A DNA stretch of 55,324 nucleotides, taken from contig MHEE01000016.1 in the NCBI GenBank assembly GCA_001805105.1, forward strand, positions 1,638 to 56,961, read 5' to 3'. Below, one piece after another: positions 1-55,324 of this stretch (position 1 is the first letter of the stretch; each line of letters opens with the position of its first letter). Position numbers and translations under genes: made by a program. This DNA is from Nitrospirae bacterium GWF2_44_13. Lineage in GTDB: Bacteria; Nitrospirota; Thermodesulfovibrionia; Thermodesulfovibrionales; UBA1546. Under the pieces are notes generated by a model. The model did not search any database. It worked only from the letters and a program-made list of their open reading frames with translations, and was not told where the DNA came from.

Positions 1-1120
1 AAGAAAGCCTTATGTGATTGTCATCGCCGAATGCATCGCCGGGCACAAGCGCAACATTCGCCTTTTCAAGAAGATGGAGCGCAAGCTCGGATGACGAAGC
101 TATTTTTTTCCCGTCAGCCTGTTTCCCGTACAATTTTGATGTGTTGGGGAATGCGTAAAAAGCGCCTGTAGGAGTCAGGCAGCTTAGACCCGGGATTGCA
201 TTAAGTTCAGACACGAGATACTTCCTTCGCTTGTCAAATTCAGAAAGCATTGTCTTTATAAAATCCTGCGGCCCCGTTAAGGCCTCAACAGCCGCCTTCT
301 GCGCAATTGATGCGGGGTTTGACGTTGACTGGCTCTGGATATTTGTCATCGCCTTGATTATATCTTTAGGCCCTGCTGTATAACCAATCCTCCATCCTGT
401 CATCGCATACGCCTTTGAAAGCCCGTTCACAATAAGGGTTCTGTTCTTTATCTCGTTTCCGAGCGATGCGATGCTTGTATGAACAAATCCGTCATAGGTA
501 ATCTTCTCATATATCTCATCGGAAATCACATAGAGGTTATGCTCCAATGCAATGGATGCTATGTCCTCAAGCGTCTTTCTGTCATAGGTAAGCCCTGTAG
601 GATTTGAAGGAGAATTAAGTATTATTGCCTTTGTCTTTTTTGTTATATGAGATTTAAGGGCGCCTGCTTTGAGCATAAATTTATCTTTCTCATAGGTCTT
701 TACAAAAACAGGGGCGGCATCATTTAAAATCACCTGATCAGGATACGAAACCCAGTAAGGAGCGGGGATTATAACCTCATCGCCATTGCCGTAAAGCGCC
801 TGCGCAATATTGTAGAGGCTGTGCTTTGCGCCGCATGAGACAATCACATCTTCACGTGAGTATTCAAGTCTGTTGTCCTTCCTAAACTTTTCTACGATTG
901 CGTCTTTAAGGGGGTCAATGCCTCCGACAGGCGTGTATTTTGTAAAACCATCCCTTATCGCCTTTATGGCAGCCTCTTTTATATTTTCAGGAGTGTCAAA
1001 ATCAGGCTCGCCTACCCCGAAATTCACGACATCAGCTCCTGCTGCCTTCATTGCCTTTGCCTTTGCATCAATCGCAAGTGTCGGTGATGGCTTTATATTT
1101 TTTGCCCTTTCAGAAAGCAT
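1..1120 (-). CDS. class I/II pyridoxal-phosphate aminotransferase, aspartate aminotransferase type (3' part cut by window edge)
   Basis: The reverse strand translates into an uninterrupted fold-type I aminotransferase beginning MLSERAKNIKPSPTLAIDAK, continuing off the left edge, so the C-terminus is missing. Visible family signatures are the early FGVGEPDFDTP segment, NSPSNPTG, SDEIYEKITYDG and the PLP-lysine segment SKAYAMTGWRIGY. These match the AspB/AspC-like branch (aspartate + 2-oxoglutarate to oxaloacetate + glutamate), although substrate range varies in this family. The ATG at 1120 is preceded by GGAGG eight bases upstream. It lies 52 bp downstream of the TPR gene on the same strand and may be co-transcribed with it. 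Confidence 0.9.
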   Translation of the reverse strand, partial: MLSERAKNIKPSPTLAIDAKAKAMKAAGADVVNFGVGEPDFDTPENIKEAAIKAIRDGFTKYTPVGGIDPLKDAIVEKFRKDNRLEYSREDVIVSCGAKHSLYNIAQALYGNGDEVIIPAPYWVSYPDQVILNDAAPVFVKTYEKDKFMLKAGALKSHITKKTKAIILNSPSNPTGLTYDRKTLEDIASIALEHNLYVISDEIYEKITYDGFVHTSIASLGNEIKNRTLIVNGLSKAYAMTGWRIGYTAGPKDIIKAMTNIQSQSTSNPASIAQKAAVEALTGPQDFIKTMLSEFDKRRKYLVSELNAIPGLSCLTPTGAFYAFPNTSKLYGKQADGKKIASSSELALHLLEKANVALVPGDAFGDDNHIRLS

Positions 1121-1172
1121 GCGCAAATCCTCCGTTCAGTTTCTCCATTCTAAATCTCAAACTAGACAGGCT

Positions 1173-3293
1173 TCAATAAATGATATTGAAATATTTTTTA
1201 AGCGCGTCCTTTGCCCCAGTTCTTCCAAGGGAAGAAGCCCTTTTCCACGCTTCTATGGCTTCGTTGTCTTTCTGCTGGAAATACAAGGCATAGCCAAGGC
1301 TTTCCCATGCAAGACCGTATGAGGGGTCAACTGCTATCGATTTCCGGTAATAACTTTCAGCCTTCACGTAATCTTTTTGGTATTCGTATGACAGTCCGAT
1401 GTTATTAAGGGCGTCTTTTGCCCGTGGATCTATCGCCAGAACCCTGTTGTAATATTCAATAGCTTTGCCATATTCTCCTTTTTCATTATATGCATAGCCA
1501 AGCTCAAACAGGGCATTTATGTGGTTCGGGTCAATACTTACAGCCTTCAGATAATACTCTATCGCCTTATCAGGGTCTTTCTTGTTCCACTTGTAATCGT
1601 AGCCCTCTGAATAGTATTCGGAAGCGCTCAGGTTCGTTGGAATAGGGGCGGCGCTCTCAGGGGCATCCGTGATACTGTAATATTTTTTAAGAGCGTCTTT
1701 TGCCCCTGTTTTTCCAAGGGAAACAGCTTTCTTCCACGCCTCTTTAGCCTCGCTGTCTTTCATCTGATAATATAAAGCATAGCCAAGGCTTTCCCATGCT
1801 ACTCCGTATGAGGGATCAACTTTGATTGATTCCCTGTAATAACCTTCGGCCTTTGCATATTCCTTCTGGGCTTCATATACCAGCCCAAGATTATTATTGT
1901 AAGCAGGGTCCTTCCCGTAAAGCTGAATTGCCTTTTCATAGGCGGCTATTGCCTTAGAATACTCCTTCTTGTCATGGTAATAAAGGTTTCCCATATAGAA
2001 ATACGAAAGGTCATGATCCGGTTTTAATGTAACAACTTTCTGATAATAACCTATGGCGGTGTCAATATTGTATTTGCTGAACTCATTGTTGCTGTAAAGA
2101 AATCCCATATTGTAATAAACCAGATAGTTGTCGGGACTCGCTTCGCTTGCTTTTTTATACCAGTACTCGGCATCTGAAAAATTCTTGTCTTTAGTCTCAA
2201 GAATAATGCCGAGATTAATCATTGCATTAACATAGCCGGGATTGATCTCTATGGTCTTTCTGTAATAATCCTTGCTTTCAGCATACTGCTTCATATCATC
2301 ATAAAGAATTCCCATATTGTAGTAAGCCATGTGATATTTCGGGTCGCTCTGAATGGCCTTCTTATACCAGCCCTCTGCCTCTTTGTATTTTTTAGCCTTC
2401 CACATGACAAGCCCCATGCCGTTGAGAGCAAGGGTGTAATTCGGGTCAATGTCAAGAGACTTTTTATACCATTTCTCTGCATTCTGGTGGTCATTCAGCC
2501 TTGAGTATGCCAGCCCGATGTTATTAAAAGCGTCTTTTGCCAGTGGATTCAGCGCCACAACCCTGTTGTAATATTCAATGGCCTTGCGATACTCTCCCTT
2601 CTCGTTATAAACATAACCCAATTCAAACAAAGCATTTTCGTGGTTTGGGTCAATGCTTACCGCCTTCAGATAATACTCTATTGCCTTATCCGTGTCTTTC
2701 TTGTTCCACTTGTAATCGTAGCCCTTTGAATAATAATCAGAAGCTTTGCCGGGAGGCAAACTTGCAACTGTCGCCTTCTCCTTTTTAACGTCTTCTGACT
2801 CTGCGCCGGAAGCAACGATCTTAAGCGCTTTTTGCAGGGACTCTGCAAGTGAAAAGGCTACTGCATCCGTCAGCGCATACATCTCACGAAATGATTTTGT
2901 CTCCTCCGCCGTGCTTAGTATTCTCCCGGTCTGGACTTCAACAAAGCGCGCTGAAATGCGAACCTGATCCCCCAGAACCGAGAATGACCCTATCACGACT
3001 ATGTCAACACCGGCAATCTTACCTGCCTTAACAGCAGTTTTCTCATCCACTACCCCTGCCTTCTGAAATCCCAGTTCCTTGAATGCCGCATCCAATTGAG
3101 ACCGCTCAATAAGCGTCACTCCTCTTATGCTGCCTAATTTTGCCGTAATTGTTTCGGGAATCGCCTCAGACAGCCAGTTGAGATCTTGTTTATGCATCAG
3201 GTTTTTAAAAGGCAACACAGCGATCCTTTTTTCCTGAGCGCTTGCTTCTGTAAAAGAAAATAAAAGAACCAAGAGAATTACAATTTTTTTCAT
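1173..3293 (-). CDS. periplasmic TPR-repeat protein with N-terminal FlgO/CsgG-like domain
   Basis: A 706-residue protein. Residues 1-19 are a Sec signal peptide ending ASA. Residues about 20-160 resemble the FlgO/CsgG-like nucleotide-free alpha/beta domain found in many envelope proteins (RIAVLPFKNL, then LIERSQLDAAFKELGFQ, then GVDIVVIGSFSVLGDQVRISAR). The remainder is tandem TPRs of the 34-residue consensus (AIEYYLKAVSIDPNHENALF type). Two long modules are duplicated: residues 184-263 recur at 557-636, and 479-541 recur at 642-704. TPRs bind proteins, so a scaffold role in the periplasm is inferred; no specific partner can be named. Start supported by CAGGAGGG and an upstream promoter. Confidence 0.8.
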   Translation of the reverse strand: MKKIVILLVLLFSFTEASAQEKRIAVLPFKNLMHKQDLNWLSEAIPETITAKLGSIRGVTLIERSQLDAAFKELGFQKAGVVDEKTAVKAGKIAGVDIVVIGSFSVLGDQVRISARFVEVQTGRILSTAEETKSFREMYALTDAVAFSLAESLQKALKIVASGAESEDVKKEKATVASLPPGKASDYYSKGYDYKWNKKDTDKAIEYYLKAVSIDPNHENALFELGYVYNEKGEYRKAIEYYNRVVALNPLAKDAFNNIGLAYSRLNDHQNAEKWYKKSLDIDPNYTLALNGMGLVMWKAKKYKEAEGWYKKAIQSDPKYHMAYYNMGILYDDMKQYAESKDYYRKTIEINPGYVNAMINLGIILETKDKNFSDAEYWYKKASEASPDNYLVYYNMGFLYSNNEFSKYNIDTAIGYYQKVVTLKPDHDLSYFYMGNLYYHDKKEYSKAIAAYEKAIQLYGKDPAYNNNLGLVYEAQKEYAKAEGYYRESIKVDPSYGVAWESLGYALYYQMKDSEAKEAWKKAVSLGKTGAKDALKKYYSITDAPESAAPIPTNLSASEYYSEGYDYKWNKKDPDKAIEYYLKAVSIDPNHINALFELGYAYNEKGEYGKAIEYYNRVLAIDPRAKDALNNIGLSYEYQKDYVKAESYYRKSIAVDPSYGLAWESLGYALYFQQKDNEAIEAWKRASSLGRTGAKDALKKYFNIIY
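1386..1625 (-). repeat. intragenic duplication module A, copy 2
   Basis: Encodes residues 557-636, nearly identical to module A copy 1. It is followed directly by the second copy of module B (1182-1370), so the C-terminal part of the protein is a condensed copy of the first part with the middle TPRs removed. Confidence 0.8.
1671..1859 (-). repeat. intragenic duplication module B, copy 1 (copy 2 at 1182-1370)
   Basis: Residues 479-541 and 642-704 of the TPR protein share long identical runs such as AWESLGYALY and TGAKDALKKY. Module B ends each of the two repeat blocks. Confidence 0.75.
2505..2744 (-). repeat. intragenic duplication module A, copy 1
   Basis: Encodes residues 184-263 of the TPR protein. 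The second copy is at 1386-1625, and most residues are identical (for example KGYDYKWNKKD against EGYDYKWNKKD). The length, about 80 residues, exceeds two TPR units, so this is a segmental duplication rather than ordinary TPR similarity. Confidence 0.8.
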
Positions 3294-3322
3294 TTTTCCC
3301 TCCTGACTTTCCGATTAGTCTT

Positions 3323-3351
3323 AATATATATGATTGCTATAGTTTTGTAAA
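3323..3351 (-). promoter_or_regulatory. sigma70-type promoter of the TPR gene
   Basis: On the minus strand TTTACA (3351-3346) and TATATT (3328-3323) are separated by exactly 17 bp. They are followed by a short leader with CAGGAGGG before the start codon at 3293. Confidence 0.6.
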
Positions 3352-3428
3352 TTAACCGTATAAATTAATTTTGAACCTACGATAGAAGGCAAGTCAAGGT
3401 AATTTTCACATCGGCAAAGCTACCAGCT

Positions 3429-3515
3429 TCACCCGCCTCCGCCTCCGAATCCTCCTCCTGAAAAACCACCTCTGCCCCTATTGTGCCCGCAGCTTCCATG
3501 CTCTCTATTTCTTCA
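3429..3515 (-). other. glycine-rich in-frame continuation after the rnc stop codon
   Basis: Directly after the TGA stop of rnc (3515-3513) the same frame stays open for 27 codons, to a TGA at 3431-3429. It encodes a strikingly non-random tail with an RGRGGFSGGGFGGGGG core. The composition resembles the Gly-rich tails of TPM-domain proteins such as the one at 25933-26721. It could be a stop-codon readthrough extension giving RNase III an RGG-like tail, a recent nonsense mutation, or a relic of another gene; the sequence alone cannot decide. Confidence 0.4.
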
Positions 3516-4220
3516 TGGGTTTTCTGATGACTTTATCTTTGATAATGCCTCTTTTGCAGCAATGGTCTCAGCCTCTTTTTTACTCCTGCCGCTGCCCCTG
3601 CCCAACCTGTCTCCCTTGATATAAACTTCAACTGTAAAAATTTTCTTGTGCTCTTCGCCTTCCTGTTTCACTGTCATGTAGCGCGGCAGAATCCCGAACC
3701 TTACCTGACTTTCTTCCTGAAGGTCTGTTTTATAATCAAAAAACTGCTCTGATGATACTGCCGTATCAATCTTATCCTGCAAAAGCCTTAATACCGCATC
3801 CCTCGCACGCTCATAGCCTCCATCGATATATACAGCGCCAAATACAGCTTCCATGGCGTCTGCAAGTATGGATTTCTTCCCTCTGCCTCCGGTTTCCTTC
3901 TCTCCCTTCCCCAGTCTGAGGTATGCTCCAAGCGATATGCTCTCTGCAGCGTCGGACAGAACTGCCTCTTTCACAATATATGATTTTATTTTTGACATTA
4001 TTGCCTCGGAATAATACTTTTCAAGTTTAAACAGGTATTCCACAACCACAAGCCCCAGAACCGAATCCCCTAAGAACTCAAGCCTCTCATTATAAGAGGA
4101 TGCCTTGTCAGGATTTTCGTGATGAAAGGACTTATGGGTAACGGCCTCTAAAAGCAGCCCCTTGTCAGTAAAACAATACCCGATACTGCTTCCCAGTTCT
4201 TCAATCTCTTGCTTTGACAT
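3513..4220 (-). CDS. rnc: ribonuclease III
   Basis: RNase III cleaves double-stranded RNA in rRNA maturation and mRNA/antisense decay. The catalytic signature ERLEFLGDSVLGLVV is present near residue 40, the second acidic site (ADAMEAVFGAVYIDGG) near residue 115, and a C-terminal dsRNA-binding domain ends GRGSGRSKKEAETIAAKEAL. With the ATG at 4220 the protein is 235 aa, normal for the family. A longer start at 4256 would overlap the -35 element and is rejected. There is no Shine-Dalgarno; a -10 hexamer ends eight bases before this ATG, suggesting leaderless translation. The frame continues past the stop (separate entry). Confidence 0.93.
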   Translation of the reverse strand: MSKQEIEELGSSIGYCFTDKGLLLEAVTHKSFHHENPDKASSYNERLEFLGDSVLGLVVVEYLFKLEKYYSEAIMSKIKSYIVKEAVLSDAAESISLGAYLRLGKGEKETGGRGKKSILADAMEAVFGAVYIDGGYERARDAVLRLLQDKIDTAVSSEQFFDYKTDLQEESQVRFGILPRYMTVKQEGEEHKKIFTVEVYIKGDRLGRGSGRSKKEAETIAAKEALSKIKSSENP

Positions 4221-4227
4221 TATCAAA

Positions 4228-4256
4228 TATAATACACTTGTAAACACCAATGTCAA
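4228..4256. promoter_or_regulatory. overlapping divergent promoter between rnc and yggS
   Basis: Minus strand: TTGACA (4256-4251), 16 bp, TATTAT (4234-4229), aimed at rnc. Plus strand: a perfect TATAAT at 4228-4233, aimed at yggS at 4258 but with no good -35. The two -10 hexamers occupy the same bases, so the two directions would compete for polymerase. Confidence 0.6.
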
Positions 4257-4257
4257 T

Positions 4258-4980
4258 ATGACTGATACTCAACTTATTGAAAACATAAGCAGAATATACA
4301 GACGGATTTCTGAGGCGGCAGTTAGGGCTGGAAGGAAGGCCGAAGATATAAAGCTTATTGCCGTAACAAAGACAGTAGGCTTACAGCAGATACAGGAGGC
4401 TGTAGGCGCAGGATTAAGGATATTTGGAGAAAGTAAGGTGCAGGAAGCAAGAGAGAAAATTCAAGATTCAAGATGCAAGATGCAAGATGCAGTCATTCAA
4501 TGGCATCTAATCGGGCATCTGCAAAAGAATAAGGCAAAGACAGCTGTTGAATTGTTTGACATTATTCATTCCGTTGACTCGCTTGACCTTGCTGAAGCGA
4601 TAGGCAGACATGCCGAAAAAATAGGAAAAATACAGAAAATTTTACTTCAAGTAAAACTTTCTGATGAGATAAGTAAATATGGAATACTAAATGATAATTT
4701 ATCTGAATCAATCAAGGAAATCAGCGAAATGGAAAATCTAAGTATTAAGGGGCTTATGGCTATCCCGCCTTTCTTTGAGAACCCTGAAAATGCAAGGCCT
4801 TATTTTAGTGAATTACGAACATTAAGAGATACGGCAGAGACAATGGGGTTTAATCTGCCGGAGTTGTCCATGGGCATGACAGATGATTTTGAGGTCGCAA
4901 TAGAGGAAGGGGCAACTATGGTAAGGATAGGGACAGCGATATTTGGGAAAAGAAAGTATTGTCACAAGGAGGCGCAATGA
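4258..4980 (+). CDS. yggS: YggS/PLPBP family pyridoxal-phosphate homeostasis protein
   Basis: A 240-residue single-domain PLP-binding TIM-barrel-like protein. The PLP lysine is in KLIAVTKTVGLQQI, followed by FGESKVQEAREK, WHLIGHLQKNK and near the end LSMGMTDDFEVAIEEGATMVRIGTAIFG, all family hallmarks. It buffers free PLP and has no known catalytic reaction. ATG 4258 is chosen because the longer frame runs back through rnc. A heptamer array (4462-4491) adds a KIQDSRCKMQD-like loop between two conserved blocks. It overlaps proC by ATGA, the usual pairing of these genes. Confidence 0.92.
   Translation: MTDTQLIENISRIYRRISEAAVRAGRKAEDIKLIAVTKTVGLQQIQEAVGAGLRIFGESKVQEAREKIQDSRCKMQDAVIQWHLIGHLQKNKAKTAVELFDIIHSVDSLDLAEAIGRHAEKIGKIQKILLQVKLSDEISKYGILNDNLSESIKEISEMENLSIKGLMAIPPFFENPENARPYFSELRTLRDTAETMGFNLPELSMGMTDDFEVAIEEGATMVRIGTAIFGKRKYCHKEAQ
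4462..4491 (+). repeat. degenerate heptamer array inside yggS (unit AAGATGC)
   Basis: Four consecutive 7-nt units (AAGATTC once, then AAGATGC three times) lie in frame in a variable loop. The same unit family recurs in proC (5030-5060) and in the inverted repeat at 48592-48652. Confidence 0.7.
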
Positions 4981-5774
4981 CGGGTTTTATCGGCGGCGGC
5001 AACATGGCAGAAGCGCTAATAAAAGGAATGATGCAAGATGCACGATACAAGATGCAAGACATTATTGCGTCTGAGCCGGTGGAAGACAGAAGAAAATATC
5101 TGGAGCAGACTTACGGCGTAAAGACAACTATTTCCAATAAAGAAGTTGCCTCCTCATGCAATATAATAATCCTCGCAGTAAAGCCTCAAATTATGGGACA
5201 GGTTCTCGAGGAGATAAAAAGCGCTGTAACAGATGATAAAACAGTTGTCTCAATTGCAGCAGGCATAACGCTTCCATACCTTCAGTCAAAGCTGAATACA
5301 AAAAAAATTATAAGAGTGATGCCGAACACCCCTGCCCTTGTTCGGGAAGCCGTGTCTGTCATGTCTTTATGCGAATGTTTAGAGGAAAAAGACATCAATC
5401 CTATAAGGGAAATATTCATGTCCATAGGGAAAGTGCTCACGCTGCCTGAAAAATACATGAACGCAGTGACAGCGCTTTCGGGAAGCGGGCCTGCATTCAT
5501 AGCTTTTTTCATTGAGGCAATGGTTGAAGGCGGAGTAAAATTAGGGTTAAACAAAGAGAATGCATCTGAACTCGCAATACAGACACTGCTCGGCACGGCA
5601 AGTCTTCTTGAAACAGGGATGCCTCCTGAAAAACTCAGGGAAATGGTGACATCTCCCGGAGGCACAACAGCCACAGGATTGAAAGTGTTTGAGGAAAAGG
5701 GATTTAAGAATATTGTTTTAAGCGCTATAGATGCCGCGGTAAAAAGAGCAGAGGAACTCGGGAGAAAGGAATAA
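4977..5774 (+). CDS. proC: pyrroline-5-carboxylate reductase
   Basis: ProC performs the last step of proline synthesis, reducing pyrroline-5-carboxylate with NAD(P)H. The N-terminal Rossmann motif GFIGGGNMAEALIKGM begins at residue 3. VMPNTPALV, ALSGSGPAF and the C-terminal MVTSPGGTTATGLKV signature are intact; 265 aa is the normal length. The ATG at 4977 overlaps the yggS stop by ATGA and is preceded by AAGGAGG, so the upstream TTG at 4959 is not used. A heptamer array near the N-terminus inserts a QDARYKMQD-like segment after the Rossmann motif. Confidence 0.95.
   Translation: MTGFIGGGNMAEALIKGMMQDARYKMQDIIASEPVEDRRKYLEQTYGVKTTISNKEVASSCNIIILAVKPQIMGQVLEEIKSAVTDDKTVVSIAAGITLPYLQSKLNTKKIIRVMPNTPALVREAVSVMSLCECLEEKDINPIREIFMSIGKVLTLPEKYMNAVTALSGSGPAFIAFFIEAMVEGGVKLGLNKENASELAIQTLLGTASLLETGMPPEKLREMVTSPGGTTATGLKVFEEKGFKNIVLSAIDAAVKRAEELGRKE
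5030..5060 (+). repeat. degenerate heptamer array inside proC (unit GATGCAA)
   Basis: Units GATGCAA, GATGCAC, GATACAA, GATGCAA follow one another in 7-nt phase. They encode an insertion just after the first Rossmann helix and belong to the same family as the yggS array about 570 bp upstream. Confidence 0.7.
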
Positions 5775-6079
5775 TGTTTATCATTGGTGATTTAATCATC
5801 GCAGTTGCAAAGATTCTTGATATTGTCCTTGAGTTTTATAAGTGGATTGTAATAATTGTAGCGTTGATAAGCTGGGTAAGTCCTGACCCCTATAACCCTA
5901 TTGTGAGATTTCTTCGTACAGTTACAGAACCTGCGCTCAGGCCCATAAGAAGGATTGTCGGTTACCGTCTTGGCCCCTTAGATATTTCACCTTTAATAGT
6001 AATTCTTGTTATTCTATTTACGCAGGCGTTTCTGATAAAGTCTTTAATAAAACTTGGCTATAAATTAGGAGGTGGCTGA
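5774..6079 (+). CDS. yggT: YggT family integral membrane protein
   Basis: A 101-aa protein with two hydrophobic segments flanking the conserved WVSPDPYNPIVRFLRTVTEP loop and PIRRIVGYRLGPLDISP, typical of YggT. In many bacteria it lies between proC and divIVA, as here, and has been linked to envelope or osmotic functions; the molecular role is not established. Its ATG shares one base with the proC stop (TAATG), indicating translational coupling. Confidence 0.9.
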   Translation: MFIIGDLIIAVAKILDIVLEFYKWIVIIVALISWVSPDPYNPIVRFLRTVTEPALRPIRRIVGYRLGPLDISPLIVILVILFTQAFLIKSLIKLGYKLGGG

Positions 6080-6080
6080 T

Positions 6081-6557
6081 ATGAGGATTACACCGCTGGA
6101 TATCCAGCAAAAACAGTTTCCCATGAAGTTTAGGGGATTTGACGTTGAAGAGGTCTATGCATTTCTTGAAGTCGTCAGAGAGGAGATGGAGGATATACTC
6201 AGGGAAAACGCTTCTTTGAAGGAGGCCATACAGCGGGCTGAGAACCAGATCAAAGATTTTAAGGACATGGAGTCCACACTTAGAGAAACGCTCATGACAG
6301 CGCAGAACATGGTTGAAGACTACAAGACAAACGCAAGGAAAGAGGCGGAACTGCTGGTAAGAGAAGCAGAGATGCGCGCGGAAACCCTGTTAAGGGATGC
6401 TCAGGAAAAGGTCATTAAAATACATGAAGACATCGTTGATCTTAAAGGCATAAGGCGTCATTTCAAAGAGGAATTAAAGAGACTGATAGAGGGACATCTG
6501 AAGATGCTTGAATTTGATAAGGAAAGAGAAGGAGAAACATCACAGCAGGAAGCATAA
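6081..6557 (+). CDS. divIVA: DivIVA-domain coiled-coil protein
   Basis: 158 aa. The N-terminus (RITPLDIQQKQFPMKFRGFDVEEV) is the membrane-binding DivIVA/GpsB module and the rest is a long heptad coiled coil (residues about 35-145). It is expected at curved membranes or septa as a scaffold. The ATG at 6081 sits eight bases after AGGAGG (6067-6072); the GTG at 6072 overlaps that Shine-Dalgarno and is rejected. The gene starts two bases after the yggT stop. Confidence 0.85.
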   Translation: MRITPLDIQQKQFPMKFRGFDVEEVYAFLEVVREEMEDILRENASLKEAIQRAENQIKDFKDMESTLRETLMTAQNMVEDYKTNARKEAELLVREAEMRAETLLRDAQEKVIKIHEDIVDLKGIRRHFKEELKRLIEGHLKMLEFDKEREGETSQQEA

Positions 6558-6581
6558 AAGCAGCGCGATGAGGAAAAGAAA

Positions 6582-7835
6582 ATGAAATACAGCGCCCTGA
6601 AGGGCGTCCACGACATACTCCCGCCTGACATATATATCTGGCAGAAGGCTGAATCAACAGCGAAGGAAATATTTTCCGCATATGGATTTCAGGAAATCCG
6701 CATTCCTATAATAGAGTCAACCGATATATTTATAAGAAGCATCGGCGAGACAACGGACATTGTCGAAAAAGAGATGTATACATTCATGGACAGGGCTGAA
6801 AGGAGCATCACGCTCAGGCCTGAAGGCACGGCTCCTGTTGTGCGAAGTTATATAGAAAATCATTTATATAACTTGCCGTCCCCGCAGAAATTCTTTTATT
6901 CCGGCCCAATGTTCAGATATGAGAGGCCGCAGAAAGGAAGATTCAGGCAGTTTTATCAGATAGGCGTTGAGGCATTCGGAGCAGCCGAGCCGAAACTTGA
7001 TGCAGAGATTATCTCCATGCTGAAACTCTTCCTTGAAAGACTTCAGTTGAAAGAGCTTAAGTTTGAGGTTAATTCCATAGGCTGTGAAAAATGCAGGCCT
7101 AATTATAAAAAAGCGCTCGTAAGTTTTTTTTCTGCCAAGGTTACAGACCTCTGCCCTGACTGCAACAGGAGATACAGCAATAACCCGCTGCGAATTCTTG
7201 ACTGCAAAAGCAGTGCATGCGCTGAACTGAGAAAAGGCTCTCCAAAAATAACGGATTACCTGTGCGGGGAATGCAGGTCGCACTTTGAAGAATTCTTATC
7301 TCTCCTGAATATCCTTCACATCACTTACAATATCAATCCCTGCATGGTCAGAGGGCTTGATTATTACACAAGGACAACATTTGAAATAACAAGCGAACAC
7401 CTCGGCGCTCAGAAAACAGTAGCGGCAGGAGGAAGATACGACAGGCTTGTTGAGGAATTCGGAGGGCCTGCGGCGCCTGCGATAGGCTTTGCAATCGGCA
7501 TGGAACGACTTGTTGAGATAATCAAAAATGTGAATCCTGAATTTTGCATTCCGGCGCCAAAAGTATTTATAGCCTCAATCGGCAATAAAGCAGGCGCTGA
7601 AGGACTTCTGATCGCTGAGCAGCTGAGGGCAAAAAACATACAGGCTGAACTCGGCTATGACAGCGCCTCCCTGAAAAGCCAGCTAAGGCGGGCTGACAAA
7701 CTCGGCTCAAACTATGTCTTTATAATCGGTGATGACGAATTGCAGTCAGGAATGATTAAGTGGAAAAATTTAAAAGACGGCTCGCAGGGAGAGATAGGCA
7801 TAAGAGATGCAGCGGAGTTAAAAGGCTTAGTTTAA
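6582..7835 (+). CDS. hisS: histidyl-tRNA synthetase
   Basis: A class II aminoacyl-tRNA synthetase charging tRNA-His. Motif 2 (MFRYERPQKGRFRQFYQIGVEAFG), the histidine A segment (VRGLDYYTRTTFEI) and motif 3 (AIGFAIGMERLVEI) are present. The C-terminal anticodon-binding domain covers about residues 325-417. The length of 417 aa is typical. Last gene of the yggS-hisS run; its TAA overlaps the rnr stop on the other strand. Confidence 0.97.
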   Translation: MKYSALKGVHDILPPDIYIWQKAESTAKEIFSAYGFQEIRIPIIESTDIFIRSIGETTDIVEKEMYTFMDRAERSITLRPEGTAPVVRSYIENHLYNLPSPQKFFYSGPMFRYERPQKGRFRQFYQIGVEAFGAAEPKLDAEIISMLKLFLERLQLKELKFEVNSIGCEKCRPNYKKALVSFFSAKVTDLCPDCNRRYSNNPLRILDCKSSACAELRKGSPKITDYLCGECRSHFEEFLSLLNILHITYNINPCMVRGLDYYTRTTFEITSEHLGAQKTVAAGGRYDRLVEEFGGPAAPAIGFAIGMERLVEIIKNVNPEFCIPAPKVFIASIGNKAGAEGLLIAEQLRAKNIQAELGYDSASLKSQLRRADKLGSNYVFIIGDDELQSGMIKWKNLKDGSQGEIGIRDAAELKGLV

Positions 7836-9931
7836 ACCCCGAAGATTATTGATCTTTCTTCCATATCAACCCTGTCGACCTTCACCTTTAATTCCTTGCC
7901 TATGGTGTATGAGAGCTTTTTATTTTTGCCGTAAAGGGTCATTGCGCGCTCGTTAAATTCATAAAAATCATCCGTCATATACGAGACATGGAGAAAACCT
8001 TCAACATAAAAATCCTTGAGCCGTATCTTCAGACCGTAAGGCGTGACATTGACAACTCTTCCTTCAAGCTCATCTCCAACCTTGTCCTTCATAAACCACA
8101 CCCTCATGGCATTAAGAACCGCATTCTCAGCCTCGCCGGAGAGGCGCTCCGTCCTTGAAGAGTTGAATGCGATATCAGGCAGAAGGGCCTCAAGCTCCTG
8201 TTTTCTTTTTTCTGATATGCACTTCTTATGCAAAACCTCCCGCAATATACGGTGGACCACGAGGTCAGGATAGCGCCTTATCGGAGATGTGAAATGTGTA
8301 TAATGCCCTGACGCAAGGCCGAAATGCCCCGCGTTCAAAGGAGAATACCTTGCCTGCTTAAGGCTTCTCAATACCATATAATTCACCATTTCTTCCTCCG
8401 GCCTGCCTTTTACTTCTCTGAGCAGCGCAGAGAAATTTTTCGGCTCGTAACGCGCGCCATGCACCGTGCCGCGCAAAGGTTTTATATATCTCAGCATCCC
8501 TTCCATCTTTTGCGTGTCCGGCTCTTCGTGTATCCTGTAAAGAGTCGGCGTTTCGAGTTCCGCAAGATATTCCGCAACAGCCTCGTTTGCCGCTACCATA
8601 AACTCCTCAATAATTATATGCGCAAAATTTCTCTCAGCCCTTACTATCGCCTCCGGCCTGCCCTGCATATCAAGCAGGACTTCCGGTTCCGGAAGGTCAA
8701 AATCAAGGCTTCCTCTTTCAAGCCTCTTTTTTCTCAGGACACCGCACAGCTCAGCCATAAGTTCAAAATCACTTAGAAGGTAGTCATATCTTTTGCGCTC
8801 GTGCTTGTCATTATCAATAAGAATCTTTCTTACAGATGTATAGGTCATTCTCTCGTTGCTCTTTATCAGGCTCGAATAAAATTTTGCATTGAGTTTTTCA
8901 CCATGCCTGCCGAAATCCATTTCTGCTGTGAATGCAAGCCTTTCCACCTCAGGCCTCAGGCTGCACAGATCCTCGGACAGCTCATTCGGAAGCATTGGAA
9001 TCACCCTGTCAGGAAAATATGTGCTTGTGCCTCTCTTCCTTGCCTCAATATCAATAGCCGAATCCCATGGAACATAATATCCGACATCCGCTATATGCAC
9101 CCAGAGCTTATAACCGTGTTCCGTAAGTTTAATGGAAACTGCGTCATCAAAATCCTTTGCGTGTTCACCGTCGATTGTTACCGTAGGAAGCTCTCTTAAA
9201 TCTTTTCTTTTTTCTTCAGCCGCTTCGCTCATGCCCTTTACGGAAAGCATTTTTGCTTCTTCAGCAACATTTTTCGGAAATCTTCGCGGGATACTGAATT
9301 CATCTATGATAGCCTCAACTTCTGATGCGGGGTCTTCGGGCTTTTCTATTATCTTTACTATTCTGCCTGAAGGAGGCTTTCTGTCCGCAGGATAATTAAG
9401 AATCTCAGCAACAACAGTATCGCCGTTTCTGGCGCCGCCCCTGTCATTAGGCGAGACATAAAGGTCAAATGCAATGGATTTATTTTTAGGCCTCACATAA
9501 GATACGGCATTTTCGATTTCAAGCCTGCCTGCTATTTTGACGTGAGCCCTTTCAAGAATCCTTATTATTGTTCCATCCCTCTTTTGCCGGTTCTCAATCC
9601 TCACAACAACCCTGTCATTGTCCATTGCTCCGGAGGTTGCACGGGCCGGTATAAATATATCGCGCTCTCCAGGTTTTTCTATGATGACAAAACCGTAACC
9701 CTCCTTGTGCGCCTCAAAATAACCTGTCATCAGATCAACATCACTTACAGGGACATAAAGGCCTTTTCTTGTGAGCACGATATCACCGTCATGCAGCATT
9801 CTTCTGAGAACCTTTTTTAATGCGCGGGCTTCGGAAGGGCTTAATCCCATAAGATTAACCATATCCTTAAAACTAAGAGGCTTTTTTGTTTTTTCTCTGA
9901 AAAAGGAAAGGAGGGTTTGTTTGTTTACCAT
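7832..9931 (-). CDS. rnr: ribonuclease R (RNB-family 3'-5' exoribonuclease)
   Basis: Processive hydrolysis of structured RNA. In order: a winged-helix domain (about 1-65), cold-shock/OB domains (66-200), the RNB catalytic domain carrying TIDGEHAKDFDDAVS with its metal-binding aspartates near residue 255 and HFTSPIRRYPDLVVHR near residue 560, then a C-terminal S1 domain (about 620-699). There is no long basic tail after S1, so it is somewhat shorter than E. coli RNase R. The stop overlaps hisS convergently. No clear Shine-Dalgarno precedes the start. Confidence 0.95.
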   Translation of the reverse strand: MVNKQTLLSFFREKTKKPLSFKDMVNLMGLSPSEARALKKVLRRMLHDGDIVLTRKGLYVPVSDVDLMTGYFEAHKEGYGFVIIEKPGERDIFIPARATSGAMDNDRVVVRIENRQKRDGTIIRILERAHVKIAGRLEIENAVSYVRPKNKSIAFDLYVSPNDRGGARNGDTVVAEILNYPADRKPPSGRIVKIIEKPEDPASEVEAIIDEFSIPRRFPKNVAEEAKMLSVKGMSEAAEEKRKDLRELPTVTIDGEHAKDFDDAVSIKLTEHGYKLWVHIADVGYYVPWDSAIDIEARKRGTSTYFPDRVIPMLPNELSEDLCSLRPEVERLAFTAEMDFGRHGEKLNAKFYSSLIKSNERMTYTSVRKILIDNDKHERKRYDYLLSDFELMAELCGVLRKKRLERGSLDFDLPEPEVLLDMQGRPEAIVRAERNFAHIIIEEFMVAANEAVAEYLAELETPTLYRIHEEPDTQKMEGMLRYIKPLRGTVHGARYEPKNFSALLREVKGRPEEEMVNYMVLRSLKQARYSPLNAGHFGLASGHYTHFTSPIRRYPDLVVHRILREVLHKKCISEKRKQELEALLPDIAFNSSRTERLSGEAENAVLNAMRVWFMKDKVGDELEGRVVNVTPYGLKIRLKDFYVEGFLHVSYMTDDFYEFNERAMTLYGKNKKLSYTIGKELKVKVDRVDMEERSIIFGV

Positions 9932-9983
9932 GAGATGTCAGGCTGCATTGTTTTTTGATATTGTATCATAAAGTTTTTCGGCC

Positions 9984-10013
9984 GAAAAATAAAAAGAGAG
10001 GGCATATCCCCTC
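9984..10013 (-). terminator. rho-independent terminator of the trxA/ffh-rpsP-khpA run
   Basis: Read on the minus strand, a GAGGG/CCCTC stem with a six-base loop (stem bases 10013-10009 and 10002-9998) is followed by a T-rich tract TCTTTTTATTTTT. It lies 45 bp after the khpA stop. A separate perfect palindrome TTTTTCGGCCGAAAAA overlaps the tract at 9974-9989. Confidence 0.7.
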
Positions 10014-10057
10014 CCTTTGTGTCATTTTTCACAGCCTGTAGATTTCTTTTTTATAGC

Positions 10058-10288
10058 TTACTCTAATATTTCAAGAACGCATCGCTTGCCCATTTTAGTG
10101 CCTGATGCGCTGAGTATTGTTCTCATTGCACGCGCTGTCTTTCCCTGTTTTCCTATGACCTTTCCGAGGTCGGTCTGTGCAACTCTAAGTTCAAAAACAG
10201 TGGTTTGCTCGCCCGCAACCTCTGAAACTGAAACATCCTCCGGCTTGTCAACCAGAGCCTTAGCCATTCTCTCAACCAATTCTTTCAT
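10058..10288 (-). CDS. khpA: KhpA-like KH-domain RNA-binding protein
   Basis: A 76-aa single KH domain protein with the RNA-contacting GxxG loop as [13 protein letters not shown]. It belongs to the KhpA/YlqC family, which pairs with KhpB/Jag in many bacteria and affects cell size and sRNA binding. The ATG at 10288 has GGAGG at proper spacing; an in-frame ATG 15 bases upstream overlaps that Shine-Dalgarno. It follows rpsP as usual, but rimM, trmD and rplS do not follow; a terminator does. Confidence 0.92.
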
Positions 10289-10334
10289 CCTCGCCACCTC
10301 CATAGGAATTTAGGACTGTCTGCGACTCGTAGAA

Positions 10335-10571
10335 TTACAGTCCAGCCCTTTGCAGAAGCTTTTTAGTAACATCGGTAGTTTGCGCTCCCCGCTGCAACCA
10401 ATGCCTTGCCTTCTCCAAATTAATCTTTATTTCAGAAGGCTCTTTGAGCGGATCATACGTTCCAAGAATTTCTATGAAAGGCCCATCTCTTTTTGTCCGC
10501 GAATCAGCTACGACCACTCTGTAGAAGGGTCTCTTATGGGCTCCTAATCTTCTTAACCTGATTTTTACCAA
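10335..10571 (-). CDS. rpsP: 30S ribosomal protein S16
   Basis: 78 aa, beginning [20 protein letters not shown], with the conserved [15 protein letters not shown] segment. It binds 16S rRNA during 30S assembly. Located between ffh and khpA in the classical order. Confidence 0.98.
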
Positions 10572-10642
10572 AACTTCACCTCCCCTTTTTAATTAAATCT
10601 ACTGAATTTTAAGCTTATCAGAAAGAGTGTAAACTGTCAACA

Positions 10643-11962
10643 TCAGAACGGCAAAAACTTAGGCAGCTTGAACCCCTTTCCCCCTTTAAACATCTTCATC
10701 ATCTTTTTCATCTCAACATATTGCTTAACTACCTTATTGACATCAGCTGCAGTGGTTCCGCTTCCGAGCGCAATCCTTTTCCTTCTGCTGCCGTTCAAAA
10801 GGTTATGGTTTCTTCTTTCAGCCGACGTCATGGAGTTTATCACTGCATCTACCTTTACAAGCTCCCTGTCATCTACCGCAAGCCCTTTCATCTTATTGGC
10901 GCCGGGTATCATATTCAGAATATTCTCAAGAGGGCCCATACTGCGGATTTTCTTTAACTGTTCCTTCAGGTCATCAAAGGTGAATGATTCAGATGAAATC
11001 TTCTCCTGAAGCTTTTCAGCCTCCTTCCGTTCAAATGTCTTCTGCGCCTGCTCTATAAAACTGAGCATGTCGCCCATCCCGAGAATCCTTGAAGCAATCC
11101 TGTCAGGATAAAACGGCTCGAGCATATCAATCTTTTCGCCGCTTCCCATAAACTTTATCGGCTTGCCTGTTATGGCCCTTATAGAGATTGCGGCGCCGCC
11201 CCTCGCATCGCCATCCATCTTTGTGAGTATTATCCCGTCAACGCCAATCTGCTCGTTGAAATTCTTTGCTATATTCACGGCATCCTGTCCTGTCATTGCA
11301 TCAGCAACAAATATGGTCTCCATAGGTGGAACAGCATCTCTTATGCGCCTGAGTTCTGCCATCAGGCTGTCATCAATATGGAGCCTTCCGGCTGTATCAA
11401 TGATTAATACGTCTCTTGCATCAACCAGAGCCTTATTAAATGATTCTTTACAGAGCGCCGCAGGGTCTTTTATATCCCTTGAGTGGAAAACAGGTATTCC
11501 TATTTGAGAACCAAGCGTTATAAGCTGGTCTATTGCCGCGGGGCGCTGGAGGTCAGCGGCAACAAGCATCGGCCTTCTGCCTTCTTTTTTAAAAAAACTT
11601 GCGAGCTTTGCCGAGGTTGTAGTCTTTCCCGAACCGTGAAGACCCACCAGCATAATAACTGTAGGCGGATTCGGAGAAAGCTGTATTCGGGTGTTAATCC
11701 CTCCCATAAGAGCGCAGAGTTCCTCATTGACTATCTTTATGACCTGCTGCCCGGGAGTAAGGCTTTCAAGAACTTCTTTGCCGACTGCCTTCTCTTTAAC
11801 TTTAAGAATAAAATCTTTTACAACCTTGAAATTTACATCAGCCTCAAGAAGCGCGAGACGGACTTCTTTTAATGCGGCGTCAACATCTTCCTCTTTAAGA
11901 AGCCCCCTGCCCTTGAGTTTCCTGAATATTGATTCGAGTTTTTCGGTAAGCGAGTCAAACAT
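10643..11962 (-). CDS. ffh: signal recognition particle protein Ffh (SRP54)
   Basis: A GTPase directing nascent membrane proteins to FtsY and SecYEG. It has an N-domain helix bundle (1-85); G-domain motifs GLHGSGKTTTSAKLA (G1, about residue 107), DTAGR and TKMDGDARGG; and a C-terminal methionine-rich M domain ending GGKGFKLPKFLPF. The length of 439 aa is typical. The start lies 4 bp after the TlpA-like gene, so the two are probably co-transcribed. Confidence 0.97.
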   Translation of the reverse strand: MFDSLTEKLESIFRKLKGRGLLKEEDVDAALKEVRLALLEADVNFKVVKDFILKVKEKAVGKEVLESLTPGQQVIKIVNEELCALMGGINTRIQLSPNPPTVIMLVGLHGSGKTTTSAKLASFFKKEGRRPMLVAADLQRPAAIDQLITLGSQIGIPVFHSRDIKDPAALCKESFNKALVDARDVLIIDTAGRLHIDDSLMAELRRIRDAVPPMETIFVADAMTGQDAVNIAKNFNEQIGVDGIILTKMDGDARGGAAISIRAITGKPIKFMGSGEKIDMLEPFYPDRIASRILGMGDMLSFIEQAQKTFERKEAEKLQEKISSESFTFDDLKEQLKKIRSMGPLENILNMIPGANKMKGLAVDDRELVKVDAVINSMTSAERRNHNLLNGSRRKRIALGSGTTAADVNKVVKQYVEMKKMMKMFKGGKGFKLPKFLPF

Positions 11963-11966
11963 GGCT

Positions 11967-12479
11967 TTAAAGAAGTTTTTCTATCCCGGATGAAAACTCT
12001 TGCACAATATCCCGGGTTACGCCCAAATGCTTTTCTGCAACTCTGCCATCCCTGCTTATCAGAAAACTCGCAGGAATGCTGATTACGCCATACCGTCTTG
12101 TTGTTTTTATGTCAGTGATTAGCACTGGGTATGTTACATTGTTTTCTTTTATGTAGGACTTTACCGTATTTGTATTTTCTTCCGGTGTCAGGGCAAGCAC
12201 TACAAATCCCTTATCCTTATACTTTTCATAAATTTTATTAAGCACAGGAGTAAGTTCCCTGCACGGGCCGCACCACGTAGCCCAGAACTCAATCAGAACC
12301 ACCTTGCCCTTATAATCAGAGAGCCTTACGGTATTTCCATTCACATCCTTTGGTGTAAAGTCAGGCGCTATATCCCCTATGGACGAAGGCTCTGCCTCAA
12401 CTCCGGCTTCTTTTTTCTTGCATGCAGCCGAAGAAAACACTATAAATGCGATAACAATAACCGCAAAAATGCTTTTCAC
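11967..12479 (-). CDS. TlpA/ResA-like thiol-disulfide oxidoreductase, lipoprotein
   Basis: 170 aa. The N-terminus is a lipoprotein signal (IVFSSAAC, modified cysteine at residue 19). A thioredoxin fold follows with the active site WATWCGPCRELTP and a cis-proline segment SIPASFLI. Such proteins keep apocytochrome or other periplasmic cysteines reduced, which fits a genome rich in c-type cytochromes. It follows trxA by about 50 bp. Confidence 0.9.
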   Translation of the reverse strand: MKSIFAVIVIAFIVFSSAACKKKEAGVEAEPSSIGDIAPDFTPKDVNGNTVRLSDYKGKVVLIEFWATWCGPCRELTPVLNKIYEKYKDKGFVVLALTPEENTNTVKSYIKENNVTYPVLITDIKTTRRYGVISIPASFLISRDGRVAEKHLGVTRDIVQEFSSGIEKLL

Positions 12480-12513
12480 TTGATTTGTTCCTCTTTGAAT
12501 CAGATTTTTCCGC

Positions 12514-12528
12514 CCCGAGCAGCTCGGG
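12514..12528. other. small GC hairpin between trxA and the TlpA-like gene
   Basis: CCCGAG, CAG, CTCGGG forms a 6-bp stem with a 3-base loop immediately after the trxA stop. It lacks a T-tract, so it is more likely a processing or stability element than a strong terminator. Confidence 0.4.
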
Positions 12529-12529
12529 A

Positions 12530-12862
12530 CTAAGCGCTGAGTAAAGAATCTATCTTGGATTTAAGCTGTGTCTTAGGCACTGCCCCTACAACCTGGTCTA
12601 CTCTTTCGCCGTTCTTAAAGAACATGATTGTCGGAATTCCCATTATTTTATACCTGCTTGCAATATCAGGGTTTTCATCTGTATTCAGCTTTGCTACCTT
12701 TATCTTTCCGGCATACTCCTTAGCCAGTTCTTCAACTGTGGGCGCAATCATCTTGCAAGGCCCGCACCATACAGCCCAAAAATCAACCATAACGACTCCC
12801 TGACCCTGAAGAACCTCTTTATCCCACGTGGAAGTCGTGAGTTCAACTATGCCTTCTGCCAT
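12530..12862 (-). CDS. trxA: thioredoxin
   Basis: A 110-aa classical thioredoxin with active site FWAVWCGPCKMIAPT and cis-proline GIPTIMFFKNG. A cytoplasmic dithiol reductant, probably recycled by the thioredoxin-reductase-like protein at 52282-53898. Start supported by AAGGAGG and a near-consensus promoter. Confidence 0.96.
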   Translation of the reverse strand: MAEGIVELTTSTWDKEVLQGQGVVMVDFWAVWCGPCKMIAPTVEELAKEYAGKIKVAKLNTDENPDIASRYKIMGIPTIMFFKNGERVDQVVGAVPKTQLKSKIDSLLSA

Positions 12863-12895
12863 TACAAGCCTCCTTAAATTCTCAAAAGATTTTTA

Positions 12896-12925
12896 ATTAT
12901 ATTTCTTAAGTGTAACCTTTGTCAA
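12896..12925 (-). promoter_or_regulatory. near-consensus sigma70 promoter of trxA
   Basis: On the minus strand a perfect TTGACA (12925-12920), an 18-bp spacer and a perfect TATAAT (12901-12896). This is one of the strongest promoter-like sequences in the window and would drive trxA, tlpA-like, ffh, rpsP and khpA. Confidence 0.75.
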
Positions 12926-12938
12926 TGTTATCGCTTCC

Positions 12939-14582
12939 TCAGTAATAGCCCTGACTTCTCAAAATTTTCCCTCCTGCCGCGCCGGTAAATTTGCCCTTCC
13001 AGACAACAGGAGTTCCATTTATAACCACATAATGAATCCCTTCAGACTTCAAAAAAGGCTTATCAAAGGTAGCCCTGTCAATTATCCTCGCGGGATCAAA
13101 GACAACAATATCCGCAAACGCGCCTTTTTTTATAATGCCTCTTTTTTGTATGCCGAATATCTTTGCTGGAAGCATTGTTATCTTATATATTGCTTCGCTC
13201 ATGCTCATAAGCCTTTCATCCCTGACGTATTTTCCAAGAAATCTCGGAAAACTTCCAAACCCTCTTGGATGCGGCTTGCCGTCATAGGTAATGCCTGACA
13301 TACTCCTTGCAGAACTGTCAGAGCCTATCATTGCATATGGCAGAGAGAGAAACCTTCTGAGGTTGTCCTCGCTCATCGTTGAAAATATTGCACCGGCCCT
13401 CAGCTTTTCCTCAATTAAAATTTTAAAGAGAGCATCAACCGCACTTTTATTAATCTTCCTTGAAATATAAGACAGGGTTTTGCCTTCCATCCATTTATTT
13501 TTCTGTGAAGATACAGAAGACACTCTGACCTTTGTCCAATAATCATTATCCGGATGCCCATGCTGTATCTCTTTTTTTATCTTTTCCAGAACTTCGGAAC
13601 TCTTTAACCGTCTTAATTCCTCTTCTGCGCCGCCTTCGTAAGTCCATGACGGCAGTATCGTATCAAGGTCTGTGCTTGATGCTGTGTAAGAATACCTGTC
13701 GCATGTAATTTTAACGCCTCTTTTCCTGGCGCTGTTTATCAGAGATGTTGCTTCATCTATCTTATCCCAATTTTCCTTTCCGCTTGTCTTAATATGAGAT
13801 ATGTGAACTTTGATATTTGCTTCTTTTGCAATGCGGATTATCTCATTTATTGATTCAATAAGATTCTTGCCCTCGCTCCTCATGTGGGATGTATAGATTA
13901 GTTTGAATATGGAAGTTCCGGATTTTTGAGACAGCGCCTTGCATAATTCGATCAGCTCTTCCGTATCGGAATAAATTCCGGGCGGATAAATAAGTCCTGT
14001 TGAGAGGCCTATTGCTCCGGCATCAATCGTCTTCTGCAATAGAGCCTGCATCTTCTTTAATTCAGAAGCGGTTGGTTTCTTATCTTTATAGCCGATAACT
14101 GAAGCTCTTATATTCCCGTGTCCTGCAAGCGTGACAAAGTTTAAAGCGATCTCTCTGCCCTCAAGTATCCTGAAATATTCCTCAAAGGTTGACCAGCGCT
14201 CTTTTATTCCGAGTTCAGCGAGGTCTTTTTCGCGGTGTTCCAATGCCTCGCCGTAAAGCGGCGCAGCAGATAGGCCGCAGTTGCCGTTTATCTCCGTTGT
14301 AATGCCCTGAGATATTTTCCCCTCTGCGCGCGGGTCGGCAAGAAGGATAAATTCCGAATGAGCATGTGTATCTATAAAACCTGGAACAACTGCAAGGCCT
14401 TTAGCGTCTATAAACTTTTTTGAATTTTGAATTTTGAATTTTGAATTCTTATCAATTAATGCTATCTTATCTCCGGCAACACCGATATCAGCCTCAAAAG
14501 GCTCTTTGCCTGTGCCGTCATAAACAATGCCGTTTTTTATCAATAAGTCAATTTCGCTGCGGACTGATTCCTGCTTTCTCAT
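12939..14582 (-). CDS. N-acyl-D-amino-acid deacylase (amidohydrolase superfamily)
   Basis: 547 aa. Metal ligands of the D-aminoacylase clade are visible: DTHAHSEF, NGNCGLSAAPL (metal-bridging cysteine), YTSHMRSEG, HISHIKTSGKENW and the catalytic aspartate in MIGSDSSARS. It hydrolyses N-acyl-D-amino acids to D-amino acids. Placement directly after a peptidoglycan amidase suggests use of wall-derived D-amino acid conjugates (inference). The start overlaps ecfT by 35 bp but has AAGGAG four bases upstream. A heptamer array inserts a KNSKFKIQNSKKF-type loop at residues about 44-55. Confidence 0.85.
   Translation of the reverse strand: MRKQESVRSEIDLLIKNGIVYDGTGKEPFEADIGVAGDKIALIDKNSKFKIQNSKKFIDAKGLAVVPGFIDTHAHSEFILLADPRAEGKISQGITTEINGNCGLSAAPLYGEALEHREKDLAELGIKERWSTFEEYFRILEGREIALNFVTLAGHGNIRASVIGYKDKKPTASELKKMQALLQKTIDAGAIGLSTGLIYPPGIYSDTEELIELCKALSQKSGTSIFKLIYTSHMRSEGKNLIESINEIIRIAKEANIKVHISHIKTSGKENWDKIDEATSLINSARKRGVKITCDRYSYTASSTDLDTILPSWTYEGGAEEELRRLKSSEVLEKIKKEIQHGHPDNDYWTKVRVSSVSSQKNKWMEGKTLSYISRKINKSAVDALFKILIEEKLRAGAIFSTMSEDNLRRFLSLPYAMIGSDSSARSMSGITYDGKPHPRGFGSFPRFLGKYVRDERLMSMSEAIYKITMLPAKIFGIQKRGIIKKGAFADIVVFDPARIIDRATFDKPFLKSEGIHYVVINGTPVVWKGKFTGAAGGKILRSQGYY
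14421..14448 (-). repeat. degenerate heptamer array in the D-aminoacylase gene (unit AATTCAA)
   Basis: Four consecutive AATTCAA units on the coding strand, in frame, between the first beta-sandwich strands and the metal-binding HAH motif. Confidence 0.7.
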
Positions 14583-15177
14583 CCGTCTCCTTAAAGAATA
14601 CCTCCGGATTTTGTATGCTCTGTATGAACATGGGCAGAAGAAAAGACGACATGATATTTACCCTTCCCCAAAACCCCTTTGATTCAGTATTGTTCTTGTG
14701 ATTCCTATAATTCTCTGTCAGATAGTCCTTAAGTCTTGGAAAACACTTAAGCGTTAACCCCATCACGGAAAAAAAATCACCCACAGGCATGCCTGTCTTT
14801 TCAAGGGGGCTGAGGGCCTTCCTTAGAGCTTCTACCATAACATCAATAGGCGTTGTTGCTGTAAGTATCTTTGCTCCTGCGACCATAAAAAATATTCGCA
14901 GTGTCCTTACTGTGGCAAGACGGAGTCCTTCCTCTGTGATTGCTATTGAACCAATGCTGTATAAAATCTTTCCATGGCTGAAAAACACATTGCTAAGAAA
15001 AGTAAATGCAAGGAAAAAACTTATTGGCAGCCACCCGCTCTTAAGGGACGCAAAAGGAACCCTTATCAGCAAAAGCAAAATGAGAAACAGTATGACGGCA
15101 TAGAGCGGAAGACTTTCCATTAAAAAGAGGGAAATAATAAAAACTATATACAGAATGATTTTTGATTCAGGGGACAA
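14548..15177 (-). CDS. EcfT/CbiQ-like transmembrane component of an energy-coupling-factor transporter
   Basis: 209 aa. Hydrophobic helices in the N-terminal half, then the cytoplasmic coupling region with TPIDVMVEALRKALSPLEKTGMPVGDFFSVMGLTLKCFP, matching the EcfT coupling helices. EcfT links two ABC ATPases to a vitamin- or metal-binding S component. Neither ATPase nor S component is in the window, so its substrate is unknown. It is sandwiched between an amidase and a D-aminoacylase with near-zero spacing. Confidence 0.8.
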   Translation of the reverse strand: MSPESKIILYIVFIISLFLMESLPLYAVILFLILLLLIRVPFASLKSGWLPISFFLAFTFLSNVFFSHGKILYSIGSIAITEEGLRLATVRTLRIFFMVAGAKILTATTPIDVMVEALRKALSPLEKTGMPVGDFFSVMGLTLKCFPRLKDYLTENYRNHKNNTESKGFWGRVNIMSSFLLPMFIQSIQNPEVFFKETDEKAGISPQRN

Positions 15178-15179
15178 GG

Positions 15180-16364
15180 TTATTTTCCCGTCCCGGCGGA
15201 TTTCTTAAGCCCTGCAACTTTCTGCTCTGAGGGCATTGCAGCCGCATAGGTATTAACGCCGTCAGCCATTGCCTTTGCAATATGAGTTTTGTAATCCTCC
15301 TTAGAAAGCAGTTTTTCCTCTACAGGGTTGCTTATGAATGAAACCTCTGCAAGAACAGAAGGCATTTTAGCGCCGAAAAGCACGTAAAAGAGGGCATTCT
15401 TGACGCCATGATTTCTGACCTCACTATAATTTTCACCTAACCCCGAAATGATAGAGTTCTGAATATAATTTGCAAGCTTTATGGATTCGTCCCTCTTATT
15501 ATCCCTCATAAGGTCACCGAGTATTACACTTACCTCACTCTTAAATTTATTCATTTGGGCCTTCATTTTTTTAATGGATATTGCATTCTCTCTTGCCGAG
15601 ACCCTTATGGATTCCTCATCGTTCGTCCAGTTAAGGAGATATGTTTCAATGCCCCTTGCGCTTCTGTTAGGGCTCGCATTAGCATGTATTGATATAAAAA
15701 GGTCTGCGTTCTTGCTGTTTGCAAAGGCAGTCCTTTCTTCAAGCGGAATAAAAATATCCCTTTCCCTTGTCAAAAAGACCTTAAACGCCTGGTTTTCTGA
15801 GAGCGCTTTCTTAAGCTTTAAGGCAATATCCAGAACAACATCCTTTTCATAAAGCCCGTTGGGGCCCACTGCTCCGGGATCGCGGCCGCCGTGCCCCGGA
15901 TCAAGAACTATTGTTGTTAAGGCTGGAACTATCTCTTTAGTTTTGGCTGTCTTCTTATGGCCATAGACGTCTATAATAAGCCTTGCAGGGTCCTCAAGCA
16001 TAAAAACCTTAAAGTCTTTTATCTCCTCCAAGTCCAGCACTACTCTCACAGTATCTTGATTGAACTGCCCTGCCCTTACTGTCTTTAATATGCCGTCTCC
16101 GACAGGAAGCGTGGTATTTATCTCTTTTGAGATTTTAGTGTTTTTCAGGTCAAAATAAAGCCTGTCAGGATTTGAGATTCGTTTGTTTGAGAACTCAACA
16201 GGAGCAGAAAGGTCAACAGCCACCCTTGTGTATCCTTTTGACGACCACTGCCTTATATCTTTGACATCAACAGGGCCGGAAGCGTGAGCATTTTTAGAGG
16301 AGAAAAATGAGGAAAGAAATACCTTAAGAGAGAGAAGGGAAAAAATAAAATTGCGCCTTGTCAT
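15180..16364 (-). CDS. N-acetylmuramoyl-L-alanine amidase (AMIN + Amidase_3)
   Basis: 394 aa with a signal peptide (about 1-29). An AMIN domain (about 35-130) for septal peptidoglycan targeting is followed by a zinc amidase_3 domain carrying the zinc histidine in VLDPGHGGRDPG, the metal glutamate in NGLYEKDVVLD, ISIHANAS and the catalytic glutamate in LAEVSFISN. It cleaves the lactyl-L-alanine amide during daughter-cell separation, as AmiB/AmiC do. The stop is two bases before the ecfT start. Confidence 0.93.
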   Translation of the reverse strand: MTRRNFIFSLLSLKVFLSSFFSSKNAHASGPVDVKDIRQWSSKGYTRVAVDLSAPVEFSNKRISNPDRLYFDLKNTKISKEINTTLPVGDGILKTVRAGQFNQDTVRVVLDLEEIKDFKVFMLEDPARLIIDVYGHKKTAKTKEIVPALTTIVLDPGHGGRDPGAVGPNGLYEKDVVLDIALKLKKALSENQAFKVFLTRERDIFIPLEERTAFANSKNADLFISIHANASPNRSARGIETYLLNWTNDEESIRVSARENAISIKKMKAQMNKFKSEVSVILGDLMRDNKRDESIKLANYIQNSIISGLGENYSEVRNHGVKNALFYVLFGAKMPSVLAEVSFISNPVEEKLLSKEDYKTHIAKAMADGVNTYAAAMPSEQKVAGLKKSAGTGK

Positions 16365-16386
16365 CTACCTGTCCCTCCCGGCAAGG

Positions 16387-16611
16387 TCAGACTGCCTGAA
16401 CAGCGGTAATCTCAGGGATTTCGCGCTTGATAGTTGCCTCCACCCAGTTCTTCATCGTAAGCGTGGACATCTGACAGGTCCCGCATGCGCCCTTCAGTTT
16501 TACATACATGACATTATCTTTTATATCCACAAACTCTATATCTCCGCCCTCTGACCTGAGCCCCGCTCTTACCTTTTCAAGAACGACTTCAATCTGTTCC
16601 TTTGATGCCAT
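16387..16611 (-). CDS. NifU C-terminal domain (Nfu-type) iron-sulfur scaffold protein
   Basis: A 74-aa stand-alone Nfu domain with the cluster-binding CxxC in GACGTCQMSTLTMKNWVEATIK. It carries [4Fe-4S] clusters to apo-proteins, useful to a cell with many ferredoxins. Upstream: promoter TTGAAT, 18 bp, TATGAT and a GGAGGGG Shine-Dalgarno. Confidence 0.93.
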   Translation of the reverse strand: MASKEQIEVVLEKVRAGLRSEGGDIEFVDIKDNVMYVKLKGACGTCQMSTLTMKNWVEATIKREIPEITAVQAV

Positions 16612-16635
16612 AAATCCCCTCCATTATTATCTTTA

Positions 16636-16665
16636 ATCATAAAGGATATGCGTTCATTTATTCAA
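16636..16665 (-). promoter_or_regulatory. promoter of the nfu gene
   Basis: Minus-strand TTGAAT (16665-16660), 18 bp, TATGAT (16641-16636), followed by a short leader with GGAGGGG before ATG 16611. Confidence 0.55.
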
Positions 16666-16683
16666 GAGACGGAAGCGGCTTCC

Positions 16684-16713
16684 TTGAAATCCGACAGCAT
16701 TTAATTTTACTAT
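16684..16713 (+). promoter_or_regulatory. promoter of secA, leaderless geometry
   Basis: TTGAAA (16684-16689), 18 bp, TACTAT (16708-16713). The hexamer ends only five bases before the secA ATG, so the transcript would begin at or next to the start codon. Confidence 0.55.
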
Positions 16714-16718
16714 AAACA

Positions 16719-19367
16719 ATGGTCGGCGGATTACTTAAAAAATTATTCGGCACAAAAAACGAAAGGGAAATCAAACGTCTCCTACCGCTTGTTGAGCAGA
16801 TAAACTCGCTTGAACCGAAAATAAGCATCCTCACCGACACCCAACTAAAGGATAAAACTCCTGAATTCAAAAAAAGGCTTGAACTCGGCGAAACGCTTGA
16901 TGATATACTGCCGGAGGCATTTGCTGTTGTAAGGGAAGTCTCAAAGAGGACTCTTAAGATGAGGCATTTTGACGTCCAGCTTCTCGGCGGCATAACACTT
17001 CATGAAGGAAAGATTGCAGAGATGAAAACCGGCGAAGGGAAAACGCTTGTTGCCACTCTCCCTGTTTATCTGAATGCCATTGAAGGCAGGGGTGTGTATA
17101 TCGTCACAGTAAACGACTACCTCGCAAGAAGAGACGCCAGGTGGATGGGGCCTATTTACAATTTCCTCGGCATGAGCGTGGGCGTCATTGTGCACGGCCT
17201 TACCGACGAACAGAGGCAAGCCGCCTACAACTCTGACATAACATTTGGCACGAATAACGAGTTCGGCTTCGACTACCTCAGGGACAACATGAAATACGAT
17301 ATTTCACAGTATGTCCAGCGGGAACTTAACTATGCAATAGTTGACGAGGTGGACAGCATCCTCATTGACGAGGCAAGAACCCCTCTCATAATTTCAGGGC
17401 CGTCTGAGGAATCAACTGACAAATATTATAAAATAGACAGGATTATCCCGAAACTCCGGAGAGATACAGACTATACGATTGACGAAAAAGCAAAAACCGT
17501 AATACTCACGGAAGAAGGAAGCCTGAAAGTTGAAAAACTCCTCGGCACAGGCAATCTTTATGACCCTTCAAATATAGAATTTGTCCACCATGTGCTTCAG
17601 GGACTCAAGGCCCATACCCTTTTCAGAAAAGATGTTGATTATATCATCAAAGACCGAGAGGTACTTATAGTTGACGAGTTCACAGGCAGATTAATGCCGG
17701 GAAGGCGCTGGAGCGACGGGCTGCATCAGGCGGTAGAAGCAAAAGAAGGAGTAAAGATAGAGAGCGAAAACCAGACGCTCGCCACAATTACATTTCAGAA
17801 TTATTTCAGAATGTACAACAAGCTCGCCGGCATGACAGGAACCGCTGACACAGAGGCAGAAGAATTCGGAAAGATATACAACCTTGACGTTGTTGTAATC
17901 CCGACAAATAAGCCTATGCTAAGGGAAGATTCCCCGGATTCAATATACAAAACTGAGAAAGGCAAATTTAACGCCGCGCTGAAAGAGATAGAGGAACTGC
18001 ACAAGAAAGGACAGCCTGTCCTTGTCGGAACGATATCAATAGAAAAATCAGAAGTCCTTAGCCACATGCTCAAAAAGAAAGGCATACCTCATTCTGTCCT
18101 GAATGCAAAATACCATGAAAAAGAGGCGGAGATAATCGAACAGGCAGGAAGAAGCGGCGCTGTTACGATAGCAACTAATATGGCGGGAAGAGGCACCGAC
18201 ATAGTCCTTGGGGGCAATCCTGAAGGACTTGCAAGGGACATTTTATCAGCCTCGGCTGATTCGCTGGGGCGAAGTGATAAAAAAAGTCATACTGATGCTG
18301 AGGAAGACTATAAACAGGCATTATTAAAGGCAGATGAGATTTGCATAAAAGACAGGGAAAAGGTAGTCAGCCTTGGAGGGCTGCACATCCTCGGCACGGA
18401 AAGACACGAAGCAAGAAGGATTGACAATCAGCTGAGGGGGCGTTCCGGCAGGCAGGGAGACCCGGGCTCTTCACGATTCTACTTGTCATTGGAAGACGAT
18501 CTTATGCGGATATTCGGCTCAGACAGGATTTCAGGGTTGATGAGCAGGCTCGGCATGGAAGAAGACGTGCCGATAGAAAATAAACTTGTGTCAAGGGCGA
18601 TAGAGAACTCACAAAAGAGAGTTGAGGCGCATAACTTTGACATAAGGAAACATCTCCTTGAATACGATGATATCATGAACAAGCAGAGGATAGAGATATA
18701 TTCATTCAGGCGCGAGATACTGCAGGAAGAAGGGTTAAAGGAAAGAATATATTTTATGGCTGAAGAGACTGTAGATGAACTGTTGGCCATATACTGCCCT
18801 GAAGAAAAGCACTCTGAAGAATGGGACATGAAAGGGCTGCATGACGCTGTATTCGGCACATTCTCTTTAACGTATGTTTCAGCTTCAAAATCCTTGGAAG
18901 AGATAAGGCCGTCTCTCATGTCTGCCGTAAAAGAGGCTTACGAAAAGAAAGAAGCAGAAATTGGAAACGAGATGATGAGATACATAGAAAAGACTGTCAT
19001 GCTTCAGGTGGTTGACACTCAATGGAAGGACCACCTTCTTGCGATGGACCATCTAAAAGAAGGCATCGGGCTTAGAGGCTACGGACAGAGAGACCCGCTT
19101 ACCGAATATAAGAAAGAGGCTTTTGATGTCTTTGCTGAAATGACAGACAGGATATCCATTGAGGTGCTTAACCGGGTTTTCAAGATTCAGGTTAAAAAAG
19201 AGGAGGACATAAAAGAGATTAACAGAAAACAGCAATTGACTTACAATAAGAGTGAGACAGGCGCGATGCAGCAGCCGGTTCAAAAAGGGAAAAAAACCGG
19301 AAGGAACGAGCCATGCACATGCGGCAGCGGAAAAAAATACAAGAAATGCTGTGGTGTAAATGCCTAA
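16719..19367 (+). CDS. secA: preprotein translocase ATPase SecA
   Basis: 882 aa. DEAD-like motor with Walker A in [14 protein letters not shown] (about residue 105), [19 protein letters not shown], the preprotein cross-linking domain, [15 protein letters not shown] and [15 protein letters not shown]. The C-terminal zinc tail [17 protein letters not shown] for SecB binding is intact. No Shine-Dalgarno is present. The end overlaps the start of the cyclase gene. Confidence 0.98.
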
Positions 19368-20745
19368 TGTTTTTTTAATAGGCCCGGGCCTTAACAAAAG
19401 GAATTTTGAGGATATACTGTCCCGCAACGGGTTTGAGGTCTCAAAATTCAGCTCTATTGAAACTGCGCTCTCACGGCTTGACGAAAAAGCAGACGTCCTG
19501 ATAATCGAAAAGGAACAATACAAAAATAAATCATTTAAAAAATTCCTGAAGGCCTCCGCCGAAATACCAAAGCTTATAGTATCACTTGATTATTCTTTCC
19601 GCGGCTTTGCCGTATGGTTGAAGGAGTCATTAACCCGCCCTGTCTACAACCCCTTAGAAAAGGAGCTGCTCTATTTTATCAGGCTAATCCTGAAAGAAAA
19701 AAACACAAGGGAGGAAAATAAGACGCTCAGGCAGGAGCTTGATACTGCCAATAAGGAGATTGAATTTTTTGAAGATGTCGGGAAAACCCTTACATCCTCT
19801 CTTGAGCTTAATAAAATACTGGTTGCCGTGATGAGGAAGACAAAGGAAATTATAGGAGCAGAAGCATGGTCTGTGCTTGTCGTTGACGAAACAACCGGAG
19901 ACCTTGTCTTTGAAAGAGCAGACACTAAAAAGGTTGAAAAATACAGGCTGAAACCGGGCGAGGGAATCGCAGGCTGGGTTGCTCAGGAGGGAATTCCGGT
20001 AATCGTGCCTGACGTTTCGCTTGACAAAAGATTCTCATCAAGGGTGGACAAACAGACGCACTTCAAGACAAGATCGTTAATGTGCGTGCCCATAAAAAGC
20101 CAAGGGCGTGTCATTGGAGTGCTCGAGGTTGTAAACAAAGTAACAGGAGAACCCTTCACAAAAGAAGACCTAAACCTGCTTATGAGGCTTGTTGATCAGG
20201 CCGCGCTTACTATAGAGCGCACAACCCTATACCAGAAAATGGCAGAGCTTGTAGTAACAGACGACCTCACAAAACTATTCAATACAAGATACCTGAACAG
20301 GACCATTGAAACAGAGATACAGCGTTCTAACAGATATAAGACATCCATATCATTGATATTCATAGACATTGACTATTTTAAAAACATAAACGACCAGCAC
20401 GGACACCTTATAGGAAGCAAAATCCTTGTTGAACTGGGGCAGTTAATCATAAAATGCCTGCGCAGCATTGATATAGTTGCAAGATACGGCGGAGATGAAT
20501 TTGTAGTCGTGCTTCCGCAGACGCCTCCTCATGCAGCAGTGCAGATAGCCGAAAGAATAAGAAAATCAGTTGAGCACAACACATTCCTTAAAAAAGAAGG
20601 TTATGCTCTCAAGATGACTGCAAGCTTTGGTGTTGCATCGTATCCTGAAAGCGCAAAGACCAAAGAAGACCTTATTCGCCTTGCAGATGAAGCAATGTAC
20701 AGAGTGAAAAATACCACCAGAAACGGGGTTTATGCTATAGTATAG
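19360..20745 (+). CDS. GAF-domain diguanylate cyclase (GGDEF)
   Basis: 461 aa, no transmembrane segment. An N-terminal unassigned, perhaps degenerate receiver-like, region (1-105) leads to a short coiled coil (about 107-135), a GAF domain (about 140-290) and a GGDEF domain. The active site RYGGDEF is at residues 375-381. An intact allosteric I-site RSID (368-371) lies five residues before GGDEF, so the enzyme should make c-di-GMP and be product-inhibited. The start overlaps secA by eight bases and the next gene follows within 5 bp. Confidence 0.92.
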
Positions 20746-20749
20746 CCTG

Positions 20750-21811
20750 ATGGCCCTCTTTAATTACGCTGCAAAAGAAGTTACGCTCAAGATCGTTTAT
20801 TACGGCCCAGGCCTAAGCGGAAAGACAACCAATCTTCAGTATCTTCATTCAGCGCTCGACCCGGGAAAAACAGGCAGGCTGATTTCGTTAGCAACAGAAA
20901 CCGACAGGACTCTGTTTTTTGATTTTCTTCCGGTTGAACTCGGTAAGATAAAAGACTTTTCTGTCAGATTTCAGTTGTATACAGTGCCCGGCCAGATTAA
21001 ATACAATCTGACGAGAAAGGCGGTTCTTAAAGGAGCCGATGCCGTTGTATTTGTTGCCGACTCGCAGAGAGAAATGAAAGAGGCAAACATGGAAAGTTTT
21101 GCCAACATGAAAGAAAATCTCCTTTCAAATAATATAAACCAGGATAACATTGTCCTTGTCCTGCAATACAACAAAAGAGACCTGCCGAATATACTGCCTG
21201 TTGACGAGTTAAATAAAATCCTGAACAGCAGTGGTTATATATATCTTGAGGCAGAGGCAATTAACGGTAAAGGCGTAAAAGAAACTTTTCAAACTGTCAC
21301 AAAACTGCTCATCAAAGACCTTTCAGAAAAGTATAAGTTTGATATTCAGCCGCCCACGCGGCCTGAAGAGGCATTCACGGCAGTTTCAGATGAAATCATG
21401 GAACAGCCGGCTTCTTCTTACGAAGAAACTATTCCGTCTGAAGAAACAGCAGTTTCTTCGTTTCCTAATGATGTATTGGAAGTGACTGCGTTAAAGGAGC
21501 CCATCCAGCCCTCCCTGCCTCAGCAGGAGACAGCATCTATGAAAAAAAATATAGGAGAACCTGAACCAAAAACCAATGAGCCGTCAGCACATTCATCGGA
21601 ACAGATTGATAAGCTGCCGGCAAGTCTCAGGGAAAACACCTTGATGCTTGCCGGCATAAAATCAGCCATTAATGAGCTCCTTGATGAACTTAAAAAATCA
21701 AGAGAAGATCAGAAAGAGGTTCTGGCTATACTCAGAGGAATAAAAATAAATGAGACAATAGAAAAAATGAAAGAAAAAGAGAAAGAGAAAAAAGACCGGC
21801 TCACAAAATAA
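20750..21811 (+). CDS. MglA/Arf-like small GTPase with long C-terminal coiled-coil extension
   Basis: 353 aa. The GTPase domain (1-195) has G1 YYGPGLSGKTTNLQ (P-loop 19-26), the MglA-type G3 TVPGQ (78-82, replacing DxxGQ) and G4 NKRD (141-144). Residues about 196-290 are proline/glutamate-rich and disordered; 290-353 form a charged coiled coil. MglA-type GTPases set cell poles and control motility. The tail is not part of canonical MglA (about 195 aa). No MglB or roadblock gene is adjacent; coupling to the c-di-GMP enzyme upstream is inferred from spacing. Confidence 0.88.
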   Translation: MALFNYAAKEVTLKIVYYGPGLSGKTTNLQYLHSALDPGKTGRLISLATETDRTLFFDFLPVELGKIKDFSVRFQLYTVPGQIKYNLTRKAVLKGADAVVFVADSQREMKEANMESFANMKENLLSNNINQDNIVLVLQYNKRDLPNILPVDELNKILNSSGYIYLEAEAINGKGVKETFQTVTKLLIKDLSEKYKFDIQPPTRPEEAFTAVSDEIMEQPASSYEETIPSEETAVSSFPNDVLEVTALKEPIQPSLPQQETASMKKNIGEPEPKTNEPSAHSSEQIDKLPASLRENTLMLAGIKSAINELLDELKKSREDQKEVLAILRGIKINETIEKMKEKEKEKKDRLTK

Positions 21812-21813
21812 AT

Positions 21814-23298
21814 TCACAGCCTCTCCAGCGTCCGTATCAATGCCTCTGCCTTTTTCAGGCTTTCATAATATTCTTTTTCAGGGTCAGAGTCTGCGACAAT
21901 GCCTGCTCCTGCCTGAACATACGCGAATCCATCTTTTATGACAAATGTCCTGATAATAATATTCAGGTCCATGCTTCCCGAAAAACCTATATATCCGAAA
22001 GAGCCTGTGTAAGGGCCTCTCGCTACAGGTTCAAGCTCATCAATTATCTCCATGCACCGGACTTTAGGAACGCCTGTTATCGTCCCGCCCGGGAATGCCG
22101 CTTTTATCGCATCAAAACAGGTTTTCCCTGAAGCGAGATTGCCCTTTACATTGGAGACGATATGTATTACATGGGAATAGTCCTCTGTTATCATAAGCTC
22201 ATTCACATGAACGCTTCCGTAATTACATACCCTTCCGATGTCATTTCTTTCAAGGTCAATAAGCATTATATGCTCCGCCCTCTCCTTCTCATTCAGAAGA
22301 AGCTCGGCGCGCATGAGTTCATCTTCTTTCATATCCCTGCCTCTCGGCCTCGTGCCGGCTATCGGCCTAGTCTCAATTACACCGTCGCTTATCTTTAACA
22401 ACCTTTCAGGGGAAGAACTGGCTATCTGATAATCTCCAAAATCAATATAGCCTGCAAACGGAGAGGGGTTAATTGAACGGAGAATTTTATAAAGGCTCCA
22501 TGGTTTAATATTTTTGATATCGGCTGACACCCTGATTGAAAGATTTATCTGAAAAATATCTCCGGCAGCGATATACTCTTTTGCCCTTTTTACAATATCC
22601 ATGTATTGTTCTTTGGACATTTCATGGTTAAGCGCAGACGCGCGGAAGCGCGGAGGAGCGGAGGTTTTTTCTTTTGAACTTTGACACTTTGACACTTTGA
22701 CACTGATTTTCCGGATTTCCTCTTCCGCTTCATCATATTTTTCAGCCCAGTCAACATCCACATCTCCATAACCCAATTCCGTATCACGAGCGCCAGGACA
22801 GACAACAATCCACGCTTTCTTATCCAGATGATCAAAGGCTATCAGCTTATCAATCATGAAAAAATGAACATCAGGAATCTTCAGGTTATCCTTTGTTGTT
22901 TTGGGAAGTTTCTCAAGATACCGGACAAAGTCATAACTCAGCAATCCAACCGCTCCTCCCTGAAAAGGAGGCAGAGACTTTATGGGTTTTTGTTCGTATG
23001 CCGCGACAAGTGATTTAAGTCTTGTAAGCGGATTAGTGGAAGATACGGCCCTTTTGTCTTTAGTGCTTATCTCTACATCGCCATCCTTTACCTTGAAGAT
23101 TAAATACGGGTCAAAACCAATGAAGGAATATCTCGCAATATTTGCAGGTCCTTTTACGCTTTCAAGAAGAAAACTGTTTGGAGATATGAAAGATTCATAA
23201 ACTTGATGAGGAGAAGAGTAAGGTATTTCCATGTAAACCGGAGAAATCTCTCCAGTTGTTGCAGACAACAGAAAATCTTTTTTAGCAGGCATAACCAT
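21814..23298 (-). CDS. chorismate-utilising enzyme, anthranilate synthase component I or aminodeoxychorismate synthase component I (TrpE/PabB)
   Basis: 494 aa. Chorismate-binding core with [42 protein letters not shown] and [18 protein letters not shown]. The alanine in PIAGT is the TrpE-like state (PabB of E. coli has lysine), but PIAGT also occurs in PabB proteins, and GGTITGVPK resembles PabB. No glutamine amidotransferase partner or other trp gene is nearby, so the product is left open. Two repeat arrays (22632-22664 and 22673-22704) expand a loop at about residue 200-225. Confidence 0.85.
22632..22664 (-). repeat. GC-rich degenerate short repeat inside trpE/pabB
   Basis: An imperfect array built from CGCGGA/GCGGAG-type words, coding for an [10 protein letters not shown]-like segment. 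It is GC-rich, unlike its surroundings, and directly adjoins a second, AT-rich array. Confidence 0.5.
22673..22704 (-). repeat. octamer array inside trpE/pabB (unit GTGTCAAA)
   Basis: Three perfect tandem GTGTCAAA units plus a partial on the coding strand, in frame, coding for VSKCQSSK-like residues in a loop between conserved blocks. Confidence 0.7.
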
Positions 23299-23331
23299 CC
23301 TGCTATTTTACCTTATTTTAAATGACTCACA

Positions 23332-24051
23332 CTACGCTGTGAGCATCTCCAGCGATATTAACTCTATTGCCCTGAGAGGATCACTGTGATTTAAAATGGA
23401 CCTTCCCATGACTATATAGTCAGCGCCCTCTCTCAATGCCTGCTTCGGCGTCATTGTCCTGTGCTGGTCGTCAGGAGGATGCCATGACGGCCTTATGCCC
23501 GGCGTAACAATAAGAAATTTGTTTCCGCAGTGACTTTTAATTTTAGCAACCTCGTGGCCTGATGCGACAACACCATCCAGTCCTGCCTTGAGCGCAAGCG
23601 CAGAAAGATGCCTGACATGCGTGATAAGGCTGTGCTGAATACCCATCTCTGCCTTCAGGACATCCTGTGATATGCTTGTCAGAACAGTAACGCCAAGAAT
23701 CTTGGGTTTTGGCAAATTCTCTTTAAGGCAGAGTTCAATCACAGAGTCCCTGCACATCTTCATCATATCAAGCCCGCCTGACGCATGCACATTAAACATA
23801 TAAACACCAAGCCTTGTTGCAGCGACCGCCGCCTTTATAACTGTGGCAGGAATATCATGCAGCTTAAGGTCAAGAAAAACCTTTTTCTTCCTCTTATGTA
23901 TTTTCTCAACTATCCTTGGCCCTGCTGATGTAAAAAGCTCCAGCCCGACCTTGTATATCTCTATCTGCTCTCCGAATTTATCCACAAGTTCAAGAGCATA
24001 ATCAGGCTCTGACACATCAAGCGCTATTATTAATTTTTCTCTCCAGGGCAT
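23332..24051 (-). CDS. pyrF: orotidine 5'-phosphate decarboxylase
   Basis: 239 aa. Converts OMP to UMP. LIIALDVSEPDYALEL at the N-terminus, catalytic KVFLDLKLHDIPATV and GVVASGHEV / VTPGIRP are present. It follows dcd by 10 bp with a GAGG Shine-Dalgarno, forming a small pyrimidine-nucleotide operon. Confidence 0.96.
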   Translation of the reverse strand: MPWREKLIIALDVSEPDYALELVDKFGEQIEIYKVGLELFTSAGPRIVEKIHKRKKKVFLDLKLHDIPATVIKAAVAATRLGVYMFNVHASGGLDMMKMCRDSVIELCLKENLPKPKILGVTVLTSISQDVLKAEMGIQHSLITHVRHLSALALKAGLDGVVASGHEVAKIKSHCGNKFLIVTPGIRPSWHPPDDQHRTMTPKQALREGADYIVMGRSILNHSDPLRAIELISLEMLTA

Positions 24052-24061
24052 TAGCTCATCC

Positions 24062-24610
24062 TCATGTCTTTGAAAGGGTTATCCCCTTCTGTGCCTGATA
24101 CTTCCCTGCTTTATCAGCATAAGAAGTCTCGCACATCTCCGATGCTCCAAGAAATATAAGCTGGGCCAGCCCCTCATTTGAATACAGCTTTGCGGGGACA
24201 GGCGCCGTGTTTGATATTGAAATGGTTATGTAGCCTTCCCACTCAGGCTCCAATGGCGTTACATTCACAATAATTCCTGAGCGCGCGTATGTTGATTTTC
24301 CAAGGCATATAACAAGCACGTCTCTCGGAATCTTGAAATATTCCAGAGAGCGCCCAAGCACATACGAATTCGCAGGAATTGTGCAGACATCGCCCTTAAA
24401 ATCAGCAAAATGAGTCTCGCTGAAATTCTTGGGGTCAATCACGGCCTTTTCCTTAGCATCAAAAACCTTAAACTCATCGAATAATCTCATGTCATAGCCG
24501 TAAGAACTTACGCCGTAAGAGATAACCCCTTTTCTCACCTGATTCCTGTCAAAGGGAGCTATCATCCCCTTCTCAGCCATTTCTATTATCCATCTGTCGT
24601 TTTTTAGCAT
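24062..24610 (-). CDS. dcd: dCTP deaminase
   Basis: 182 aa. Trimeric enzyme supplying dUTP for thymidylate synthesis. Signatures: [57 protein letters not shown] and AQLIFL. The first gene of dcd-pyrF; no Shine-Dalgarno, and a TATAGA hexamer lies two bases before the ATG. Confidence 0.95.
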
Positions 24611-24726
24611 AATCTATAGGATGCGCCAGTTTTGAAGAAGATTAACATATCTTTTTTCTCTTTTCAATAGAACAGTTTTGTGATATTGTAAAGATACAAT
24701 TTAGATTTTATAGAAGGAGGAATTTT

Positions 24727-25077
24727 ATGGGACTATGGGACAGGGTTAAAAAGGACATCCAGAAAGGCGTTGATGAGAGCATTGCTGCTGTAAGAAAGGG
24801 AGCTACCGTTGCCGTTGAAAAGGCAGAGGAACTGGCAGAGGAAGGAAAGAGGAGATACAAAGTTTTTGAACTGAAAATGAAGGTTCAGTCAAATTTCACA
24901 GAACTCGGCGGAAAAGTTTACGATCTCGCATCAAAAGGCTCCAAGAACCCACTCCTTGACGCGAAAGTGATATCTGCTGTCAAAGGGGTAAAAAAACTTG
25001 AAACTCAGATTGCAAAACTTGAAAATATCCCACCCAAAAAGAAAGGCACACGTAAATCAAAACCAAAAAGAAAATAG
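24727..25077 (+). CDS. small lysine-rich helical protein, function unknown
   Basis: 116 aa. No family recognised with confidence. The body (1-95) is predicted amphipathic helix (KKDIQKGVDESIAAVRKG, VAVEKAEELAEEGKRRYK) and the tail is a basic PPKKKGTRKSKPKRK stretch. It has a strong AGGAGG Shine-Dalgarno and codon use like its neighbours, so it is likely real and well expressed. The basic tail could bind nucleic acid or acidic membrane (inference). Upstream there is a perfect ATTGTA/TACAAT inverted repeat near 24685-24700. Confidence 0.75.
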   Translation: MGLWDRVKKDIQKGVDESIAAVRKGATVAVEKAEELAEEGKRRYKVFELKMKVQSNFTELGGKVYDLASKGSKNPLLDAKVISAVKGVKKLETQIAKLENIPPKKKGTRKSKPKRK

Positions 25078-25240
25078 ATAGGGGTAAATCGAAAAACATA
25101 GAAAGACCTGTTCCAAAGATTCATAATAAAGGGGCAATAACTGTATGCATCAATGCCTCATGCCGGCTGCGGAAAGCGGGATGCGCGGGATTTGTAGGAT
25201 GTCCGGGATTTATATCCAGATAAAAAGCAGTTGAAAAACA

Positions 25241-25277
25241 GTAGAAGTTTTCCCTGCAATGCAGGGAAAACTTCTAC
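25241..25277. terminator. 17-bp perfect hairpin between convergent genes
   Basis: A perfect inverted repeat with arms 25241-25257 and 25261-25277 and an AAT loop. On the minus strand it follows the lemA stop by 19 bp and is followed by TGTTTTTC, so it probably terminates the NTase-TPM-LemA transcript. The rest of 25078-25240 contains no gene that I can support. Confidence 0.65.
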
Positions 25278-25295
25278 AAAAACAACGAGTCATAG

Positions 25296-25871
25296 TTAAA
25301 ATTTTACTTTTGGAGTCTCTGCCTCGCCTTTTGGAATTTCATAATATTCTGCGGCAGACACGCTTGCCATGCTCGCGAAAAATTTTCCAAAAACAGTTCT
25401 TCTGTAAGTATTAACCAGCTGTACAGACTCATTATATCTCTTTCTCTCTACTGCAATTCTGTTTTCCGTTCCCTCAAGACTGTCCTGAAGCTTAAGAAAA
25501 GACTCATTAGCCTTCAACTGCGGGTACGTTTCTTTGAGCAGCAGCAGCCTGGATAGCACGCCTTCCAGCTGATTAGACGCCTGTATCTTTCCCTTTACAT
25601 CTTTTGCCTGAAAATATTTTGTCCTTGCTTCCGCAATATTTTCAAAAAGCTCTTTTTCATGTCTTGCATAACCCTTTACGGTTTCGACAAGATTCGGAAT
25701 AAGATCGTATCTCCTCTTTAACTGATTCTCCACCTGGGCCCAGCTTGCCTTGACATTTTCATCCATTGCAATAACCTTGTTATACTCTCCTATGGCCCAT
25801 TTGAAACCTCCAAACCCGATTAACAGCAAAATACCAACTACTATTAATGTGATTTTCAACCCTTTCCCCAT
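25296..25871 (-). CDS. lemA: LemA family protein
   Basis: 191 aa with an N-terminal transmembrane helix (about 5-24), followed by the LemA four-helix core (EYNKVIAMDENVKASWAQVENQLKRRYDLIPNLVETVKGY). Its role is unknown, but it is very often encoded with TPM-domain proteins, as here. ATG 25871 has AAGGAGG upstream. Confidence 0.93.
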   Translation of the reverse strand: MGKGLKITLIVVGILLLIGFGGFKWAIGEYNKVIAMDENVKASWAQVENQLKRRYDLIPNLVETVKGYARHEKELFENIAEARTKYFQAKDVKGKIQASNQLEGVLSRLLLLKETYPQLKANESFLKLQDSLEGTENRIAVERKRYNESVQLVNTYRRTVFGKFFASMASVSAAEYYEIPKGEAETPKVKF

Positions 25872-25932
25872 CAAAATCCTCCTTTATTCATAAATTCATA
25901 CGATAAATTTTCCAGGCATAAATTGCCATATT

Positions 25933-26721
25933 TTACCATCCTCCGGATGAACCGCCTCCTCCGAAGCCTCCTCCGCCACCGCCGCCAAAGCTGCCGCCCC
26001 CGCCGAAACCGCCTCCGCCACCCCATCCTTCTCTTCTGCCTCCCCCCATTGAAGATGCCAGCAAAAGAAATATCAAGAGGCGGGGATTTTTTATGAATAG
26101 TATTACAGCTCCTATAAGAAGCAGTATGGTAAGAAACTTACTTATCTTACCACCATCTTTTTTGCGGCCCGCAGCATAGATACTCCTTTTTATTTTCGGC
26201 ATTCCTGTTACTTCAATGCCGTGGCTCGATGCAATTTGGCCGGTTAAAGCTAATGCCGCTGCGTATATGCCCTTAGAATAATCTCCCTTTTTGAAATTCG
26301 GCGCCATATATTCTCTGCCAATGCTTCCAGTCAGGCTATCCGGAAGCACGCCTTCAAGGCCATAACCTATTTCAAACCTGTATTTCCTGTCCTGAATAGA
26401 CACTACTATTAATGCTCCATTGTCTTTGCCTTTTTGGCCTAACTTCCATTTTTGGTGGGCTGTTTTTATAGAAAACTCTTCGAGCGATTCACCTTCGAGT
26501 GATGTAATGGTCAGAACAACAACCTGAGCAGTTGTTTTCTGCTCAAGCTCTTTTAAGTAACCGTTCAGATTTTGTTCAATGTTATTATCTACAATCCCGG
26601 CAAGGTCAACTACATAATTATCCGGCATCTCCGGTATTTGAGGCGTAACAGCAAAAGATTCCGTAATAATTAAAAAACATATTAATAGCGGTAAAAAAAA
26701 CCACCTACACCTGAAGGTCAT
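25933..26721 (-). CDS. TPM-domain protein with glycine-rich tail
   Basis: 262 aa: signal peptide (1-24), TPM domain (about 30-160; NYVVDLAGIVDN, TTAQVVVLTITSLEG, IGYGLEGVLPDSLTG), a transmembrane segment (about 198-222) and a C-terminal run of glycines ending GGGSSGGW. TPM domains are linked to photosystem II repair in plants and envelope stress in bacteria. The start overlaps the NTase gene by 17 bp. Confidence 0.92.
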   Translation of the reverse strand: MTFRCRWFFLPLLICFLIITESFAVTPQIPEMPDNYVVDLAGIVDNNIEQNLNGYLKELEQKTTAQVVVLTITSLEGESLEEFSIKTAHQKWKLGQKGKDNGALIVVSIQDRKYRFEIGYGLEGVLPDSLTGSIGREYMAPNFKKGDYSKGIYAAALALTGQIASSHGIEVTGMPKIKRSIYAAGRKKDGGKISKFLTILLLIGAVILFIKNPRLLIFLLLASSMGGGRREGWGGGGGFGGGGSFGGGGGGGFGGGGSSGGW

Positions 26722-27451
26722 CTATTACTTTCCCAATCCTCTCGGTAGTTTCATAATATTCCTCAAAAACTGTATTCATTACATCCTTTGTAAGTTTTAG
26801 ACGGCCTCTTTTTATATCTAAAATCCTCCTGAATATATCAGCATTTATACCTGTAGCAGCAGAGAGTTCCGATATAACATCATTTTTTAATATAGGCGGT
26901 TTTTTCCCCATGAGCATGATTATTCCTCGAAAAAGCGGCATATATCCCGTTATTAAATTCATAAAACGTTCTGTAAGTATGCGCCTGTCGCCCTGAGATG
27001 CAATATAAGCTTGTACAAGACCAATAAGTTTGCTCTTTATTTCTCTTTCGCATTGATGTCTCAAATCCGTCATTCTCACATCTATGCCATTAAGAATATC
27101 TTCTCCGAAAACTGTCTGATGAATAAGTTTGAAATCATGGAACTCCACAGGAAATACGTCTACGGATCTCATTATATATTCAGGGGTCATAATAAGCGGC
27201 GCTGCAACCCCCTTCTTCTTATATCTTTTACCTAACGGAGCAATCACCTCTATAAACCTCAAATCCATTTTTTTTAATACAAATATACTGTTGATGTCAG
27301 ATGTTTTTTCATTATAGTCTGCTGTTACAGCGCTGCCGACTATATAAACCGAGTGTATATTTTCAGAATAATTATTAATAACTTCTGCAAGAAACGGCGC
27401 CGTCTTTTCAACAACCGCCGGCGATAATCCTTCTAATTTTATATCAGCCAC
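26705..27451 (-). CDS. nucleotidyltransferase-fold protein, possibly catalytically altered
   Basis: 248 aa from a GTG start preceded by AGGAGG. The N-terminal third has a polymerase-beta-like signature YIVGSAVTADYNEKTSDINSIFV, but the second position of the expected D-x-D metal pair is asparagine, so activity is doubtful. The remainder is helical (about 130-248) without a recognised domain. It heads an operon with TPM and LemA genes, suggesting an envelope-linked role (inference). Confidence 0.7.
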   Translation of the reverse strand: MADIKLEGLSPAVVEKTAPFLAEVINNYSENIHSVYIVGSAVTADYNEKTSDINSIFVLKKMDLRFIEVIAPLGKRYKKKGVAAPLIMTPEYIMRSVDVFPVEFHDFKLIHQTVFGEDILNGIDVRMTDLRHQCEREIKSKLIGLVQAYIASQGDRRILTERFMNLITGYMPLFRGIIMLMGKKPPILKNDVISELSAATGINADIFRRILDIKRGRLKLTKDVMNTVFEEYYETTERIGKVIDDLQV

Positions 27452-27485
27452 TTTCTGACCTCCTGATTTAATCTCGTTCCCAAGT

Positions 27486-27514
27486 ACAATAACACATGAT
27501 CTCCAATTCGTCAA
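27486..27514 (-). promoter_or_regulatory. promoter of the NTase-TPM-LemA operon
   Basis: Minus-strand TTGACG (27514-27509), exactly 17 bp, TATTGT (27491-27486) with a TG element two bases upstream. It lies in the 131-bp gap after the Omp85 gene. Confidence 0.65.
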
Positions 27515-27582
27515 AAAAGTGAAGCATCGGTTTTGCCAATGACTGAGCAGATATTAAATGGCCTATATCGGATTGCAAGGGT

Positions 27583-30273
27583 TCAGAACGCATGCCCGAT
27601 GCTAAAATGCACTTCTCCCTTACTTTCACCTGTTTCTCTGTCCAGTTTATGGCCATAGTCAATCCTCAGAGGGCCTACCGGCGTGTTGTATCTTATGCCT
27701 GCACCTGCAGTATATTTCATGTCTGAGAGCTTTACATCGCTGTTCTTTTTCCATACATTGCCGCCGTCAAGAAAAGTTACAAGGCCGAAACCTTTGGCAA
27801 CATCGGTTCTTAGTTCAAGATTTGTCAGAATAAACATGTTGCCGCCTGTCGGAGAGCCGTTAACGCCTTTAGGCCCAAGCGTATCCTGTTCATATCCGCG
27901 GACGGTAGTCCTGCCGCCGAGAAAAAACCTTTCTACAAGCGGAAGGTCCGTTGTCTTCTCAAAACCCTGAGACATCCCGCTTTTTAAAGAAACAGCAACA
28001 ACAAAATTTTTACTCAACGCCTTGTAAGCGCTTCCGTTGACAACTGCCTTTACAAAATTAGTTTCTGACAGAAGGTATCCCGATGCGGTTTTCACGGATA
28101 TTCCTGCAAGCACGCCTTTTCTGGGGTCAAAAGGATTGTCCCTCATATCGTAAACTATACCAGGCCTTATCCCTGCAATTGCAAGCGTTCCAACATCTTC
28201 TTTCGTAAGTATGACGTCAGGCTTCACCTCAAAAGTTTTGACTAATGAAAAATCATAAAAAATCTCGCCTTTCACCCTTTCGCTGAATTTCTTCTCAAGG
28301 CCTACGCTCGCAGTATGCCTCCTGAGTTTATAACGCGTCTCACGGGTCTCTATGCTTTTCTCCGTCCTTTCTTCTTTTATGAGCAGTACTTTAAAGGGAA
28401 GCGGTCTGCCTAAAAACCATGGCTCGGTATAATTCACTATATAGCGCTGCTCAAGCGTGCTGACCTCAGTCCTGAATGATAACTGCCTGTTCATTCCAAA
28501 AAGATTTCTGTAGCTTACATCAAATGACCCCCTGAACCGCTCGTAATCCCCGTATCCGGCGCCAACCTCAACGGCGCCTGCTTTAGCCTCTTTCACCCTG
28601 ATATGAACGTCTTTCTTATCTCCTTCTTTTTCTATCGGTTCCACATCAACTTCCGTAAATAAACCGATCTTGTAAAGCCTCTGCCGCGTCTTCGTGAGGA
28701 GAGATGGATTAAAAGGAGCGCCGTTTTCGTAAAGCATTTCTCTCTTTATTACCTCATTCTTTGTATCCGCATTGCCGCTTATTACAGTTTTCCCGAACAA
28801 TGTCAGCTTTCCTTCATCAATCTCAAAAATGATATTCACCCCTTTTTCTCCGGCTTCGCGCTTTATATCAACCCTTGAGTCAATAAAGCCCTTACTCGAA
28901 TAAAGGTCAATAATCTTGTATCTTGCATCCGATATATCAACTTCATTGTAAGGATCCCCTGTTTTTATTCTGACGGCATTTATTATTTCTTTTTTTGAGA
29001 TAAAGATCGTCCCCTTTATCTCGATGCCTTCTATCAGGGTCTTTGCGCCTTCTTTAACTTTTATAATAATGTCCGCTTTTGAATCTTTTACTGCAATCCT
29101 GACATCATCTATCACCGCGTTCAGATAGCCGAGCGCATTGTAAAACTCTGTTAATATTGCTTTGTCCGACTCTATAAGGTCTGGATTGTACTGCTTCCCT
29201 TTTTTTAAGAGCATCACATCTTTCAGATTTTTTTCGGATATGGTTATTCCTTCGAAAGTTACAGAATCGACGACAACTTCGCTCCCCTCAAAAATAAAAA
29301 ACCTGATAACAACCGTGTCCTTGTCCGATGTTATAACAGGCGCTACCTGAACATAAGGAAACCCCATGGAATGGTATAAGGACACAATCCTTGATATGGC
29401 CTCTTCAACAAGATCATCCCCGAAGTCTTCAACCTCAAAAAAAGGCGCCTCTTTAGCGAGAGCCTCTGAACTCAGCGCCGAGTTGTTTTCAAAAATGACT
29501 TCGAGCTTCTTACCCGGGTCTAAGTTAACGTCAAGATTGCCACTGCTGAAAGTATAGGGGCCGACAACAGGCTTAAGAAAATTATTTTTCTTATAATAAA
29601 GCCTCATTTTGTCTATTTCTTTTCTTAGCTTAACCTGGTCATAGATATCGCCTTCCTCTATTTTAATCAGTTCTTTATGACCTTTTGCATCCGCAGGCCC
29701 GGTGATTTTAATGCTTTTTATTATCTCAGGCATTCCCTCGTCTATTGCAAGTAAAAGATTCACACTGTAAGGCGCGCCTGCATTCTCTACAGCCGGTTTT
29801 ATATCCGCATGAGGAAATCCCCTTTCATGCAATGCATTCTTAAGCTCCTTTACGGCATTTTCCATACGGTCATACCTCATAATCTGATCTTCTTTGAATG
29901 AAAAATGGTTTCTTATTATCTTCTTTGAAAGGCGTTTATTTCCGGCAATAACAATCTTCTTTATTATATCTCTCTCCCTGACCCTTACTATTATGAAGGT
30001 TCTGTCTTCATCCTTAACTTCAACAGATATGTCCTCAAATATCCCCTTGAGAAACGCCAGTTTCAGCCCGGCGCGGACAGCTGAAGGGTTAAAGGCATCA
30101 CCAATCTTTATGTTTAAAATGTCCAGCAGTTCTTCGCTCTTCATGGAATGCAGCCCTGAGACATCAACTTTACTGACTGCAGCATATGATGTCTCAGCAG
30201 ATACAACAGAGGGATGGTCAAGAAATGGCGTGAAAATAAAAATCAGAGATAATAAAAAAATAGTTTTTATCAT
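27583..30273 (-). CDS. Omp85/BamA-family outer-membrane assembly protein with about seven POTRA domains
   Basis: 896 aa from the ATG that starts the signal peptide (MIKTIFLLSLIFIF); an upstream ATG at 30309 would add 12 residues. By eye, seven POTRA units of about 75 residues can be laid out before the barrel, with repeated motifs such as VDVSGLHSMKSEEL, IVIAGNKRLSKKII, VTFEGITISEKNL and IEIKGTIFISKKEI. The C-terminal 330 residues form the barrel with VRGYEQDTLGPKG and end in GEVHFSIGHAF (terminal aromatic). BamA has five POTRAs and TamA three. The gene directly follows tamB. Confidence 0.9.
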   Translation of the reverse strand: MIKTIFLLSLIFIFTPFLDHPSVVSAETSYAAVSKVDVSGLHSMKSEELLDILNIKIGDAFNPSAVRAGLKLAFLKGIFEDISVEVKDEDRTFIIVRVRERDIIKKIVIAGNKRLSKKIIRNHFSFKEDQIMRYDRMENAVKELKNALHERGFPHADIKPAVENAGAPYSVNLLLAIDEGMPEIIKSIKITGPADAKGHKELIKIEEGDIYDQVKLRKEIDKMRLYYKKNNFLKPVVGPYTFSSGNLDVNLDPGKKLEVIFENNSALSSEALAKEAPFFEVEDFGDDLVEEAISRIVSLYHSMGFPYVQVAPVITSDKDTVVIRFFIFEGSEVVVDSVTFEGITISEKNLKDVMLLKKGKQYNPDLIESDKAILTEFYNALGYLNAVIDDVRIAVKDSKADIIIKVKEGAKTLIEGIEIKGTIFISKKEIINAVRIKTGDPYNEVDISDARYKIIDLYSSKGFIDSRVDIKREAGEKGVNIIFEIDEGKLTLFGKTVISGNADTKNEVIKREMLYENGAPFNPSLLTKTRQRLYKIGLFTEVDVEPIEKEGDKKDVHIRVKEAKAGAVEVGAGYGDYERFRGSFDVSYRNLFGMNRQLSFRTEVSTLEQRYIVNYTEPWFLGRPLPFKVLLIKEERTEKSIETRETRYKLRRHTASVGLEKKFSERVKGEIFYDFSLVKTFEVKPDVILTKEDVGTLAIAGIRPGIVYDMRDNPFDPRKGVLAGISVKTASGYLLSETNFVKAVVNGSAYKALSKNFVVAVSLKSGMSQGFEKTTDLPLVERFFLGGRTTVRGYEQDTLGPKGVNGSPTGGNMFILTNLELRTDVAKGFGLVTFLDGGNVWKKNSDVKLSDMKYTAGAGIRYNTPVGPLRIDYGHKLDRETGESKGEVHFSIGHAF

Positions 30274-30326
30274 TCTTCTGCGTTTATCCGGTAACCATAA
30301 GCATTTCATCTTGGATTCAGCCCTTT

Positions 30327-33300
30327 TTATTTAAATTCAAATCGGAATTTAATGTCTCCGCCAACGCTGCCTTTTTCATCCCGCACGCCGACCAGTGAGA
30401 CATTTTTATCAAGAATGTACTCAAGCTTAAGCACCTGCTCCTCTGTAGAGCCCACGGCAGATGTGTAAGTCACAAAAAGTTTATCGCCTAAAAGCCTCTT
30501 TGATGCGGTAACTCTCGGGCCTACCGTGCCTGTGGACTTGGACACATAAGGATCCACCTGAACCCTGTCAAGCCCTGTTATGTTTCTTAACCTGTCTTCA
30601 AAAACATCCTGAACCTTGCCTGTCAGAAACGAAGCAGCCTCGCCGGCTCCGATTCCTCCCTCAAGGCCTTTTAATTGTTTCCCTATCTGCCCTACAGTAA
30701 GCAAGCTGAGGATATCCGTCTCCTCAAGAGGCGGATCAGAAACAAGAGAGAGGTTAAAACGCTCCATCTGTCCGTCAAGGCTCAGCCTTATGTTGTACCC
30801 TTTCACTATCGTCTGCGCAACGATCTCCATTACAGGGTTTATCCTGTTCTGATCAGTAAAATCAGCGCTTGCGCTCATTAGCCTGAATTCATTGTTCCTG
30901 AAGTAGACCTTGCCCTCCTTGGACTCAATTCTCCCGAAAAAAAGCGGCTGCCCTATCGTGCCTTTCAAAACCATATCCACTTTCAACGGCGCGCGCGCTA
31001 TGTTGTTGTCCACAATGATATTTTCCGCTCCATATATCCTCACATTCAATACCGCTTTTTCTGCTCCGGTCAGCAGTTCACCCCTTGGCTTTTCTGCGGC
31101 CTTTGCCTTGAGAAGCCAGCTTTTCCATTCTAATCTCTCCCTATACCTAGCCCTGTTTACTCTTATATCGCCGGTAATATTCTGCGCATCAAGAGTCCCT
31201 TTATAGAGAACATTGCCGTAAAAATTAACAGAGAAATCTTTGGATACTGAAGTTGTGATATTGTTCAGTTTTGTATCGAGATAAAACCTCTTAAGCTTAA
31301 AACCGCTGCGATAGACAACCCCTGTCGCATCTATATCTCCGCCTCCAAGTTTGCCTGAGAGTTTGCGTATAGCAATCTTGTTTCCCTCAAAATAAAATAA
31401 ACCGTTTATTGAACTGACTCGCTGGTGTATATCCTTTAATCCAAACAGCCCGTTGCTCACATTGAGATTGCCGCTTATCTGAGGGTTATCCCATTTACCT
31501 GCCACAGTCAGGGCAAAATCAGCATCGCCCCTCAAAGCGCCAATCTTATTTGAAAATCCCTTCAGAGCAGAAAGCGCCGAACTCCCTTCAAGGGATATAT
31601 TGTACTCCCTGCCTATTTCCATACTGCCCCGCATGCGGAAAGAGGCATTTCCGCTCCGCATCGTAAATGCGGAAAAAGACATCTTTCTATTATCAAATTT
31701 AAATTTGATATCTGAATCATTGGAAAAGCTCTGTCCATAAAGAGAGGCATTAACCTGATTTAAAACTGCAGAAGCTGAAAAGGTTTTTCTGGTTCCTGAC
31801 ATTACCGCACTTCCCTTCATATTGACTACAAGGTCATCAGGAACATCCTTCAGCAAAGGCAGCAGAAGAAAGTCATATCTGCCTGACGACATGGTAAACT
31901 CTGCGCTCCACGGCAGTAAATCACTCAGATAGCCTTTTCCTTTCATAATTACCTTCTCATTGAAAAGCACAGCGCTGAACAGAATATCTTTATTTTTAAT
32001 AGAAGTATTTATAGCGCCTGTGCCAAGCGGTTTGCCTTTAAATGTTCCGCCTGATAATTTCCCGTTTATAGTTATGGAGGGATTAGCAAAAGTGCCTGAA
32101 CCTGCTGCATTTATATTCAATACCGCATCGTCAGGCATGCCACTCAGTCTCATATCTTTCAAAAATAGTTTATTGCCGGACGCATTGAATGAAAACTTCT
32201 CCATATCTGAAATACTTCCCTCAACAGTCATCGCAGAGCCGCCTTTCTTAATAAGAGCCCTTTTTACTGCGATGTCTTTATGCCTGTAGGAGAAATCCGT
32301 TGCCAGAGAGTCTGCTGAAAATTTATAAGCCTCTGCGTTGGTTACAGTTGCAGAGCCTGAATATTCGGGATAGGAGGCATTGCCTGCTATTTTAAAATCC
32401 GTATTCAGTCTGCCCTTCAATGGAAGTTTTTTATAAAATGCCGTTGCCAGCCTTTCAATATCAGCGCCTTTTAATGATACTGCAAGATTGTAATCAGGCT
32501 GTTTCAAATCGAAAATCCTCTTAGCAGCGTTAAACTTTACATGTCCTCTTGCAGTATGCTCCTCATCTTTTGATTTAACAGACAATTGTTTTATCTCAAG
32601 GAGATTTTTCCTGTAAGACAGCTCGCCGGAAACATTATCAAGACCGTAACCTCTCAGGGATGCTGAATTCATACTCACTGCGCCGCTTATGAGCGGGTCA
32701 TCAAATTTTCCGGTTATTGTGCCTGTAAATTCGCCTGTGCCTTTCAGAAGGTCAAAATAAGGAGACGTGAGGTCTGCTATGTCATGAGTTATAAGTTTTC
32801 CTTTGAGGTTGAGCGCTGAAGCAGATATAGCAATCGTGCCGTTTATATCCAGAGCTGACTTTTCAGTTCTGACTTCTGCATTAGAAAGGGAAAGTATATC
32901 ACCCTGCACCTTAAATTCCCCTTTTATTCTCTTTACTCTCCCGATTAAATCGCTCCCCGTATGCTCGCTGTTGTAACTAAACCATCCGGATGGATTAAAT
33001 TCGCTGTCAGAAGAAAAAAGCTCTCCCTTTACCTTGCCCTTCGGAGCCTCTATATCCATACCGATAAGCTTAAAAGCCGGCTGACTGTCAACATCCGTAA
33101 AATTCACCCTCACTGAATATCGATCAATATTCGGCATTTTAAAAGTTGCCTCTGCGTCTGCCCTGCCATTGTAAAGAGCTGCCTTACCGTTTTTAAAACT
33201 CATGACTCCGTTGCCGTAAACTATATTGCACTTGAGGCTGTCCACAGCAACATCAAAAAGAGTTCCTTTTTTAAACGTTGCCACCGCTTGGCCCGTAATC

Positions 33301-34259
33301 TTTGAACCCAAAACGCTTATCTTCCCGTCAAAATCCACCCAGCCTTCAACTCTCTCTTTTATTTTGAGAATTTCCATCAAAGACTGAAGATAAAAATTTC
33401 CGCTGACTTTGATATCAACAAAAGGAGCGCCTTCTCCAAATTTTATATCGCCCTTTGCGGATATTTTTCCCTCACCGCTGCTTTTCAGCCCCAAAATTTT
33501 TTTTACAGAATCAGCGGAAAGTTCAACAGTTGTCTTTATATCGCCTTTCCCTTCAGCAGAATAAAAACCTCCTGCCTTCAGTTCTGAACCATAGGCACTA
33601 AGAGTCACGTTCTTTATATCAATTCCGTCTTTCCTGAAAAACAATACAGCATCTGCGCCAACTTTCAATTCAGGGAAACCCTGAATATTGAAGATAAATT
33701 CTTTTATGCCGGCTTGCATTCGCGCGGTTTCACCTAACAAAATCTCACCGCTCAAGCCTTTGCCTCTTAAAACAGCGCCATACGCAGGATCATAAAAGCC
33801 AAATCCTCCATCACGCACTTCTATCACATCCACAACAACTTTCAGCTTCTTGGGGTCTTCCTTGCTCAAATACTCTTTAACCCTCTTGATGATATCCTCC
33901 GCCTGTTCCCTGTCAGTCCATAACTCAGGCTCTTTCAGCACTATTCTTTTCAGCGCTATTTTTTTTCTCCGTATTGCGGACAACTTCGGATAGCCCTTTA
34001 TCCTGCCAACAGTCAAAACCCTGTTGCCCTCATCATCAAACAGTTTCACGCCCTTGGCCTCAATGAATAACGGGAATAAATTAAGGTATATTGACTGGGC
34101 TATCACCTTGCGGCCTGTCATGTTCTCAAGTTCGGGCAGTATTATTTTCTTTAAGGCATTTGATATGTACGGGCCGCGGGAAACAAAGATAATTATCCCT
34201 ATGAGCAGTACACCCGTGGAAAGATATGCTATTCGTTTTATCCTTTTAGATTTTTCCAT
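30327..34259 (-). CDS. tamB: TamB-like translocation and assembly protein (DUF490)
   Basis: 1310 aa with one N-terminal transmembrane anchor (about 9-29) and a very long beta-rich periplasmic body of AsmA/TamB type (repeated GKLSGG, KGKLITHD-like strands). The C-terminal TamB domain (about 950-1310) contains NPVMEIVAQTIVKGYNIRLSLDG, LSLVSDPPLEETDILSLLTVG and a final KFRFEFK. Such proteins bridge inner and outer membranes and move lipids or assist barrel insertion, acting with an Omp85 protein encoded next to them. Its start overlaps glnD by 22 bp. Confidence 0.92.
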   Translation of the reverse strand: MEKSKRIKRIAYLSTGVLLIGIIIFVSRGPYISNALKKIILPELENMTGRKVIAQSIYLNLFPLFIEAKGVKLFDDEGNRVLTVGRIKGYPKLSAIRRKKIALKRIVLKEPELWTDREQAEDIIKRVKEYLSKEDPKKLKVVVDVIEVRDGGFGFYDPAYGAVLRGKGLSGEILLGETARMQAGIKEFIFNIQGFPELKVGADAVLFFRKDGIDIKNVTLSAYGSELKAGGFYSAEGKGDIKTTVELSADSVKKILGLKSSGEGKISAKGDIKFGEGAPFVDIKVSGNFYLQSLMEILKIKERVEGWVDFDGKISVLGSKITGQAVATFKKGTLFDVAVDSLKCNIVYGNGVMSFKNGKAALYNGRADAEATFKMPNIDRYSVRVNFTDVDSQPAFKLIGMDIEAPKGKVKGELFSSDSEFNPSGWFSYNSEHTGSDLIGRVKRIKGEFKVQGDILSLSNAEVRTEKSALDINGTIAISASALNLKGKLITHDIADLTSPYFDLLKGTGEFTGTITGKFDDPLISGAVSMNSASLRGYGLDNVSGELSYRKNLLEIKQLSVKSKDEEHTARGHVKFNAAKRIFDLKQPDYNLAVSLKGADIERLATAFYKKLPLKGRLNTDFKIAGNASYPEYSGSATVTNAEAYKFSADSLATDFSYRHKDIAVKRALIKKGGSAMTVEGSISDMEKFSFNASGNKLFLKDMRLSGMPDDAVLNINAAGSGTFANPSITINGKLSGGTFKGKPLGTGAINTSIKNKDILFSAVLFNEKVIMKGKGYLSDLLPWSAEFTMSSGRYDFLLLPLLKDVPDDLVVNMKGSAVMSGTRKTFSASAVLNQVNASLYGQSFSNDSDIKFKFDNRKMSFSAFTMRSGNASFRMRGSMEIGREYNISLEGSSALSALKGFSNKIGALRGDADFALTVAGKWDNPQISGNLNVSNGLFGLKDIHQRVSSINGLFYFEGNKIAIRKLSGKLGGGDIDATGVVYRSGFKLKRFYLDTKLNNITTSVSKDFSVNFYGNVLYKGTLDAQNITGDIRVNRARYRERLEWKSWLLKAKAAEKPRGELLTGAEKAVLNVRIYGAENIIVDNNIARAPLKVDMVLKGTIGQPLFFGRIESKEGKVYFRNNEFRLMSASADFTDQNRINPVMEIVAQTIVKGYNIRLSLDGQMERFNLSLVSDPPLEETDILSLLTVGQIGKQLKGLEGGIGAGEAASFLTGKVQDVFEDRLRNITGLDRVQVDPYVSKSTGTVGPRVTASKRLLGDKLFVTYTSAVGSTEEQVLKLEYILDKNVSLVGVRDEKGSVGGDIKFRFEFK

Positions 34260-36709
34260 AGAGATTCCAGCAATTTCACAGCTTTAAGCCCGTTAACCTT
34301 TTTGCCGTCATGCTGAATATAAAAAACGTCCTGAGCAAGGCCTGATTCAGTATTAACCCTTGCCGATATTATATTCAGCCCGCTTTCATGCATAAGATTA
34401 GACACATCATAGAGAAGGCCGTGCCTGTCCTTTGAAAAAAATTCAACGACCGTGCTTTCCTCGGAAGTCTCATTATCAAGTTCCACAAACACGTCAAACT
34501 TTCCGTTAACCTCTTTTGCGATACCGCGCAGAATTATCGTTCCGGCTCCCGCTGTAACATCCTTAAGCCCGTTTTTAATAACATCTTCCATTTCATTCCA
34601 CCAGAGTTCTTTCCAGTTTGAAACTTGAATTTTATCAATAACAAGCCCATTTTTACCAGTATACAGCCTGGCCCTTACTATATTCAGCCATTTTGAAGAG
34701 AGCAATCCGACTATCCGTGAAAAAAGCCCGGGGCTGTCCCATGCGCCAATTGTTATCTCTGTTATGCCCCGTGCTTTTTCACTTATTGATACTGCAAAAC
34801 CGTCTTTCCGGACACTGCGCGCAAGGTTGTAATCCTCGTATATTTTTTCAGGAGGCGTTGAGAGCAGGTACTTCTCAGGCATCTCATTAAGGAAACTGCT
34901 TAATCCCTCTCTGTCGGCATCTGCACAGGAAGACAGAATACTTTCTATATAAGCCGCTGGGTCTTTCCTTATTCCGCGGAGATGATTTAAGGTCCTTTCA
35001 TAGAGGTCTTTAAGGAGATAGGCCTTCCACTCTGTCCAGAAATCAGGATTGACGGCAGACATATCCGCATAGGTCATAAGACAGAGCGCCGTAAGGCTTT
35101 CCTCGTCGCTTGCTGAATCGGCAAACTGCGCTATAACCTCAGCATCCTCGATCTCCCTTTTTAATGCAACAACAGACATCAGGATATGGTTTCTGACAAG
35201 GAATTCTATCCTTTGGCGTTTCTCAATATCAATATTAAACCTCTCCACAATATTTTTAAGCCTTTTATATCCTTCCTCTTCATGATACCTGCCTGCAGCC
35301 TTGCCTATGTCGTGAAAGAGCAATGCCATAAACAGTATTTCTCTTTCCTTTATATTCTTCATAATCCCGGCGAGATGTTCAAGGTTTTTATACTTTGTAG
35401 CAGCTAAGCTCTCAAGGTTTTTTATCGCAAGCATGGTATGCTCATCAACCGTGTACCTATGAAAGGGCTCATGAATCACAAGAGATTTCAATGCGCCGAA
35501 TTCAGGAATAAATCTGCCAAGCACACCTGTTTCATGCATCTCCCTGAGGGTCTCATATACCCTTTTCCCCTTGAATATTTCAAGAAAAAACGCTACAGCC
35601 TTACGGGAATTCCTGGCCTTTCTGCCAACTAAAAGCAGATTGCGCTTAATATCTTCCCTGAGAGCGTGGCTGAAATATCCTCCTGTTTTTGAAAAGGCGT
35701 AAAAAGCCTCAATAATGCCGGCAGGGTTATTATTTAAAAAATCCCTCTCTGATGAGATAATCACGCCTTTATACAAAATAAAATTATCCGTTATTTTTTT
35801 CTTTCTTGCTGCTCCCCATCTCCATGTAATCAGCCATTGCCTGAGGCACATGCCTGATATTGTGGATGTTATTTCCTTTACGGCGCTTGCCTTAAGATAA
35901 AAATACCGCATAAACCTCTCTGAGCCGGAAAACTTCTTTGAAGCATTAAATCCCATCTTTTTTGAAACATAATCCTGAACGCCGAATGAAAGAGCGTCAT
36001 CCTTCCTATTGCTTATGAGATGCAGGCAGAATCTCACTTTCAGCAGAAAATCGTATGCCTTAATAAGCCTCCTGAAATCATTCCTTGAGATAACATCTGC
36101 TATGCCTTCAATGTTATTAATCTTCAGCGCAATCTTTGAAAGCCATAGCACTGTATGTATGTCCCTGAGCCCTCCCTGCCCTTCCTTTACATTCGGTTCA
36201 AGCAAGAACACAGAGCCGCCAAAGTCCCTGTGCCTCTTCTCCATTTCTTTCAGCTTCCCGCTTATGAAATTCTTCTGCTTTCTGTATGCAAGCTCAGGAT
36301 AAACTCTCTCATGAAAGCTGTTATATAGTTCCCTGTCTCCGGCGATAAACCTCGCTTCAAGCAAAGATGTATGTGTGTGCAGGTCTTTTTTTGCCTCTGC
36401 AATACATTCATCGGCAGTCCTGAAGCAGTGGCCGATTGTAAGCCCTGCATCCCAGAGTTTATAAAGCACGGATTCAACTTTTTTTGAATCTGTTTTGTCC
36501 TCCGCAAAAAACATAATATCAATATCAGAATAAGGAGCAAGCTCTGCCCTGCCGTATCCTCCGGTTGCAATAAGTGCGAGAGGTTTTTTTGATTCTATTG
36601 AATTGAAAATATCAACAAGAAAGTCGTCTATTTTTTGCGTATAAAAAGCTGCAAGCTGCCTGCCGCTTAATTTATTGAAATTCTCTTCAATTTCCTTAAG
36701 AAAATCCAT
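34238..36709 (-). CDS. glnD: [protein-PII] uridylyltransferase / uridylyl-removing enzyme
   Basis: 823 aa. The nucleotidyltransferase motif GGYGRAELAPYSDIDIMFF (about 47-65) has both metal aspartates. The HD domain carries ALLFHDIGKAAGRYHEEEG. Two C-terminal ACT domains (about 655-730 and 750-823; FSKDRHGLLYDVSNLM) sense glutamine. It controls PII and hence ammonium assimilation, of interest because the downstream island makes ammonium. No Shine-Dalgarno; TATCAT ends five bases before the ATG. Confidence 0.95.
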   Translation of the reverse strand: MDFLKEIEENFNKLSGRQLAAFYTQKIDDFLVDIFNSIESKKPLALIATGGYGRAELAPYSDIDIMFFAEDKTDSKKVESVLYKLWDAGLTIGHCFRTADECIAEAKKDLHTHTSLLEARFIAGDRELYNSFHERVYPELAYRKQKNFISGKLKEMEKRHRDFGGSVFLLEPNVKEGQGGLRDIHTVLWLSKIALKINNIEGIADVISRNDFRRLIKAYDFLLKVRFCLHLISNRKDDALSFGVQDYVSKKMGFNASKKFSGSERFMRYFYLKASAVKEITSTISGMCLRQWLITWRWGAARKKKITDNFILYKGVIISSERDFLNNNPAGIIEAFYAFSKTGGYFSHALREDIKRNLLLVGRKARNSRKAVAFFLEIFKGKRVYETLREMHETGVLGRFIPEFGALKSLVIHEPFHRYTVDEHTMLAIKNLESLAATKYKNLEHLAGIMKNIKEREILFMALLFHDIGKAAGRYHEEEGYKRLKNIVERFNIDIEKRQRIEFLVRNHILMSVVALKREIEDAEVIAQFADSASDEESLTALCLMTYADMSAVNPDFWTEWKAYLLKDLYERTLNHLRGIRKDPAAYIESILSSCADADREGLSSFLNEMPEKYLLSTPPEKIYEDYNLARSVRKDGFAVSISEKARGITEITIGAWDSPGLFSRIVGLLSSKWLNIVRARLYTGKNGLVIDKIQVSNWKELWWNEMEDVIKNGLKDVTAGAGTIILRGIAKEVNGKFDVFVELDNETSEESTVVEFFSKDRHGLLYDVSNLMHESGLNIISARVNTESGLAQDVFYIQHDGKKVNGLKAVKLLESLWKNLKG

Positions 36710-36844
36710 TATGTATGATACTATATGAGGTAGGATTAAGAGTAGGGATGAGAGGCAAGGCTCAGCGTCTTCAGGCGTTGGCGATATAATCTCTTCTTTG
36801 TCTTCCTTAATGTTCGGATATTAATTGTTATAGCAAAAAATTAA

Positions 36845-37474
36845 ATGAATAATTTATCAAAGGGATCACCAATATTTAAACCCGAAAATGAACCCTACCT
36901 TGGAAGGGAGTCTGTATATCATTTTGATCAGGTCATTCTCTCTTGCTTGGAGGCAAATGCCGAAATTGCCGCGTACACCCATAAAAATAAATTGAATGAT
37001 TTACAAAAAGCAGCATGTCAAATTATTCCTCAAGGTATAAACTTAGCATTAAGCATCCGTGAGCTTGTCCGGCAAGGTTATCTTTTTGCATCTGCAGTTT
37101 TGATGCGTCCCCTCATAGAAAGAGCAGCAATCATCTCATACTTGCATGAAAAACCAGAAGAGGTTTCATTGTGGCTAAATGGCTGGCAATACAGAGAGCG
37201 GCCCAGTCTTGCAATGATGCTCGCAACAATGAATAAAGAAGTGGACACAAAACAGGCTCAAGAAATCTGCAATACTTTTAACTCGCTAACCCACGGCGAT
37301 CCAATAGGATCATCTTTTAATTTAGTAAAACTTACGTCTGGTGGTGTCGGCTACTCCGTGGGCAAAGTGCTCAATGAACCAGAATTTTGCGATTTTATTT
37401 GTTATCAGTCATATTGTTATTTAATTGTCATAATGGGTAGAATGGCAGGATGTTTCCCTGAAACAAAAAAATAA
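36845..37474 (+). CDS. hypothetical helical protein, possibly DUF5677-like
   Basis: 209 aa, no signal peptide or membrane helix. It has ALSIRELVRQGYLFASAVLMRPLIERAAI and HGDPIGSSFN segments reminiscent of DUF5677-type helical proteins, but I cannot assign it securely. Base composition is more AT-rich than neighbours, no Shine-Dalgarno is visible, and it is an orphan plus-strand gene between glnD and fabF. It looks like an accessory or transferred gene (inference). Confidence 0.65.
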   Translation: MNNLSKGSPIFKPENEPYLGRESVYHFDQVILSCLEANAEIAAYTHKNKLNDLQKAACQIIPQGINLALSIRELVRQGYLFASAVLMRPLIERAAIISYLHEKPEEVSLWLNGWQYRERPSLAMMLATMNKEVDTKQAQEICNTFNSLTHGDPIGSSFNLVKLTSGGVGYSVGKVLNEPEFCDFICYQSYCYLIVIMGRMAGCFPETKK

Positions 37475-37534
37475 AAGAACAACTCACTCCATCTGACACG
37501 GTAAAACCGTACTGCTGATTTCAGTCGTTCTAAC

Positions 37535-38797
37535 TCAAACCTTCTTAAACGCCAGCACTGCATTCACCCCGCCGAATCCGAATGAGTTGGAAATAGCGGT
37601 TTTAATCTCAGCCTTTCTGGTTTTAGTGATATAGTTCAAATCACACTCAGGGTCTTTTGTTTTGAGATTTATAGTCGGAGGAATTATGCCCTCACAAATG
37701 CTCATCAGCGTAACAGCCGCCTCAAATGCGCCTGATGCCGCAAGCATGTGCCCTGTCATGGACTTTACAGAACTTATCGGAATTTCATAAGCCCTTTTGC
37801 CAAAGGCGAGTTTTATAGCCTCTGTTTCTGCCTTATCGCCGAGAGGCGTTGATGTAGCGTGCGCATTGATATAATCCATATTCTCCGGCAACAAACCCCC
37901 TTCTTCCATCGCAAGCCTTATCGCCCTTGCCTCTCCTTCTGCGCTGGGCCTTGTCTGATGGAATGCATCCGTGGTATTTCCATATCCGATAATCTCGCCG
38001 TAAATCTTAGCCCCTCTTTTTAAAGCAGCCTCATAATCTTCAATGACAAGGACACATGCGCCTTCCGCAAGAACAAAACCGTCCCTCGTTTTATCAAACG
38101 GCCTGCTTGCTGAGGCATCGTTTATTTTTGACAAGGCTCCTGATACGCCATACCCTTCTACGCACAAACTGCATATCGGAGCCTCTGTGCCTCCGGCAAA
38201 AACCATATCCGCATAGCCAGATTTTATCAACCTGTACGCCTCGCCTACTGCATTTGCTCCTGATGAGCAGGCATTCGATATGCCGAGACAGTGACCCTTA
38301 ATCCCGAGCTTCTGCGCAACATAAGATGCTGCGGCATTCACGCTTGTTGAAGGCATGAGATAGGGAGACAATTTGAAGCTTTTAGCTTTCAGCTTCCAGC
38401 TTTCAGCTTTTTTTTCTAAATCCTGATCGCTGATGGCTGACCGCTGACATCTGATAGCTTTTTCTATCGTAGATATGCCGCCTCTGCTTGAGCCGATAAT
38501 CACACCGCCCGAAGCGAGTGACTTCTGCGCTAATTGCGCATCTTCTGCCGCCATAAAAGAGGCAGCAACCGCATACTGAACAAATGGGTCAAGACGGACC
38601 ATCTCTTTTTGAGACAGATACAGTCCTGCATCAAAGCCCTTTAATTCTCCTGACATTTTCCACTTCATCGGGGGAACATTAAATCTTGTTAGAGGAGCTA
38701 TGCCCGATAATCCTTTTTTAACAGACGTCCATGATTCATGGAATGAATTACCAAGAGAAGTGACTGCGCCGATGCCTGTTACAACAACTTTTTTCAT
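37535..38797 (-). CDS. fabF: beta-ketoacyl-ACP synthase II
   Basis: 420 aa thiolase-fold condensing enzyme for fatty-acid elongation. Catalytic cysteine in GISNACSSGANAV, histidines in NAHATSTPLGD and SMTGHMLAASG, glycine-rich end SNSFGFGGVNAVL. ATG 38797 is preferred to the TTG six bases upstream. An extended -10 (TGCTATCAT) ends eight bases before it. Two heptamer arrays insert a lysine/serine-rich loop at residues about 112-142, next to conserved sequence; fabF is usually a few residues shorter here. Confidence 0.95.
   Translation of the reverse strand: MKKVVVTGIGAVTSLGNSFHESWTSVKKGLSGIAPLTRFNVPPMKWKMSGELKGFDAGLYLSQKEMVRLDPFVQYAVAASFMAAEDAQLAQKSLASGGVIIGSSRGGISTIEKAIRCQRSAISDQDLEKKAESWKLKAKSFKLSPYLMPSTSVNAAASYVAQKLGIKGHCLGISNACSSGANAVGEAYRLIKSGYADMVFAGGTEAPICSLCVEGYGVSGALSKINDASASRPFDKTRDGFVLAEGACVLVIEDYEAALKRGAKIYGEIIGYGNTTDAFHQTRPSAEGEARAIRLAMEEGGLLPENMDYINAHATSTPLGDKAETEAIKLAFGKRAYEIPISSVKSMTGHMLAASGAFEAAVTLMSICEGIIPPTINLKTKDPECDLNYITKTRKAEIKTAISNSFGFGGVNAVLAFKKV
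38375..38412 (-). repeat. degenerate heptamer array in fabF (unit AAAGCTG)
   Basis: Five consecutive 7-nt units (AAAGCTG, AAAGCTG, GAAGCTG, AAAGCTA, AAAGCTT) on the coding strand. Related to the intergenic array at 40942-40970. Confidence 0.75.
38421..38460 (-). repeat. second degenerate heptamer array in fabF (units with TCAGC)
   Basis: Units such as ATCAGAT, GTCAGCG, GTCAGCC, ATCAGCG, ATCAGGA follow in 7-nt phase with TCAG invariant. This is a different word family from the array nine bases away, in the same loop of the protein. Confidence 0.7.
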
Positions 38798-38938
38798 TGT
38801 CAACTATGATAGCATATCCGGTTTACAATGATGCCAACTCAAAACCCATTGCGCTTTAGAAAATTCCATGTTTGAAATCAGAAAGTTTTTCCTACCATTT
38901 CCTATGCTAATTATGTTATCTTTTTTAGAGAGGAAAAG

Positions 38939-39718
38939 GTGCCCGGAGAAATCCTGAAAAAGAAGCGTGAAGAATTGGGGTATAACCTCAAGGAAATTGC
39001 CAAGACCCTGAAAATAAGATCCGATTATCTAAAGGCAATTGAAGAGGGAACCTTTGAAAAACTTCCTGTAGAGGTTTATACAAAAGGCTACATCAGAGAG
39101 TATGCCAAATTTCTTAAAACAGACCCTGAAGTTGTTATAAAGGCTTATATAGAAAAGCTATCGCCTCCTGTAATAGAAAAACAGCCTGACCCCATTACCC
39201 CTGCTGAAAATACCGTTAAAGAAGAGAAAACCGATAAAAGATACTCTGCAACTGCAATCACACTGTCAGCAGCGGCAGTTGCAGCTTTATTAATTGCTTT
39301 CTCCCTGCTTTTTTTTGCTCCTGAAGAACCCAAAACACCTCTGCCTGAAAAAACAGCGCCAACACCGCCCGCGCTGCAACCCGGCAGCCATGTTCAAGAA
39401 AAAGAAAATATTAAAAAAGCAAAAACAGAAGCTGCGGCAAATCCGCAAGTAGAAAAAACAGCTAAAGAACATAGCTTGGAAATTCTCGCTTCAGACAAAA
39501 CATGGATTCTTGTAACTATAGACAATACAGAGTCAAAAGAACTGCTTCTGAACAAAGGTGAGTCGGCAAAGCTTTCGGCAAAAAAAGGTTTTTCTCTGAA
39601 AATCGGCAATGCCGGCGGAATCAAGCTGATATTTGACGGAAAAGATATGGGACTGCCTGGAGAAAATGGCAAGGTCATAACACTCAATCTCCCGTCCGAT
39701 ATAAATTTCACGCGTTAA
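38939..39718 (+). CDS. RodZ-like HTH membrane protein
   Basis: 259 aa. Cytoplasmic HTH_25 domain (1-72; LKEIAKTLKIRSDYLKAIEEG, EVYTKGYIREYAKFL), one transmembrane helix (about 100-122), a proline/lysine linker and a C-terminal DUF4115 domain (about 180-259). RodZ connects MreB to the envelope and sets rod shape. The GTG start at 38939 is preceded by AGAGAGG. Its stop lies 20 bp before the Crp/Fnr gene, so the two may share a transcript. Confidence 0.88.
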   Translation: MPGEILKKKREELGYNLKEIAKTLKIRSDYLKAIEEGTFEKLPVEVYTKGYIREYAKFLKTDPEVVIKAYIEKLSPPVIEKQPDPITPAENTVKEEKTDKRYSATAITLSAAAVAALLIAFSLLFFAPEEPKTPLPEKTAPTPPALQPGSHVQEKENIKKAKTEAAANPQVEKTAKEHSLEILASDKTWILVTIDNTESKELLLNKGESAKLSAKKGFSLKIGNAGGIKLIFDGKDMGLPGENGKVITLNLPSDINFTR

Positions 39719-39738
39719 AAAGCAATTTTCTTAAAACA

Positions 39739-40416
39739 ATGATTGACTTTAAAAAAATTCCGATATTCGGCACGTTAAATACTTCCGACATGGAGGAAGT
39801 AAAGCCCTATCTCATCCCTGCCAATTTTAAGAAAAAAGAGGCTATATTCTCCGAGGGAGATTCGTCCGACTGGCTTTATGTCGTGATTAAAGGCAAGGTC
39901 AAGATTACCAAGCTCTCACAGAGCGGAAGAGAAATCATCCTTGAAATCATTTCTCCGATGGATTTTTTCGGCGGAGTTGCCGTAATGAGAGGCTTCCCCT
40001 ACCCCGCAAATGCCGTTGCGATGGATGATGCGGAGCTTTTAAAAATATCACGAAGCAACTTAATGCGCATACTCGACAGGTTCCCCAACCTTATGTATTG
40101 CATGGCGATGAATATCGGAGACAGAATCAAGGGCTCCCATGAGGCGCTCAAAAACATCGCTATTGAAAAAGTAGAATCAAGAATAGCCTCTATGCTCATA
40201 AAGCTTGCTGATAAAGCTGGCTCCGAGCCGCTCGGAGACGGCAGCGTTACTATCGACATGAAACTTACAAAACAGGATATTGCCGAGATGGTAGGCACAA
40301 CAGTTGAGACTTCTATAAGAACCATGTCCAAGTTCAAAAAACTCGGCATTGTCTCCGAAAAAGGCGGAAAGATCGCCATCAAAGATATAAATAAGCTCAA
40401 AGCCCTTTGCGGGTAA
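39739..40416 (+). CDS. Crp/Fnr-family transcriptional regulator, probable master of the nitrogen-oxide island
   Basis: 225 aa: cNMP-like sensor domain (about 10-125), dimerisation helix (125-150) and winged helix (150-225). The recognition helix reads GTTVETSIRTMSKF; its V-E-T...R pattern is FNR-like (FNR TVETISR), not CRP-like (SRETVGR), predicting TGAT half-sites. There are only two cysteines, so no FNR [4Fe-4S] cluster is possible; a haem- or ligand-based NO sensor like DNR is conceivable but unproven. Six matching palindromes lie in the next 9.5 kb. Confidence 0.9.
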   Translation: MIDFKKIPIFGTLNTSDMEEVKPYLIPANFKKKEAIFSEGDSSDWLYVVIKGKVKITKLSQSGREIILEIISPMDFFGGVAVMRGFPYPANAVAMDDAELLKISRSNLMRILDRFPNLMYCMAMNIGDRIKGSHEALKNIAIEKVESRIASMLIKLADKAGSEPLGDGSVTIDMKLTKQDIAEMVGTTVETSIRTMSKFKKLGIVSEKGGKIAIKDINKLKALCG

Positions 40417-40427
40417 TGCAGTTTTTT

Positions 40428-40453
40428 GTCATTCCCGTTTTCACTGGAATGAC
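40428..40453. terminator. bidirectional hairpin between convergent genes
   Basis: GTCATTCC (40428-40435) pairs with GGAATGAC (40446-40453) across a 10-base loop, between the ends of the regulator gene and the minus-strand gene at 40463. On the minus strand it is followed by AAAAAAC rather than T-rich sequence; GTTTTTT precedes it on the plus strand. Confidence 0.5.
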
Positions 40454-40462
40454 AACCATTCC

Positions 40463-40870
40463 TTACTCCGGCTGTTTTGAATACAAAGTTGCAACCATGT
40501 TGTAGAAGAACAGAAATATTGAGACTGTCTCAACCACTCCGAAAGCAGCGGTAATGCTCCTGTAAGAATCTGTCTGATTATAAACACCGAGAGTATAGAA
40601 CAACAGCATTCCCACAAGGCCAATATTCGCAAGCCAGAACTGAACCTCTCCCATAGTCTTGCTCTTCAAAAATCTGCCTGCAAATTTGGGGAGTATATGG
40701 TAACCGACCCCGAAAATCATCATGGAGACCCAGCCAAGAAGCATAAGATGCGAGTGCACAAACTTAAACTGCATCAAAGACGGATTGCCGAACATGAATA
40801 TCCCAAGCACTGCGGCAATTGTGAGATACACAATACTCATCAAAATAAAGTTTTTCACAAATCTGTCCAT
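40463..40870 (-). CDS. small four-helix membrane protein resembling one module of haem-copper oxidase subunit I / NnrS
   Basis: 135 aa with four predicted transmembrane helices. The motif VHSHLMLLGWVSMMIFGVGYHILPKFAGR (His-x-His in helix 2, a third His near the end of the segment) resembles haem-ligand helices of CcoN-type and NnrS proteins, but the protein is far too short for a complete oxidase. It may bind haem or NO, or act as an accessory in NO handling (inference). It is divergent from 41047 and has its own palindrome (40926-40941) with a TAATTT -10 at the canonical distance. Confidence 0.7.
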   Translation of the reverse strand: MDRFVKNFILMSIVYLTIAAVLGIFMFGNPSLMQFKFVHSHLMLLGWVSMMIFGVGYHILPKFAGRFLKSKTMGEVQFWLANIGLVGMLLFYTLGVYNQTDSYRSITAAFGVVETVSIFLFFYNMVATLYSKQPE

Positions 40871-40925
40871 TAATACCTCCTGAATTTTATTTATACATAA
40901 ATTATATCATTACATATACGATTGC

Positions 40926-40941
40926 TATGATTAAAGTCATA
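40926..40941 (-). promoter_or_regulatory. Fnr-type operator upstream of the small haem-protein gene
   Basis: TATGATTAAAGTCATA, one mismatch from TGAT-N4-ATCA. Its centre (40933.5) is 29.5 bp from the minus-strand hexamer TAATTT (40904-40899), placing the operator at about -41.5. Confidence 0.7.
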
Positions 40942-40970
40942 AAAAGCTAAAAGCTGCCAGCTAACAGCTA
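40942..40970. repeat. intergenic degenerate heptamer array (unit AGCTAAA)
   Basis: Four units AGCTAAA, AGCTGCC, AGCTAAC, AGCTAAA in 7-nt phase, lying exactly between the two divergent operators. Same family as the fabF array. Confidence 0.7.
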
Positions 40971-40972
40971 AA

Positions 40973-41015
40973 TATGATATGCATCATAGCATCTGTTTTC
41001 GAGTCAGTGTAACCT
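40973..41015 (+). promoter_or_regulatory. Fnr-type operator and class II promoter of the small cysteine-protein operon
   Basis: TATGATATGCATCATA (40973-40988) has perfect TGAT and ATCA half-sites. TAACCT (41010-41015) begins exactly 29.5 bp after its centre, the spacing of an activator bound at -41.5. Confidence 0.75.
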
Positions 41016-41046
41016 AAAGTTAAGAACTTTAAAAAAGGAGGTTGAA

Positions 41047-41505
41047 ATGAAAACAAATATTATTGAAGGATGCCCGTCATGCTCTTCTATTGGAGAGTTG
41101 GCAAAAGAGACCGAAGGGAAAAAGGATTACAGGCTCTCTCACTGGCCCATACAGATTAAACTTATGGGAACGGTCATCCCGTTCCTGAATAATGCTGACC
41201 TGCTTGTGGCCGCCGACTGCACGGCATTTGCGGTTCCCGGATTTCAGGAAAGGTTTCTGAAGGATAAAAAACTTCTGATAGGCTGTCCCAAACTGGATAA
41301 TGCACAAGCCTATATTGAAAAGTTCACCGAGATATTCGGCAATATTCCCATTAAAAGCGTTTCATGCCTGAGAATGGAAGTCCCCTGCTGCGGAGGAATG
41401 ACAGCAGTATTAAAGGAAGCGATAAAGCTGTCAGGGAAAAACATCCCGCTAACCGAAACTGTCATAGGGGTTAAGGGCGATGTGCTTTCCGAGAGGGAAG
41501 TATGA
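41047..41505 (+). CDS. cysteine-rich conserved protein related to ferredoxin-associated iron-sulfur proteins
   Basis: 152 aa. Contains CPSCSS (residues 9-14), AADCTAFAVPGF, LLIGCPKLDNAQAYIEKF and MEVPCCGGM. From memory, the LLIGCPKLD...EVPCC block matches the C-terminal part of larger anaerobe proteins that carry an extra N-terminal ferredoxin domain, absent here. The clustered cysteines suggest metal or cluster binding. First gene of an operon with a DUF1858 protein and a 42-aa zinc-ribbon-like protein, under an Fnr-type operator. Confidence 0.7.
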   Translation: MKTNIIEGCPSCSSIGELAKETEGKKDYRLSHWPIQIKLMGTVIPFLNNADLLVAADCTAFAVPGFQERFLKDKKLLIGCPKLDNAQAYIEKFTEIFGNIPIKSVSCLRMEVPCCGGMTAVLKEAIKLSGKNIPLTETVIGVKGDVLSEREV

Positions 41506-41585
41506 CACATATCATAAACTTCTTTTGAGTTTATGGTTAAACTTAAGACAAGCAAAGGCAAAGACCGAAAATAAAGGAGGCGAAG

Positions 41586-41798
41586 ATGATAGCTACAAAG
41601 ACAAGATTCACAAAAGACAGCGTAATAGGAGACATAGTAAAACACAGCCCTTCTGCTTCGAAGGTTATAGAAAAGTATTTCGGCAACGGCTGCTTCACAT
41701 GCCCGGGCATGAAGGTGGAATCTCTCTCATTCGGGGCAATGATGCACAACATTGACCCTAACAAGATTATTGAAGAACTAAATTCACTGGAGGATTAA
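41586..41798 (+). CDS. DUF1858-family protein (hybrid-cluster-associated disulfide domain)
   Basis: 70 aa. The pattern VIGDIVKHSPSASKVIEKYFGNGCFTCPGMKVESL matches DUF1858, which is found alone or fused to hybrid-cluster and other redox proteins; its two cysteines (CFTC) may form a redox disulfide. Strong AGGAGG Shine-Dalgarno. Its operator and neighbours imply a nitrosative-stress role (inference). Confidence 0.85.
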   Translation: MIATKTRFTKDSVIGDIVKHSPSASKVIEKYFGNGCFTCPGMKVESLSFGAMMHNIDPNKIIEELNSLED

Positions 41799-41801
41799 CT
41801 T

Positions 41802-41930
41802 ATGGAAACGAAATGTTTTGTATGCGAAAAAACAGACAAGGAAGTAGTCTATCTTAAGTGCATCCATGAGGGAAAAGAAAAGTTTGTGTGTGTGAGATGC
41901 CTGCCGGTTCTTATACACGGGGCGCATTAA
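41802..41930 (+). CDS. 42-aa zinc-ribbon-like small protein
   Basis: ATG at 41802, stop at 41928-41930, four bases after the DUF1858 stop, with a GGAGG eight bases upstream. CxxC pairs are at residues 5/8 (KCFVCEK) and 30/33 (VCVRC), the spacing of a small zinc ribbon or rubredoxin-like knuckle. Length and Shine-Dalgarno argue that it is a real gene usually missed by length cut-offs. Function unknown; it may be the metal-binding partner of its two cysteine-rich neighbours. Confidence 0.75.
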   Translation: METKCFVCEKTDKEVVYLKCIHEGKEKFVCVRCLPVLIHGAH

Positions 41931-42087
41931 AGCAAAGCAATATTAACCGCCTTGCAGATTATTTTCTATGGCATTTTAAATGGCGTTCATATCTAAACAG
42001 AATCCTTTTAAAATGCCACACTCCTTTGCAAACGAACAGTTATGCTCTGCGGGGGACTGCCTCCAAAAAAATCCAAAAATCTGTAAA

Positions 42088-42130
42088 TATGATTTAAATC
42101 ATACACACAAAAAACAGGTTCACCTATCCT
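42088..42130 (+). promoter_or_regulatory. perfect Fnr-type operator and class II promoter of the octahaem reductase
   Basis: TATGATTTAAATCATA (42088-42103) is a perfect 16-bp palindrome. TATCCT (42125-42130) starts exactly 29.5 bp after its centre. Confidence 0.8.
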
Positions 42131-42171
42131 AAGCGCGACATGTTCTCATTGTCAAGAGTTACAAAATTGTA

Positions 42172-42199
42172 TTGACTTCTGTTTCAGCCTTGCTATTCT
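42172..42199 (+). promoter_or_regulatory. second, constitutive-looking promoter of the octahaem reductase
   Basis: TTGACT (42172-42177), 16 bp, TATTCT (42194-42199) with an extended TGC. The gene may therefore have regulated and basal transcription. Confidence 0.5.
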
Positions 42200-42290
42200 T
42201 AATTTATAAGTGGGTGAGAAGCATAACAAAAAGCGGCAAGGCAGGAGATGGGGGACATCGAATTTTAAATTTTCAAAAAGGAGGGATTAA

Positions 42291-43961
42291 ATGAAAAGGA
42301 GATTTTTTATAGCATTTATGGCAGCGCTTGCAATTTCCTTGTTAATTGGAGCCTATTACACAAGTGCAGATGCTGAAAAGGCAAAACCGTACGCAGGCAC
42401 AACTGCTAAAAAAGCAATGCCGGCAGAAAAAGGAGTGAAAGCTGAGACCTGCTATTCATGCCATTCCGATATCAAGGATTTCCATGCGAAAGGAAAACAT
42501 GCAAAGGTCAACTGCTCAAACTGTCATGAAGGGTTGAACAGTCACGTCAAGGACGCAATGACAAAGCCTGTTACAAGAACAGACCATGCTGTATGCGGCA
42601 AATGCCACAAGGAACAATATGAATCATTCGTATCCGTGAATCTCGAATCGAAGGCAAAGGTAGAGAAAGCTACATTCAAGAGCAGGTCACCGTTATTTGA
42701 CAAGCTTATGATGCCTCACGGATTTGTAAAAGAGCATGCAGAGCCGAGAAGCCATATATTCATGCTCGTTGACCACCTGACAATTGACAGGGGTTACGGA
42801 GGCCGGTTTCAGCTTAAGGACTGGACAAAGATACTTGATGCTAAAGGCGCAGAGAAATCAGCATGGGGAATTCTTATGGATAAAGACCCCTCCACTTCCG
42901 ACCAAAAGGCATTCATACCTCAGTCGGCAACAGCAGCAAACTCTGTATGTTTGCAGTGTAAGTCACAGGATAACATTCTGAGATGGAAGTACATGGGAGA
43001 TAAAGACCCGGCAGCAAAATGGGACAGGACTTCAAAGGTTGTTGATCTTGCAAAAGACCTGAAGCATCCGATGAACTGTTATATGTGCCATGACCCGCAT
43101 TCCACACAGCCGAGGGTCGTAAGAGACGGCCTTATAGAAGCAGTTGTTGACAGAGGAAAAGGCACATATCCGTATGACAAAGAAAAAAGCAGTAAGATAA
43201 CCATGAAAAAGGTAATGTTCCGTGACTTCAGGGCGATAGGAATACTCAGTAAAGCTGATTCTAACCTAATGTGCGCGCAGTGCCATGTTGAATACAACTG
43301 CAACCCCGGACACGATCCAAAGACAGGAAAAGCAATCGGTATGACTGACAGGAGGACAAACTACTTCCCATGGGCAAATGTCTTTGATATCAATAAAACA
43401 TACGAAGAGCTCGGATTCAAAGATTTTAAACATGCTGTCACAGGCGCTTCGCTTACAAAGATGCAGCATCCCGAGACAGAGACCTTCTGGGGAAGCAAAC
43501 ACGAGAAAGCAGGCGTGGAATGTAAAGACTGCCACATGCCGAGAGTTAAAAAGGCTGGAAAGACAGTCACATTTCATGGACAGAGAAGCGCAAGGTATAT
43601 GTTGAAAGATACCTGCCTCAACTGCCACAAGGGCTGGACAGTAAAAGAGGCGGAATATCAGGTTGACGCCATTCAAAATTACATAAAGGGAAAACTCACA
43701 AAGGCTGAGTTCTGGCTTGGCCAGTTTATAGACACCTTTGCAAAGGCTAAGGCCAAGGGCGTTTCCGAAGATGTGCTCAAAGACGCAAAGAAACTGCATG
43801 ATACTGCCCATACATACTGGGAGTGGTGGACTGCCGAAAATTCAGACGGTTTCCATAACCCTGATGCAGCGAGAGAATCTCTCACAAGGTCTATTGACGC
43901 ATCCCAGAAAGGCATCAAAATACTCAACGATGCGATGGCTCCAAAACCAGCAGCAAAGTAA
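42291..43961 (+). CDS. octahaem cytochrome c nitrite reductase (ONR type)
   Basis: 556 aa with a signal peptide (1-28) for the periplasm. Eight haem motifs: CxxCH at 54, 75, 102, 263, 328, 411 and 442, and CLQCK at 220 as the fourth. A lysine-ligated haem 4 is diagnostic of octahaem nitrite reductases of the Thioalkalivibrio type (six-electron nitrite or hydroxylamine reduction to ammonium), not of hydroxylamine oxidoreductase. Catalytic candidates: Y335 in CHVEYNC and H393 in QHPETETF. Y335-x-C337 has the spacing of the Tyr-Cys cross-link in that enzyme. A 16-bp hairpin follows the gene. Confidence 0.92.
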   Translation: MKRRFFIAFMAALAISLLIGAYYTSADAEKAKPYAGTTAKKAMPAEKGVKAETCYSCHSDIKDFHAKGKHAKVNCSNCHEGLNSHVKDAMTKPVTRTDHAVCGKCHKEQYESFVSVNLESKAKVEKATFKSRSPLFDKLMMPHGFVKEHAEPRSHIFMLVDHLTIDRGYGGRFQLKDWTKILDAKGAEKSAWGILMDKDPSTSDQKAFIPQSATAANSVCLQCKSQDNILRWKYMGDKDPAAKWDRTSKVVDLAKDLKHPMNCYMCHDPHSTQPRVVRDGLIEAVVDRGKGTYPYDKEKSSKITMKKVMFRDFRAIGILSKADSNLMCAQCHVEYNCNPGHDPKTGKAIGMTDRRTNYFPWANVFDINKTYEELGFKDFKHAVTGASLTKMQHPETETFWGSKHEKAGVECKDCHMPRVKKAGKTVTFHGQRSARYMLKDTCLNCHKGWTVKEAEYQVDAIQNYIKGKLTKAEFWLGQFIDTFAKAKAKGVSEDVLKDAKKLHDTAHTYWEWWTAENSDGFHNPDAARESLTRSIDASQKGIKILNDAMAPKPAAK

Positions 43962-43972
43962 TCTAAGCGACA

Positions 43973-44008
43973 CAGGACAGAAGGGCATATTAATGCCCTT
44001 CTGTCCTG
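43973..44008 (+). terminator. 16-bp perfect hairpin after the octahaem reductase
   Basis: Perfect arms 43973-43988 and 43993-44008 with an ATTA loop, 12 bp after the stop. No T-tract follows, so it may act as a 3' stabiliser or factor-dependent terminator rather than an intrinsic one. Confidence 0.6.
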
Positions 44009-44107
44009 CCTGACTCAAGGACAATGAAAGTTGTTTTCACTCAAATTCTAATTTCCTCTACCTAAAACAATACATCAAATCAACCCTTGCATTTTTAAAA
44101 ACTGTGC

Positions 44108-44150
44108 TATGATTTAAATCATAGAACTAAAATACGGTTAACCTTAAAAT
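44108..44150 (+). promoter_or_regulatory. perfect Fnr-type operator and class II promoter of norCB
   Basis: TATGATTTAAATCATA (44108-44123; 18 bp symmetrical with flanks C and G) is identical to the one before the octahaem reductase. TAAAAT (44145-44150) begins exactly 29.5 bp after its centre. Confidence 0.85.
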
Positions 44151-44200
44151 TGTTCTGAACAAACACCGGATTATCTCCGAAAATCTTGAAGGAGGCGCTT

Positions 44201-44890
44201 ATGAGCAATAAGGCTGTAAAAAATCTCTTTATCTATGGCAGTCTCTTCTTCTTTGTTATCTTTCTCGCCCTTACGTTTGACACTATGGGAAAACTTGATA
44301 AGAGGGCTCCCGAGATAACAGAAGACGTGAATGCAGGGAAAATGGCCTGGCACAAGTATGACTGCATCGGATGCCATACCATTTTCGGAAATGGTTCTTA
44401 CTTTGCGCCTGACATGACAAAGACCGCTGAGAAGAAACCAAAGGAGTATCTTAAAAAGTTTCTTATGGATCCAAAGGCTGTCAATCCACAGGCATCAATG
44501 CCTAAACTTGGAATAAGCTCTGAAGAGGCTGACAAACTGATAGCGTTCCTCGAATGGACTTCAAAAGTCGACACCAACGGCTGGCCTCCAAAACCAATTC
44601 TTGCCACAGCAGCAGGCGTTGGAGGAAAAGAGCTTACTGCAGGGCAGAAAACCTACCAGTCTCTCGGCTGTTCAGCCTGCCACATGATAAACGGAATCGG
44701 AGGTACAACAGCTCCTGAACTTACTTATGTCGGAGGCAAAAGAGACAGGGCATGGCTTACAGGCCATTTCAAAAATCCGTCAGCATACGTGCCCAATTCT
44801 GCAATGCCTGCTTATGGGAATCTGAAAGAAAAGGAGCTTAATGACTTAACTGATTACATGCTTACGCTTAAGCAGGAGGGAAAAAAATGA
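44201..44890 (+). CDS. norC: nitric oxide reductase subunit C with a second, fused cytochrome c domain
   Basis: 229 aa: one transmembrane anchor (about 6-27), a typical NorC haem domain with CIGCHTIFGNGSYFAPDM (55-72), then a second cytochrome c domain with CSACHMINGIGG (157-168) and a distal methionine candidate in SAMPAYG. Canonical NorC has about 150 aa and one haem. ATG 44201 has AAGGAGG; the earlier TTG overlaps it. The ATG of norB overlaps the stop (ATGA). Confidence 0.9.
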   Translation: MSNKAVKNLFIYGSLFFFVIFLALTFDTMGKLDKRAPEITEDVNAGKMAWHKYDCIGCHTIFGNGSYFAPDMTKTAEKKPKEYLKKFLMDPKAVNPQASMPKLGISSEEADKLIAFLEWTSKVDTNGWPPKPILATAAGVGGKELTAGQKTYQSLGCSACHMINGIGGTTAPELTYVGGKRDRAWLTGHFKNPSAYVPNSAMPAYGNLKEKELNDLTDYMLTLKQEGKK

Positions 44891-46260
44891 CGATAAAACA
44901 TGAAAGTCAAAAAATAGCGCAGCATTTCTATACATTTGCCGTGCTCTTGTTCCTTGTGCAGGTGCTGGTCGGCATAATTGCAGCAGTCCAGTTCATCTGG
45001 CCTGATTTCTTCATCCTGAACTTCAACACAATAAGGACTCTCCATATCAACGCCCTTGTGGTGTGGCTGCTTGTGGGGTTCATGGGCGCAACCTATTATG
45101 TTGTTTCTGAAGAATCGGAGACTGAGTTATGGAGCCTCCCCCTTGCAAAGTTTCAGTTCTGGGCAACGGTCGTAACCATCACTACAGTGGTTCTCGGCTA
45201 CATTATTATGGGATTATACCCACAGGCAAACATCCTTGTATTCGGCACACGGCTTTTAAATGAAGGCAGGGAATATATCGAGGCCCCCCGATGGGCAGAT
45301 GTATTGATCGTCATCTCGGTGCTCCTCTTCCTCCTGAACTGTGCAATGACCGTGCTCAAGACAAAGAAGTGGACAGGCATTCAGGGTGTTCTCCTCGGCG
45401 GCCTTGTTTTCCTCGCCCTGATGTATCTGCCCGGCATGATGTACGCAAAGAGCATGGTAAAAGACCAGTTCTGGTGGTGGTGGGTTGTTCATCTCTGGGT
45501 TGAGGGCGCATGGGAAATCATTGCAGGCGCGCTTCTTGCCTTCATGCTGATGAAGACCATCGGCGCAAAAAGAGAGGTAGTTGAAAAGTGGATGTATGTT
45601 GAAGTGGGCCTTGTCCTGTTCACAGGAATACTCGGCACAGGCCATCATTACTACTGGATAGGGACACCTGAGTACTGGCTCTGGGTCGGCGGTATATTCA
45701 GCTCACTTGAGCCAATTCCATTGCTTTTGATGGTATGGAACGCATTCAGGACAACGAGAGAGACAAGAAATGTGGAGAACAAGGTAGGGCTTTATTATAC
45801 AGTAGCTAATGCAATATTCAATTTCGTAGGCGCAGGGCTATGGGGCATAATACACACCCTGCCGCAGGTAAATAAATGGACGCACGGCACACAGATAACA
45901 ACAGCGCACGGGCATCTCGCATTCTACGGCGCATATGTTCTTCTTGTAATGGCAATGATATATGTAACGCTTCCTGCAATCAGAGGCGTTAAGGAATTTA
46001 ATCCATCAAGGGCCTTTCAGTCCTTCTGGTGGATGACAATATCAATGGTGTTTATTGTTCTCACTATCACAGGCGCAGGAATGGTTCAGACCTATATGGA
46101 AAGGCTCATGGGGCTTGATTATGTAGCTGTAAAGGCAAACTACAATCTCTGGTTCTGGATATTCAGGGCGATATTCGGCGTCGGCTTTCTTATCGGCGTG
46201 GGGATATTTGTAGTGGACTACTTCAAGCTTGGCAAAGAGCCTGCTACGGCAAGGGCATAA
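44887..46260 (+). CDS. norB: nitric oxide reductase subunit B (cNOR type)
   Basis: 457 aa, about 12 transmembrane helices. Metal ligands match cNOR: low-spin haem H53 and H343, haem b3 H341, FeB H202, H253 and H254, with E206 and E275 near the site (HLWVEGAWE, GTGHHYYW, TTAHGHLAFYG). It lacks the N-terminal extension of quinol-type qNOR, in line with the separate NorC. It reduces 2 NO to N2O. No norD or norQ maturation genes are present in the window. Confidence 0.95.
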   Translation: MTIKHESQKIAQHFYTFAVLLFLVQVLVGIIAAVQFIWPDFFILNFNTIRTLHINALVVWLLVGFMGATYYVVSEESETELWSLPLAKFQFWATVVTITTVVLGYIIMGLYPQANILVFGTRLLNEGREYIEAPRWADVLIVISVLLFLLNCAMTVLKTKKWTGIQGVLLGGLVFLALMYLPGMMYAKSMVKDQFWWWWVVHLWVEGAWEIIAGALLAFMLMKTIGAKREVVEKWMYVEVGLVLFTGILGTGHHYYWIGTPEYWLWVGGIFSSLEPIPLLLMVWNAFRTTRETRNVENKVGLYYTVANAIFNFVGAGLWGIIHTLPQVNKWTHGTQITTAHGHLAFYGAYVLLVMAMIYVTLPAIRGVKEFNPSRAFQSFWWMTISMVFIVLTITGAGMVQTYMERLMGLDYVAVKANYNLWFWIFRAIFGVGFLIGVGIFVVDYFKLGKEPATARA

Positions 46261-46265
46261 CTTAA

Positions 46266-46299
46266 GAATACGAGGGCGGTTGAAACCGCCCTCGTATTC
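46266..46299 (+). terminator. 14-bp perfect hairpin after norB
   Basis: Arms 46266-46279 and 46286-46299, loop TTGAAA, five bases after the norB stop. GC-rich and perfect but without a T-tract; the next gene starts 16 bp later, so it may only partly block transcription. Confidence 0.65.
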
Positions 46300-46314
46300 G
46301 TCTATCATATCCAC

Positions 46315-47241
46315 ATGAAGAATTTTCTCCTGATTTTCTCCATCACTGTTTCTTTATCATGTATTGGCCCTTTTTTATCTTCTGCAACAACCGAATATGC
46401 ACGCCAGACAGGCTTCGAATGTAATGAGTGTCATGCTGAAACTACCGGCGGCGGCAAGTTGACAAAAGAAGGGGAGGAATTCAGGGATGATTTAAAAATT
46501 AAAGGGCTTTACAGGCCTTTGACGAATGCGCAGAAGGTTATACGTTTCATCGTCGGATATATACACCTGTTTTTTGCAATTATATGGTTCGGCACAATAC
46601 TCTATGTTCATATACTTTTAAAACCTGCATATGCGTCAAAAGGGCTTCCGAAAGGAGAACTGCTTCTCGGCTGGCTGTCAATAATAGTCCTGACTGTAAC
46701 AGGCTTTCTCTTGTCCATCTCCAGAATACCATCATGGAAGATGCTGTATACAACAAGATTCGGGATGCTTCTGAGCATTAAGGTTATCCTTTTTTTGATA
46801 ATGGTATCTACGGCAGTTATAGTCACAGCATTTATTGGCCCGAAGATGAGGTGGAAATGGGGGCTAAAGGGAAAGGTGGAAATACCACAGGGCAAGTGTG
46901 ACCTTGCATACGAGGAGCTCCACACATTTGACGGAAAAGAAGGCCGCCCTGCATATGTCGTATACAAGGGATTAATATACGACGTAACAGCAAGCAAGCT
47001 CTGGAAAAACGGCTCTCATCTCTCAAAACATCTTGCGGGCCATGACCTGACGGATGCATTAAAAACGGCGCCTCACGGAGAGGAAAAGATTTTTGCAATG
47101 CCTCCGGTCGGAAAACTCTTACCGACATCTAAAAAATCTAAAATACCATTCTATGAAAAATTATTCTATTTTTTTGCCTATTTAAATCTTGTCTTGGTAT
47201 TTCTGATTATTTTTATTATAGCGCTCTGGAGATGGTGGTAA
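46315..47241 (+). CDS. triple-module electron-transfer protein: monohaem c motif + CopD-like membrane domain + cytochrome b5-like domain
   Basis: 308 aa. Signal peptide (1-24), one c-type haem motif FECNECHAE (35-43), membrane helices (about 72-185, CopD-like with HLFFAIIWFGTILYVHILL and conserved histidines), a soluble domain with YDVTASKLWKNGSHLSKHLAGHDLTDAL (about 225-255, cytochrome b5-like haem/steroid-binding type) and a last helix (about 280-305). It could pass electrons between quinol or periplasm and NorCB or the octahaem enzyme (inference). It has no palindrome of its own, so probably shares the norCB transcript. Confidence 0.75.
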   Translation: MKNFLLIFSITVSLSCIGPFLSSATTEYARQTGFECNECHAETTGGGKLTKEGEEFRDDLKIKGLYRPLTNAQKVIRFIVGYIHLFFAIIWFGTILYVHILLKPAYASKGLPKGELLLGWLSIIVLTVTGFLLSISRIPSWKMLYTTRFGMLLSIKVILFLIMVSTAVIVTAFIGPKMRWKWGLKGKVEIPQGKCDLAYEELHTFDGKEGRPAYVVYKGLIYDVTASKLWKNGSHLSKHLAGHDLTDALKTAPHGEEKIFAMPPVGKLLPTSKKSKIPFYEKLFYFFAYLNLVLVFLIIFIIALWRWW

Positions 47242-47250
47242 AATTACAAT

Positions 47251-47293
47251 TATGACTTATATCATAGTGCGCCCCCTCCCTCCTGTGTTATTA
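47251..47293 (+). promoter_or_regulatory. Fnr-type operator upstream of the NapH-like gene
   Basis: TATGACTTATATCATA (47251-47266), one half-site mismatch. At the canonical distance is TTATTA (47288-47293), and the ATG follows seven bases later, implying a leaderless transcript. Confidence 0.65.
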
Positions 47294-47300
47294 ATAAAGC

Positions 47301-48263
47301 ATGAAGCTGACAATATACAGGAGAATTACTCAGGTGTCATTTATACTTCTCATCTTTCTCATGCCTGTTCTGGACATCTTGAGATATGACTCAGCAACAA
47401 AAGAACTTATAATATTCGGGCAGGTATGGAGCCTCGGTCTAAAAGAGGGTTTTTACGCTGACCCGTCGGCTTCAGGCGCATTTCATATAGCGCTTCAGTT
47501 TTTCCTGAAGGCAATACTCCCGTGGCTTGCTATTCTCTTAATATTCCCTTTGCTCGGCTATCTCACTGGCAGGTTATTCTGCGGATGGCTCTGCCCTGAA
47601 GGGACACTGTTTGAGCTTGCCGATTATCTTACATTGAAACTCACTGGAAGGAGAAGTCTATACAGTAAAAGCCCTAATGACCCTGACACAGGCAAGTTCG
47701 GCAAATTGATATATGGAGCTTTAGCATTTGCAAGCGCTATCATAATCCCCCTGCTTGGAGGCATAGCGTTAACAGGATATTTTGTGGCTCCGAAAACCAT
47801 CTGGAACCAGATAATAAACTGGAATTTCACATTAGGGGTTAAGGCAGGCATTATCGGCATTTCCATATACATGCTGACTACTTCAATATTTGTCAGGCAT
47901 ACGCTCTGCAAATTTGTCTGCGCCGCAGGACTTATGCAGATGCTCTTTGGTTGGATAAGCCCTCTTTCCCTGAGACTTAAAATGGATATTGCAAAGGGCA
48001 AAGACTGCACTGACTGCAAAGAATGCGAAAAGGCATGCTTTATGAATGTTATTCCAAGGAAAAATAAAAGGGATATCTCATGCGTGAATTGCGGTGCATG
48101 CATAGCTGCGTGTAATAAAGAACTCGGCAAAGGCAGAGGGCTTTTTCATTACAGTATTGGCGAAAAATGCACTGCCCCTCAGGAAAATTGCAAGAATCTG
48201 ACCGGAATATCACCCTATCACTTACAAAAAGAACAGGAAGGTGTTAAAATTAAAGCGTTATGA
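47301..48263 (+). CDS. NapH-like membrane polyferredoxin
   Basis: 320 aa with about four to five transmembrane helices. FCGWLCPEG (about residues 93-101) is the NapH/NosR/CcoG-type cysteine pair in a loop. Two C-terminal [4Fe-4S] motifs CTDCKECEKACF and CVNCGACIAAC are followed by two more cysteines (CTAPQENC). Such proteins take electrons from quinol and feed periplasmic reductases; the likely acceptor here is the octahaem nitrite reductase or NorC (inference). The stop overlaps the short upstream ATG of the cupin frame. Confidence 0.85.
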   Translation: MKLTIYRRITQVSFILLIFLMPVLDILRYDSATKELIIFGQVWSLGLKEGFYADPSASGAFHIALQFFLKAILPWLAILLIFPLLGYLTGRLFCGWLCPEGTLFELADYLTLKLTGRRSLYSKSPNDPDTGKFGKLIYGALAFASAIIIPLLGGIALTGYFVAPKTIWNQIINWNFTLGVKAGIIGISIYMLTTSIFVRHTLCKFVCAAGLMQMLFGWISPLSLRLKMDIAKGKDCTDCKECEKACFMNVIPRKNKRDISCVNCGACIAACNKELGKGRGLFHYSIGEKCTAPQENCKNLTGISPYHLQKEQEGVKIKAL

Positions 48264-48274
48264 AGGAGGGATCT

Positions 48275-48589
48275 ATGGAAACATTAGACCTGAAGAAATT
48301 AATTAAATTTCAGCCTGACAAGATTTCAAGAGAGATGCTTTCTGACAAGCCCGAGATGCGCATTGCCTTGATGTGCTTAAACGAAGGGCAGAAACTTGAA
48401 CCGCATAAGGCACCATTAAGGCTTCTCATGTACTGTGTTCAGGGCAAAGGAACATTTATCGTCGGAGATGAACGCATTGAGGCAGATGAAAAAACATGCA
48501 TACTCTGCGACCCGATGGTGTCTCACGGCTTTGAAGCAAACAAAGGCGAGAAACTTGTGGTTATGGCTGTTGTTACGCCGGTAGAGTAA
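48275..48589 (+). CDS. small cupin-domain protein
   Basis: 104 aa single cupin barrel. MCLNEGQKLEPHKAPLRLLMYCVQGKG and LCDPMVSHGFEANKGEKLVVMAVV carry two histidines as candidate metal ligands. The start at 48275 follows AAGGAGG; an in-frame ATG at 48260 contains that Shine-Dalgarno. Translationally close to the NapH-like gene. Small cupins in nitrogen-oxide operons may sense or handle small molecules, but no substrate can be read from the sequence. Confidence 0.8.
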   Translation: METLDLKKLIKFQPDKISREMLSDKPEMRIALMCLNEGQKLEPHKAPLRLLMYCVQGKGTFIVGDERIEADEKTCILCDPMVSHGFEANKGEKLVVMAVVTPVE

Positions 48590-48591
48590 TA

Positions 48592-48652
48592 CACGATGCA
48601 AGATTCAGGATAACTGATAAAAAATATCCTGCATCATGTATCTTGCATCGTG
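48592..48652. repeat. compound inverted repeat built from the GATGCAAGAT repeat family, between convergent genes
   Basis: Outer arms of 13 bp (48592-48604 and 48640-48652, perfect) enclose inner arms of 7 bp (48606-48612 and 48625-48631). The outer arm contains GATGCAAGAT, the word of the yggS and proC arrays. It lies between the ends of the cupin and HPP genes and could serve both as a terminator. Confidence 0.65.
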
Positions 48653-48660
48653 CATCCTGT

Positions 48661-49206
48661 TCAGAGCCAGTATTCAGGATACTTTCTATTCTTTGAGAGG
48701 TTATTTACAATAAGCGCAACAATCAGAAGTACGACTGCTCCTGCTCCGGCAGGGACAAGGACATAAAGAAATCCAAGGCTGTGTATCTTTTCGCCTCCAA
48801 TAACAGCAATTAATGCCGTAGCCCCGCCGGGAGGGTGAAGAGTCTTTGTTACAATCATGGCGACAACAGCAACAGACACTCCAATTGCAGCGGCAAACCA
48901 TATCGTCTCACCGAATAACTGATATGACGCAACGCCGACAAGTCCTGATATCACATGTCCGCCGATAAGATTTCTCGGCTGGGCAAAAGGGCTTCTTACG
49001 GCGCCGTAAACAAGAACAGCCGATGCCCCAAAAGAGCCTATTATTAGAGTGAGATCTCTCGGCTCAAAATATGCTGAAGAAATATAACCGCAGATTCCAA
49101 TTCCAATAGCAGAGCCAAGCCATGACCATATAATCTCTGTAAAACTGACTCCGGGAGGCCCCTTCGCACCTCCAGCCATTTTTATAAAATATTCCCTAAC
49201 GCTCAT
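48661..49206 (-). CDS. HPP-family membrane protein, probable nitrite transporter
   Basis: 181 aa with four to five transmembrane helices and the name-giving motif LHPPGGATALIAV. HPP proteins of cyanobacteria and plastids have been shown to transport nitrite. Here it sits beside an octahaem nitrite reductase under the same type of operator, so nitrite movement is a reasonable inference. Its ATG overlaps the CBS gene stop by four bases. Confidence 0.85.
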   Translation of the reverse strand: MSVREYFIKMAGGAKGPPGVSFTEIIWSWLGSAIGIGICGYISSAYFEPRDLTLIIGSFGASAVLVYGAVRSPFAQPRNLIGGHVISGLVGVASYQLFGETIWFAAAIGVSVAVVAMIVTKTLHPPGGATALIAVIGGEKIHSLGFLYVLVPAGAGAVVLLIVALIVNNLSKNRKYPEYWL

Positions 49207-49781
49207 TTTTTGTTAAACGCTCTTACTATATCTGCCCTTGAGATAATGCCTATTAGCCTCTTCTCAGCATCAACCACAGGCAGCCTCTTAATTCTATTCT
49301 CATCCAGAATACCTGCGGCCTCTCTTATGTCTGTTTCAGGTTTTGTTGTTATAGCCGGGGTAGTCATTATCCCCCTTACTTTATCTCCTTTCTTCTTTTT
49401 CCTTGGGGGTTCTCCGAGTATATGCCTCAAAATATCCTTAAATGTATATCCTTTCTCCATTCCTGCCGCTGAGAGTATATCAGCCTCTGTAATAACGCCA
49501 ATCACACTGTTTTCATTATCAACTACCGGAAGGCCGCTCACATTTCCTTCAGAGAGGAGTCTTGCAGCCTCATTAATGTCTGAATCCTCTTTTACAGCAA
49601 TAACAGCCAGAGTCATCACATCTTTTACGGGAATCTTTAATGCAAGCCTTTCTTTTGCGTGTCTCAGGGCAATTTCATAAATCTTCTTCAAGTCTTCCTC
49701 GGTGATGTCAACATACGTCTTTACTTCTCTGAGCGCAGCCCTCAGGTCTTCTCCGGAAATATCATTCTGGTTATTGTCCAT
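49203..49781 (-). CDS. tandem CBS-domain protein
   Basis: 192 aa. A helical N-terminus (1-50) precedes two CBS motifs (VKDVMTLAVIAVKEDSDINEAARLL, and VRGIMTTPAITTKPETDIREAAGIL), each ending in a GVI/GIISRADI-type strand. CBS pairs bind adenosine nucleotides and gate attached transporters, so it probably regulates the HPP protein encoded 4 bp into its end. Some HPP proteins have CBS domains fused; here they are separate. Confidence 0.9.
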   Translation of the reverse strand: MDNNQNDISGEDLRAALREVKTYVDITEEDLKKIYEIALRHAKERLALKIPVKDVMTLAVIAVKEDSDINEAARLLSEGNVSGLPVVDNENSVIGVITEADILSAAGMEKGYTFKDILRHILGEPPRKKKKGDKVRGIMTTPAITTKPETDIREAAGILDENRIKRLPVVDAEKRLIGIISRADIVRAFNKK

Positions 49782-49822
49782 ATAACTCTGCCTCCGATAA
49801 ATATAGGTTTCATCTTAATAAC

Positions 49823-49866
49823 ATTTTATCCACTCCTAACCATCCTCTCCTATGATTTATCTCATA
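49823..49866 (-). promoter_or_regulatory. Fnr-type operator and promoter of the CBS-HPP operon
   Basis: TATGATTTATCTCATA (49851-49866), one half-site mismatch. On the minus strand TAAAAT (49828-49823) lies 30.5 bp from the centre, one base more than in the four exact cases. No such hexamer is found in the plus direction. Confidence 0.65.
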
Positions 49867-49901
49867 TTTTTCTATTTATTAACGTCAATAAGCTTTTAAA
49901 C

Positions 49902-49930
49902 TTTACATTCCACCTTCTGTCCTATAAAAT
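49902..49930 (+). promoter_or_regulatory. promoter of the amino-acid dehydrogenase gene
   Basis: TTTACA (49902-49907), 17 bp, TAAAAT (49925-49930), then a leader with CAGGAG before ATG 49963. Confidence 0.6.
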
Positions 49931-49962
49931 ATTTTCATCTTAATAAGACAGGAGCAATTAAT

Positions 49963-51054
49963 ATGACCGCGGAACTGACTGAGATAGTATTTGACGAACT
50001 CGGGCCGTCAAAGGTAATTCATATCTATTCACCCAAAACAGGCTTAAAGGCAATAGTTGTAGTTGATAATACTGCATTAGGGCCAGCAATAGGCGGGGTA
50101 AGGGTTTCACCCTCAGTAAGCGCCATTGAAGTGGCAAGGCTGGCAAGGACAATGACCATGAAAAACTCTATTGCAGGACTTCCTCATGGCGGCGGTAAGG
50201 CGGGTATAATTGCCGACCATAGAGACCCTAAAAAAAAGTTATATTTCAGAGACTTTGCCAAACAAATTAAACATTTACTTGAATATATTCCGGGGCCTGA
50301 TATGGGCAGTGATGAGGAGGCTATGGGATGGATTTACGATGAGATTAAACGCGCTGTGGGGCTTCCTGAACGCATGGGTGGCTTGCCCTTAGATAAGCTC
50401 GGCGCAACAGGCTTTGGGCTTTCAGAATGCGCAGAGGTCTCATGCCCTTATGCAGGGATAAGCCTTAAAGGCGCACGGGTAGCGATTCAGGGATTCGGAA
50501 GCGTAGGCAGGGCAGCGGCAAGGTTTCTTGCAGGAAAAGGAGGGATTATAGTTGCGGCAAGCGACACGAAAGGGACGATTCACAACCCGGAGGGCCTTGA
50601 TCTCAAGTGCCTTTTTGAGACAAAGGATTCAACGGGCAGCGTTATAAATTGTAAAAAGGGCACAGCTAAAAAAATTGAAGAGATATTCACACTGGATTGT
50701 GATATCCTGATTCCGGCTGCAACGCCTGACGTAATACACAAAGACAATGTAAATGACATTAAGGCAAAACTTGTTCTTGAAGGGGCAAACATTCCGGCAA
50801 CAAAAGAGGCTGAAGATATACTGCATAAAAAAGGCGTCGTAGTAGTCCCTGATTTTATAGCAAACGCCGGCGGCGTTATAATGGCTGCGATGGAATACGC
50901 AAGGAAGATTGAGAAAGAGGCATTTGAGGCAATAGCAGCAAAGATTAAGACAAACACAAAGCTCATCCTTGAACAATCAAAAACTGAAGGCGCCCTGCCC
51001 CGCAAGGTTGCAGAAGAGATTGCAAGAGAGAGGGTTTTAAAGGCAATGGAATAG
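49963..51054 (+). CDS. Glu/Leu/Phe/Val (ELFV) dehydrogenase
   Basis: 363 aa. Catalytic lysine in GLPHGGGKAGI, PGPDMGSDEEAM with the catalytic aspartate, and a Rossmann domain VAIQGFGSVGRAAARFLAGKGG. The length is that of leucine/phenylalanine dehydrogenases, shorter than usual glutamate dehydrogenase (about 420 aa), so the substrate is unsettled. If it is a glutamate dehydrogenase it would assimilate the ammonium from nitrite reduction. Well-formed promoter and CAGGAG Shine-Dalgarno. Confidence 0.9.
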   Translation: MTAELTEIVFDELGPSKVIHIYSPKTGLKAIVVVDNTALGPAIGGVRVSPSVSAIEVARLARTMTMKNSIAGLPHGGGKAGIIADHRDPKKKLYFRDFAKQIKHLLEYIPGPDMGSDEEAMGWIYDEIKRAVGLPERMGGLPLDKLGATGFGLSECAEVSCPYAGISLKGARVAIQGFGSVGRAAARFLAGKGGIIVAASDTKGTIHNPEGLDLKCLFETKDSTGSVINCKKGTAKKIEEIFTLDCDILIPAATPDVIHKDNVNDIKAKLVLEGANIPATKEAEDILHKKGVVVVPDFIANAGGVIMAAMEYARKIEKEAFEAIAAKIKTNTKLILEQSKTEGALPRKVAEEIARERVLKAME

Positions 51055-51063
51055 AAAAAATGG

Positions 51064-51069
51064 TATAAT
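51064..51069 (+). promoter_or_regulatory. -10 element of the toxin-antitoxin genes, leaderless geometry
   Basis: A perfect TATAAT ends six bases before the ATG at 51076 and no Shine-Dalgarno is present. Confidence 0.5.
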
Positions 51070-51075
51070 ATTATT

Positions 51076-51309
51076 ATGAAAAGTCCTTATAAAAAAAGCC
51101 TTTTCTGGGATGTTGACAGCGATGAACTATCAAGAGGAAAAGACTGGTTTTTCATCATTGAAAGGATACTGGAATTTGGCGATATAGATGACCTCTTCTG
51201 GATGAAAAAGACATTCCCTGAAGAAGAAATAAAAACTACTGTTCAAAAAAGCAGAATTCTCTCACCAACAACACGCTCCTATTGTAAAGCCACAGGCTAT
51301 GCATCTTGA
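51076..51309 (+). CDS. antitoxin-like protein (DUF6922 type) of an AbiEii module
   Basis: 77 aa. LFWDVDSDELSRGKDWFFIIERILEFGDIDDLFWMKKTF and SRILSPTTRSY match the small proteins that precede AbiEii-type nucleotidyltransferase toxins. It overlaps the next gene by 11 bp. Antitoxin function is inferred from position and similarity. Confidence 0.8.
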   Translation: MKSPYKKSLFWDVDSDELSRGKDWFFIIERILEFGDIDDLFWMKKTFPEEEIKTTVQKSRILSPTTRSYCKATGYAS

Positions 51310-51946
51310 AACCATAGACCGGAACATGCTTCAACTCAGCAAAAAACTTGCATTCCTAAAGGAGTTTTCATTCTATCTTGCGGGCGGCACAGGGCTTGCC
51401 CTGCAAATAGGACACAGAAAATCATTTGATTTTGACTTCTTTACAGATGAAGAATTCCTTCCGGAAGAACTCTCCTCTGACATAGGGAAGAATAAAATAT
51501 CCCTTGAAGGAGAGATGCGCAGACATGGAACGTTTTATTGTATTCTCAAAGGCGTAAAATCCTCGTTCATATTTTATGATACCCCCCTCCTTTTTCCTAA
51601 GGTTGAATTCAACTCGATTGATATTGCAGACTGGCGTGATATAACGACTGAAAAACTGCGTACAGTTGGCGACAGGGGACAGAAGAAAGACTTCTATGAC
51701 CTCTATCTGGGAGTACAGCGATTAGGAATCGAGAAAATCACAGGTCTTGCATATAAAAAATACGGCAAGAGCGTAAACTTCTTTCACCTGCTTAAAGGGC
51801 TGACCTATTTTGGAGATGCAGAAAAAAACCCTGAGCCGATGATGCTTGATAAAAGAGCGTCATGGAAAGAAATTAAAAAATTTTTCATCTCTTATGCGAA
51901 AGATTTTGAGAGGGCATTTAAGAATATTATTGTAAGGCAGCATTAA
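51299..51946 (+). CDS. AbiEii/AbiGii-type nucleotidyltransferase toxin
   Basis: 215 aa. Nucleotidyltransferase signature FYLAGGTGLALQIGHRKSFDFDFFTD, then ITTEKLRTVGDRGQKKDFYDLYLG. AbiEii-like toxins modify tRNA acceptor stems or other targets and act in toxin-antitoxin or phage abortive infection systems. Translationally coupled to the preceding gene; its intact D-F-D motif suggests an active enzyme. Confidence 0.88.
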   Translation: MHLETIDRNMLQLSKKLAFLKEFSFYLAGGTGLALQIGHRKSFDFDFFTDEEFLPEELSSDIGKNKISLEGEMRRHGTFYCILKGVKSSFIFYDTPLLFPKVEFNSIDIADWRDITTEKLRTVGDRGQKKDFYDLYLGVQRLGIEKITGLAYKKYGKSVNFFHLLKGLTYFGDAEKNPEPMMLDKRASWKEIKKFFISYAKDFERAFKNIIVRQH

Positions 51947-51960
51947 TCACCATCTTTGTA

Positions 51961-51989
51961 TTGACAATTTTAATATTATGCGGTATAAG
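51961..51989 (+). promoter_or_regulatory. strong sigma70-type promoter
   Basis: A perfect TTGACA (51961-51966), exactly 17 bp, TATAAG (51984-51989). It drives the small gene starting at 52028, which is thus independent of the toxin-antitoxin genes. Confidence 0.65.
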
Positions 51990-52027
51990 TAGTCTAAGTT
52001 CATTGTTTGGTCTGTGGGGGAGCAGGC

Positions 52028-52276
52028 ATGATAAGTCCGATGGTCTTTGCGCTAAGCCCTTCAATACAAAAAGAAGAAATAGAAAAATATTGCTATGGTA
52101 ATTGCGGCAAAGCATTATCAGGAGATATGCGCATTGATGTTTTTGGCAATCTTAAAACCTGCAACCAAAGGAATTGCGGCTTTGAAATTAGAAGAATGGA
52201 AATATCAAAGGGAGTTTGCCTGAGAACGCTGGGCTTGAAGCATTATCAAGACGCACCGAAAGGCTTATTTAAATAA
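52028..52276 (+). CDS. small cysteine-containing protein, function unknown
   Basis: 82 aa from ATG 52028 (GGGGGAG upstream; a longer frame starts at 52007). Two cysteine pairs, KYCYGNCGKAL and KTCNQRNCGFE, have zinc-finger-like spacing. No family recognised. It ends six bases before the convergent thioredoxin-reductase gene. A strong promoter and good Shine-Dalgarno favour a real gene. Confidence 0.6.
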   Translation: MISPMVFALSPSIQKEEIEKYCYGNCGKALSGDMRIDVFGNLKTCNQRNCGFEIRRMEISKGVCLRTLGLKHYQDAPKGLFK

Positions 52277-52281
52277 CCCCC

Positions 52282-53898
52282 CTACGAGCCATCGGCCTTC
52301 TTTTTCCAATATGGGTTTGCAACATCTTCAAATGCAGTTAAGGCCGCAACTGCGCCCTGCGAGACTGCGGTAACAATCTGCTTAACGCCTCCTGTTATGT
52401 CGCCCGCTGCATATACAAGCGGCATTGATGTCCTCATCTTATCATCAACCTTAATGTAGCCCTCTTCGTCCATCTTTAACCCGAGCTTTTCTGCGATATC
52501 ATTATTCGGCTCGTAGCCTATTGCCACAAAAACAGCATCTGCCTTGATGATATTTGTATTGCCTGTCTTTGTGTCCTCTACCTTCGCTTTTTCAACGATC
52601 CTGTCTCCTATAATTTCTTTTACAGAAGTATTCCACATAACAGGCATATTCCTCTGGAATACGCTCTGCTGAAGCCTATCTTCCGCCCTGAATGCGTCCC
52701 TCCTGTGAACTATCGTTACATGGGCGCCAAGGCTGTCAAGATAAAGCGCATCCGTAAGCGCAGAATTGCCGCCGCCGACAACTATGACATTCTTTCCGTC
52801 TTTAAAAAAATAGCCGTCGCATGTTGCGCAGTAGCTCACTCCCCTCCCTGCAAGCCTGTCTTCGCCTGCTGCATTAAGTTTTTTGCTTCCGGCTCCTGTT
52901 GCAATAACTACAGCCTTTGCATTGTATATTCCACTTCCTGCAGTGATTTCAAAGCCGCTGTCTTTCTTTTTTATATCACTCACGCTGACACCCTGAAGGA
53001 TTGATGCATAATTCATTGTCTGTTTTGCCATGAGTTCAACAAGTGTTTTGCCGGCAATGCTCGCAAATCCCGGATAATTATCCACTACCGGAGTTATGGC
53101 GATCTGGCCTCCGACATTAGCCTTTTCAAATACAATGCTTTTCAACCCGCTCCTTTCAGCGTACATGGCGGCAGTAAGCCCTGCAGGGCCCGCTCCGATT
53201 ACAACTATGTCAAAATCTATTAGTCCTTCCCTCCCCGCAGGCATTACATATTCAACAGGCTTACCCTCAATCAGAGACTCGGCAAAATATTCCTCACTCT
53301 GCAAGCCGGGTGATACAAGCGTTTCTCCCACAAAGGTCCTCGGCACAGACATGGCGCTGTATTTTTCAGCAAGATCCCTGTTTTCATAAATTTCTATCAC
53401 TTCCGCTGATACAAGGCCTTTCAGTTCTATGGCTGCTGAAACAGCATAAAGAGCCTGCTGCGGACAGTAAGGGCACGTAGGACTAACAAAGACTCTTACA
53501 TGTCTTTTTTCTTTCAGCCTTTGCATTCTCTTCTTAGTATCAGGAGAAACAAGCGTCTGTCCGGTTGACGCCATTATTATTGACTGGATCAGTGAACGGC
53601 CTTCTTCACCAAGGGGTGCGCCCGTATAGCGGATGCTGTATTTATCGGGAGCTATAAGAATCGTCGGCGACCTGTGAACATCTTTATTTTTGGAATTCTC
53701 ATCTCCAAGCTTATAGAGCTTAATCTTAATTTTGCTGCTGGCCTCTGCCATTGCCTCTATAAGGTCTACCGCAAGATTATTGAACATATCGTTTACACCG
53801 ATTTTTGTGTAAACCTCAATCAAGACCTCGTCCTTGAGTTCCTTGAATGCTTCTCTTAATGCTGTTTTTATATCTTCTGTAATCAGTTCTTTTTCCAT
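52282..53898 (-). CDS. AhpF-like thioredoxin reductase with N-terminal tandem thioredoxin folds
   Basis: 538 aa. Residues 1-115 form a thioredoxin-like fold without cysteines, 130-215 a second fold with SPTCPYCPQ (C142, C145), then a flavoprotein domain with VVIGAGPAGLTAAMY (232-246), the redox pair SYCATCDG (C357, C360), the NADPH motif GGGNSALTDALYL and VHRRDAFRAEDRLQ. This is the AhpF architecture, but no AhpC peroxiredoxin is adjacent. It may reduce TrxA or a glutaredoxin-like protein. The start ATG 53898 has TAGAAT seven bases upstream. Confidence 0.9.
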   Translation of the reverse strand: MEKELITEDIKTALREAFKELKDEVLIEVYTKIGVNDMFNNLAVDLIEAMAEASSKIKIKLYKLGDENSKNKDVHRSPTILIAPDKYSIRYTGAPLGEEGRSLIQSIIMASTGQTLVSPDTKKRMQRLKEKRHVRVFVSPTCPYCPQQALYAVSAAIELKGLVSAEVIEIYENRDLAEKYSAMSVPRTFVGETLVSPGLQSEEYFAESLIEGKPVEYVMPAGREGLIDFDIVVIGAGPAGLTAAMYAERSGLKSIVFEKANVGGQIAITPVVDNYPGFASIAGKTLVELMAKQTMNYASILQGVSVSDIKKKDSGFEITAGSGIYNAKAVVIATGAGSKKLNAAGEDRLAGRGVSYCATCDGYFFKDGKNVIVVGGGNSALTDALYLDSLGAHVTIVHRRDAFRAEDRLQQSVFQRNMPVMWNTSVKEIIGDRIVEKAKVEDTKTGNTNIIKADAVFVAIGYEPNNDIAEKLGLKMDEEGYIKVDDKMRTSMPLVYAAGDITGGVKQIVTAVSQGAVAALTAFEDVANPYWKKKADGS

Positions 53899-53987
53899 AA
53901 AACATATTCTATCAAAAAAATTGAAATGAAAACACATATTCTATAAACATAAAGATATAAAGATGCAGGGCTTGGGTAAAGCGATGG

Positions 53988-54839
53988 TTAGTAGAACTCT
54001 TTTAAGGTAATATCCGATTTTGCTTTATCAAGGGGCTGTCTTACGAGCGGCAAATCTTTTATCGCAGGGATCCTGTCTTCCAATATCTGCCTGTTATTTT
54101 TATAGATTATCCCGATGGGAATCCTTTCTCCCCATTCAAGCGCCCTTTTGAATGCCGCTGCCCTGTCTTCAGGATTATATTCGGGCTCTATGCGATAAAC
54201 ACGCTGCCTGTACCATTCATAAGTGTTTATTTTATTGAACGTTACGCATGGCTGAAGAATGTCAACAAGCGAAAAACCTTTATTATTTATCGCCGCCTTT
54301 ATCAAACCCTTAAGATGTTCCATATCGCCAGCAAAACCTCTTGCCGCAAAACTGCAGTCAAGCGCAACAGCAAACGCCATAGGGTTAAACTGCTCTGAAA
54401 AAACACCGAACGGCTGGTTCCTGGTTATCATACCTTCAGGGCTTGTGGGAGACGCCTGGCCCTTTGTTAAGCCATATATCTGGTTGTCATGCACAAAAAG
54501 CTTTACATTGACATTCCTTCTCATTGCGTGCATTAAATGGTTTCCGCCTTCTCCGTAGCAGTCCCCGTCGCCTGCAACTGCTATTGTGAGCATTTCATGA
54601 TTGGCAAGCCGTATCCCTGTGGCAACAGGAAGCGTCCTGCCATGAAGGCCGTTGAAGGTGTTGCATTTTAAATAGTGAGGAAACTTTCCTGCCTGCCCTA
54701 TGCCTGAGACAATTGTGAATTGATGCGGCTCTATGCCGAGTTCAACAACCGCATTCTTAAATGCGTTCAGTATTCCGAAGTTCCCGCATCCCATGCACCA
54801 TGCCGGAGTCTGTCCTTTATAATCTTCAGGTTTTGACAT
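53988..54839 (-). CDS. 2-oxoacid:ferredoxin oxidoreductase, beta (TPP-binding) subunit
   Basis: 283 aa. TPP motif VAGDGDCYGEGGNHLMHAMRRNVNVKLFVHDNQIYGLTKGQ and N-terminal cysteines AWCMGCGNFG for a [4Fe-4S] cluster. It converts 2-oxoacids to acyl-CoA, or the reverse in reductive carbon fixation. The specific substrate (2-oxoglutarate or pyruvate) cannot be read reliably. It follows the ferredoxin gene by 18 bp; the alpha subunit is not visible and must lie outside the window. Confidence 0.93.
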   Translation of the reverse strand: MSKPEDYKGQTPAWCMGCGNFGILNAFKNAVVELGIEPHQFTIVSGIGQAGKFPHYLKCNTFNGLHGRTLPVATGIRLANHEMLTIAVAGDGDCYGEGGNHLMHAMRRNVNVKLFVHDNQIYGLTKGQASPTSPEGMITRNQPFGVFSEQFNPMAFAVALDCSFAARGFAGDMEHLKGLIKAAINNKGFSLVDILQPCVTFNKINTYEWYRQRVYRIEPEYNPEDRAAAFKRALEWGERIPIGIIYKNNRQILEDRIPAIKDLPLVRQPLDKAKSDITLKEFY

Positions 54840-54857
54840 ACTATAACTATCCTACCA

Positions 54858-55324
54858 TCAATAGTTCCCCTGCTGCATCAGCAATAGTTGGTTTTCCCTG
54901 GAACGGCTCTCGCCAATGCTTGTTACATAGATTGCAGGCCTGTCAATAACAGGGCATTTTGCTTCGCAGATACCGCAGCCAATACACAGTTCAAGGTCAA
55001 CGCGCGCCTGTTGAATTGTTTTTTCCTTTCCGTTCCTGTCCTTTACGTTTATCTTCTCAAACCATACCGCCTTCTTCGGTGTAGGGCAAACCTCCTCGCA
55101 TACTATACAGGGCGTCGCATGGGCATAAGGCAGGCATCTGTTTTTGTCAATCATAGCAAGCCCTATCTTAATCTTTGCTTTTTCTTTCAAGTCCAATTTT
55201 TTTATCGCTCCTGTCGGGCATACCTGTCCGCAGAGAGTGCATCGGTATTCGCAGTATCCTATTTTGGGAATAAGCAGAGGAGACCATATCCCTTCAAGTC
55301 CGGCTTCTAAAAATGTCGGCTGAA
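54858..55324 (-). CDS. polyferredoxin-type iron-sulfur protein, N-terminus cut by window edge
   Basis: The open frame continues to the right edge; visible C-terminal part about 155 aa. Cysteine clusters: YCEYRCTLCGQVCPTGAI, CLPYAHATPCIVCEEVCP and CIGCGICEAKCPV, enough for at least three [4Fe-4S] motifs, resembling MauM/NapG- or Nitrospirota-type ferredoxins. The shorter frame starting at 55196 cuts through the first cluster and is rejected. Presumably the electron acceptor of the oxidoreductase next to it. Confidence 0.85.
   Translation of the reverse strand, partial: QPTFLEAGLEGIWSPLLIPKIGYCEYRCTLCGQVCPTGAIKKLDLKEKAKIKIGLAMIDKNRCLPYAHATPCIVCEEVCPTPKKAVWFEKINVKDRNGKEKTIQQARVDLELCIGCGICEAKCPVIDRPAIYVTSIGESRSRENQLLLMQQGNY

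Follow-up and report, generated by a model that had tools for sequence, protein, structure and literature searches.

We suggest that three neighbouring genes, coding for a 70-aa DUF1858 thiol protein, a 42-aa cysteine protein (p42) and a 135-aa membrane protein related to subunit I of the heme-copper oxidases, belong together in Nitrospirota. Judged by their conservation across genomes, these three are the stable members of a module, which in the window (the whole stretch of DNA analysed, 55,324 nt) stands beside nitrite and nitric oxide reductase genes. We see about an even chance that this is a module activated by Crp/Fnr in response to nitric oxide or nitrite, combining a RIC-like split repair system with a membrane heme protein. 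The features are collected in Table 1.

Table 1. Genes, predicted Crp/Fnr boxes and promoter elements in the window.
Feature	Position	Strand	Basis
Crp/Fnr-family regulator	39739..40416	+	Pfam cNMP_binding, HTH_Crp_2; recognition helix TTVETSIR
135-aa four-TM protein, predicted stand-alone helices IX–XII of heme-copper oxidase subunit I	40463..40870	-	PF00115 E=2e-10
Predicted -10 hexamer TAATTT, 135-aa gene promoter	40899..40904	-	position consensus
Crp/Fnr box ATGATTAAAGTCAT, 135-aa gene	40927..40940	.	motif match
Crp/Fnr box ATGATATGCATCAT, 152-aa gene	40974..40987	.	motif match
152-aa protein gene	41047..41505	+	motifs CPSC, IGCPKLD, EVPCCGG
Crp/Fnr box ATGACACATATCAT, DUF1858-p42	41502..41515	.	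motif match
Predicted -10 hexamer TAAACT, 29.5 nt from box centre, DUF1858-p42	41538..41543	+	position consensus
70-aa DUF1858 / prismane_assoc thiol protein, CFTCPG	41586..41798	+	PF08984 2e-11, TIGR03980 3e-13; PDB 2k5e relative
p42, 42-aa treble-clef-like CxxC/CxxC protein, probable zinc binder	41802..41930	+	conservation, codon pattern, model
Crp/Fnr box ATGATTTAAATCAT, octaheme nitrite reductase	42089..42102	.	motif match
Octaheme nitrite reductase, 7 CxxCH + 1 CxxCK	42291..43961	+	PF02335 1e-56, heme motifs
Crp/Fnr box ATGATTTAAATCAT, norCB, TAAAAT at -10 position	44109..44122	.	motif match
NorC-like cytochrome c	44186..44890	+	domain match
NorB-like NO reductase, HLWVEGAWE in translation	44887..46260	+	domain match
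CopD-like membrane domain + cytochrome-b5-like domain, downstream of norB	46315..47241	+	domain match
Crp/Fnr box ATGACTTATATCAT, NapH-like gene + cupin	47252..47265	.	motif match
NapH-like membrane Fe-S protein	47301..48263	+	Fer4_5 and others
Small cupin-like protein, overlaps NapH-like gene, Thermus NsrT-like	48260..48589	+	by eye

The original prediction for this DNA was an operon of three small cysteine-containing proteins, including an easily missed 42-aa gene. The three ORFs are present with their motifs, and the DUF1858 gene and p42 are, as had been noted, nearly contiguous, with a gap of 3 nt and a strong Shine–Dalgarno sequence before each (AGGAGG/GGAGG). p42 is present in 41 of 61 relatives, in 120 of 395 Nitrospirota genomes and in at least 80 named genomes; the 80 that are listed are Nitrospirota-labelled or unlabelled bins and are the best 80 matches, with 79 weaker relatives beyond. 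Residues C5, C8, C20, C30, C33, L34, P35, L37, I38, H39 and G40 are invariant in 67 sequences, as is the tail LPxLIHG. The predicted CxxC pairs at 5/8 and 30/33 are thus confirmed, together with an invariant fifth cysteine, C20, that had been overlooked. We rejected p42 as a chance or antisense artefact, since only 38 of 66 homologues have an open antisense 47-aa frame and the differences by codon position (613/510/1575) pile up at position 3. By these measures of conservation, p42 is a genuine gene.

No significant family match for p42 was found in Pfam, NCBIfam, PHROGs or PDB sequences; zf-C3HC4_3, matched weakly at E 0.003, falls below its cut-off and was rejected as the family. In the AlphaFold2 model (pLDDT 92), a CxxC knuckle is followed by a hairpin and then by a helix with the second CxxC at its start. 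On this model the fold is treble-clef-like and resembles a mini zinc finger, with two CxxC pairs in the knuckle-hairpin-helix arrangement, although structural matches are weak (Z about 4). The modelled site is one that probably binds zinc.

The 70-aa protein scores above the curated cut-offs of both DUF1858 (44.2 vs 32.2 bits, E = 2e-11) and TIGR03980 (49.5 vs 44.95 bits), and below that of ScdA_N (PF04405). In all 39 order-level loci that have sufficient flanking sequence, its gene lies directly 5′ of p42. It also precedes p42 in 79 of the 80 named loci among the matches listed, the remaining one beginning 60 nt from the end of a contig. RIC proteins combine ScdA_N with a hemerythrin-like di-iron domain. 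Here there is a single 70-aa domain, the score against TIGR03652 is 14.4 against a cut-off of 204.7, and the di-iron domain and its ligands are absent from the genes of the module. The protein is thus outside the RIC family for want of that domain; a RIC-like way of working is possible. The other association implied by the name of TIGR03980, prismane_assoc, is with hcp, which in the genome of the window is on another contig and shares only the operator with DUF1858-p42. Two homologues elsewhere are unusual. In genome G071, on its contig C14, a DUF1858 gene is followed after 3 nt by an ORF resembling a siroheme nitrite/sulfite reductase domain, with a second, weak DUF1858 match close by. In G040, a DUF1858 homologue has an in-frame TGA, and is either a selenocysteine protein or a pseudogene; CxxU selenocysteine DUF1858 proteins have been reported (PMC9312934).

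The original prediction did not include the divergently oriented 135-aa gene, and we find it to be a stable member of the module. It accompanies p42 in 40 of the 41 relatives that have p42 (p = 4e-11) and in 112 of the 120 p42 genomes of the phylum (Fisher p = 2e-59, not corrected for phylogeny), and the co-occurrence holds also where the genes are unlinked. Class-level relatives have the 135-aa gene, the DUF1858 gene and p42 in that order and in the same direction. Some genomes have the 135-aa and DUF1858 genes only, and others the 135-aa gene alone, which suggests that p42 joined later or can be lost. Genome G066 has five members of the 135-aa family among its matches; two of these are adjacent on contig C205 (725-1108 and 1131-1550), suggesting tandem copies.

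The 135-aa protein matches PF00115 (COX1) with 40.5 bits against a cut-off of 34.8, over profile positions 310-425, and an HMM built from 41 homologues matches the cbb3 subunit CcoN. His-39, His-41 and His-58 are invariant in 42 of 42 sequences, and His-39 and His-41 align with the HxH of CcoN. In CcoN this HxH, on helix X, is the axial heme-ligand pair. The model of the protein has four helices (pLDDT 87.5) and superposes over about 130 residues on helices IX–XII of many oxidase subunits I with Z of 12-14 (maximum 14.2), including residues 302-464 of CcoN (3mk7, Z 12.8) and qNOR (Z 12.9). Helical bundles readily give such Z values, so it is the sequence match that carries the heme-copper oxidase claim. 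The fold and the HxH ligands of helix X are thus those of a heme-copper oxidase subunit I, and the full 12-helix subunit with its binuclear heme-Cu/Fe site is not there, the protein having 135 residues and four helices. From the sequence, it is a divergent, one-third-size relative of subunit I, and heme binding is predicted.

The 152-aa protein gave no match to PDB or Pfam. It represents a shortened version of the C-terminal domain found in a ferredoxin family of about 250 aa, which we take to be FrdX; the N-terminal 2[4Fe-4S] ferredoxin domain of the 247-251-aa relatives is missing from the short form, which has 139-170 aa. In genome G044 the long-form ferredoxin adjoins hcp, and frdX beside hcp has been described (PMC1274295). 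By its distribution among genomes, the 152-aa protein is accessory to the module and outside its conserved core.

The window has six copies of the box ATGAY-N4-RTCAT within 40927-47265 (6.3 kb), where 0.37 are expected, and all six are intergenic or at a stop codon. The 2-Mb genome has 17 copies, against 3 for the control; several of the others are inside genes and are probably there by chance. Among the matches listed for the named genomes, the box is found in 61 of 76 DUF1858 upstream regions, where shuffled sequences predict 0.16, and it mostly starts at about -73. When promoters are aligned on the box, the distance from the box centre to the start of TATAAT is 29.5 nt in 42 of 62 DUF1858 promoters and 23 of 37 promoters of the 135-aa gene. 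This spacing places the centre at -41.5, the geometry of class II activation, and the class II Fnr-type operator that had been predicted is well borne out. The box is enriched in p42-less genomes too, which makes it a Crp/Fnr box in general use across the order, with a regulon wider than the module. Four genomes (G017, G058, G038 and G027) have 41 to 56 copies each, where the control gives 1-2 matches; their Crp/Fnr regulons are much larger than that of the genome of the window.

The boxes are probably regulated by the neighbouring Crp/Fnr protein, judging from its sequence and position; a Crp/Fnr gene is adjacent in 29 of the 80 named loci among the matches listed. Alignment of 25 orthologues with the E. 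coli FNR sequence shows an FNR-like recognition helix and no N-terminal iron-sulfur cysteine cluster. A Crp/Fnr fold without these cysteines is characteristic of the HcpR/DNR type, and HcpR and DNR likewise lack the cluster (PMC1274295). The sites depart from the published HcpR/DNR motif (PMC1274295), in that 79 of 88 have A/T outer bases and none has TTGA. The motif matches make a strong case for assigning the genes to one regulon.

Other box-linked genes bear on the nitrogen-oxide connection that the original prediction had drawn. It gains from the operator, which is common to the octaheme nitrite reductase gene, norCB and, 107 nt before its start on another contig of the same genome, hcp. 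This hcp gene (1322-2968 on contig C18) is near the contig start, and a pair of genes that look by eye like an IS3-type transposase lies just beyond its box. Also in this genome, a divergent pair of an nfu-like gene (NfuA-type Fe-S scaffold, 75 aa) and a CopD-like gene (155 aa) shares one box (position 2021 of the stretch C14:75500-79500), and an apparent sodB-like gene, identified by eye, is downstream of a minus-strand box (position 1947 of the stretch C15:71500-75500) and is followed by ferritin-like and CBS-domain genes. Several family members likewise have a gene for the CopD-like/cytochrome-b5-like protein, encoded downstream of norB in the window, in the vicinity of the module. Across genomes, we sought an upstream box in 22 norB loci; 11 of them have one, in some cases over 1 kb away from the gene, and norB is therefore only partly conserved as a target; the box is upstream in 4 of 8 hcp loci. 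Among the relatives, nor is present in 19 of 41 genomes with p42 and 4 of 20 without (p = 0.05), which is suggestive only. For hcp the numbers are 12 of 41 and 8 of 20 (p = 0.56), showing no association, and a link of p42 to hcp by genome co-occurrence was rejected. With tracking of nor weak and that of hcp absent, the module may answer another signal, such as O2 limitation.

What might the module do? We infer its biochemistry as follows. NO or a related signal would activate the Crp/Fnr protein encoded next door. In the membrane, the 135-aa protein would hold heme by its HxH pair and could capture NO or pass on electrons. The DUF1858 protein may handle thiols or metal like the N-terminal domain of the RIC proteins YtfE/ScdA/DnrN, and p42, with structural zinc or iron bound by its two CxxC pairs, could serve as its docking or delivery partner, so that these proteins would protect or repair iron centres damaged by NO. 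The 152-aa protein would be an optional Fe-S/redox accessory. A more specific and more tentative form of this proposal, which we consider possible at somewhat less than even chance, is that Nitrospirota have here an undescribed nitrosative-stress system, a single functional complex made up of a one-third heme-copper oxidase, a thiol protein of split RIC type and p42 as a new 42-aa metal-binding family, expressed under a new variant of the Crp/Fnr box.

The module could instead be a signalling device without any repair function, with the membrane heme protein as a sensor of NO or O2 and DUF1858-p42 passing its state on to the Crp/Fnr regulator. The adjoining of a Crp/Fnr gene to the module in many loci is consistent with this, as is the linkage of NsrS/NsrT to a regulator in Thermus (PMC5748679); furthermore, the DUF1858-containing protein DrpB of Thermus is membrane-associated and modulates nitrate-reductase expression via regulators (PMC6282519). 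However, the three-gene association persists in many genomes without an adjacent Crp/Fnr gene, and the module is itself a box target, which makes it look more like an effector than a sensor, so we consider a signalling function unlikely. Similarly improbable is a general anaerobic or microoxic redox set under an Fnr-like protein, with the nitrogen-oxide genes sharing the box by coincidence. The enrichment of the box in p42-less genomes, the sodB-like gene and the co-occurrence results for nor and hcp would fit such a set; against it, the intergenic boxes in this genome mostly adjoin nitrite, NO and hcp genes or Fe-S genes, and the regulator does not have the iron-sulfur cysteines of FNR.

The membrane protein might also act on NO directly, as an NO-reducing or trapping system, perhaps as a 12-helix homo-oligomer, with the small proteins as assembly or electron-transfer factors. 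Its invariant HxH pair and His-58, its match to helices IX–XII and the operator in common with norCB speak for this. We nevertheless judge it quite unlikely, as the protein lacks the CuB/FeB histidines, which belong to other helices, and the monomer would have no binuclear site. By far the least probable is the trio of the original prediction, the 152-aa, DUF1858 and p42 genes working as one unit. The genus and a few other genomes do have these genes side by side, all preceded by boxes. Nevertheless, the 152-aa gene adjoins p42 in just 7 of about 39 loci of relatives and 6 of 80 among the matches listed, is unlinked or missing in most p42 genomes, and has its own promoter, it and the DUF1858 gene each having a box rather than forming one operon of three. 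Thus, the trio as a conserved unit is largely refuted, and of its members only DUF1858 and p42 keep their place in the core of the nitric-oxide/nitrite response module that we favour.

These results give p42, an undescribed family of small proteins, a conserved setting and predicted partners. They define a precise regulatory box for NO and nitrite genes in the little-studied Nitrospirota, which are important for the cycling of nitrogen and sulfur in the subsurface. A minimal relative of heme-copper oxidase, consisting of a single arc, recurs by NO genes in two phyla, and what small DUF1858/ScdA_N proteins do in NO defence becomes directly testable.

The components can be compared with known proteins. 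p42 is like the zinc-binding domain of ClpX in its CxxC knuckle, its hairpin and the CxxC at the helix start, although the match is weak (Z 4.2). It differs from treble-clef zinc fingers in standing alone at 42 aa, in its fifth invariant cysteine and invariant LPxLIHG tail, and in having no significant sequence match in Pfam, NCBIfam or PDB. The 135-aa protein has the fold and HxH of helices IX–XII in common with cbb3 CcoN, but corresponds to only one of its three four-helix arcs and has no CuB/FeB site. In comparison with the hybrid-cluster-protein-associated domain (DUF1858/TIGR03980) and the ScdA_N domain of RIC, the 70-aa protein is stand-alone, without adjacent hcp or a di-iron domain.

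The regulon resembles those of the Crp/Fnr-type regulators HcpR, DNR and NnrR in content (hcp, nor, nitrite reductase and ferredoxin-like genes) and in its FNR-like spacing (PMC1274295). The box differs, being ATGAYnnnnRTCAT here and TTGACnnnnGTCAA or TTGATnnnnATCAA in the HcpR/DNR/NnrR regulons. In Bradyrhizobium, a stand-alone DUF1858 gene is next to nnrR, and its expression is 29-fold NnrR-dependent (PMC6710368).

Compared gene by gene, the locus has what appears to be a partial parallel in Thermus. On the T. thermophilus plasmid pAK1b, norCBH is divergent from the genes for an Rrf2 regulator, an ScdA_N protein and a cupin, named NsrR, NsrS and NsrT after the published nsrRST cluster, whose mutants show no anaerobic growth on nitrite (PMC5748679). 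An ORF for a 125-aa hypothetical protein (7968-8345 of the stretch examined) overlaps nsrT by 4 nt; we found no mention of it in the nsrRST passages of that paper (PMC5748679), and its record has no functional annotation. Its product is homologous to the 135-aa protein and has the same HAHM...YHALPRF motif. The regulator is Rrf2-type NsrR in Thermus and Crp/Fnr here, the cysteine motif is CCGG there and CFTCPG here, and no p42 was seen in the Thermus stretch. Both loci nevertheless combine a small cysteine protein of the ScdA_N/DUF1858 type with a stand-alone four-TM homologue of heme-copper oxidase by norCB and a regulator of the NO type.
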